Below are positions 1 through 33,686 of a DNA stretch of 33,686 nucleotides, one piece after another. The stretch comes from an uncultured Bacilli bacterium (GTDB lineage Bacteria > Bacillota_I > Bacilli_A > RF39 > UBA660), in the NCBI GenBank assembly GCA_944368875.1, contig CALVXF010000052.1:1-33686 (forward strand), in the 5' to 3' direction. A program made the translations under genes and the position numbers. Each line of letters begins with the position of its first letter. Positions within the stretch are counted from its first letter, which is position 1. The notes beneath the pieces are model-generated. The model was not told where the DNA came from, did no database searches, and saw only the letters and a program-made list of their open reading frames with translations.

Positions 1-229
1 CTATATTATTTTTTTGTAAAAATTTAATTTTTGCATTCTGTTCTTCTATGGAATTAATTTTTGTTAGTACACAAATATCATATTTTTTACCAATCTCTTT
101 AATTTTTTTTAAGCTACAATTAATTTCTTTACTATTATCTAAAATGTAATCCCAACCAATAATTAACATTAATTTTTTAATCTTGTCTTCATATATTTCT
201 GTGGTTTTACATTTTTTTGAGTAACACAT
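1..229 (-). CDS. Partial gene, unknown (HAD/nucleotidase-like flavour)
   Basis: An open frame of 76 codons runs off the left edge, so only the N-terminal part is visible. The first ATG after an in-frame stop is at 229, but there is no convincing Shine-Dalgarno site; a second ATG at 170 starts a stretch reading MLIIGWDYIL, so the true start is uncertain. The visible part alternates short hydrophobic strands (LMLIIGWDYI, YDICVLTKI) with Lys-rich helices. The phrase KINSIEEQNAKIKFLQ resembles the cap region of HAD-type 5'-nucleotidases, but this is a weak impression from a fragment. The N-terminal region carries a 9-codon tandem repeat (YSKKCKT) coded by two identical 21-nt copies. It lies downstream of a terminator that closes the preceding gene, so it should have its own promoter, which I could not identify. 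Confidence 0.45.
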   Translation of the reverse strand, partial: MCYSKKCKTTEIYEDKIKKLMLIIGWDYILDNSKEINCSLKKIKEIGKKYDICVLTKINSIEEQNAKIKFLQKNNI

Positions 230-251
230 AGTTTTACATTTTTTTGAGTAA
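204..251. repeat. Direct repeat, two 21-nt copies
   Basis: Identical 21-nt copies lie at 204-224 and 231-251, 27 nt apart (nine codons). If translation starts at 229, one copy is inside the coding region and one is in the leader. The period is a multiple of three, so both copies are read in the same frame. Confidence 0.85.
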
Positions 252-271
252 GACTCTAATTGACTTATACT

Positions 272-298
272 AAAAAAAGAAAGTTAGTCTTTCTTTTT
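272..298. terminator. Bidirectional rho-independent terminator
   Basis: A 10-bp stem, AAAAAGAAAG (274-283) with CTTTCTTTTT (289-298), has a 5-nt loop and a T run on each strand. It lies just after the stop of the deacetylase-like gene and before the partial gene on the minus strand. Confidence 0.7.
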
Positions 299-326
299 AA
301 TAGTTATCTTATTGAAGTTATAATTA

Positions 327-1169
327 TTATTCTAATAGATGTTCTTTTAAGTTAGATATGTTATAACCTTTACTTTTTATATAGCTGATAACGCTTGGTA
401 ATTCATTTAAAGTATTATCATTAACTTCAATTGCGATTAAACTTCCACTCGTAATTTCTCTTTTTAAAGTGGCTAGACTATTATTCTTAATATAGATATT
501 TGGCATAATTGTAGGATTGTTATTAATTTCACATACATCTAAATATTCTTTATTTTTATCTAACATTAGACAATATGTATAACCTTGATTAATTGCATTT
601 TTAATTACTATATCCATCCACGGAAAAGAAGCATTAGTATAATCCCCATCATAACTCAAATTACCAATTTCATATTTAGAAGCAACATCAATTATTAAAT
701 CATTGTTAGCTTCTAACCACATACCATCGACAAATAAACTTGCTTCTGTTTCGTTTTTATCTAATATACTAGTCAAGGAATTAATATCACTATCAGCTCT
801 TATGAGAAAAAGAAGTGATACCATATTCTTATCTTTATTACCACTAATTATATATTTATCTAAATTTTTATTAATTACTTCTTCTGGTTTTATTTCTTTA
901 TAAACAATTAAAGATTCTGTAAAGATACCTACTTTTTTCATCTCTTTATAGCTTTTGTTTATATCTACTTCTTGACCACTTATACCAGGTATAAATGTAT
1001 CATCTATAACTAAAGCTTCTATTGGTTCAACTAAATAGTTTGCGCTTTTATCTTTTATTTCAATCATCAAATCATCATTTTCTTTAATTACATTTATGGT
1101 TTTTTCCGTATATATAAAACTTATTAATAAAAGCGCTAGTAGGCCAATTCTTTCTAATCCTTTTCTCAT
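327..1169 (-). CDS. Membrane-anchored, degenerate polysaccharide deacetylase-like (NodB-fold) protein
   Basis: The 280-aa protein has an N-terminal hydrophobic anchor (about residues 6-22) and then an extracytoplasmic domain. I chose the ATG at 1169 because GGTGA lies just upstream; the ATG at 1181 has no ribosome site. The C-terminal half follows the order of a NodB-homology polysaccharide deacetylase: a strand VSLLFLIRAD where the catalytic TFDDG motif should be, then ASLFVDGMWLE (usually ATFFvxG), then YEIGNLSYDG (usually GHEIGNHTxSH), and a final GSLIAIEV...LPSVISYIKSKGYNISNLKEHL that matches the family's last strand and helix well. The metal-binding Asp and both His of the HxxxH motif are replaced, so deacetylase activity is unlikely. 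I infer a binding or structural role at the cell surface. The fold assignment is moderate, and the loss of the catalytic residues is what the sequence shows. It lies 25 bp downstream of the M29 aminopeptidase gene and may share its transcript. Confidence 0.6.
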   Translation of the reverse strand: MRKGLERIGLLALLLISFIYTEKTINVIKENDDLMIEIKDKSANYLVEPIEALVIDDTFIPGISGQEVDINKSYKEMKKVGIFTESLIVYKEIKPEEVINKNLDKYIISGNKDKNMVSLLFLIRADSDINSLTSILDKNETEASLFVDGMWLEANNDLIIDVASKYEIGNLSYDGDYTNASFPWMDIVIKNAINQGYTYCLMLDKNKEYLDVCEINNNPTIMPNIYIKNNSLATLKREITSGSLIAIEVNDNTLNELPSVISYIKSKGYNISNLKEHLLE

Positions 1170-1206
1170 ATCTTCACCCATTTAATTATACGAGTGAAGT
1201 CCTTTT

Positions 1207-2280
1207 TTATTCGTAATTTAAATGTTTTAATTGTTCAATGACAAATTTTCCTTTTTTTCTAATTAATACATCATCAAAATATATGTCTGGTTCTAATAAA
1301 ACCATATCCCAATGAATAGAACTTATATTGCCATTAAATGCGTCTTTATATGCCCTGCCTGGTGTAAAATGGATTGAGCCAATTATTTTTTCATCATATA
1401 AAATATCACCCATTGGTTTTTTTATTAAAGGATTAAGACCTAATGAAAATTCGCCAATATATCGTGCTCCTTGATCAGTATCAAATATTTCTTTTAAGGA
1501 AATTACATCTTCTTGACAAGTACAATTAACGATTTGTCCTTTACTAAATTCTAATCTAACATCATGATAAACATTTCCTTGATAAGGACATGGAGTATTG
1601 TATGTAATGTAACCTTCAACACTATCTTTAACTGGGGCAGTATAAATTTCCCCATCTGGTAAATTAGATTTACCAACACAAGGAACGACTGGAATATCTT
1701 TAATACTAAATGTAAGATCAGTATTCTTAGCTACAATTCTTACTTTGTCGGTTTTCTCCATTAGTTCTTTAAGTGATTGCATATCATCTTTCATTTTGGC
1801 ATAATCAAATGTCATTGCAGCTAATGCATATTCATAGTGTTTACGATTAGATGTTTTATTTTTATAAGCATCTAAAGTTGTTGGATAATTAAGTAATACC
1901 CATCTTCGATTATTAATTCTAACATCATCACTAGCAATTGTAGCATCTCCTATTTTTTTTAATAGATGTTTATTTGTATCTTTAGTTTCATAGTCATTTA
2001 ATAAATATCTAATTTTGATAAAACAATCGTAATTAGTAACTTCTTCTTCTGCTAGCTTAGCTAAAAGAGAAACACGATTATCTTGTGATTTTTCCATGAT
2101 TAGACTATCTATTTCACTATCTAATAGTTTAACTACTGGTATAGCTCCGACATCAATAATTTTCGCAACTAGTTTTAAGTTTAGATCTTTTGCTTCAGGA
2201 TAAGTTGTTATTAAAACCTTTTCATCTTTTTTTACTTCCAAACTATAATCTACTATTGTATTAACCAATTTATCTAACAT
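1207..2280 (-). CDS. M29-family aminopeptidase (AmpS/PepS type)
   Basis: A 357-aa cytoplasmic metallo-aminopeptidase of family M29, which removes N-terminal residues from peptides. Family length is about 370-410, so this copy is slightly short but complete. The expected metal and catalytic residues are visible: Glu211 in NLPDGEIYTAP, Glu277 in GEFSLGLN, His304 in SIHFTPGRAY, Tyr311, and His323/Asp325 in HWDMV. These match the E, E, H, Y, H, D set known for the family, so the enzyme should be active. The start at 2280 has only a weak ribosome site. The gene is divergent from the small Tyr-rich gene, and an 18-bp palindrome sits between them. The deacetylase-like gene follows on the same strand. 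Confidence 0.9.
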   Translation of the reverse strand: MLDKLVNTIVDYSLEVKKDEKVLITTYPEAKDLNLKLVAKIIDVGAIPVVKLLDSEIDSLIMEKSQDNRVSLLAKLAEEEVTNYDCFIKIRYLLNDYETKDTNKHLLKKIGDATIASDDVRINNRRWVLLNYPTTLDAYKNKTSNRKHYEYALAAMTFDYAKMKDDMQSLKELMEKTDKVRIVAKNTDLTFSIKDIPVVPCVGKSNLPDGEIYTAPVKDSVEGYITYNTPCPYQGNVYHDVRLEFSKGQIVNCTCQEDVISLKEIFDTDQGARYIGEFSLGLNPLIKKPMGDILYDEKIIGSIHFTPGRAYKDAFNGNISSIHWDMVLLEPDIYFDDVLIRKKGKFVIEQLKHLNYE

Positions 2281-2301
2281 AGTGCACCATTCTTTCTAAC
2301 A

Positions 2302-2319
2302 TTCATAGTATACTATGAA
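2302..2319. promoter_or_regulatory. 18-bp perfect palindrome in a divergent promoter region
   Basis: TTCATAGTATACTATGAA is a perfect inverted repeat with no spacer, in the 51-bp gap between the start codons of the M29 gene (minus) and the Tyr-rich gene (plus). Its centre contains TATACT on both strands (2309-2314 plus; 2307-2312 minus), a good -10 element, so a dimeric regulator bound here would cover both promoters. No matching -35 hexamer is clear on either side. Confidence 0.55.
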
Positions 2320-2331
2320 AGGAGTAAAAAT

Positions 2332-2586
2332 ATGTATTCAAAATATAATTATCCATACTTTTATCCAAGTCAAGTGCGTAATTCAAATAATAATTATAGT
2401 GACTCTAATGATGAACGCTTTTTTCCTTTTCTAGGACCTTTTTTATTAGGTGGTGTAACTGGAGCACTAGTAGCTCCGGCATTTTATAACAATCGTCCTT
2501 GTTATAATTGCGTATATCCACAACCTATTCCTTATCAATACAATAATTATTATTATGCGCAACCATATTACTATCGCTATCGATAA
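2332..2586 (+). CDS. Small Tyr/Asn-rich protein with a central glycine-rich hydrophobic segment
   Basis: An 84-aa protein, one of only two plausible plus-strand genes here. AAAGGAG lies at good distance before the ATG, so expression is likely. The N-terminal third is rich in Tyr, Asn and Ser, the middle (about residues 30-52, FFPFLGPFLLGGVTGALVAPAFY) is a hydrophobic Gly-rich segment, and the tail is Tyr/Pro/Gln-rich with two Cys (CYNC). This composition is like small spore-coat or surface-associated proteins of Bacillota, but no domain can be named and nothing in the window shows sporulation. It ends in a strong bidirectional terminator. I am sure it is a gene and unsure what it does. Confidence 0.7.
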   Translation: MYSKYNYPYFYPSQVRNSNNNYSDSNDERFFPFLGPFLLGGVTGALVAPAFYNNRPCYNCVYPQPIPYQYNNYYYAQPYYYRYR

Positions 2587-2613
2587 AAAAAAGCACTTCA
2601 TTTTAGTGCTTTT
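2586..2613. terminator. Bidirectional terminator between the Tyr-rich gene and rny
   Basis: The stem AAAAGCACT/AGTGCTTTT with a 7-nt loop is flanked by an A run on the left and a T run on the right, so it can work for both convergent genes. It overlaps the rny stop codon. Confidence 0.85.
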
Positions 2614-4168
2614 ATTTGGCTTCTTCAACAGCTCTTGTTTCTCTTATAACTGTAACTTTAATAGTACCAGGATATTGCATTTCTTCTTCAATGCGATTTT
2701 TAATATCACGTGCTACTTTATATGAAGCTAAATCATCGATTTCTTCAGGTTTAACAATAACACGTAATTCACGACCAGCTTGAACAGCGTAAGTCTTATC
2801 GACTCCTTCAATACTATTACCAATATTTTCTAAATCTTTTAAACGTTTAACATAGTTTTCTAATGAATCATTACGAGCACCTGGTCTAGATGCACTTAAA
2901 GCATCAGCTATAGCTACAATAACAGATATAACACTAGTTGCTTCATGGTTGCCATGATGTGACATAATAGCATTAATAACTGTATCACTTTCATGATATT
3001 TTTTAGCTATATCAGCTCCTAAATCAACATGTGAACCTTCAATTTCATGGTCAATTGCTTTTCCTATGTCATGGAATAAACCAGCTCTTTTTGCTAGAGC
3101 AATATTTTCACCTAATTCACTAGCTATAATACCAGCTAATTCTCCAACTTCGATTGAATGCTTCAAAGCATTTTGGCCATAGCTTGTACGGAAATTAAGT
3201 TTTCCTAAAATATTGACTAATTCTGGTTCAACTTTTGTAATTCCCAATTGAAATAGTGCTTCTTCGCCTAATTCACGAATACGATTTTTTAAATCATTAC
3301 TAGTCTTTTCATATAATTCTTCAACACGTGCTGGATGAATACGTCCATCTTTAATTAAACTTTCAATTGTAAGACGTGCTATCTCACGACGATATGGATC
3401 AAAACTACTTAAAACAATTGCCTCAGGTGTATCATCAATAATCAAATCAACGCCTGTAACTGCTTCAATTGTTCTAATATTGCGTCCTTCACGTCCAATT
3501 ATACGGCCTTTCATCTCATCATTAGGTAAATTGACAACTGTAACCGTTTGTTCATTGGAAACATCAGCAGCATATTTTTGCATAGCTTCCACCAACATCG
3601 TTTTAGCTTTCTTATCAACTTCTAATAATGCTTCAGCTTCGCGATCTTTAATCAAACTAGCAATTTCTAAATTCATCATTTCTTCAACTTTTTTTAGAAC
3701 CATTTCGCGAGCTTCTTTTTTACTTAAACCACTTATTTTTTCTAATTGTTCAATTTGTTCTTTTTTTAATTCTTCCACTTTACTTTGTTCTTCTTGGATT
3801 GCTCTTTGTTTATTAATTAAATTATTTTCTTTTTCTTCCAGCATAGATTCTTTATTTTGTAAAGTTTGATCTCTTTTTTCCAAATTGGCTTCACGAGCAA
3901 GCATACGTTCTTCTGATTCTTTTACTTCTGCTTTTCGTTCTTTCAATTCTTTTTCCATTTCATTTTTTAATCTATGTGCTTCTTCTTTTGCTTCTAATAA
4001 GAAGTCTCTTTTCGCTTTTTCGCCTTCTTTACGTGCTTTATCAAGAAGAAGTTCTGCTTTTTTACCAGCTAAGTTTCCTTTAAAATAATTAAGGACAAAC
4101 ATAATTATAATTCCAACAAATATCCCAATAAGTACTAATAAAATGGAGAACATCATATTACTATCCAT
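2612..4168 (-). CDS. rny: Ribonuclease Y
   Basis: A 518-aa membrane-bound endoribonuclease that starts mRNA decay in Bacillota. An N-terminal transmembrane helix (about residues 5-27, [21 protein letters not shown]) is followed by a long Lys/Glu coiled coil (to about 200), a KH domain ([21 protein letters not shown]) and an HD domain with the metal motif FHDIGKA and downstream SHHGNHE. The ATG at 4168 is the likely start because GGAGG lies 6 nt before it; the ATG at 4180 lacks a site. It is downstream of recA as in Bacillus, but has its own promoter and a hairpin in its leader. Length and domains are complete. Confidence 0.96.
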
Positions 4169-4195
4169 ATAAACCTCCATTTTTAAATTATAATA

Positions 4196-4246
4196 TAGGG
4201 TACATCACCCTACTTACATTTTACGATTATTTCAACAATATGTCAA
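4196..4246 (-). promoter_or_regulatory. rny promoter and leader hairpin
   Basis: The -35 element TTGACA (4241-4246) and -10 element TAAAAT (4218-4223) are separated by exactly 17 bp. Just downstream, TAGGGT (minus strand 4212-4207) and ACCCTA (4201-4196) form a 6-bp stem with a 5-nt loop in the leader, about 20 nt before the ribosome site. Confidence 0.75.
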
Positions 4247-4274
4247 TCATGATGTGAAAAGTATGTAAATATTT

Positions 4275-4302
4275 AAAAAGAGAAAATTATTTTTCTCTTT
4301 TT
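4275..4302 (-). terminator. recA terminator
   Basis: A 12-bp A/T-rich stem, AAAAAGAGAAAA with TTTTCTCTTTTT, has a 4-nt loop that contains part of the recA stop codon and is followed on the minus strand by a U run. Confidence 0.75.
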
Positions 4303-5300
4303 TCTTTATTAATACCAAAATGCTTACGAACTTTATCTTCTAATTCTTCACACAATTTAATATTTGTTTTTAATAGTTCTTTAACATTTTCTTTGCCTTG
4401 ACCTAATTTTTCACCATTATATGCGTACCAAGCACCAGTTTTTTCTAAAACACCTATTTCGCTTGCTAGATCAACAATTTCTCCCTCATGAGAAACACCT
4501 TGACCATACATAATATCAACTGTACATGTTTTAAAAGGTGGCGCCATTTTATTTTTAACAACTTTAATACTTGTTTTATTTCCAGCAATTTCATTACCTA
4601 TTTTAATTTGTTCACTTCTTCTTATTTCTAATCTAACTGAAGCATAGAATTTTAAAGCACGACCACCTGGTGTTGTTTCAGGATTACCAAACATAACACC
4701 TACTTTTTCTCGTAACTGATTGATAAAAATACAAATTGTATTTGTTTTGTTAATAACCCCAGATAGTTTTCGTAAAGCTTGGGACATCAAACGGGCTTGT
4801 AATCCAACATGAGAATCCCCCATTTCACCTTCTATTTCTGCTTGTGGTACTAAAGCAGCAACTGAGTCAATAACTACTACACTAATAGCTCCACTACGCA
4901 CTAAAGCCTCACAAATTTCTAAAGCTTGTTCACCATTATCAGGTTGACTTAAAATAAGTTCATCAGTGTTGACACCTAAATTAGCCGCGTATTTAGGATC
5001 AAGTGAGTGTTCCGCATCGATAAAAGCAACACGTCCTCCTAATCTTTGAGCTTCGGCAATTGCATGCAAAGCAAATGTTGTTTTACCACTAGATTCAGGT
5101 CCATAAATTTCAATTATTCGTCCTTTGGGATAACCACCTATCCCCATTGCGATATCTAGAGATATTGAACCACTTGGGATAACATCAATATGACGATTTT
5201 GATGATCGCCTAATTTCATAACGGCTCCTTTACCAAATTGTTTTTCAATATCTAAAAGTACTTGTTCTAATGTTTTATCATTAGTTGTTGGTTTAACCAT
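4287..5300 (-). CDS. recA: DNA recombinase RecA
   Basis: A 337-aa recombinase that forms ATP-dependent filaments on single-stranded DNA, drives homologous strand exchange and triggers LexA self-cleavage. The Walker A motif GPESSGKT is at residues 67-74, followed by the Walker B strand ([12 protein letters not shown]), the L1/L2 DNA-binding loop region ([34 protein letters not shown]) and a C-terminal domain with a Lys/Glu-rich tail. The length is normal. AAGGAGG lies 7 nt before the ATG. It lies between pgsA and rny as in Bacillus, but the cinA gene that usually precedes it is absent. It has its own terminator and an SOS-controlled promoter. Confidence 0.98.
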
Positions 5301-5328
5301 TTTGTATCCTCCTTATTGATTATATTTC

Positions 5329-5381
5329 AATTGTATATTATTTTAAGATGTTTGTCAATAGTTTTTGCAAACATTTGTTCG
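5329..5381 (-). promoter_or_regulatory. recA promoter with LexA (SOS) box
   Basis: The -35 element TTGACA (5353-5358) and -10 element TACAAT are 17 bp apart. Nine bp upstream of the -35, at 5368-5381, lies CGAACAAATGTTTG, which fits the Bacillus SOS-box consensus CGAACRNRYGTTYG at every position. This points to LexA repression of recA. Confidence 0.85.
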
Positions 5382-5431
5382 TTAGTGTCTGTTTGGTCAT
5401 AACAACAATATTTTAACAATAATAAAATAAA

Positions 5432-5469
5432 AAAACAATATTAACTTTCTTAATAGTTAATACTGTTTT
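5432..5469 (-). terminator. pgsA terminator
   Basis: A 15-bp stem (5432-5446 with 5455-5469, one G-U pair) with an 8-nt loop is followed by a U run on the minus strand. It separates the pgsA transcript from recA. Confidence 0.8.
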
Positions 5470-5483
5470 AATCTTAATTATAT

Positions 5484-6104
5484 TTAAATTTCTACTTTTT
5501 CTTCTTTATCATTGCTATCAAAAATTAGATGTTTATTCATATTATAGTAAGAAATACCACTTATAATTGATAAAACACAAGCAAGAATTAACAAGAAATC
5601 AGAAACTTTTAAATTCCATAATTCAAATGGTAAATTATAAAATAAAGTAAGTGCGATTCCCACCATCAAACAAGCAGTTTTTAGTTTTCCACTTTTAATA
5701 GCAGCTACAACTTTTCCTTTTGATCCAGCAATCATTTTAATTGAATTGACAACACTATCACGTAGAACAATGACAACAGGTATAATTGGATGAATAAATC
5801 CAGTTGAAGCTAAAATGATTAAAACGCTGTTAACCAAAATTTTATCAGCAATCGCATCAATCATTTTACCAAAATCTGTTACCATATTCCATTTGCGAGC
5901 TAAATAACCATCAACGAAATCCGTAAGTGATGCAATGATAAATAATATACCTGCAATAATGTATTTTATATCTACGACAATTTTTTCACTTATAAATAAC
6001 ATTGGCATTTCGATTCCCGCTGTATCGAATGGAAATAATAATACAAAAATAATTACTAACGACATTAAAATACGTAAAATAGTTAATTTATTTGGTAAAT
6101 TCAT
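5484..6104 (-). CDS. pgsA: CDP-diacylglycerol--glycerol-3-phosphate 3-phosphatidyltransferase
   Basis: A 206-aa integral membrane enzyme making phosphatidylglycerophosphate, the first committed step to phosphatidylglycerol. The full CDP-alcohol phosphotransferase signature DGx2ARx8Gx3Dx3D is visible: Asp65, Gly66, Ala69, Arg70, Gly79, Asp83 and Asp87. Several hydrophobic segments surround it. The ATG at 6104 is the likely start since AAGGAG lies just upstream; an upstream in-frame TTG has no site. It follows the rodZ-like gene by about 30 bp, the Bacillus ymfM-pgsA order. Confidence 0.95.
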   Translation of the reverse strand: MNLPNKLTILRILMSLVIIFVLLFPFDTAGIEMPMLFISEKIVVDIKYIIAGILFIIASLTDFVDGYLARKWNMVTDFGKMIDAIADKILVNSVLIILASTGFIHPIIPVVIVLRDSVVNSIKMIAGSKGKVVAAIKSGKLKTACLMVGIALTLFYNLPFELWNLKVSDFLLILACVLSIISGISYYNMNKHLIFDSNDKEEKVEI

Positions 6105-6136
6105 AATTTTCTCCTTCAATATAACTTACATACTTT

Positions 6137-6625
6137 TTAAAGTGTTTGCATAACAACACTTTCACTAGGTTTATCATCTTTTCTGATATATTCATTATAA
6201 GCTAAAATACAACCTATTAAAATTATAATTGAAACAATAATTAAAATTATACGTTTTGAAAGACGAAATTCTTTTTTATGTTCAATTGTATAAGGCGAAT
6301 GTATAGTCTTTTCACCTTTTGGCTCTTCTAATAACTCCTGTTTATTTTTTTTGATATCTTCAATTGAGATTTTAGAAGTGTAATCAAATAAATATTCATT
6401 AAATTCATCTATCATATCTTCATAATTAAGACCCAAATATTTAGAATAATCTCTAATAAAATATTTAAGATAATAAATATCTTTAAAATTTTCAATATTA
6501 CCAGCTTCTAAAGCTTCGATTTGGGAAGGTCTTAATTTTAAATCCTCGGCCGCTTCGTCAATGGAAACTCCTATGCTTTCACGAGTTTCTCTTAACCTTT
6601 CGCCAATCTCTTTCAAAGAGTACAC
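6137..6625 (-). CDS. rodZ: RodZ-like cytoskeletal membrane protein
   Basis: A 162-aa protein with an N-terminal Xre-type helix-turn-helix domain (about residues 5-70; IGERLRETRESIGVSIDEAAEDLKLRPSQIEALEAG), a charged linker, one transmembrane helix (about 125-143) and a very short outside tail. This is the layout of RodZ, which links the MreB cytoskeleton to the wall-elongation machinery. Bacillus RodZ has a large extracellular domain, and here it is almost gone. The start is either the GTG at 6625 or the TTG at 6616; the site GGGTG fits the TTG better. It is upstream of pgsA, as ymfM is in Bacillus, and downstream of rnpB. Confidence 0.85.
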   Translation of the reverse strand: MYSLKEIGERLRETRESIGVSIDEAAEDLKLRPSQIEALEAGNIENFKDIYYLKYFIRDYSKYLGLNYEDMIDEFNEYLFDYTSKISIEDIKKNKQELLEEPKGEKTIHSPYTIEHKKEFRLSKRIILIIVSIIILIGCILAYNEYIRKDDKPSESVVMQTL

Positions 6626-6650
6626 CCACTTTCATTTAAAATGAAAAAAA

Positions 6651-6990
6651 TAATATTCTATAAGCCATGTTCTGTTTCTATTTCTAGATGACAAACATTT
6701 ATCTATCGATTGCTCGATCCTATAGATACTTATCTTTCGCATCTATTAGGTTCCCTTACCATAATTTAGGTTTCTCGCTTGCGGAGTTTACCTCGTTTCA
6801 TTCTTCCATTCCTAGAAGACTCGTTTCTGTGGCACTTTATGAGGTTAACCATCATAGGTCACTTCTCGTCGTTAGTTAAAAACTACCAAAGGTTATTTTT
6901 TCCCTTTGCACAAACACTACAATCATCACAGATTGTGCGAGCATGGACTTTCCTCTATATTTAAAATACAGCGTTTGTCCGAATATTATT
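6651..6990 (-). ncRNA. rnpB: RNase P RNA (bacterial type)
   Basis: This is the catalytic RNA that trims tRNA 5' leaders. Diagnostic conserved blocks are visible in order on the minus strand: GAGGAAAGTCCATGCTCGCA near the 5' end, GTGCCACAGAAACGA, AACGAGGTAAACTCC, GCGAGAAACC, and ACAGAACATGGCTTATAG near the 3' end. The ends pair as helix P1: AATAATATTC (6990-6981) with GAATATTATT (about 6657-6648). It lies immediately downstream of gpsB, a common Bacillota arrangement, and its 5' strand includes the gpsB stop codon. I found no convincing promoter inside gpsB, so it may be processed from a joint transcript. Confidence 0.95.
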
Positions 6991-7309
6991 CTTTCCCATA
7001 AATAATTTTTTCTAAATTAGACAACCTTCTTAAAACATCAGCACTGCTGACTTCGCCAGTTGCGCTTTCTTTCATAATATCTAATTTAGTTCTTAGGGCA
7101 CGAATTTCTTGCTTTAATTTCATATTTTCTTCAAGCACTTCTTTGCGATCATTTTCAGCTTCTTTAAGTAAAGATATAAATTCTTCATAATCACTGATTA
7201 TAAGATCAAGAAACTTATCAACTTCTTGTGGTCGATAACCTCTTGTATCGATTTTGAATTCTTTTTCTAAAATATCTTTACTTGTCAAAGTAATACGATC
7301 TTGATACAT
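6986..7309 (-). CDS. gpsB: Cell-cycle protein GpsB (DivIVA family)
   Basis: A 107-aa cytoplasmic coiled-coil protein that coordinates penicillin-binding proteins between elongation and septation. The N-terminal membrane-binding/coiled-coil part reads LTSKDILEKEFKIDTRGYRPQEVDKFLDLI (about residues 8-37), followed by a long coil, and the C-terminal oligomerisation end is DVLRRLSNLEKIIYG, all typical of GpsB. The length is normal. AGGTGG precedes the ATG. Its stop codon overlaps the 5' strand of rnpB. A possible promoter is the extended -10 TGCTATTAT upstream. Confidence 0.95.
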   Translation of the reverse strand: MYQDRITLTSKDILEKEFKIDTRGYRPQEVDKFLDLIISDYEEFISLLKEAENDRKEVLEENMKLKQEIRALRTKLDIMKESATGEVSSADVLRRLSNLEKIIYGKE

Positions 7310-7377
7310 AATACCACCTCATATTCTCATAACTATTTTCTCAAAATAATAGCAATTTGTCAATGATACATGTATAC

Positions 7378-7412
7378 AAAAAACTACTTGTCTTTTTCAA
7401 GAAAACAAGTAG
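7378..7412 (-). terminator. Terminator overlapping the small ORF's 3' end
   Basis: An 11-bp stem (7402-7412 with 7384-7394, one G-U pair) with a 7-nt loop is followed by six U (7383-7378). The stop codon of the small ORF lies in the 3' arm. Confidence 0.75.
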
Positions 7413-7482
7413 CTATTTTAATATAAGTGATATTCCCTATCATCTCATCAAATAAACTATACAAAGATTCTTTCTTAATCAT
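7384..7482 (-). CDS. Small ORF (32 aa) with hairpin-sequestered ribosome site
   Basis: An unrecognised 32-codon ORF starts with ATG at 7482 and ends with TAG at 7384. The peptide begins MIKKESLYSLFDEMIGN, continues with a short hydrophobic stretch (ITYIKIATCFL) and ends EKDK. Evidence that it is a real unit: AAGGAGG lies 5 nt before the ATG; a sigma-A promoter (TTGCAA, 17 bp, TATAAT) is upstream; and a terminator overlaps its end. The ribosome site is the loop of a perfect 12-bp inverted repeat whose 3' arm holds the start codon. It is upstream of gpsB on the same strand and could be a regulated peptide, a leader peptide or part of a small RNA. No homologue is known to me. Confidence 0.5.
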   Translation of the reverse strand: MIKKESLYSLFDEMIGNITYIKIATCFLEKDK

Positions 7483-7502
7483 AAGTCCTCCTTATGATTA
7501 AG
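7474..7502 (-). promoter_or_regulatory. Perfect 12-bp hairpin enclosing the SD and start codon
   Basis: On the minus strand CTTAATCATAAG, loop GAGGA, then CTTATGATTAAG. The loop is the Shine-Dalgarno core and the 3' arm carries the ATG, so folding would hide both from the ribosome. Confidence 0.7.
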
Positions 7503-7519
7503 ATAACAAAAACTCTTCT

Positions 7520-7600
7520 ACTTGTCTTCTAATTCGACATAACTAGTGTATATTCGTCCCGACAAGTCAGTATTATACTCTATTTTTAAAATATTTGCAA
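7520..7600 (-). promoter_or_regulatory. Promoter and structured 5' leader of the small ORF
   Basis: The -35 element TTGCAA (7595-7600) and -10 element TATAAT (7572-7577) are 17 bp apart, predicting a start near 7565. The transcript would begin with ACTTGTC (7567-7561), which pairs with GACAAGT (7526-7520), a 7-bp stem closing a 34-nt interval. Confidence 0.65.
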
Positions 7601-7644
7601 ACTTCATCTTACTATATATTATTCTAAGTATTTAATAAGGTTCC

Positions 7645-8211
7645 TTAATTACAGGTTTTCCCTCTTATATATTTTTTACATTCTCCGTTGTTAGAATCGA
7701 TTACATATTTAACGGTTTCTCCTTCATAACCGCTACCATCACTATTAACAAAACAATATTGGCTTTCTACTTCTTGCCACTGTGAATAATCACAGCTTTT
7801 GTTAATCGCAACTTCTTTTTTTTCTTTACTTGTTCCAATAAAAGGTATATAACCTACAAAAAGGCCAATTGTAAAAGCGATTAAGAAATATAAAGCAATA
7901 TTATCCCAACCAACATTTTTAATTGAATTTAAATTATCTTTTTCACTAACTTTTTTAACCCTATTTTTAGTTTTAACTTCTTTTTGATAATAGGCAAAAC
8001 ATTTTTTAATATATTTATTTATTATCTTAATTAAGTTTCTAAAGTGTCTATATAAATATTTATATATTATATTTATATCTTGTTGAAAAGAATGATAATC
8101 AACTGTATCCCATAATCTATGATATAACAAATCTAGTTGTTCGATATTTTTCAATAATTCTTTAATCTCACGATTTGTTCTAGCTTTTTTTAGCTTTTTC
8201 TTCCTTTTCAT
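7645..8211 (-). CDS. Unknown single-pass membrane protein with a four-Cys outer domain
   Basis: A 188-aa protein I do not recognise. The N-terminal part (residues 1-100) is very basic and rich in Lys, Tyr and Ile, with helical character. One transmembrane helix lies at about residues 104-125 (NIALYFLIAFTIGLFVGYIPFI). The last 60 residues should be outside the cell and hold four Cys (140, 153, 178, 187) in a CDYSQWQEV...YC...GSGYEGETVKYVID...C...C pattern that loosely recalls a thrombospondin-type or other disulfide-closed module. It has its own promoter, just after the DHHW gene. The gene is well supported and its function is unknown. Confidence 0.7.
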   Translation of the reverse strand: MKRKKKLKKARTNREIKELLKNIEQLDLLYHRLWDTVDYHSFQQDINIIYKYLYRHFRNLIKIINKYIKKCFAYYQKEVKTKNRVKKVSEKDNLNSIKNVGWDNIALYFLIAFTIGLFVGYIPFIGTSKEKKEVAINKSCDYSQWQEVESQYCFVNSDGSGYEGETVKYVIDSNNGECKKYIRGKTCN

Positions 8212-8249
8212 AGTAACACCCCTTTATACAATCATATGTGCCAAGTAAT

Positions 8250-8277
8250 ATTATATAAATAAAAATAGTTTTGTCAA
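8250..8277 (-). promoter_or_regulatory. Promoter of the four-Cys membrane protein gene
   Basis: Exact consensus hexamers TTGACA (8272-8277) and TATAAT (8250-8255) with a 16-bp spacer lie right after the DHHW stop codon. No terminator is seen between the two genes. Confidence 0.75.
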
Positions 8278-8292
8278 TTAAATATCCATAAA

Positions 8293-9423
8293 TTAATTAA
8301 TACTATAAATACCAGTATCAGTATCTAAAGTATTCATATTATATAAAAACAAACTATCTGTAATTTCATATGTTTTGATATATTCAGTAATACTATTTTT
8401 GTAATAGCGCGGATCTATTACATGAATTTCTTGATAATTATATGTTAAAAAAGGAATTAAACTATTAGCGTAACTATCTTTAATAACTAATAATTTCTTA
8501 TTATTGTTATTTTTATTATTAGTTATTTTAATAAGTGGAACATTATTATCTAAAAAGAAAGAATATTTGTCTTTGGTTTCTAAATAACTATAGACATACA
8601 TTGAATCTGAAGTAATAACTTCCTCACCTTTTACATACTCTACTTTGATATCTGTTTGTGTTTTGGGTGTAAATAAATATATACTATCAGGTTGATAATT
8701 ATAAATATTCGTCTTAGAATACAAAGTACCATTAAAATCATCAGTAACTTCTGTAATTAAATAATCATTAATACTTAAATAAGATAAAGAATTAGCTTCA
8801 CAATATGAAACATATGCATAATAAGCTGCATAAGTTGTCCAATGATGATCAAGACGATAATACATAGGATATATATTATTGTGTTCTAACAAAGTATCTC
8901 TTACATCAATTGAAGCAAAACTAATATTTTGATAAATCTCATCGATAGTTTCAAATTGACTGTAGTAACTGGCAAAAAGAGGTAATTTAGAACTATTAAT
9001 ACTAATACTTGTAGGAACAAGCATTAGATTATTATTAATATGTTTATTTCGTAAATAAAAACTATTTAAAACATTAATAAAGCGTTCTGTATTAGTAGGT
9101 AAATTATAATCTTCTAATAAATACTCATCACTACCTAAAAAAACACTATTAATTTTTGTCTTACCTAATAATATTTCGACTTCGCTTTTAATCCCCATAA
9201 AGAAATCACGAAAAGAAAAATGATCAGTTATAAAATTTTCTAATTGTTTAATATATTTTCCACTAGTAAAAGAATCCCAGGAAAAAGAAGGAAAACTTTG
9301 TAAATAACGATTTTCATTTTCACTAAAATTGTGATTTATATTAAAACTAAAAGTCAAGATAAAAAATAAAACTAAAATACTGAAAAAAATACCGATAAGA
9401 CGAAAATATTTATTTTTTTCCAT
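8293..9423 (-). CDS. DHHW-family protein (AlgJ/AlgX-like, surface glycan O-acylation)
   Basis: A 376-aa protein with one N-terminal transmembrane anchor (about residues 8-28) and an extracellular SGNH/AlgX-like domain. The family motif DHHW is at residues 192-195 within RLDHHWTTYAA. Such proteins work with MBOAT acyltransferases that export acyl groups, usually acetyl, onto extracellular polysaccharide or teichoic acid; the substrate here is unknown. The ATG at 9423 is the start because GAGGTGG is at the right distance; that site overlaps the TGA stop of the MBOAT gene, so the two are translationally coupled. No terminator follows. Confidence 0.88.
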   Translation of the reverse strand: MEKNKYFRLIGIFFSILVLFFILTFSFNINHNFSENENRYLQSFPSFSWDSFTSGKYIKQLENFITDHFSFRDFFMGIKSEVEILLGKTKINSVFLGSDEYLLEDYNLPTNTERFINVLNSFYLRNKHINNNLMLVPTSISINSSKLPLFASYYSQFETIDEIYQNISFASIDVRDTLLEHNNIYPMYYRLDHHWTTYAAYYAYVSYCEANSLSYLSINDYLITEVTDDFNGTLYSKTNIYNYQPDSIYLFTPKTQTDIKVEYVKGEEVITSDSMYVYSYLETKDKYSFFLDNNVPLIKITNNKNNNNKKLLVIKDSYANSLIPFLTYNYQEIHVIDPRYYKNSITEYIKTYEITDSLFLYNMNTLDTDTGIYSIN

Positions 9424-9431
9424 ATGCCACC

Positions 9432-10862
9432 TCAAAACCTAAAATACAAAAAAGGATTATATGTATCACTTACTAAGTAAGCAACACTAATTACAAACAA
9501 TAACATATATATAATAATAAAAATTAAAGAATAGATAAGTTTTAATTTAGGATTAGTAACATTATTTAACCAATTAGTAATTTTTAAATAAAGCGGTGTT
9601 GAAAATAAAATACCAATCGCAATAATTAAAAAATAAGAACAAAAATAATAAATTGTTTTAGTGCTGATAAAGCGGTCAAAACCAAAAAACATTGTCAATA
9701 GATATTCTTTAGGATATAGCATATCACTAGATGCAAAAATAGCCCAACCAATCAACAATAATATAATAGTATAAGCATGTTTAACAACATTGTTTTGTCT
9801 TTTTAACCATTTCGCAATAACAAATTTTTCAATTAAAAGAATGATACCAAAATATAATCCCCATAAAACAAAATTCCAACTTGCTCCATGCCACAAACCA
9901 GTTAATAACCAGACAATTAATATATTACGAATATTAACTATTTTACTAACACGTGATCCACCTAATGGTATATATACATAGTCTTTAAAAAAACTAGATA
10001 AACTTATATGCCAACGATGCCAAAAATCAGTAATTGTTTTAGCAATATATGGATAATTGAAGTTTTCTAAATAATGGAATCCTAACATTTTACCTAGTCC
10101 AATTGCCATATCTGAATAACCACTAAAATCAAAATATATTTGTAAAGCAAAAGCTAAAATACCTAACCATGTCATAACTAATGTTAATTCAAGCGATGGT
10201 ATTGTAGATACTTCGTGCCATAATAAACCTATATTGTTAGCGATTAAAACTTTTTTAAAAAGACCTTGAAGAAAACGAATTACACCTTGGTTAAATAAAC
10301 TATAATTAATTTTGCGATGATGTAATTCTTCACTAACCGTCTCATAACGAACGATTGGGCCAGCTATTAATTGGGGAAACATACAAACATATGTCATAAA
10401 AGTAGAAAAACTTTTTTCATAATTTACTTTCCCGCGATAAACATCAATACTATAACTCATTGTTTGAAAAGTAAAAAAACTAATACCAATAGGCAATCCT
10501 AAATTTAAAGGTTGTATTGATAGATTAAATATATTATTTATATTAGCAATTATAAAATCAGCATATTTAAAAAAACCTAATAAACTTAAATTAATAATAA
10601 TAGATATGACTAAAAATAATTTTTTGATTTTAGGTTCATGCCAATATTTATTAATCATCTTACCATTATAAAAATCAACTAAACTAGAAAAAAGCATAAG
10701 ACCAATATAAATTGGTTCGCCCCAAGCATAAAAAATTAAACTTCCAATCAAAAGAACTATATTTTTCCACATAATTCCTTTACGCTTAAAAGGAACTAAA
10801 TAATAAACTATTAAAAATAGTGGTAAAAAGAAAAATAAAAAAGGAATACTACTGAAAACCAT
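9432..10862 (-). CDS. MBOAT-family O-acyltransferase (AlgI/DltB-like)
   Basis: A 476-aa polytopic membrane protein with about ten or more hydrophobic segments. The AlgI-type core is clear: LIAGPIVRYE, FDFSGYSDMAIGLGKMLG, NFNYPYIAKTITDFWHRWHISLSSFFKDYVYIPLGG, and the catalytic histidine His325 in LTGLWHGASWNF. It probably moves an acyl group across the membrane for transfer to a surface glycan, together with the DHHW partner encoded immediately downstream. DltB itself is less likely because dltA, dltC and dltD are absent here and a DHHW gene is next door. AGGATG is the ribosome site, and the gene has its own extended -10 promoter. Confidence 0.92.
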   Translation of the reverse strand: MVFSSIPFLFFFLPLFLIVYYLVPFKRKGIMWKNIVLLIGSLIFYAWGEPIYIGLMLFSSLVDFYNGKMINKYWHEPKIKKLFLVISIIINLSLLGFFKYADFIIANINNIFNLSIQPLNLGLPIGISFFTFQTMSYSIDVYRGKVNYEKSFSTFMTYVCMFPQLIAGPIVRYETVSEELHHRKINYSLFNQGVIRFLQGLFKKVLIANNIGLLWHEVSTIPSLELTLVMTWLGILAFALQIYFDFSGYSDMAIGLGKMLGFHYLENFNYPYIAKTITDFWHRWHISLSSFFKDYVYIPLGGSRVSKIVNIRNILIVWLLTGLWHGASWNFVLWGLYFGIILLIEKFVIAKWLKRQNNVVKHAYTIILLLIGWAIFASSDMLYPKEYLLTMFFGFDRFISTKTIYYFCSYFLIIAIGILFSTPLYLKITNWLNNVTNPKLKLIYSLIFIIIYMLLFVISVAYLVSDTYNPFLYFRF

Positions 10863-10883
10863 AACATCATCCTAACTATATTT

Positions 10884-10892
10884 ATTATACCA
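10884..10892 (-). promoter_or_regulatory. Extended -10 promoter of the MBOAT-DHHW operon
   Basis: TGGTATAAT, an extended -10 element, lies about 20 bp before the MBOAT start and directly after the terminator of the lipoprotein gene. No clear -35 is seen. Confidence 0.55.
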
Positions 10893-10919
10893 AAAAATAG
10901 AGAAAAATCTCTATTTTTT
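10892..10919 (-). terminator. Terminator of the lipoprotein gene
   Basis: A 12-bp stem, AAAAAATAGAGA with TCTCTATTTTTT, has a 4-nt loop and overlaps the stop codon of the lipoprotein gene. Confidence 0.8.
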
Positions 10920-11708
10920 ATTACTATTTATAACATCTAAAACTTTATCATTTGCACTAGAAATTATGTAAACTAAATAATTACCAATTTCTACTTCTTC
11001 ACGCTCACGCACAAGTTTAGCTTGTGCTGGTAAATACAAATCCCATTGGGTTTGTAGACTAGTCATATAAACATCCATTAAAGACTTAACTGCTTCCTTT
11101 TTTCCATCTTCAGGTTTAATAATAATATATTGTTCAGCACTTGTAATAAACATTGGTGTTGCGATTAAGTATTCACTAACTAAATCAGAAGAAATATTTA
11201 ATGAAGTAGTATTTTCGGCATACATTAAGTTATTATAAACATTAGAGTAAGCATCTTCATTTGCTTTTTTTAAAACTTCATCGTCATTAGTAGAAGCAAC
11301 ATAGATAGTATAATCACCTATTTTATCTGTTTTATAAGAATTATATTGTGAAAAATAATTATCTAATTCTGTTATTAGTTTCTCATCTTCGATATTTCCA
11401 ACAAAATATGCATTAGTAGCATCTTCATTAACACCAAAACTAAAATCATAATTATCTTCTTCAAAACTAATATAGTCTTTAGTTAAACCATATTCTTCTA
11501 GATCATATTCGTAAACATCAACAAGATTAGTCATATATTCACTATTTGCAATACTTTGTGCAATATTAACTCGATTAACTTGATCAGTCTTTAGATTTTC
11601 TAAATCTATTTTAATTTGTTCTAAATCCAAAGTGACATCTGCACCACATCCCGTTAAACTAAATAAACTCGTAAAAATCATTAATAAACCTACTATTTTC
11701 TTTTTCAT
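10911..11708 (-). CDS. DUF4358-like lipoprotein with two tandem repeats of the domain
   Basis: A 265-aa protein with a clear lipoprotein signal: MKKK, a hydrophobic core and lipobox LTGC with Cys21. The rest seems to be two copies of one domain of about 110 residues. Each copy begins with a Leu/Ile-rich helix region, continues with a short strand region, and ends in a closely similar phrase: IGDYTIYVASTNDDEVL (about residues 135-152) and IGNYLVYIISSANDKVL (about 241-258). The strand-helix-strand pattern with a final xxGxYxVYIxS fits DUF4358, a lipoprotein family often found near MBOAT/DHHW genes in Clostridia; here it precedes them. Function is unknown, plausibly an accessory to glycan acylation. 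AAGGAGGG precedes the ATG, and a TGATATAAT extended -10 (to 11732) serves as promoter. Confidence 0.7.
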   Translation of the reverse strand: MKKKIVGLLMIFTSLFSLTGCGADVTLDLEQIKIDLENLKTDQVNRVNIAQSIANSEYMTNLVDVYEYDLEEYGLTKDYISFEEDNYDFSFGVNEDATNAYFVGNIEDEKLITELDNYFSQYNSYKTDKIGDYTIYVASTNDDEVLKKANEDAYSNVYNNLMYAENTTSLNISSDLVSEYLIATPMFITSAEQYIIIKPEDGKKEAVKSLMDVYMTSLQTQWDLYLPAQAKLVREREEVEIGNYLVYIISSANDKVLDVINSNKK

Positions 11709-11745
11709 TTCCTACCCTCCTTTTTAATTATATCATACATAACAA

Positions 11746-11771
11746 AAAAATGAACAAAATTGTTCATTTTT
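11746..11771 (-). terminator. ftsZ terminator
   Basis: A 12-bp perfect stem, AAAAATGAACAA with TTGTTCATTTTT, has a 2-nt centre and is followed by a U run; it starts at the ftsZ stop codon. Confidence 0.8.
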
Positions 11772-12840
11772 AAAAACCACGTTTCTTTAAGAATGAAGGA
11801 ATATCTAATTGTGACGTACTACTTCTATCATCATCACTTGTCTGTTCTTTCAACCCTTCTCTTCTCGTATAAGAATGATATAAAGGTTCAGCTTCTTCTT
11901 CAAAACCAGTTGCGATAACTGTAACAATTACTTCATCATTTAAATTTTCATTAATAACTGCCCCAAAAATAGTATTGATATCAGTATTAGCGCTTTCACG
12001 AATAACTTGAGTAGCTTCATCTACTTCATACAAAGTTAAGTTAGCACCACCTGTAACATTAATAATCGCATCAGTTGCCCCACTTATACTTGTTTCTAGT
12101 AAAGGACTAGAAACAGCTTCACGAGCAGCATCAGCAGCTCTATTTTCACCTACACCCATACCAATTCCTATTAAAGCACTACCTTTTTTCTCCATAATAG
12201 TTTTAACATCGGCAAAGTCTAAGTTAATAAGACCAGCAACCGCTATTAAGTCACTAATTGATTGAACTCCACGACGTAGTACATTATCGACTTCTTTAAA
12301 AGAATCAAGAAGTGGTGTTGATTTATCAATAATCTCATGCAAACGATCATTAGGAATAACAATCAATGTATCTACATGTTTTTTTAATTCTTCTAGACCA
12401 GATAAAGCATTTTCCATTCTCTTTCGTCCTTCAAAAGAAAATGGTTTAGTAACAATACCAACAGTTAAAGCTCCAAGTTGTTGAGCAATATCAGCAATAA
12501 CTGGTGCTGCACCAGTTCCTGTTCCACCACCCATACCACAAGTAACGAAAACCATATCAGCTCCTTCTAGAACTTTTTCTAATTCTTCTTTTGTTTCTAA
12601 AGCTGCTTCGCGTCCAACTTCAGGTTTCGCACCAGCTCCTAGACCACCTGTTAATTCTTCACCTAATTGAATTTTAATATCTGCTTTAGAATTATTTAAA
12701 ACTTGACGATCGGTATTAGCAACAATAAATTCAACGCCTTTAACACCTGATTCAATCATTCGGTTAACAGCATTATTACCGCCGCCACCTACTCCTATAA
12801 CTTTAATTTTAGCTAATTGTTCCATTTCTAGTCCAATCAT
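11770..12840 (-). CDS. ftsZ: Cell division protein FtsZ
   Basis: A 356-aa tubulin-like GTPase that forms the division ring. The N-terminal nucleotide-binding strand is [15 protein letters not shown], the tubulin signature GGGTGTG is at residues 104-110, and the T7 catalytic loop NLDFAD is at 206-211. A short linker leads to the C-terminal peptide [11 protein letters not shown] that binds FtsA and other partners. The ATG at 12840 is the start because GAGGAGG is at ideal spacing. An in-frame ATG at 12855 would overlap the ftsA stop and lacks a site. It is the last gene of murG-murB-ftsQ-ftsA-ftsZ. Confidence 0.98.
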
Positions 12841-12851
12841 AAATATCCTCC

Positions 12852-14108
12852 TCATTCGTTGAAAAAGTAACCAAATACTTTTCCTAACATTGTTTCTGAT
12901 TCACTTGCTATATTCCTTTTAACAGAAGACATTTCTTCTTCATCGCCACGAGATAGCATAGAATAACGTTTCCCCTTTAAATCTAATTTATCTATAAAAT
13001 ACATCATGTTTCCAATAGCAGTACTATACTTATTATTTCTAAGTCCTACTATCTTCACATTACCTATTATAGCACAAGTTCCAAAAAATGCACCTATTAT
13101 TTCATTAAAATTATGCATATTAGTAACTCCACCAGTAAAAATCACATAACTTAGTTCCCTATTAGTTAATATTTCAATTTCTTGTTTTATTAACCCCATA
13201 ATTTCTTCAAGACGTGCTTGAATTACTTCAGATACTTCATATTGATTTAATTTTAATTTTTCACCATCGATATTAAAGCATTCATAAAAATCACTGACAC
13301 TCGCATTAGTTTTAGAAGCTAGAGCAAAGTTTTCTTTCAACCTGACAGCATCTTCTCTATTTAATTTATACATATACATAAGGTCGTTGTCAACTGCCAA
13401 TCCCCCTATTTGTATAATTGAACTTTTTAAAGGAATCGCTTTATTATACAAAGAAACCGTAGTTGTCTCTGAACCTATATTAATAACTGCTCCTACTTTA
13501 TTTGTAATAGCTTTTGATTTTAAAGCATAAATATCGCCAATACTACTGATACTGATTTCAACTGTTTCAATTCCAATATTATCAAGTAATGATAAAACTG
13601 AATAAACATTTTTAATAGGTACTGTTATAACAATTCCTCGAACTTTTAAAACTGAACCTACATATCCTTTAGGATCTAAAATACCTGTTACACCATCGAC
13701 TTGAAAATCAACCGGTAAAATCGCAACAATTTCTTTAGCACTAGTAGCTTTAGGTTTAGCAGCAACTTGAAGCACACGATCAATATCATTGCCATCAATT
13801 GTTCCAGGATTACCAAATTCATCCAATGCTACTTTAACTTCACCTGTAACCATCGCATATTCATTAAAATAACTTGGAATATTAGTAATAACTTTTTTAA
13901 TTTTAATACCTAATTGTGTCTCAACTTCATAGATAGCTTTCTTAATTGCTTTAGCTACCTTATTAGGATCTACTATCAATCCTCTTTTAATGCCTTCAGA
14001 TTTAGCTTGGGCAGCTGCTAACAAATTAAGTTTTTGATTGAATAATTCACAAGTAATTACTTTAATTGTATCAGAACCAATATCAATACTTGTATAAATC
14101 TGCTTCAC
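12852..14108 (-). CDS. ftsA: Cell division protein FtsA
   Basis: A 418-aa actin-fold ATPase that ties FtsZ filaments to the membrane. The phosphate-1 region is [15 protein letters not shown] (residues 8-22), the phosphate-2 strand is [16 protein letters not shown], and the adenosine motif is [11 protein letters not shown]. The C-terminal end [15 protein letters not shown] is the amphipathic membrane-binding helix. Translation starts at a GTG (14108) with AGGAG 8 nt upstream. It lies 11 nt before ftsZ and has its own promoter after ftsQ. Confidence 0.96.
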
Positions 14109-14134
14109 TAAATCATCTCCTACACTATAGTTTA

Positions 14135-14163
14135 ATTATACTATATATTTAGGCGAAGGTAAA
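14135..14163 (-). promoter_or_regulatory. ftsA-ftsZ promoter
   Basis: TTTACC (14158-14163) and TATAAT (14135-14140) with a 17-bp spacer lie in the 72-bp gap between ftsQ and ftsA, so ftsA-ftsZ can be expressed apart from murG-murB-ftsQ. Confidence 0.6.
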
Positions 14164-14180
14164 GAAATAAAATGAAAACA

Positions 14181-14894
14181 TCATTCAAAAACTTCAAAAG
14201 AATTGCCTACATTTAAATACAAAATACCTTTTTGATCAGGGAATTCTTTAATAATTGAAACATAACTATTGATATTATCCCATTTCGTTATTGTAAGATA
14301 TACATAATTACCATCACGCATCGCGAGTAAAAATCTTTGATCATCAACATCATCAGGATCATATTTTATCTCAGAAATACGATTAATAATTTCATAATCT
14401 ACCTTTTGCATGGCTTCGACAAAAGAATCATATATAACATCAGGAACATAATTAATTAAAAGTGGAGCTTCATATACTTCTTCATATTGCTTACCATCTA
14501 ATAAAACACTTTGATTGAGATTAGTATTATAAAAAAGTGGATAGTTTTCATCAATAACTATAGTTAATTTGCGAAAATTTAAAATAACATCAACTTTATT
14601 AATTAATGGTTCTTCTTTTAATCTATCTTCAGCATTTAATAAAACATCGATGATACTTGGATAATCTTGTAGTTGGGCTATTTCTATTATTTCTTGATCC
14701 GCTAGCAAATTATTACCTTTAATATAAATATTAGTAATTTTAATTTGACAACAAAAATAAACAATAATACTAACTATACCACTAAAAAAAAGTAAAAGAA
14801 AGATGTTCTTCCACTTAATATGTCGTTTTGTTTTTTTGATTGTTTTTGTTGAACAAAGATTAGTTGTGTTCTTGCGTTTTTCACGACTATTCAT
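14181..14894 (-). CDS. ftsQ: Cell division protein FtsQ/DivIB
   Basis: A 237-aa bitopic membrane protein of the divisome core. A basic cytoplasmic N-terminus is followed by one transmembrane helix (about residues 30-50, IFLLLFFSGIVSIIVYFCCQI), a POTRA domain (ITNIYIKGNNLLADQEIIEIA...VDVILNFRKLTIVIDE) and a beta domain. The domain order and gene position between murB and ftsA identify it despite low sequence conservation. AGGTGAT before the ATG overlaps the murB stop region. It is somewhat shorter than Bacillus DivIB (about 260 residues). Confidence 0.9.
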   Translation of the reverse strand: MNSREKRKNTTNLCSTKTIKKTKRHIKWKNIFLLLFFSGIVSIIVYFCCQIKITNIYIKGNNLLADQEIIEIAQLQDYPSIIDVLLNAEDRLKEEPLINKVDVILNFRKLTIVIDENYPLFYNTNLNQSVLLDGKQYEEVYEAPLLINYVPDVIYDSFVEAMQKVDYEIINRISEIKYDPDDVDDQRFLLAMRDGNYVYLTITKWDNINSYVSIIKEFPDQKGILYLNVGNSFEVFE

Positions 14895-14902
14895 AATATC
14901 AC

Positions 14903-15805
14903 CTATTCTACAAATTCTTGTTCAATTTTTAAGTCAATTCCTTTTTCTTTTAATACTTCTTTCTTAATATCCATGATTAATTTTTTTATATCATCGCCTT
15001 TAGCTTTTCCAACATTTATAACAAAATTAGCGTGTTTTTCACTGACAACTGCATCCCCAACACGTCTACCTTTATAACCTACTTCTTCAATTAATTTACC
15101 TGCATAATTATCTTTGGGATTACGAAAAACACTGCCTGCACTAGGAAATTCAAGTGGTTGGCTTTGCATTCTTCTTTCTTTACGATCTTTAATGATTGAA
15201 AGAATTTCTTTAACATCACCTCTAGTTAGTTCCAAAGTTGCTTCTAAACAAATATAGCCAGGATTTTTTTGAAGAAAACTAGTGCGATAGTGAAAATCCA
15301 AATCCCTATTATAAAGTGTCACAATACGCAATTCTGGTGTTAAAACTTTAATTCGATTAACAATATATCCCATATCACTATTATAAGCACCTGCATTCAT
15401 ATAAATAGAACCACCAATTGTTCCGGGAATACCAGCTGCAAATTCCAAGCCACTTAAACCGAGATGCGATACTTTATGCGCTAATTTCATCAAAGAATAA
15501 CCTGCACCTACTGTAACCATGTTGTTCTTTATATACAAGGCATCAAATTCATCTAAGCGAATTAAAATACCATCGTATAAAGCATCCCCAAATACTAAAT
15601 TAGAACAATTTCCAATTATTTTATATTTAAGATTGTTCTCTTTAATAAAACGCATTAATAATATTAGTGCCGTTTCATTATAAGGACTTACTATACAAAG
15701 AGCCGGTCCACCAGCTTTGTATGAAGTATAATCACACATATTAGGATGTTTAATAATTGTACCAATATTAAGTTTTTCTAACTCTTTTATAATATCCATA
15801 TTCAT
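14903..15805 (-). CDS. murB: UDP-N-acetylenolpyruvoylglucosamine reductase
   Basis: A 300-aa FAD enzyme that reduces UDP-GlcNAc-enolpyruvate to UDP-MurNAc in the cytoplasm. FAD-binding features are YTSYKAGGPA, IGNCSNLVF and AAGIPGTIGGSIYMNAGAY (residues 123-141). The catalytic serine is Ser225 in PSAGSVFRNP, and Glu256 sits in SEKHANFV. The usual GNGSNLL motif has Cys in place of the second Gly. The ATG at 15805 overlaps the murG stop (ATGA); the ATG at 15799 has better spacing from AGGA and is an alternative. It is the Bacillus-type short form, in the division cluster. Confidence 0.96.
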   Translation of the reverse strand: MNMDIIKELEKLNIGTIIKHPNMCDYTSYKAGGPALCIVSPYNETALILLMRFIKENNLKYKIIGNCSNLVFGDALYDGILIRLDEFDALYIKNNMVTVGAGYSLMKLAHKVSHLGLSGLEFAAGIPGTIGGSIYMNAGAYNSDMGYIVNRIKVLTPELRIVTLYNRDLDFHYRTSFLQKNPGYICLEATLELTRGDVKEILSIIKDRKERRMQSQPLEFPSAGSVFRNPKDNYAGKLIEEVGYKGRRVGDAVVSEKHANFVINVGKAKGDDIKKLIMDIKKEVLKEKGIDLKIEQEFVE

Positions 15806-16884
15806 TTCCTATCTATCAATTTTCGAATTTCTTTATATATCAAAGACGCACTATTAGAAATCATTTGTTCTTTTAATTTTTTATGCATGTTTTTCAAAGC
15901 TATTTCATCATTTATTAATTTATCTATTTCTTCGACTAATATATTATCAACCAAATCCTTTTCTTGAATCATAAGTGCCGAGCCACATTTTACTAAATCA
16001 AGAGCATTTTTGTATTGATGATTATTAGGAACATATGGACTAGGGATTAAAATACTAGGTATACCCAAACTAATAATTTCACTTAGTGTACTCGCACCAG
16101 CTCTACTAACAATCAAATCTGTTCGTTTCATAACACGCGTTAACCCATTGATATAAGGTACGATCTTAACATTATGAGGTATTTTCTTAGAAGTAAATTC
16201 TTCATATCCATTTTTCCCAGTAACAAATAAAACTTCATAATCTTTATGCTCAAATTGTCCAATAATAGTACTTAAATACTTGTTAACACGATAAGCACCT
16301 AAACTCCCCATAACAATTAAAACTAGTTTTTTATTCGCACTTAAACCCAATTCTGTTTTTAAAATAGGTTCTGCTTTAAACGCACTTTCACTGCATGGAT
16401 TACCAGTATATGTTGTTTTCTTTTTTGGAAAATATTCTAAAGAACTTTTAAAAGAAACACCTATACCGTCTACAAAACGCGCTAAAAACTTATTACTCGC
16501 ACCAGGAACACTATTTTGTTCATGAATGTATGTTTTTACTTTTAATTTATGAGCAGCATACAAAAGAGGAGCAGTCACATAACCCCCTACTCCTATAACA
16601 ATATCAGGTTTAAATTCTCTAATAATATGAAGGCATTGTTTATATGCCTTAAAAAAACAATTAAGGGTTTTAATATTTTTAAATATATGTTTACGGTCTA
16701 AACCATAAACTTCAATTGTCTTAAAAGGAATACCTTTATCAGGAACAATATCTTTTTCCATGCGATTATGAGTTCCTATATATAAAAATTCACTTTGTGG
16801 TTCCATATCTTTAATTTTATCGATAATAGCTAAAGCAGGATAGATATGACCTCCTGTTCCACCAGCACTAATAATTACCCTCAC
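15802..16884 (-). CDS. murG: UDP-GlcNAc:lipid I transferase MurG
   Basis: A 360-aa peripheral membrane glycosyltransferase (GT28) that makes lipid II. The N-terminal glycine-rich loop is GGTGGH (residues 8-13), a second G loop is IGVGGYVTAPLLYAA, then EQNSVPGASNKFLA. The C-terminal donor-binding part is SRAGASTLSEIISLGIPSILIPSPYVPNNHQ. It starts with GTG; AGGATG is upstream. An extended -10 promoter TGGTATAAT lies at 16904-16912, so this is probably the first gene of the division operon in this genome. The murE/mraY/murD genes that often precede it are not present here. Confidence 0.97.
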   Translation of the reverse strand: MRVIISAGGTGGHIYPALAIIDKIKDMEPQSEFLYIGTHNRMEKDIVPDKGIPFKTIEVYGLDRKHIFKNIKTLNCFFKAYKQCLHIIREFKPDIVIGVGGYVTAPLLYAAHKLKVKTYIHEQNSVPGASNKFLARFVDGIGVSFKSSLEYFPKKKTTYTGNPCSESAFKAEPILKTELGLSANKKLVLIVMGSLGAYRVNKYLSTIIGQFEHKDYEVLFVTGKNGYEEFTSKKIPHNVKIVPYINGLTRVMKRTDLIVSRAGASTLSEIISLGIPSILIPSPYVPNNHQYKNALDLVKCGSALMIQEKDLVDNILVEEIDKLINDEIALKNMHKKLKEQMISNSASLIYKEIRKLIDRK

Positions 16885-16903
16885 ACTATCACATCCTAAT
16901 ACA

Positions 16904-16912
16904 ATTATACCA
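16904..16912 (-). promoter_or_regulatory. Promoter of the murG operon
   Basis: Extended -10 element TGGTATAAT, with TTCAAC 17 bp upstream of TATAAT as a partial -35, between the symporter terminator and the murG start. Confidence 0.55.
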
Positions 16913-16955
16913 TATTATATGTTTTGGTTGAAGAAAAAATATACTTTATTAAATG

Positions 16956-16980
16956 AAAAAAACTTTTCAATAGAAAAGTT
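16956..16980 (-). terminator. Symporter gene terminator
   Basis: Stem AACTTTTC/GAAAAGTT with a 4-nt loop and a seven-U run, overlapping the stop codon of the symporter gene. Confidence 0.8.
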
Positions 16981-18187
16981 AATTCAGTTTATCTAAAAAT
17001 TTATCTTTATCAACTAATCGAGCTACTAGCATCGAACTAGCTGGATTACCACAGACATTAATAGCAGTAGCCGGAGCATCAATAATAATGCCAATTGTAC
17101 TTATAACCGCAAAAGCACTAGCTGGTAGTCCATATAGACTAACAATTAACATCTCACCGATTAGTCCACCACCTGGAATTCCTGACATCACAATGCCACT
17201 TAAAATACTTATTATAACGGCAAGTGGTATATCAAACCCACTAAATGGTATATTAAATAAACTAAAGACAAACGCAATTTTTAAAATAGCTGACATAACA
17301 CTACCATGCATATTCATAGTAGAACCAATAGGCAATACAACTTCTCTAATGTCTTTAGAAACACCCATTTCACTAGTTGCTTCTAAACTAGTAGGTAGTG
17401 TTGCTAGAGAGGATTGCGTAGCTAGTGCAGTCAAAGTAGGATTGATAATGTTTTTATAAAAAACTTTAACACCCTTTTTGCCACCAGCAATATAAGCATA
17501 AAGAGTATAAAATACTAGATAGTAAAACAATCCAACACCACAATAAAGTAAAAAACTCTTAACATAACTAGCAATCAAAGTTGTCCCAAATTCACCAACT
17601 AAAGCTGCAAAATAAGCACATAAACCAATAGGTGCATAATACATAACATACTTAACTAATTTCATCATAACTTTAGATCCAGCATTTAAAAATCTTGTCA
17701 TATCATTAGCTTGCTTGCCAAGACTACAACAAGCAATACCAAAGAAAACAGAAAAAACAATTAAAGCCAACATATGACTACGACTTAAAAGATTATTAAA
17801 ATCGCTGACTGTCAAAGCACTGACTAAGCTTTCTAAAAAAGACGTACTTTCTTTTAACTCACCAGATAATTCAATAATACTATCAGAACCAACCGGATTG
17901 ATAATAACGACGCCAACAAGCATAACTAAACTAGCTACTAAACATGTTATAAAGAAAACAACAAACATATATTTAAATATTTTGCCTAGACGTTTTAAAC
18001 TAACCATACTAGCGACACTACTACTAATTGTAAAAAAGACAAGTGGAACAACAATTGTAAACATCATATTTAAAAATAAATCACCAAGTGGTTTAATAAC
18101 AACGACTTTTTCTTTAAATACTAATCCTAATAAACTACCAATTATTACTGATAACAACAATAAATATGTAAATCTATACTTTTTCAT
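16979..18187 (-). CDS. Dicarboxylate/amino-acid:cation symporter (DAACS family)
   Basis: A 402-aa polytopic transporter of the glutamate/aspartate/serine symporter family, which takes up acidic or small amino acids or C4-dicarboxylates with Na+ or H+. Family landmarks are visible: the Ser-rich re-entrant loop (FFTISSSVASM), the HP1 region TQSSLATLPTSLEA, the TM7 motif STMNMHGS, the HP2 region SGIPGGGLIGEM, and the TM8 region DAPATAINVCGNPASSMLVAR. The Asp at the start of the TM8 motif and the Asn in NVCGN match the substrate and cation sites of the family. Substrate cannot be told from sequence. AGGT precedes the ATG closely. Confidence 0.92.
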   Translation of the reverse strand: MKKYRFTYLLLLSVIIGSLLGLVFKEKVVVIKPLGDLFLNMMFTIVVPLVFFTISSSVASMVSLKRLGKIFKYMFVVFFITCLVASLVMLVGVVIINPVGSDSIIELSGELKESTSFLESLVSALTVSDFNNLLSRSHMLALIVFSVFFGIACCSLGKQANDMTRFLNAGSKVMMKLVKYVMYYAPIGLCAYFAALVGEFGTTLIASYVKSFLLYCGVGLFYYLVFYTLYAYIAGGKKGVKVFYKNIINPTLTALATQSSLATLPTSLEATSEMGVSKDIREVVLPIGSTMNMHGSVMSAILKIAFVFSLFNIPFSGFDIPLAVIISILSGIVMSGIPGGGLIGEMLIVSLYGLPASAFAVISTIGIIIDAPATAINVCGNPASSMLVARLVDKDKFLDKLN

Positions 18188-18229
18188 ATTACCTCCACTA
18201 TATAATATGAAAAAGTATGAATAAATTGC

Positions 18230-19336
18230 CTATCTTGATTTTACTTTTTTAGTTTTAATTTTTTCTTGAAACCAATCTTCTTTATTCATAAATACTTGTT
18301 TTAAATAATTTAGTTTATCTAAATTATTATCAAATATAATATCTCCAAGTGCCAAAATCTTATTAATATCACCGCTTATTTCATTGGGTTTATTTGAAAG
18401 ACTTTTCTTATTGTAGTGGTGAATATCTAAAAGTTTAATATACTGTTCTTCATAATATTTAATCAAACTATTTTCTGCATTACACTCAGCTAATTTAACC
18501 AAAGTATTAATAGTATTTTGAACTAAAAGGTAGTCTAAAGTCGCATTGGGAAAACGAAATTCAACGCGATTATAGTTCTCACTATTATCAAAAAGATTCA
18601 AATCAGCAAAAGACAAAGAACTAGTTTTATCACTTAAGAATTTGTCAAATAAATATATCGCATAAGTAATATTAGTTATAAAACTATTAAAATCAGTAAT
18701 AATTTCATTAAGACGATTTTTCTTTTTTAAATAATTTAAACATCTAACTGATATATTTTTAGCGTGGGTATCAGCTAAAGGACGTAGTTCTTCATCCCCC
18801 ATTAAACCAAAACGGAATAATACATCTTCAAAAACACAATATAATTTCAAAAAATTGATAAAACGTTTAGGATTGTGCTTAAACACTTGCGCACTAACGC
18901 TTATTTGTAAAGCACATTGATTACTTGTTTTTATATCTTTTTTATTTAATAATTGATAAATTTTTTTAATCTGCAAATATGAATCATAAGAATCATCAAA
19001 AACAGGGGAAGAAAATTCACGAATTTTATATAATTCTTCTTTTATCCGCCAACCGTTATTAAACCAAATATTTTTATTAACAAAATTTTCGTGATTACTA
19101 AAAATAGTTTGAAACCATTCATTATAGTTTTGCAAAGAATAGTCATGATTATTATCGTCAAACTCTATTTCAATACCAAATTTACTATTAGGTTGTAGTT
19201 TTAATTTATGACGAAAATTAATATGATAAGTTTTTAAATAATCTAATAATAACATTTTTTCTGTATCATTCATTAAGGCATATGCCGAATTATCATATAA
19301 ATTAAAATAGTTTTTATTGATAACACATTTTTTCAT
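18230..19336 (-). CDS. Amidoligase-like protein (COOH-NH2 ligase superfamily), degenerate His motif
   Basis: A 368-aa cytoplasmic protein related to the amidoligase family, part of the superfamily with gamma-glutamylcysteine and glutamine synthetases that form amide bonds using ATP. Visible family features: GIEIEF (residues 54-59, metal-binding Glu pair), REFSSPVF (106-113), CALQISVSA (141-149) where the family usually has GlHxHvS, and VEFRFPNATLDY (258-269) with the conserved Glu/Arg. The two His of the HxH element are replaced by Gln and Ser, so the chemistry may be altered or lost. The ATG at 19336 overlaps the pentapeptide gene's end and uses its GAGGAG as ribosome site, so the pair is coupled. 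Substrate unknown. Confidence 0.65.
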   Translation of the reverse strand: MKKCVINKNYFNLYDNSAYALMNDTEKMLLLDYLKTYHINFRHKLKLQPNSKFGIEIEFDDNNHDYSLQNYNEWFQTIFSNHENFVNKNIWFNNGWRIKEELYKIREFSSPVFDDSYDSYLQIKKIYQLLNKKDIKTSNQCALQISVSAQVFKHNPKRFINFLKLYCVFEDVLFRFGLMGDEELRPLADTHAKNISVRCLNYLKKKNRLNEIITDFNSFITNITYAIYLFDKFLSDKTSSLSFADLNLFDNSENYNRVEFRFPNATLDYLLVQNTINTLVKLAECNAENSLIKYYEEQYIKLLDIHHYNKKSLSNKPNEISGDINKILALGDIIFDNNLDKLNYLKQVFMNKEDWFQEKIKTKKVKSR

Positions 19337-19950
19337 TTTTCTCCTCTTTTTACATCAACACCTAAAAGACGAATTAAAGCTATAGCTTGATTTTCATTTA
19401 CAATTACCCCTTTTAAACTTTCACTATTAACTTTTATCCCACTTATATCACAAGTAGATAAATCTAAACCTTCTAAGTTAGTATGCATAATTAAAGCTAA
19501 AACTAAGACTGTTTCACAAATTTCGACATTATCAATTTTTGTTTCAACTAAACTAGCATTACTAAAATCACATTCTTGAATTATTACTTTTTTTAATTTA
19601 GAACTAGATAAATTAATATATGAAGCAAAACAATTTTCAAACAAAACATTTTGCAAAGAAGTTGCAATAAAATTAGCTCCCACTAATTTACATTCTCTAA
19701 ACTCTACTCTCATAAAAGTACTAAAACTAAAGTCAATATTAGATAAATCACAATTTATAAAAACACAATCAATAAAACTACTCTTAGTTAAAATACTATT
19801 ATTTAATTTACAATCTATAAATTTACACTCATTAAATTCTATTTGTTTATCCAAATATAATTCTTGTTTTTCATACAAAGAATTATAATTAATATCTTCT
19901 ACTATTTTCGTTAATTCAGTGTATTTTATTTTTGGTTCAATTAATTTCAT
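19333..19950 (-). CDS. Pentapeptide-repeat protein
   Basis: A 205-aa cytoplasmic protein. Residues 38-175 are quasi-repeats of five with a central Leu/Phe and small or polar flanks (FNECKFIDCKLNNS, FIDCVFINCDLSNIDFS, ECDFSNASL), which fold as a right-handed four-sided beta-helix. The C-terminal end LKGVIVNENQAIALIRLLGV is a helix found in the Qnr/MfpA-like subgroup, in which it supports dimerisation. Qnr-like members mimic DNA and protect gyrase, but most relatives have unknown roles, so no resistance function is claimed. Both ends overlap neighbours by 4 nt (ATGA), placing it firmly between the desulfurase and the amidoligase-like gene. Confidence 0.85.
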   Translation of the reverse strand: MKLIEPKIKYTELTKIVEDINYNSLYEKQELYLDKQIEFNECKFIDCKLNNSILTKSSFIDCVFINCDLSNIDFSFSTFMRVEFRECKLVGANFIATSLQNVLFENCFASYINLSSSKLKKVIIQECDFSNASLVETKIDNVEICETVLVLALIMHTNLEGLDLSTCDISGIKVNSESLKGVIVNENQAIALIRLLGVDVKRGEK

Positions 19951-21071
19951 TTTAAAGTTAATTCCTTTATCTTTTCATCAAATACTTTTAAGAAAACATC
20001 AATTTCTTCTTTTGTTGTTAAATATGATAGACTAATACGCATACTAGCATTACTATATTCTATGTTATCAGTTACAGCTTTAACTGCCATAGAATAATGA
20101 TTATGACCACTACAAGCACTACGTGTTGATATAAATATATCTTCACTTTCTAAAGCATGAAGAAAAGTTTCGCTTTTAATACCAACAATACTAAAATTTA
20201 AAATATGTGGAATAGATGCATCTGTACTATTAATATGGACAGTTGGATATTTACTTAATGCTGCTTTTAAATATTGATTCAATTTTAATACATGTTGATA
20301 TTGGGTATCTAAATTATCCATAGCTAAACGCAAAGCTTTAGCAGTTGCGGCAATCAATGGTAAGGCAGGTGTTCCACTTCGATAATTAGTCGTACTTTTA
20401 CCACCATGAATAAGTGGTAAAATATTGACATTAGCTTTTTTTACTAAAACACCAATTCCTTTTGGTCCATAAAACTTATGACTTGATAATGTAGCAAGAT
20501 CAACATCCGTTAAATCGACTTTTACCTTTCCAACACTTTGTGTAATATCAACATGAAAAAAACATTTAGGGTATTCTTTTAAAAGTTTTCCAATCTCCTC
20601 AATTGGTTGCAAAATACCAAGTTCACTAGAAACACTAGCTAAACTAACTAAAATAGTCTCGTCAGTCAATAATTCTTTTAAATTATCAAGATCAACAGTA
20701 CCATTTTTCTTTAATTTAACATAGCTTATTTTAAAACCTTCTTTTTGTAAATAACTAAGTGGTGCTAGAATACTTTCGTGTTCTAATTCTGTTGTTATAA
20801 TATGATTCCCTCTGTTTTTATAAAGTGAACATATTCCTTTTATAACTGTATTATTTCCTTCTGTAGCACCACTAGTATATATAATTTCATTAGAATTAAC
20901 ACCTAACAATGCTGCGATTTGTCTAGTGCTTTGTTCTTCTAACTTTTTACTTTTAACACCTAAACTATGAAGCGAATTAACATTACCGATAAACTCTTCA
21001 CTTACTTTAACATAAGTATCTAATACTTCTTTAGAAATAGGCGTTGTTGCCGAATAATCTAAATAAATCAT
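19947..21071 (-). CDS. Cysteine desulfurase (NifS/IscS-like)
   Basis: A 374-aa PLP enzyme that takes sulfur from cysteine for iron-sulfur clusters or tRNA thiolation. The pyridoxal-binding Lys199 lies in LSSHKFYGPKG, with the preceding HVDITQSVGK strand and TSGATEGNN phosphate loop (residues 67-74). The sulfur-carrying Cys320 lies in STRSACSG. The C-terminus is slightly short compared with the usual 380-400. In many Bacillota a desulfurase of this kind precedes thiI; here it is followed, with overlaps, by the pentapeptide and amidoligase-like genes. GGTGG precedes the ATG. Which acceptor it serves is not shown. Confidence 0.93.
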   Translation of the reverse strand: MIYLDYSATTPISKEVLDTYVKVSEEFIGNVNSLHSLGVKSKKLEEQSTRQIAALLGVNSNEIIYTSGATEGNNTVIKGICSLYKNRGNHIITTELEHESILAPLSYLQKEGFKISYVKLKKNGTVDLDNLKELLTDETILVSLASVSSELGILQPIEEIGKLLKEYPKCFFHVDITQSVGKVKVDLTDVDLATLSSHKFYGPKGIGVLVKKANVNILPLIHGGKSTTNYRSGTPALPLIAATAKALRLAMDNLDTQYQHVLKLNQYLKAALSKYPTVHINSTDASIPHILNFSIVGIKSETFLHALESEDIFISTRSACSGHNHYSMAVKAVTDNIEYSNASMRISLSYLTTKEEIDVFLKVFDEKIKELTLK

Positions 21072-21091
21072 ATTTCACCACCTTATAGTAC

Positions 21092-21115
21092 AAAAGAAGC
21101 TATTTAGCTTCTTTT
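21092..21115 (-). terminator. tig terminator
   Basis: An 11-bp stem, AAAAGAAGCTA with TAGCTTCTTTT, has a 2-nt centre, contains the tig stop codon and is followed by a T run. Confidence 0.8.
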
Positions 21116-22341
21116 AATAATTCTATTGCTCTACGCATTTCAATATCATATTTAACCATTTCTTCGCCACCGAAAGCTTTAATAAATTCTTCTTTAGTCA
21201 TATTATAACGTTTTGACATCTTATCTGCTTCTTCATTAATTTCATCTTTGGTTGCGCATATATTTTCAACATTGACAATTTCTTCTAACATCAATCTATA
21301 CAAAACACGATTAGTTGCTTCTTCTTTCATTTGATCTCTTAATGCATCTTCATTTGATTGTGTAAATTGATAGAATTGTTCTAAAGTTAAACCTTGCATC
21401 TTTAAGTGTTCTTCATATTGATTAAGCATACGTGTAACTTCATCTTTGATCATTGCTTCTGGAATGTCACACTTAACATTTTTTCCTGCTGCCGCTAATA
21501 GTTCATCGATATATTTGTTTTCAGCATCCATATCTTTATGAGCACGAATATTAGCTTCTAATTCTTTTTCTAATGCCTCAACACTATTGATACCATCCAT
21601 ACCTAAATCTTCAAAGAACTCTTTATCCAATTCTGGAATCACCGTTGTTTTAACTTCGTTGACTTTAACTTTAAATACAACTGGTTGTCCTTTTAAATCT
21701 TCAGCGTGATAATCAAGAGGGAAAGTTACATTAATATCTTTTTCATCCCCGGCTTTAAGACCAATTAATTGTTCTTCAAATCCTGGAATAAATGTCTTAG
21801 AACCAATTTTTAAAGAATAATTAGTTCCTTTTCCACCATCAAATGAAACACCATCTTTAAAACCTTCAAAATCAATAACAGCTGTATCACCATCAACAAT
21901 CGCATCTTCTTTAACAACGATTTCGGCATAACGATTTTGCATTTCACTTAAAGCTTTCTTAACTTCTTCAGAAGTAACTTCCACTTTGTCTTTTTTAACT
22001 TTTAAACCTTTATATTTACCTAATTTAACTTCTGGTCTTAAAGTCAAACCGAAATTAAAAGTAACACCATTTTCATCAATACTTTTTACATTAATTTCAG
22101 GTTGTGCGACAATTTTTAAATCTTTATTATCTTCTAACATTTTTTCATAAGCTTTGCCTATAACCGCATCAGCCGCATCAAAATATAGAGATTCTTTACC
22201 ATATTTTTTTAAAAAGATATCTTTAGGAGCTTTACCTTGTCTAAAACCATCTATCTTAACTTTCGCATTAGCTTTTTTAAATGCTGCATCTAAAGCTTCT
22301 TCCCATGCTTTTCCATCAATTTTAATTTCTACATTTTTCAT
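21100..22341 (-). CDS. tig: Trigger factor
   Basis: A 413-aa ribosome-associated chaperone. The N-terminal ribosome-binding domain has the signature GFRQGKAPK (about residues 32-40). The PPIase (FKBP-like) domain spans about 140-235 (DGDTAVIDFEGFKDG...FIPGFEEQLIGLKAGDEKDINVTFP), and the C-terminal helical arms fill the rest. The ATG at 22341 is chosen since GGAGGAAG lies just before it; reading further upstream to 22389 adds an unrelated sequence that crosses the promoter (extended -10 TGTTATAAT at 22363-22371). It stands alone between a prepilin-like gene and the desulfurase operon. Confidence 0.96.
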   Translation of the reverse strand: MKNVEIKIDGKAWEEALDAAFKKANAKVKIDGFRQGKAPKDIFLKKYGKESLYFDAADAVIGKAYEKMLEDNKDLKIVAQPEINVKSIDENGVTFNFGLTLRPEVKLGKYKGLKVKKDKVEVTSEEVKKALSEMQNRYAEIVVKEDAIVDGDTAVIDFEGFKDGVSFDGGKGTNYSLKIGSKTFIPGFEEQLIGLKAGDEKDINVTFPLDYHAEDLKGQPVVFKVKVNEVKTTVIPELDKEFFEDLGMDGINSVEALEKELEANIRAHKDMDAENKYIDELLAAAGKNVKCDIPEAMIKDEVTRMLNQYEEHLKMQGLTLEQFYQFTQSNEDALRDQMKEEATNRVLYRLMLEEIVNVENICATKDEINEEADKMSKRYNMTKEEFIKAFGGEEMVKYDIEMRRAIELLKEAK

Positions 22342-22384
22342 ATTCTTCCTCCAACCTCTAGTATTATAACATATAAAAAATAAA

Positions 22385-22409
22385 AACACTAGTAAAAATT
22401 ACTAATGTT
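22385..22409 (-). terminator. Terminator of the prepilin-like gene
   Basis: An 11-bp stem, AACACTAGTAA with TTACTAATGTT (one G-U pair), a 3-nt loop, and a U-rich tail on the minus strand. Confidence 0.65.
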
Positions 22410-22441
22410 TATGGAAATCTCATTTAAAATAAAACATTATT

Positions 22442-22969
22442 TCAAGTTGTCTGATTATCAAACACAATATCTCCTATCGAAGTTGTTCGTGAATCATATT
22501 GATATAAAACCATAACACCATAATTGCCTTCCAAAGTTGTACTTTCAATTGGAATATTAATTATAATCATAGCATTATTTTTACCTTCAGCAACATTAGA
22601 CACAACTTTATTGGTAACATTAATATCTCCAAAACTAGAACTAGATTCTAATTTCGCTGCATAATCGCCATAAGTAAATAAATTATTCTCTTTATCTATT
22701 TGTAAAGTTGCTTCAGTACTATCTTCAAAAGTAAAAGTCAAACAATTAGTTCCACAATTAGTTGCGGTAGTTATACTTTTATTATTAAAATCATCATATA
22801 TTTTTTGTTCCATGATTGCTTGTTTATTTAAAAGTAGACTTTTTAAAGCGACATTTACATATATCTGTTTTAAAGAAACAACTAATTCAAATAATAATAA
22901 AGTTATCGTCATAACAAGCGCAAAAGTTGTTATTAACTCAACTGTCGTAAAACCATTCTTTTCTCGCAT
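22442..22969 (-). CDS. Solitary type IV prepilin-like protein
   Basis: A 175-aa protein with a class III (prepilin) signal: short basic leader MREKNG, cleavage expected after Gly6, then FTTVELITTFALVMTITLLLFELVV with Phe+1 and Glu+5, the hallmarks of type IV pilin-like proteins handled by a prepilin peptidase. The outer domain has two close Cys (NCGTNC) and many Ser/Thr, and the C-terminal part looks beta-rich. No pilus assembly ATPase, platform protein or peptidase is in the window, so it could be a minor pilin or competence pseudopilin whose machinery is elsewhere. AGGGGA precedes the ATG; the promoter is TTGCAT-17 bp-TATAAT (22996-23024), with the -35 inside the greA terminator. Confidence 0.75.
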   Translation of the reverse strand: MREKNGFTTVELITTFALVMTITLLLFELVVSLKQIYVNVALKSLLLNKQAIMEQKIYDDFNNKSITTATNCGTNCLTFTFEDSTEATLQIDKENNLFTYGDYAAKLESSSSFGDINVTNKVVSNVAEGKNNAMIIINIPIESTTLEGNYGVMVLYQYDSRTTSIGDIVFDNQTT

Positions 22970-23008
22970 CTAGTTCCCCTACCATTCCTAATATAATTAT
23001 AAAACAAA

Positions 23009-23032
23009 AAAAGCAATTATGCAATTGCTTTT
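23009..23032 (-). terminator. greA terminator
   Basis: A 10-bp perfect stem, AAAAGCAATT with AATTGCTTTT, and a 4-nt loop, followed by a seven-U run; it overlaps the end of greA. Confidence 0.85.
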
Positions 23033-23481
23033 ACTCTAACTTTATATTCACCATTAGGACTAGATACAACTACTACATCCCCAACTTTTTTATCCATAAT
23101 AGCTAAAGCGATTGGTGATTCATTAGAAATCTTGTTCGCAAAGGGATCTGCTTCCGTTGATCCAACAATAGAATATTCCTCTTTTTCATTATCATCTATA
23201 TATTCAATCGTAACGCGTGAACCTATTTTTACTTTATCTGATTTTGCTTCTTCAATAATAACCGCGTTTTCAAGCATAATTTCGATTTCTCTAATACGAT
23301 TTTCAGTAGTTGCTTGTTCATTACGCGCAGCATCATATTCAGCATTTTCTGATAAATCGCCAAGCGCTCTTGCTTCTTTTAAAGCTTCTATAATTTTAGG
23401 TCTTTTGACCATTTTCAAATCTTCTAATTCAATTTTTAAATCTTCTAGACCTTTTTGAGTTAAATATACTTCTTTTGCCAT
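23017..23481 (-). CDS. greA: Transcription elongation factor GreA
   Basis: A 154-aa factor that enters the RNA polymerase channel and stimulates cleavage of backtracked RNA. The N-terminal coiled coil carries the acidic tip DLSENAEYDAARNEQ (about residues 43-57), with the catalytic Asp and Glu. The C-terminal FKBP-like domain ends with PFANKISNESPIALAIMDKKVGDVVVV. Length is normal. AGAGGTG precedes the ATG, and a promoter with TTGACA (23535-23540), 17 bp, TATTCT (23512-23517) lies upstream. It follows the U32 genes as in Bacillus, without udk in between. Confidence 0.97.
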   Translation of the reverse strand: MAKEVYLTQKGLEDLKIELEDLKMVKRPKIIEALKEARALGDLSENAEYDAARNEQATTENRIREIEIMLENAVIIEEAKSDKVKIGSRVTIEYIDDNEKEEYSIVGSTEADPFANKISNESPIALAIMDKKVGDVVVVSSPNGEYKVRVKAIA

Positions 23482-23511
23482 ATTTTCACCTCTTAATTTT
23501 TTAACTATTCA

Positions 23512-23540
23512 AGAATACTATAATTTTTACTGTTTGTCAA
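23512..23540 (-). promoter_or_regulatory. greA promoter
   Basis: TTGACA (23535-23540) and TATTCT (23512-23517) with a 17-bp spacer, right after the end of the U32 gene. Confidence 0.7.
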
Positions 23541-23556
23541 CTATTATATGCATCTA

Positions 23557-24747
23557 TTATCTTTTTATGCGCATCATTGAGAGTGGTTCCACTTTTTCTC
23601 TAAGTTTAAATTTAATAATTTGTCTTGGATGACGTGCAGCATCTAATAAATGTCCTTCTTCATCATAAATCTCTGAGATTGTTAAACTAATTGTTTGCAT
23701 ATTAGGACCAAAAATTTCAACTTGATCATTTGGCTTAAAATAATTGCGTTGTTCAAGTGTAACAATTCCATCTTGATAATCTAAAACAAGTCCCAAAAAA
23801 TCTTGATTAGATACTTCTACACGGCCATTATAATATTGCACTGATTCATCATAATTGCCATCAAAAAACTGTGGAATTGAATCTCTATTTGCACAATTAG
23901 TTAAGATCTTTTCTAATTCTAAATCATATCGATAATTATTTTTATCACTTAAGTATTTATCAATAACCTGGCGGTAAATACTTACAACCGTAGCTATATA
24001 ATAAATAGAACGCATTCTGCCCTCAATTTTGAAAGAACTAATTCCCATATCAATCATCTTAGGAATATATTTTAACATCGATAAATCTTTGATGCAAAAA
24101 GTAAAATCTTTATCCCCAACTAATTTATTTTGTTTTTGATCTAACAGATTAAAATCCCATCGACATATTTGAGAACATCCACCTCTGTTAGCGTCGCGTG
24201 CTGTTAAAAAATTAGATAAAACACAACGGCCACTATAACCAGCACACATTGCCCCATGAATAAAGCATTCTATTTCAACATTGGTATTGTCAATAATTGA
24301 TTTTATTTCTTCATAACTAGTTTCTCTTCCTAAAACGATTCTTTTAACACCTAGTTTTTCAAAAAAATTAACAGCTTCAATATTTAAAGTCGAAGCCTGC
24401 GTTGAAACATGGACATCTAAATTAGTATTTTTTAAAGCTAGTTGCATAATTGTAGGATCACTTACAATAATCGCATCGACTTCACATTTTTCTAATGCTT
24501 TTAAATAATCTAATAAGCCATCTATTTCTTTATTATGTAGCGCTATATTAACTGTAACATGAACTTTTTTATGATATTTATGAGCAAACATAACGCCTTC
24601 TTTAATTTCTTCTAAAGTAAAATTGCTGGCATTTGCTCTAAGTCCTAGAGAAGGTCCGCCAATATAGACAGCATCTGCTCCATATAAAATCGCAATTTTT
24701 AAACGCTCTAAATCACCTGCTGGAGCTAGTAATTCATGTACAACCAT
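23557..24747 (-). CDS. trhP2: U32-family tRNA hydroxylation protein TrhP2 (YrrO-like)
   Basis: A 396-aa protein of the U32 family (formerly called peptidases). Bacillus YrrO, with YrrN, makes 5-hydroxyuridine at tRNA wobble position 34 from a prephenate-derived donor. The U32 signature is seen as ECFIHGAMCAGYSGRCVLS (residues 160-178), and Cys168, Cys175, Cys191 and Cys195 could bind an iron-sulfur cluster. The C-terminal part is a small beta domain (DQVEIFGPNMQ). Its ATG overlaps the stop of trhP1 by one base, so the pair is coupled. The neighbouring trmR supports the tRNA role. Confidence 0.88.
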   Translation of the reverse strand: MVVHELLAPAGDLERLKIAILYGADAVYIGGPSLGLRANASNFTLEEIKEGVMFAHKYHKKVHVTVNIALHNKEIDGLLDYLKALEKCEVDAIIVSDPTIMQLALKNTNLDVHVSTQASTLNIEAVNFFEKLGVKRIVLGRETSYEEIKSIIDNTNVEIECFIHGAMCAGYSGRCVLSNFLTARDANRGGCSQICRWDFNLLDQKQNKLVGDKDFTFCIKDLSMLKYIPKMIDMGISSFKIEGRMRSIYYIATVVSIYRQVIDKYLSDKNNYRYDLELEKILTNCANRDSIPQFFDGNYDESVQYYNGRVEVSNQDFLGLVLDYQDGIVTLEQRNYFKPNDQVEIFGPNMQTISLTISEIYDEEGHLLDAARHPRQIIKFKLREKVEPLSMMRIKR

Positions 24748-25595
24748 TATTTCACCTTATATACTGTTTCTTTATATAAAAAGCCTTTATCAGTATTCCC
24801 TTCTAGCATCTCATCTATACATTTTTCAAAACTTAGAGCATTTGTTTTATTAGCGTCTTGATACAATTTAATAATTTCTCTCATATCGTCTATTAGAAAA
24901 GTATTTAAATAGACATAAGAAACTCCTGCCTCTTTTAAAATAAGCATCTCTCTTAATCCGTTTAAAATATGGGAAGAATAGACAACAACACCATCCTTAT
25001 TATCAATAACAGGATAAATTTTACCTTCTTTTTCCATATAATTTAAAGTACTATCATCTTTTATTTTAAAAGTTTTTAAATAGTTTTTAACTAAATTACG
25101 TTTTGAAGCAAACATAGGTAGATAACCAAAAATTGGAACAATTAAATTAGCTTTAGTTTTACTATTGATAGTTAAAACTTCATCAAGTGTTAATTCAGCA
25201 GATACGAAACTATATTTTGCTCCATATTGATACCAAAAATCCATTGTTTGATAATTAGTCGTAAAATGTTCTTGAGCCCACACAAGTGGAGTTTTTAATT
25301 TTAAGGTATTATGTAAATTCACAACCGCAACATCATAATATAAAACACCTTTAATATCTAAAGTATCTATTAGTAATAACGCTTCCTTTAAATAAGCCAA
25401 ATCTTGATTATGCATATTTTTATTTAATGATACAAACAATTCTTTATTGTTTTTTTGACATAATAAAGAAATTTCTTTTAATTCAGAAAGTGGATAATTT
25501 TTAAAATTAATACTTAAATCTTCAATTCCAATAATATAACCATCTGCGGCATCGTTAATATTATCTAAATTATATAAAGATTCTAATAATTTCAT
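24747..25595 (-). CDS. trhP1: U32-family tRNA hydroxylation protein TrhP1 (YrrN-like)
   Basis: A 282-aa shorter partner of the U32 protein encoded just downstream. It has the TIM-barrel-like pattern of the family (GYIIGIEDLSINF, ELFVSLNKNMHN, IKGVLYYDVAV, LVWAQEHFTTNY, YKFVSAELTL-type strands) but lacks the Cys-rich signature, as expected of the YrrN type. The ATG at 25595 has AGGTGA at good distance; a GTG further upstream is less likely. It sits between an unknown membrane protein gene and trhP2, in the Bacillus yrrM-yrrN-yrrO order with one inserted gene. Confidence 0.82.
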   Translation of the reverse strand: MKLLESLYNLDNINDAADGYIIGIEDLSINFKNYPLSELKEISLLCQKNNKELFVSLNKNMHNQDLAYLKEALLLIDTLDIKGVLYYDVAVVNLHNTLKLKTPLVWAQEHFTTNYQTMDFWYQYGAKYSFVSAELTLDEVLTINSKTKANLIVPIFGYLPMFASKRNLVKNYLKTFKIKDDSTLNYMEKEGKIYPVIDNKDGVVVYSSHILNGLREMLILKEAGVSYVYLNTFLIDDMREIIKLYQDANKTNALSFEKCIDEMLEGNTDKGFLYKETVYKVK

Positions 25596-25642
25596 AACAT
25601 CACCTGGCACTAATAATATCACTTTTTTTAAAAATAGTAAAG

Positions 25643-25664
25643 AAAAAAAGGCTTAAGCCTCTTT
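25643..25664 (-). terminator. Terminator after the DUF1292-like membrane protein gene
   Basis: The 12-nt palindrome AGGCTTAAGCCT, extended by A/T pairs, contains the stop codon and is followed by a seven-U run; the functional loop would be TTAA. Confidence 0.75.
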
Positions 25665-26885
25665 TCCACATATATAACCATTATTATTATATTTATCAAC
25701 TAAATTAGTATATGTTGTATCCGTACCAACATAATTAACCCATTCATCAAAACTCATCTCATCACGAACAATATTTGTCTCTTGATAAATAGTTAAGCTA
25801 TCATCTAGATATTCATACACAACATAATAACCTGCCATATTGCTTTCTTCACTTTGTGACATATTTTCTTTATAAGTATTATAACTATCAACATCTTCAA
25901 AAACATATATTTTAGTTTCTGTGTATTTATTTAATTCATCATCAACAAATTCTCCTTGAATTTTAGAAGTTAAACGATATTCTTCTAATATTGTAGGATG
26001 ATTTTCACATACCATTGTTGATGCTAAAGTTTTAGGAGTATCATCGCTAGCACCATAAGTTTCATTAAGCCAATTATAACCGAAGTAAAAGACTCCCAAT
26101 AATAAAAGGAACATTAAAACAAATTGACCAATACTTCTTTTTTTAGTTTTATTATTTTGCTTATTAGAATTTTCAGGAATCTGAACTTTTTCTATCTTCT
26201 CAGTATCAACAATTTCGTTATAGACATTATCCATTTGATTATTATTTAACTCTAGTGGTAGAGGTTCTAATGTATTCATAACTTCATCAACTGGATCACT
26301 ATTAACTAGTTGTTCAAAAACTCTGTTTGCTAAAGCAGTTGGAACGATTTCTTCCTTTTCAGCACTACTCATAAATTTGCTTTCATTTACAACATCCAAA
26401 GCTATATCATCAAGTAGATCATCTCTAGATTCCTCCCTTGTTTCTATAGGATTATCTATATCACCGATAACAACCGGTTCAATATCAGGGGTAGGATCAG
26501 ATATCACATCATATTTTGGTGGCATAACTATTTCAAAATCAACACTATATTTATTTATAATAGAAGCAGGTAAATATGTTTTTTGAGCACCTAAAATAGT
26601 TACTTCTAATTGCTTATAAGTAATTAATTCATAATTAGAAACATTATCTACTTGATCATTTGCAAGGGCTTTTAAAAATGTTTCAAACATTGTTCTTTCT
26701 TCAGGAGCTAATTTAATTACTGAAGGTCCAATAATTTCCCCAAATATGACAGGAACTGTTGCTTCATCATTATTTACTTCTTCTGTTGTATAAAAAAGAT
26801 ATTCTTTATCAAAATTCAATCTAAAAACAAATGTCTTTTTAACATCTAGAAGGTCTCCGTTGCGAAGTTTAAACTGTATCTTCAC
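25653..26885 (-). CDS. Unknown membrane protein with DUF1292-like N-terminus and outer domain
   Basis: A 410-aa protein I cannot name. Residues 1-75 (NFDKEYLFYTTEEVNNDEATVPVIFGEI...LAPEE) resemble DUF1292 proteins such as the YrzB relative encoded nearby. An acidic Asp/Glu/Pro/Asn-rich region (125-245) leads to a basic patch and one transmembrane helix at about 252-271. The outer domain (272-410) has two Cys and the phrase YTETKIYVFEDVDSYNTYKENM, reminiscent of YehR/DUF1307 lipoproteins. It starts with GTG, preceded by AGGTGG. The promoter is strong: TTTACA (26935-26940), 16 bp, TATAAT (26913-26918). It is inserted between trmR and trhP1. Domain links are impressions from pattern, not from a search. 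Confidence 0.65.
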   Translation of the reverse strand: MKIQFKLRNGDLLDVKKTFVFRLNFDKEYLFYTTEEVNNDEATVPVIFGEIIGPSVIKLAPEERTMFETFLKALANDQVDNVSNYELITYKQLEVTILGAQKTYLPASIINKYSVDFEIVMPPKYDVISDPTPDIEPVVIGDIDNPIETREESRDDLLDDIALDVVNESKFMSSAEKEEIVPTALANRVFEQLVNSDPVDEVMNTLEPLPLELNNNQMDNVYNEIVDTEKIEKVQIPENSNKQNNKTKKRSIGQFVLMFLLLLGVFYFGYNWLNETYGASDDTPKTLASTMVCENHPTILEEYRLTSKIQGEFVDDELNKYTETKIYVFEDVDSYNTYKENMSQSEESNMAGYYVVYEYLDDSLTIYQETNIVRDEMSFDEWVNYVGTDTTYTNLVDKYNNNGYICGKEA

Positions 26886-26912
26886 TTATACCACCTCTAT
26901 TATTCTAATATA

Positions 26913-26940
26913 ATTATACTATATTTAAAAAAAATGTAAA
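26913..26940 (-). promoter_or_regulatory. Promoter of the DUF1292-like membrane protein gene
   Basis: TTTACA (26935-26940) and TATAAT (26913-26918) with a 16-bp spacer, just after the trmR terminator. Confidence 0.7.
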
Positions 26941-26943
26941 TAA

Positions 26944-26973
26944 AAAAGAAATTAATTTAATCTAATTTCTTTT
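26944..26973 (-). terminator. trmR terminator
   Basis: An 11-bp stem, AAAAGAAATTA with TAATTTCTTTT, an 8-nt loop and a U-rich tail, overlapping the trmR stop. Confidence 0.75.
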
Positions 26974-27537
26974 ACTAACAGCTATTCCATCACCAACATC
27001 ATAAAAGATTGTTTCAAATTCAGCATTATTTTTTAAAAAAGCAACATAAGCATTAATTTTGCGAACTAAACTACGTAAATTACGACTACTAATCGTATCC
27101 ACACAATTAGTTAATCCATGAAAATTAATATTATCAGTAATAATAGTTCCATGTTTTTCCAAATTTTCTTGAAATTTCTCAAAAAATCTTCGCGATTGAG
27201 CTTTAGCGGCATCGATAAAAATCAAATCATATTTATCTTCTATATCAACATTAAAAGCATCATCACAAATAATCTCAATACGATTATTTAAATTAAACTT
27301 TGAAATATTACGCAAAGCCTCTTCATATCGAATACTATCGCGTTCAATTGTGGTGATATAAATATCATCATCTACTAAAGCCATTTGAATAGCTGAATAA
27401 CCGATTGCTGAACCTATTTCTAATATTTTTTTTATATTATTTTTTTTAATATAATCTTTTAAAAACATAATTCCATCTTTTTCCATGATAGGAATATGAT
27501 TTAATTTAGCATAATTTTCAATTTCTTCTAAAAGCAT
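26962..27537 (-). CDS. trmR: tRNA 5-hydroxyuridine methyltransferase TrmR (YrrM-like)
   Basis: A 191-aa SAM-dependent O-methyltransferase of the catechol-OMT type. The SAM loop is ILEIGSAIGYSAIQMAL (about residues 39-55), the acidic ribose-binding strand is ITTIERD, and the metal-site region is YDLIFIDAAKAQSRRFFEKF followed by TIITDNINFHG. Bacillus YrrM/TrmR methylates 5-hydroxyuridine at tRNA position 34 to 5-methoxyuridine. Having trhP1 and trhP2 close by, which make the substrate, strongly supports this role over a generic OMT. Its ATG overlaps the mltG stop by 10 nt with no strong ribosome site, so it is probably translated by coupling. Confidence 0.9.
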   Translation of the reverse strand: MLLEEIENYAKLNHIPIMEKDGIMFLKDYIKKNNIKKILEIGSAIGYSAIQMALVDDDIYITTIERDSIRYEEALRNISKFNLNNRIEIICDDAFNVDIEDKYDLIFIDAAKAQSRRFFEKFQENLEKHGTIITDNINFHGLTNCVDTISSRNLRSLVRKINAYVAFLKNNAEFETIFYDVGDGIAVSKRN

Positions 27538-28586
27538 GTTAAATACTTATCTACCTTTTCTTGATGCTCAGCATAGGTCTTAGAAAAATAGGTTTTTTGA
27601 CTAGTAGGATCACAAACATTGGCCATAAAATAATAATAATCACTATCTTCTGGATAAATAGCTGCCTCAATACTTTCACGACTAGGCATGCACCCTGGGC
27701 CAACTGGTAAACCTGCGTAATAATATGTATTATAAGGCGAATCAACTTGCATATCAGCATTAGTATAAGTTAGTTTAAATTCACCTAAAGCATAACCTAA
27801 AGTCGCACAACTTTGTAATTTTTGACCTATATCTAAACGATTATAAAAAACACTTGCGACTAAAGCTCTATCTTCATCTAAAATTGCTTCATATTCCACG
27901 ATTGATGCCATAGTCAATAATTCATGAGCACTATACTCTGAATTTTCTATATCATTTTTGAATGGTTCTAATTCCAATGCCATTTGATCAAGCATTTTTA
28001 AAATAATATATCGTGCATCGACATCTTCATTTTGTAGTTCATAAGTTGAAGGAAATAAATAACCTTCCAAAGCATAACGAATATCACTTTGTTTGACATC
28101 TTCTGTAACAAACCAATAATTAGCAATAACTTCATCTAAAAAAGTAGCATCGTTAACATATTCTAAAAATTCATTAGCAGAAACATTTGTATTATTGCTA
28201 ACAATACTAGCAACTTGTTCCATATTACGTCCTTCAGGAATAGTCAACATAACCGCATCAGGATTATAATTAGAACCGCTTTCTAATGTTTTGATAATCT
28301 CACGCATACTCATAGCTTTATTTAAAGTGTATTTACCAGCTTCTAACTTATCTGGTGTAAATATTTTTATATAAAATCGATAAAATGAAGAAGATCTAAT
28401 AACACCGATTTCTTCTAACTTATCGCCGATTGTAGAAAAAGTTGACCCTGTAGGAACATCAAAAACAATATCCGTCTCATCATTAGAAACTGGACTAACT
28501 TGATAATTAAAAAACAAACAACTAATGACTATAACAATTGCGCTAACAACAACAATTCCTAGCGCCACATTTGCATAACTTCTCAC
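27528..28586 (-). CDS. mltG: Endolytic murein transglycosylase MltG
   Basis: A 352-aa membrane-bound lytic transglycosylase that cuts nascent glycan strands and sets their length. One N-terminal transmembrane helix (about residues 8-27) is followed by a LysM-like subdomain (FDVPTGSTFSTIGDKLEEIGVI) and the YceG catalytic domain. The catalytic Glu231 lies in LTMASIVEYEA, and the substrate-site motifs YLFPSTYEL and SPYNTYYYAGLPVGPGCMPS are intact. Translation starts at a GTG (28586) with no close ribosome site; TAGGAG lies about 30 nt upstream beyond a hairpin (see the regulatory entry). It follows yrzB, as yrrL does in Bacillus. Confidence 0.94.
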   Translation of the reverse strand: MRSYANVALGIVVVSAIVIVISCLFFNYQVSPVSNDETDIVFDVPTGSTFSTIGDKLEEIGVIRSSSFYRFYIKIFTPDKLEAGKYTLNKAMSMREIIKTLESGSNYNPDAVMLTIPEGRNMEQVASIVSNNTNVSANEFLEYVNDATFLDEVIANYWFVTEDVKQSDIRYALEGYLFPSTYELQNEDVDARYIILKMLDQMALELEPFKNDIENSEYSAHELLTMASIVEYEAILDEDRALVASVFYNRLDIGQKLQSCATLGYALGEFKLTYTNADMQVDSPYNTYYYAGLPVGPGCMPSRESIEAAIYPEDSDYYYFMANVCDPTSQKTYFSKTYAEHQEKVDKYLTCF

Positions 28587-28620
28587 GCAACAAAAACGAG
28601 CTATTGTTGCTCGTCTCCTA
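28587..28620 (-). promoter_or_regulatory. Alternative hairpins at the yrzB-mltG junction
   Basis: Two mutually exclusive stems share bases. A terminator-like stem, ACGAGC (28614-28609) with GCTCGT (28601-28596), is followed by U residues. A second stem, GCAACAA (28610-28604) with TTGTTGC (28593-28587), has a 10-nt loop and ends directly before the mltG GTG. The second stem would bring TAGGAG (28620-28615) to within 4 nt of the stem base next to the start codon. Confidence 0.55.
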
Positions 28621-28882
28621 CACTTTTCATAACTTCATCAAGAATAGTTTCAATAATCTTCCATTCTTTGTCTGTTTCAATTGGCATTAAAGTTTGTGTT
28701 TCTAACCCTGGTGTATAAGTTGCTGCATAAACTTTAGTATTTCCTTCTTCATCAAGTGTATGATCAGTATAAACCATATAATTTTTATGTGTTTCTTCTG
28801 ATTCAAATGTAAATAGTGCTTCACAAGAAACTTGAGTTCCGTCATCGTTAGTAATGGTAAACGTTAATCTTTCTTCATTCAT
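28601..28882 (-). CDS. yrzB: DUF1292 protein (YrzB-like)
   Basis: A 93-aa cytoplasmic protein of the DUF1292 family, whose function is unknown. It shows the family pattern: LTFTITNDDGTQVSCEALFTFESEETHKNYMVYTDHTLDEEGNTKVYAATYTP, then an acidic helical end (EWKIIETILDEVMKS). The ATG at 28882 overlaps the ruvX stop (ATGA), with GGGAG upstream, as in the conserved Bacillota ireB-ruvX-yrzB order. Its end overlaps the hairpin region before mltG. Confidence 0.9.
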   Translation of the reverse strand: MNEERLTFTITNDDGTQVSCEALFTFESEETHKNYMVYTDHTLDEEGNTKVYAATYTPGLETQTLMPIETDKEWKIIETILDEVMKSVGDEQQ

Positions 28883-29307
28883 AATTTTCTCCCTTTCTCT
28901 TTATCTAAATATGTTTGTAAAATAATATTAGCTGCTAGAGCATCAATCTTTTCTTTTCTTTTTTTTCGCGATAAAGATGCTTCTATCATAATATTATGAG
29001 CACTCACCGTAGTTAAACGCTCGTCTTGTAAAACTACATCCATATTTAAATCTTCTTCTAATTTTTCTTTAAATTTTAAGACCTCTTGAGCACGAGGACC
29101 AACTGTATTATTCATATTCTTAGGAAAACCCAACACAATTTTATATATTTGATATTCATCTATAATTTCTTTTAATTCAGGTAAAACCAAATCGTAATCA
29201 TCTTCTTTAAAACGAAGTGTCGTTAAGGCACTAGCAATCGTTTCAGTCGTATCCGACAATGAAATCCCTAATGTTTTAGTACCTAAATCAAGACCTAGTA
29301 TGCGCAT
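28879..29307 (-). CDS. ruvX: RuvX/YqgF-type RNase H-fold nuclease
   Basis: A 142-aa protein of the YqgF family, proposed as a Holliday-junction resolvase and as a nuclease for 16S rRNA 5'-end maturation. The catalytic Asp lies in ILGLDLGTKTLGISLSD (residues 3-19), the second motif is IVLGFPKNMNNTVG, and the third contains DERLTT (98-103) and a final acidic IDALAANIIL. The ATG overlaps the ireB 3' end by 20 nt and has no good ribosome site, so translation is probably coupled. Confidence 0.94.
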   Translation of the reverse strand: MRILGLDLGTKTLGISLSDTTETIASALTTLRFKEDDYDLVLPELKEIIDEYQIYKIVLGFPKNMNNTVGPRAQEVLKFKEKLEEDLNMDVVLQDERLTTVSAHNIMIEASLSRKKRKEKIDALAANIILQTYLDKEKGRKL

Positions 29308-29545
29308 TATTTATATATGATTCGATTAAAACTTCTAATATTTTAGTCCTATCAATTCGCGTCATTTTATTTCGTGCCTCTTTGTGACTAGAAATATATC
29401 CAGGATCACCACTCATTAAATATCCGACAATTTGATTTATAGGATTATAGCCTCTTTCCTCTAGTATATTAACTACATCTTTAATTGTATCAGCGATATA
29501 GGCTTCTTCAAAGTCTTTTTTTTCATATACCTTTGTTTCTTCCAT
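29288..29545 (-). CDS. ireB: IreB family regulatory phosphoprotein (UPF0297)
   Basis: An 85-aa cytoplasmic protein. In Enterococcus, IreB is a substrate of the Ser/Thr kinase IreK and influences cephalosporin tolerance. The conserved core VYEKKDFEEAYIADTIKDVVNILEERGYNPINQIVGYLMSGDPGYISSHKEARNKM... is easily recognised (shown here only as landmarks: DVVNILEERGYNP, GYLMSGDP, ARNKM). A promoter with TTGTTA (29598-29603), 17 bp, TAAAAT (29575-29580) and TGG before the -10 lies upstream, so this begins the ireB-ruvX-yrzB-mltG-trmR operon. AGGATG is the ribosome site. The alaS operon lies further upstream, split off by the metallopeptidase gene. Confidence 0.94.
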   Translation of the reverse strand: MEETKVYEKKDFEEAYIADTIKDVVNILEERGYNPINQIVGYLMSGDPGYISSHKEARNKMTRIDRTKILEVLIESYINNAHTRS

Positions 29546-29574
29546 ATCATCACATCCTTTATGAATACAACTTT

Positions 29575-29603
29575 ATTTTACCATTATTTTAACGATTTAA
29601 CAA
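29575..29603 (-). promoter_or_regulatory. ireB operon promoter
   Basis: TTGTTA (29598-29603) and TAAAAT (29575-29580), 17 bp apart, with an extended TGG before the -10. The remaining gap to about 29720 holds a near-palindrome around CCTAGG (29629-29634) and the divergent promoter of the metallopeptidase gene; nothing else is seen. Confidence 0.6.
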
Positions 29604-29719
29604 GTCCCAATAACTAATAACCTAGGTATTTTATCTTACTAAAGTAATAATAATAAATTTTACAACATATAAATTACCAAATATTGACAATCAAAAAATA
29701 TATCATTTTAAAAAATATA

Positions 29720-29728
29720 TGTTACAAT
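29720..29728 (+). promoter_or_regulatory. Extended -10 promoter of the metallopeptidase gene
   Basis: TGTTACAAT lies about 18 bp before the start codon; a TTGACA further upstream is spaced better to a weaker TTTAAA. The ribosome site is AGGAG. Confidence 0.5.
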
Positions 29729-29745
29729 ATATATAGGAGTGGACT

Positions 29746-31203
29746 ATGAATATAAAATTTAAAGCAGACATAAATGAATATCGTGATGTGATTATAAACG
29801 CTTTTGTTAGTGAATATGGTGAACAATACAGAGATACTATTACCAAGCGTTTTGATGAAATAAATTTTTTCTCATTCATAACTTTAGATGGGTTAATTGA
29901 ATTAGAAGCATTAGAAAAAAAAGAATTGATGAAGATTAAGAAAAAAATCAGAAAAACTACTGGTGACAATAGTGATTTATTGCAAAAATATGATGAAAAG
30001 TTAGAACTTCTAGAAAAAATAACAATCTTTTTAGACAAACATTATCAATTGCGTCATAAAATTTTGTACAAACATATTAATTCGTTTATCGAAAACAACA
30101 AACATTATTTAACCACAGAAGATCAAATTATTTGGAATAACACACATGACTTAGAGAAATTAAAAAATTTAGATGCCCTAATAATTTTTGATTCAACTAT
30201 TGAATATTCACTGGATATATTTGTTTCATACAAAGTTTATGGTAATCACTACCATATGATGCCAAGTGGTCTTATTGAATATTTTATATTAGATAAAGAT
30301 AATGAAAACATCAAAGAACTAGTTGAACAAGGTATAAAAGAATATGCAAAAATAATGAATAAAAATATTGATGAAATTGAAGTTGACATTGAAGATATAA
30401 AGCGTATTAACCAAGAACGCCATAAACTGATAGATGATATATTAAACGAATATGAAAGTTGTTTTACTAGTTATTCCTTGAATAAAGCTGAATTAGAAAA
30501 AAGAAAAAGCATTAGCACCGAATACTTAAATTTATATAATCATGATATTCTTGCTTTCTTCATGCCTGCTATTGTAAAAAAAGGCAATAAATTTATATAT
30601 TCACCTTATATTTCATATTCTCCAACTAATGGCTACTACAATTATAATGATTTGACTTTTATTCATGAAATAACACATGCGATAAATACCAATCCAATTA
30701 AGTTATCAAACAATTTTAAATTCTTTTGTGGATTAGAATTACAACAACAACGTCATAAAGAAAATCCACCTTATTTTCACAATAAAGAAATCGAAGTTTT
30801 AGATGAAGTGTTAAATGACTATATAGCCAATAAAATAACACAAAAACTACATGAACAAAATATTTACATTTGGCAAAAACGTAAAGTTAATTCTAAATAT
30901 AAAACATGGCACCAAGAATTCTATTTTTTAGTTGAACCACTATATAATCAATATAAAAAAGAACTCATTGCTTTTTTCATGACTGGCAATTTAAAAGAGT
31001 TAAAAGAACCTTTATCTAGTCAAATAGACGATTTAGCACTTCTTGCTAACAAACTACTAGAAGAATATGAAACAATAACTGATAAACCAACAAGCGATTA
31101 TTTTGCTAACAATTATAAAAAAATAAGTCGTGTTAAAAAAAGCATCAAAAATAAAGCAAAAAAATATTACGCATCAATAAAGAAAAAAACGGAAGAAAAT
31201 TGA
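29746..31203 (+). CDS. Putative zinc metallopeptidase (HExxH), unassigned family
   Basis: A 485-aa protein with no signal peptide or transmembrane segment, so probably cytoplasmic. The C-terminal half has FIHEITHAI with the zinc motif HEITH at residues 307-311, and an acidic helix 40-50 residues later (EIEVLDEVLNDYIANKI) that could supply a third ligand Glu (348, 350 or 354), as in gluzincins. The N-terminal 230 residues are charged and helical, with a Lys/Glu-rich coil at 50-95 and another acidic helix at 205-240; the C-terminus is very basic. I do not recognise a named family. It is the only long plus-strand gene and interrupts the usual alaS-ireB neighbourhood, which suggests insertion. 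Base composition looks like its neighbours. Confidence 0.7.
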   Translation: MNIKFKADINEYRDVIINAFVSEYGEQYRDTITKRFDEINFFSFITLDGLIELEALEKKELMKIKKKIRKTTGDNSDLLQKYDEKLELLEKITIFLDKHYQLRHKILYKHINSFIENNKHYLTTEDQIIWNNTHDLEKLKNLDALIIFDSTIEYSLDIFVSYKVYGNHYHMMPSGLIEYFILDKDNENIKELVEQGIKEYAKIMNKNIDEIEVDIEDIKRINQERHKLIDDILNEYESCFTSYSLNKAELEKRKSISTEYLNLYNHDILAFFMPAIVKKGNKFIYSPYISYSPTNGYYNYNDLTFIHEITHAINTNPIKLSNNFKFFCGLELQQQRHKENPPYFHNKEIEVLDEVLNDYIANKITQKLHEQNIYIWQKRKVNSKYKTWHQEFYFLVEPLYNQYKKELIAFFMTGNLKELKEPLSSQIDDLALLANKLLEEYETITDKPTSDYFANNYKKISRVKKSIKNKAKKYYASIKKKTEEN

Positions 31204-31245
31204 TTTAGTATATATATACAAAAATCATATTTCTTCCTTTTTTTT
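31191..31245. terminator. Bidirectional terminator between the metallopeptidase gene and alaS
   Basis: Stem GGAAGAAA (31191-31198) with TTTCTTCC (31230-31237), then two mismatches, then TGATTT with AAATCA. It is flanked by a T run on the plus strand and by an A run (31184-31189) that gives U on the minus strand. Confidence 0.8.
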
Positions 31246-32992
31246 ACTCTAACACAGCTTTAATTCTTCTAATACCTGCACTACTAGCTTCTTCTTTTTT
31301 TATTTTAAAATGTCCTAGTTCACTAGTATTAGATACATGTGGTCCTCCACAAAGTTCTTTTGACACATCACCAATTTGATAAACTGTAACAATATCTGGA
31401 TAACGTTCAATAAACATACACTCTGCTCCACTTTTTAAAGCCTCTTCTTTACGCATTTCTAGTTTTACAACTGGAATAGCTTCCTTAATCCATTTGTTAA
31501 CTAAAGCTTCTACTTCATTTTTTTCTTCTTCAGTCATTTTATGATCACATGGAAAATCAAAACGCATACGTTCAACAGTTATATTTGAACCTTTTTGATG
31601 AACAGATGGTCCTAGCACTTTTTTTAAAGCCGCATTTAATAAATGGGTTGCAGTGTGATATTTTGTTTCAACTATACTATCTCCAGCAAGACCACCTTTA
31701 AACTTTTGCTCTGAACCAGCACGGGATAAAGCTTGATGAGCTTTAAACTTTTCATCAAACCCAACAATATCTACTTCTAAGTTTTTTTCTTTAGCTAACT
31801 CTATTGTTAATTCAATTGGAAACCCATAAGTATCATAAAGTTTAAATGCTAAATCTTTATTTATCTTACCATCGGTTATATCGACAGTCAGTTTTTCAAA
31901 CTCTTTTAATCCCTTTTCTAAAGTGCGATTAAATTTAACTTTTTCATTTTTTAAAACATCTAGAACAACACTTCTATTTTCTTTAATTTCACTATAATAT
32001 TTTTCATATTGCTCCATAATTTTCATCGCAATTTGTTGTTCCCAATCAGAATTAATATCAATATTTAGTTTTTTAGCATGTCTTATTGCTCTTCTAATCA
32101 ATCTTCTTAAAATATAGCCTTGATCAGTATTAGAAGGCTTAATACCCGCAGGATCAGCACTTATAAAAACAGCAGTTCTAATGTGATCAGCAATAATACG
32201 CATGCTTTTTTCATTACCTTCATATGGTAGCGAAGCAATTTCACTAATTAAATTAATAATTGGTTTCCATATACTAGACTGATAGTTATCATTAACTCCT
32301 TCTAAAATCGCAACTGTTCTTTCAACTCCCATACCAGTATCAACATTCTTCTTAGGTAATTCTGTGATAGAACTATCTTCATGCTTATAATATTGCATGA
32401 AAACGTCATTCCAAATTTCCACCCAACGTTCATCACTAGGATCAAACACTTCAGGAATAGGATCATCACTTCTAAAATAAAACATTTCAGTATCAGGACC
32501 ACATGGACCTGTTTCCCCAGCTATCCAAAAATTATCACTACTTGTTTTCGCAATACGTTCTTTCTTTATTCCTAAACTAAGCCATATATTATAAGCTTCT
32601 GTATCTTCAGGTAAAATATCATTACCCGCAAAAACAGTTACTGCTAATCTATCAACAGGAATTTTTAAAACATCTGTTAAAAATTCATAACTCCAAGTAA
32701 TAGCTTCTTTTTTAAAATAATCACCTAAACTCCAATTCCCTAACATTTCAAAAAAAGTATGGTGATATGTATCTCCTATATTATCTAAATCATTAGTTCT
32801 AATACATTTTTGATAATCACAAAGTCTTGTACCATATGGATGAGGTTCACCCATTAAATAAGGAATTAATGGTTGCATACCAGCTGTATTAAATAAAACA
32901 CTAGGATCATTTTCTGGCACTACTGGAGCACTGGGAATTTGTCTATGTCCTTTACTGACAAAAAAATCAATATACAAATCTTTTAAATTCAT
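31244..32992 (-). CDS. alaS: Compact alanyl-tRNA synthetase
   Basis: A 582-aa enzyme; ordinary bacterial AlaRS is about 870. The class II aminoacylation core is complete: motif 2 with RTNDLDNIGDTYHHTFFEMLG (landmarks RTND, GDTYHH), DTGMGVER as motif 3, and the helical tRNA-binding part to about residue 415. The editing domain follows almost at once, with zinc motifs HTATH (446-450) and CGGPH (548-552). The barrel segment of about 100 residues normally between core and editing domain is missing, and the protein stops right after the editing domain, so the C-Ala domain is missing too. Ends and motifs are intact, so it reads as a natural short form, not a frameshift. GGAGGG at the end of the kinase gene is its ribosome site. 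Confidence 0.95.
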   Translation of the reverse strand: MNLKDLYIDFFVSKGHRQIPSAPVVPENDPSVLFNTAGMQPLIPYLMGEPHPYGTRLCDYQKCIRTNDLDNIGDTYHHTFFEMLGNWSLGDYFKKEAITWSYEFLTDVLKIPVDRLAVTVFAGNDILPEDTEAYNIWLSLGIKKERIAKTSSDNFWIAGETGPCGPDTEMFYFRSDDPIPEVFDPSDERWVEIWNDVFMQYYKHEDSSITELPKKNVDTGMGVERTVAILEGVNDNYQSSIWKPIINLISEIASLPYEGNEKSMRIIADHIRTAVFISADPAGIKPSNTDQGYILRRLIRRAIRHAKKLNIDINSDWEQQIAMKIMEQYEKYYSEIKENRSVVLDVLKNEKVKFNRTLEKGLKEFEKLTVDITDGKINKDLAFKLYDTYGFPIELTIELAKEKNLEVDIVGFDEKFKAHQALSRAGSEQKFKGGLAGDSIVETKYHTATHLLNAALKKVLGPSVHQKGSNITVERMRFDFPCDHKMTEEEKNEVEALVNKWIKEAIPVVKLEMRKEEALKSGAECMFIERYPDIVTVYQIGDVSKELCGGPHVSNTSELGHFKIKKEEASSAGIRRIKAVLE

Positions 32993-32993
32993 T

Positions 32994-33542
32994 TTATCCC
33001 TCCATCATTTTAACTAATTTATCATTTAATTGTTCTAAAGTTCCATCATTTGTTATTTCATAGTCATAATTATGATAATTATCTAGCGCTATTTCACTAG
33101 GATGATTTTGTTGTTCCAAAGTTAGACCATTATCAAAATCAGGACGTATAATATGAATCGTTTTAACATTTTCAAAACTTTCTTTAATTAAATCAATTTC
33201 TTTAGGAAATCTAGCATCGCTAATCGTAATAACATCAAAAAACAAATTATAGACTTTAATATCCTCAATCATTCTTTTAATAAAAAATTCATCACCTAAT
33301 TTTTCACGAATAATATTAGTTCCTAATTGTTGTAGTAATTCGCGTGGTTTTGTCTCTTCACTACCATCCCAATTACTAATTTTTTTAGCATAATCTTTAA
33401 TGTAATTGCCATAGCATAAATCAACATGCTTTAAATTATGCTTCACACAATAATCATGAATCATCAAAGCTAACGTTGTTTTACCATGACGAGCTTTACC
33501 GCATATAATATAAATTTTAGCATTATCTTTTTTTAATTCCAT
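32994..33542 (-). CDS. Deoxynucleoside monophosphate kinase-like P-loop protein
   Basis: A 182-aa cytoplasmic P-loop kinase. Walker A is GKARHGKT (about residues 15-22), and the phrase ITISDARFPKEIDLIKE (about 105-121) is typical of the dNMP kinase family known from phages and some Bacillota; a later IHIIRPDFDN fits its lid/substrate region. The likely reaction is phosphate transfer from ATP to a (deoxy)nucleoside monophosphate, but the substrate cannot be told. GGGAGG precedes the ATG. It is the first gene after the T-box leader, with one base between its stop and alaS, so its expression follows alanyl-tRNA charging. Confidence 0.75.
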   Translation of the reverse strand: MELKKDNAKIYIICGKARHGKTTLALMIHDYCVKHNLKHVDLCYGNYIKDYAKKISNWDGSEETKPRELLQQLGTNIIREKLGDEFFIKRMIEDIKVYNLFFDVITISDARFPKEIDLIKESFENVKTIHIIRPDFDNGLTLEQQNHPSEIALDNYHNYDYEITNDGTLEQLNDKLVKMMEG

Positions 33543-33556
33543 AATTCCTCCCTAAA

Positions 33557-33686
33557 TAAAAACCACAACTTTTCTAGGAACGAAAAGCCGTGGTACCATC
33601 CTAATTAAACTTAATTAAATAACGAGTTTCCCCGGCTAGTTTTGCTAGCACTCCGAAGTAGCAATTTAATAACGCTTTACTTGTTT
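33557..33686 (-). promoter_or_regulatory. T-box riboswitch (3' part) of the kinase-alaS operon
   Basis: On the minus strand the T-box core AGGATGGTACCACGG lies at 33602-33588; its TGGT would pair with the ACCA end of uncharged tRNA. The downstream terminator is visible: CCAC/GTGG and CTTTTC/GAAAAG (33563-33593) followed by a U run. Just upstream are two small hairpins (ACTtcggAGT and GCTAGcaaaaCTAGC) that fit the stem III region. Stem I with the specifier codon lies beyond the window, so alanine specificity is inferred from alaS and from the discriminator match. Confidence 0.9.

Follow-up and report, generated by a model that had tools for sequence, protein, structure and literature searches.

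Why would a bacterium bury the ribosome-binding site of one of its own genes in a perfect hairpin? The question is raised by a 32-codon ORF in the 33,686-nucleotide stretch of DNA analysed here (the window), which comes from a 0.9-Mb genome that probably belongs to the GTDB order RF39 and whose near relatives are uncultured Bacilli/Mollicutes MAGs. The initial annotation described, on the minus strand, a 12-bp hairpin with the core of the Shine-Dalgarno (SD) sequence in its loop and the ATG of the ORF in its 3' arm, together with an intrinsic terminator overlapping the end of the ORF, and the letters bear out each of these elements (Table 1); the arms match perfectly, and a 13th A-U pair lengthens the stem. 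This hairpin, which we call the lock, is one of four perfect 12-bp inverted repeats with loops of 3–8 nt in the window, where about 0.1 would be expected for its composition. The RNA of about 190 nt in which it was proposed to lie folds better than its shuffled versions (z = -4.25).

Table 1. Features of the locked small gene and its surroundings (positions in the window).
Feature	Sequence	Position	Strand	Remark
Co-directional upstream ORF		7645..8211	minus	188 aa, no family match
Upstream promoter-like site P1	TTGCAA-17-TATAAT	7572..7600	minus	P1 RNA would carry the lock
Spo0A-type 0A box	CTAGTTATGTCGAA	7533..7546	minus	family consensus CTAGTTTTGTCGAA
Weak -35-like element	AAGACA	7523..7528	minus	17 nt before the -10; read from the sequence
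Extended -10 of P2	TGTTATCTT	7500..7508	minus	TG 7508-7507, TATCTT 7505-7500
5' arm of lock	CTTAATCATAAG	7502-7491	minus	includes the last letters of the -10 and the putative P2 start
Putative P2 transcription start	A	7493	minus	7 nt past the -10; 11-nt leader
Hairpin loop	GAGGA	7490-7486	minus	SD core; full SD AGGAGG at 7492-7487
3' arm of lock	CTTATGATTAAG	7485-7474	minus	contains start codon ATG 7482-7480
32-codon ORF	MIKKESLYSLFDEMIGNITYIKIATCFLEKDK	7384..7482	minus	member of small-protein family
Intrinsic terminator		7382..7414	minus	overlaps 3' end and stop codon of the ORF
gpsB		6986..7309	minus	downstream; own promoter TTGACA-17-GAAAAT (7363-7335); outside the lock unit

The ORF was first met as a recurring small ORF in the regions upstream of gpsB in relatives. 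A profile search (E<=0.01) found the small protein in 112 of 386 genomes of the RF39-like Bacilli family, some of the matches being short, weak and doubtful, and in other genomes the small gene lies away from gpsB, so that this adjacency is not constant. The alignment of 26 members gives the consensus HIExIFxEMIEDVxYIKxxT, and AlphaFold2 models the protein as a single helix (residues 4–31, mean pLDDT 87). Searches of Pfam, NCBIfam, PDB, PHROGs and PADLOC returned no convincing family match. The suggestion of a small toxin kept silent survives as far as a small protein kept silent is concerned. Type I toxins are small hydrophobic membrane peptides paired with an antisense RNA; the protein here is predicted to be one helix with many charged residues, and it has no PADLOC match. 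Directly after gpsB, at 6656–6986 on the minus strand, the window also holds a class B RNase P RNA.

The element that decides how the hairpin is to be read was overlooked by the initial annotation: a promoter, P2, conserved much better than the proposed one, with the end of its -10 and its putative start inside the 5' arm. At 104 loci CTAGTTTTGTCGAA is followed by an extended -10 element, with 34 nt from TGTCGA to the -10 in 85 of them; TG is present in 89% of the loci, the T, A and T of TAnnnT in 91, 86 and 93%, and a purine stands at the expected +1 in 94%. The SD begins 6–8 nt past the -10 in most loci, which would place the start of transcription at the SD itself. Some 98 occurrences of the full promoter pattern were found in 243 genomes, compared with none for a reversed control. 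At L288, L292 and L316 this promoter precedes highly diverged small ORFs that neighbour a divergently oriented gene of ~190 aa; these ORFs are possibly distant members of the small-protein family. Of the 5' arm, an mRNA starting at A7493 would retain just three nucleotides and, because the -10 and the start lie on or beside this arm, could not form the lock; a lock is possible only in RNA that reads through from upstream or begins at an upstream promoter. In the P2 RNA the terminator is predicted to pair with a probability of ~1.0.

As to the control of P2, TTTGTCGAA is the 0A box to which Spo0A binds. The Spo0A domain is present in 73 of 78 family genomes, among them the window's genome, whose Spo0A scores 265.6 bits with TIGR02875 (cut-off 200). 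In that genome a P2-type promoter also precedes a cluster of spoIIAA-like, sigF-like, spoVAC, spoVAD and spoVAE genes, of which the spoIIAA-like and sigF-like members score below their own NCBIfam cut-offs. Judged by this sequence evidence, the small gene appears to be switched on by Spo0A. Nearly all examined sites of the pattern other than those of the small gene precede spoIIAA-like genes or a look-alike gene; the latter, seen at L297, L304, L307, L310, L314, L325, L327, L329 and others, encodes a ~79-aa protein that resembles the start of SpoIIAA and is STAS-like by eye, and it has the same Spo0A-type promoter and is divergent from a gene of ~360-390 aa. At L282:1082-3913 (contig C72 of G000) the order is spoIIAA-like, sigF-like and then spoVAC-spoVAD-spoVAE, with no spoIIAB between. 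A search with the SpoIIAB model gave weak matches only, mostly parts of larger ORFs, and none above the cut-off, as expected from the report that spoIIAB and spoIIE are absent or rare in RF39 (PMC10868615).

The promoter with consensus spacing that the initial annotation placed upstream, P1, is there as a promoter-like site and is conserved in one sister species (L061); it is unremarkable as a consensus match, with 14 such sites in the stretch for 8.9 expected, and it did not turn up in the other relatives that were read. The self-contained transcript of about 190 nt does not stand as the mRNA of the gene, since the conserved promoter starts on the 5' arm and the gene's own mRNA would lack the lock. 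Between the window and the sister, P1 and ACTTGTCGGGACGAA after it are strongly conserved and the upstream coding region has diverged. Lying just past the -10 of P1 (7553–7567, minus strand), ACTTGTCGGGACGAA might serve as an additional Spo0A site, of variant sequence, through which P1 is turned off; exact copies of TTGTCGGGACGAA after P1 were found only in the window and the sister. A DNA-level homology search with the 241-nt region returned the sister species and one weak further match, the remainder being chance matches. Four mutually complementary segments on the minus strand, at approximately 7567–7561, 7526–7518, 7412–7405 and 7392–7384 (ACTTGTC, GACAAGTAG, CTACTTGT and ACAAGTAG), are kept in L061 and might form an attenuator when transcribed from P1; the corresponding fold, ACUUGUC / GACAAGU / CUACUUGU / ACAAGUAG, is predicted in the P1 RNA of the window (~0.5) but not in that of L061.

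In P1 RNA and in read-through RNA alike, the lock is predicted to pair with a probability of ~1.0, and opening of the SD is predicted to cost 5.65 kcal/mol in read-through-like RNA, as against 1.04 in P2 RNA. No terminator was found between the upstream 188-aa ORF and P2, which makes this ORF a possible source of read-through. The calculations support the view that the small gene is genuine and carries a translation lock, which would block translation in vivo. We propose that synthesis of the ~32-aa protein is meant to await activation of P2 by Spo0A~P through the 0A box and the extended -10. The P2 mRNA would start at the SD and be freely translatable, whereas RNA from upstream, whether read through from the 188-aa gene or begun at P1, would carry the whole inverted repeat, fold into the 12-bp hairpin and hide both SD and AUG. 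The site of transcription start would thus decide which RNA bears the hairpin, and the hairpin would therefore not be a signal-responsive switch. With the start sites, Spo0A control and translation that we infer for this gene, a lock of the T4 lysozyme type probably insulates a developmental gene from read-through.

Locks at different loci differ in sequence and in geometry. The SD lies in the loop in the window, L063 and L279, and wholly or partly in the stem in L092, L252, L243, L272 and L258. The sister L061 retains the window's stem with one G-U pair, L066 and L065 have a homologous stem with the outer pair reversed and one bulge, and in L063 the same upstream position pairs with a different stretch, deeper in the ORF; in L065 and L066 the SD is costly to open in the short RNA too. 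These four loci and the window form one clade in a gpsB tree, with moderate support (86/82), so that their locks may share one origin. The ZIP-transporter clade and L096 are placed outside it.

Whether a locus carries a lock depends on the orientation of the gene upstream. Among the first 79 loci classified, with contexts assigned by an ORF heuristic, the seven strongest hairpins all have a co-directional upstream gene (Mann–Whitney p=5e-5), and most unlocked loci face a divergent gene, probably recU from a reading of its start. A swap test compared how each start region folds with its own 18-nt upstream arm and how it folds with the arms of all the other loci. For 28 co-directional loci without a terminator, the own arm gave -9.63 and the swapped arms -5.99 kcal/mol (0/10000 draws as low; p<1e-4), and for 75 divergent loci the values were -4.80 and -4.84 kcal/mol (p=0.56). 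The context hypothesis was drawn from the first loci seen, and a held-out set, which contains several related groups whose loci are not independent, gave -8.81 with own and -5.86 kcal/mol with swapped arms for 14 co-directional loci (0/10000), -5.09 and -4.32 kcal/mol for 15 divergent loci (p=0.07), and p=0.006 for co-directional against divergent energies. The swap result is stable across five sizes of the folded segment (z -7 to -11) and persists when each upstream gene contributes one value (12 groups, z=-6.0; 10 groups after removal of those of the window and L066, z=-4.6).

The co-directional upstream genes themselves differ, including those for a ZIP transporter, YbbR, PRC-barrel, YunB, LepA and unknowns, and a protein at L279 that reads as PheT. 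Taken one by one, only about half of the co-directional loci pair better than 95% of the shuffles of their own arm, compared with 11% of the divergent loci; L103, L115, L241, L248, L259 and L260 are weak co-directional cases, and locks also occur at some divergent loci (L097, L246). The excess cost of opening the SD in the long RNA separates the two orientations more weakly (p=0.005). L112, which is co-directional but has an intrinsic terminator before the box, has no lock. Locks appear to have evolved repeatedly in the relatives, mainly where an upstream gene would read in.

A lock general to all Spo0A-type promoters was tested and rejected: at 30 loci where other genes, mostly spoIIAA, carry this promoter pattern behind a co-directional gene, there is no excess pairing (-4.18 vs -4.35, p=0.67), although this control is weakened by several spoIIAA genes that lie almost against the gene before them, with which they may be deliberately co-transcribed. 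Neither co-directionality nor the promoter is thus sufficient by itself, and something about the small gene matters; the most economical explanation is that leaky expression of this gene would be costly. Harm from a leaky small regulator would explain why this gene is insulated and spoIIAA, under the same promoter, is not. A search for the RNA-binding domain of Rho found it in none of 58 family genomes, against 9 of 14 control genomes, so intrinsic terminators or locks may be the protections that remain. A broader proposal is that, with no Rho found in the lineage, hairpins that hide a ribosome-binding site evolve repeatedly as plug-in insulators whenever rearrangement puts the small gene behind a co-directional gene, and that the product of this small gene is a hitherto undescribed small regulator, harmful to growing cells when synthesized through leakage; this is possible, but we are somewhat doubtful of it.

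Other explanations of the hairpin have to be set against read-through insulation. The initial annotation suggested control by temperature, a ligand, RNase or an antisense RNA, any of which might open the hairpin of a riboregulator on the ~190-nt P1 transcript, and the conservation of P1 and the following region in the sister species, the better-than-shuffled fold and four segments that could compete around the terminator speak for such a switch. We nevertheless think it unlikely. Relatives lacking a conserved stem had been named in advance as the observation that would count against it, and the stem is missing from most relatives that retain the ORF, so an obligatory riboregulator is refuted on those terms; structure conserved across the relatives of the gene, as in a thermometer or riboswitch, is not what is found. 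P1 was not seen beyond the sister, the conserved P2 would yield an unlocked mRNA, and the four-segment alternative is predicted for the window's P1 RNA but not for that of L061. Rfam searches at gathering and relaxed thresholds gave RNase P only, apart from sub-threshold chance matches. An attenuator for gpsB, in which translation of the ORF as a leader peptide would melt the overlapping terminator, is the reading to which we give least credence: gpsB does come next and the terminator is suitably placed, but gpsB has its own promoter, whose TTGACA...GAGAAAAT arrangement recurs in relatives, the ORF stands apart from gpsB in other genomes, and its protein sequence is better conserved than that of a leader peptide.

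The palindrome might instead serve as a DNA operator, bound by a dimeric repressor and overlying the -10 and start of P2, and a long perfect palindrome on a promoter core is indeed a classic repressor position. The repeats of the relatives, however, are unrelated in sequence, arm length and centre, some have the SD inside the stem, and a dependence on co-directional upstream genes would not be expected of an operator, which leaves this reading very improbable. Chance self-complementarity of an AT-rich start region is hardly more credible and was already disfavoured: the window is AT-rich and has four such repeats, and the stem is missing in many relatives, but the number of repeats is far above that expected, and own-arm pairing greatly exceeds swapped-arm pairing across the 12 upstream-gene groups and in the held-out loci.

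Read-through insulation, if correct, brings a type of lock familiar from phage T4 to a developmental programme of bacteria and yields a testable context rule, with locks present where read-through is expected and absent otherwise. Attention is thereby drawn to a small protein without a name, which apparently belongs to the Spo0A regulon in uncultured gut bacteria and which growing cells seem to keep strictly unexpressed. The arrangement also suggests a way for a lineage with no detectable Rho to shield key genes from stray transcription.

A terminator insulator of Tn916 is described as barring gene expression by transcription from outside (PMC11658703). That insulator acts by termination, whereas the lock in the window would act by hiding the ribosome-binding site. 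IS10 and IS50 are protected from external promoters by fold-back of the read-through transposase mRNA, and here too an inverted repeat spanning the element's own promoter start would keep read-through RNA untranslated; the window locus, where neither terminal repeats nor a transposase was seen, is not a transposon. Spo0A-activated promoters of sporulating Firmicutes, for example that of the spoIIA operon, carry the 0A box TGTCGAA, and P2 shares their box, promoter geometry and genome context, with Spo0A encoded in the genome and a conserved 0A box at a fixed distance from the promoter. spoIIAA, in the same promoter class, has no lock, unlike the small gene. In phage T4 the lock of gene e (lysozyme) lowers synthesis ~100-fold, and read-through locks are also known for soc, 49 and I-TevI (reviewed in PMC3014915). 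As in the window, where the pairing is predicted at ~1.0, a long RNA initiated upstream of gene e hides SD and AUG in a helix, and RNA from the promoter adjacent to the ribosome-binding site is without the helix's 5' strand and gets translated, as is predicted here for RNA starting inside the 5' arm. T4 uses a phage late promoter, whereas in the window the small gene is chromosomal, its promoter is of the Spo0A type and its genome carries sporulation genes; unlike in T4, the locks of this family recur in different sequences according to which way the upstream gene points. New here are the setting, with its Spo0A-type promoter and undescribed small protein, the recurrence in different sequences and the dependence on genomic context.
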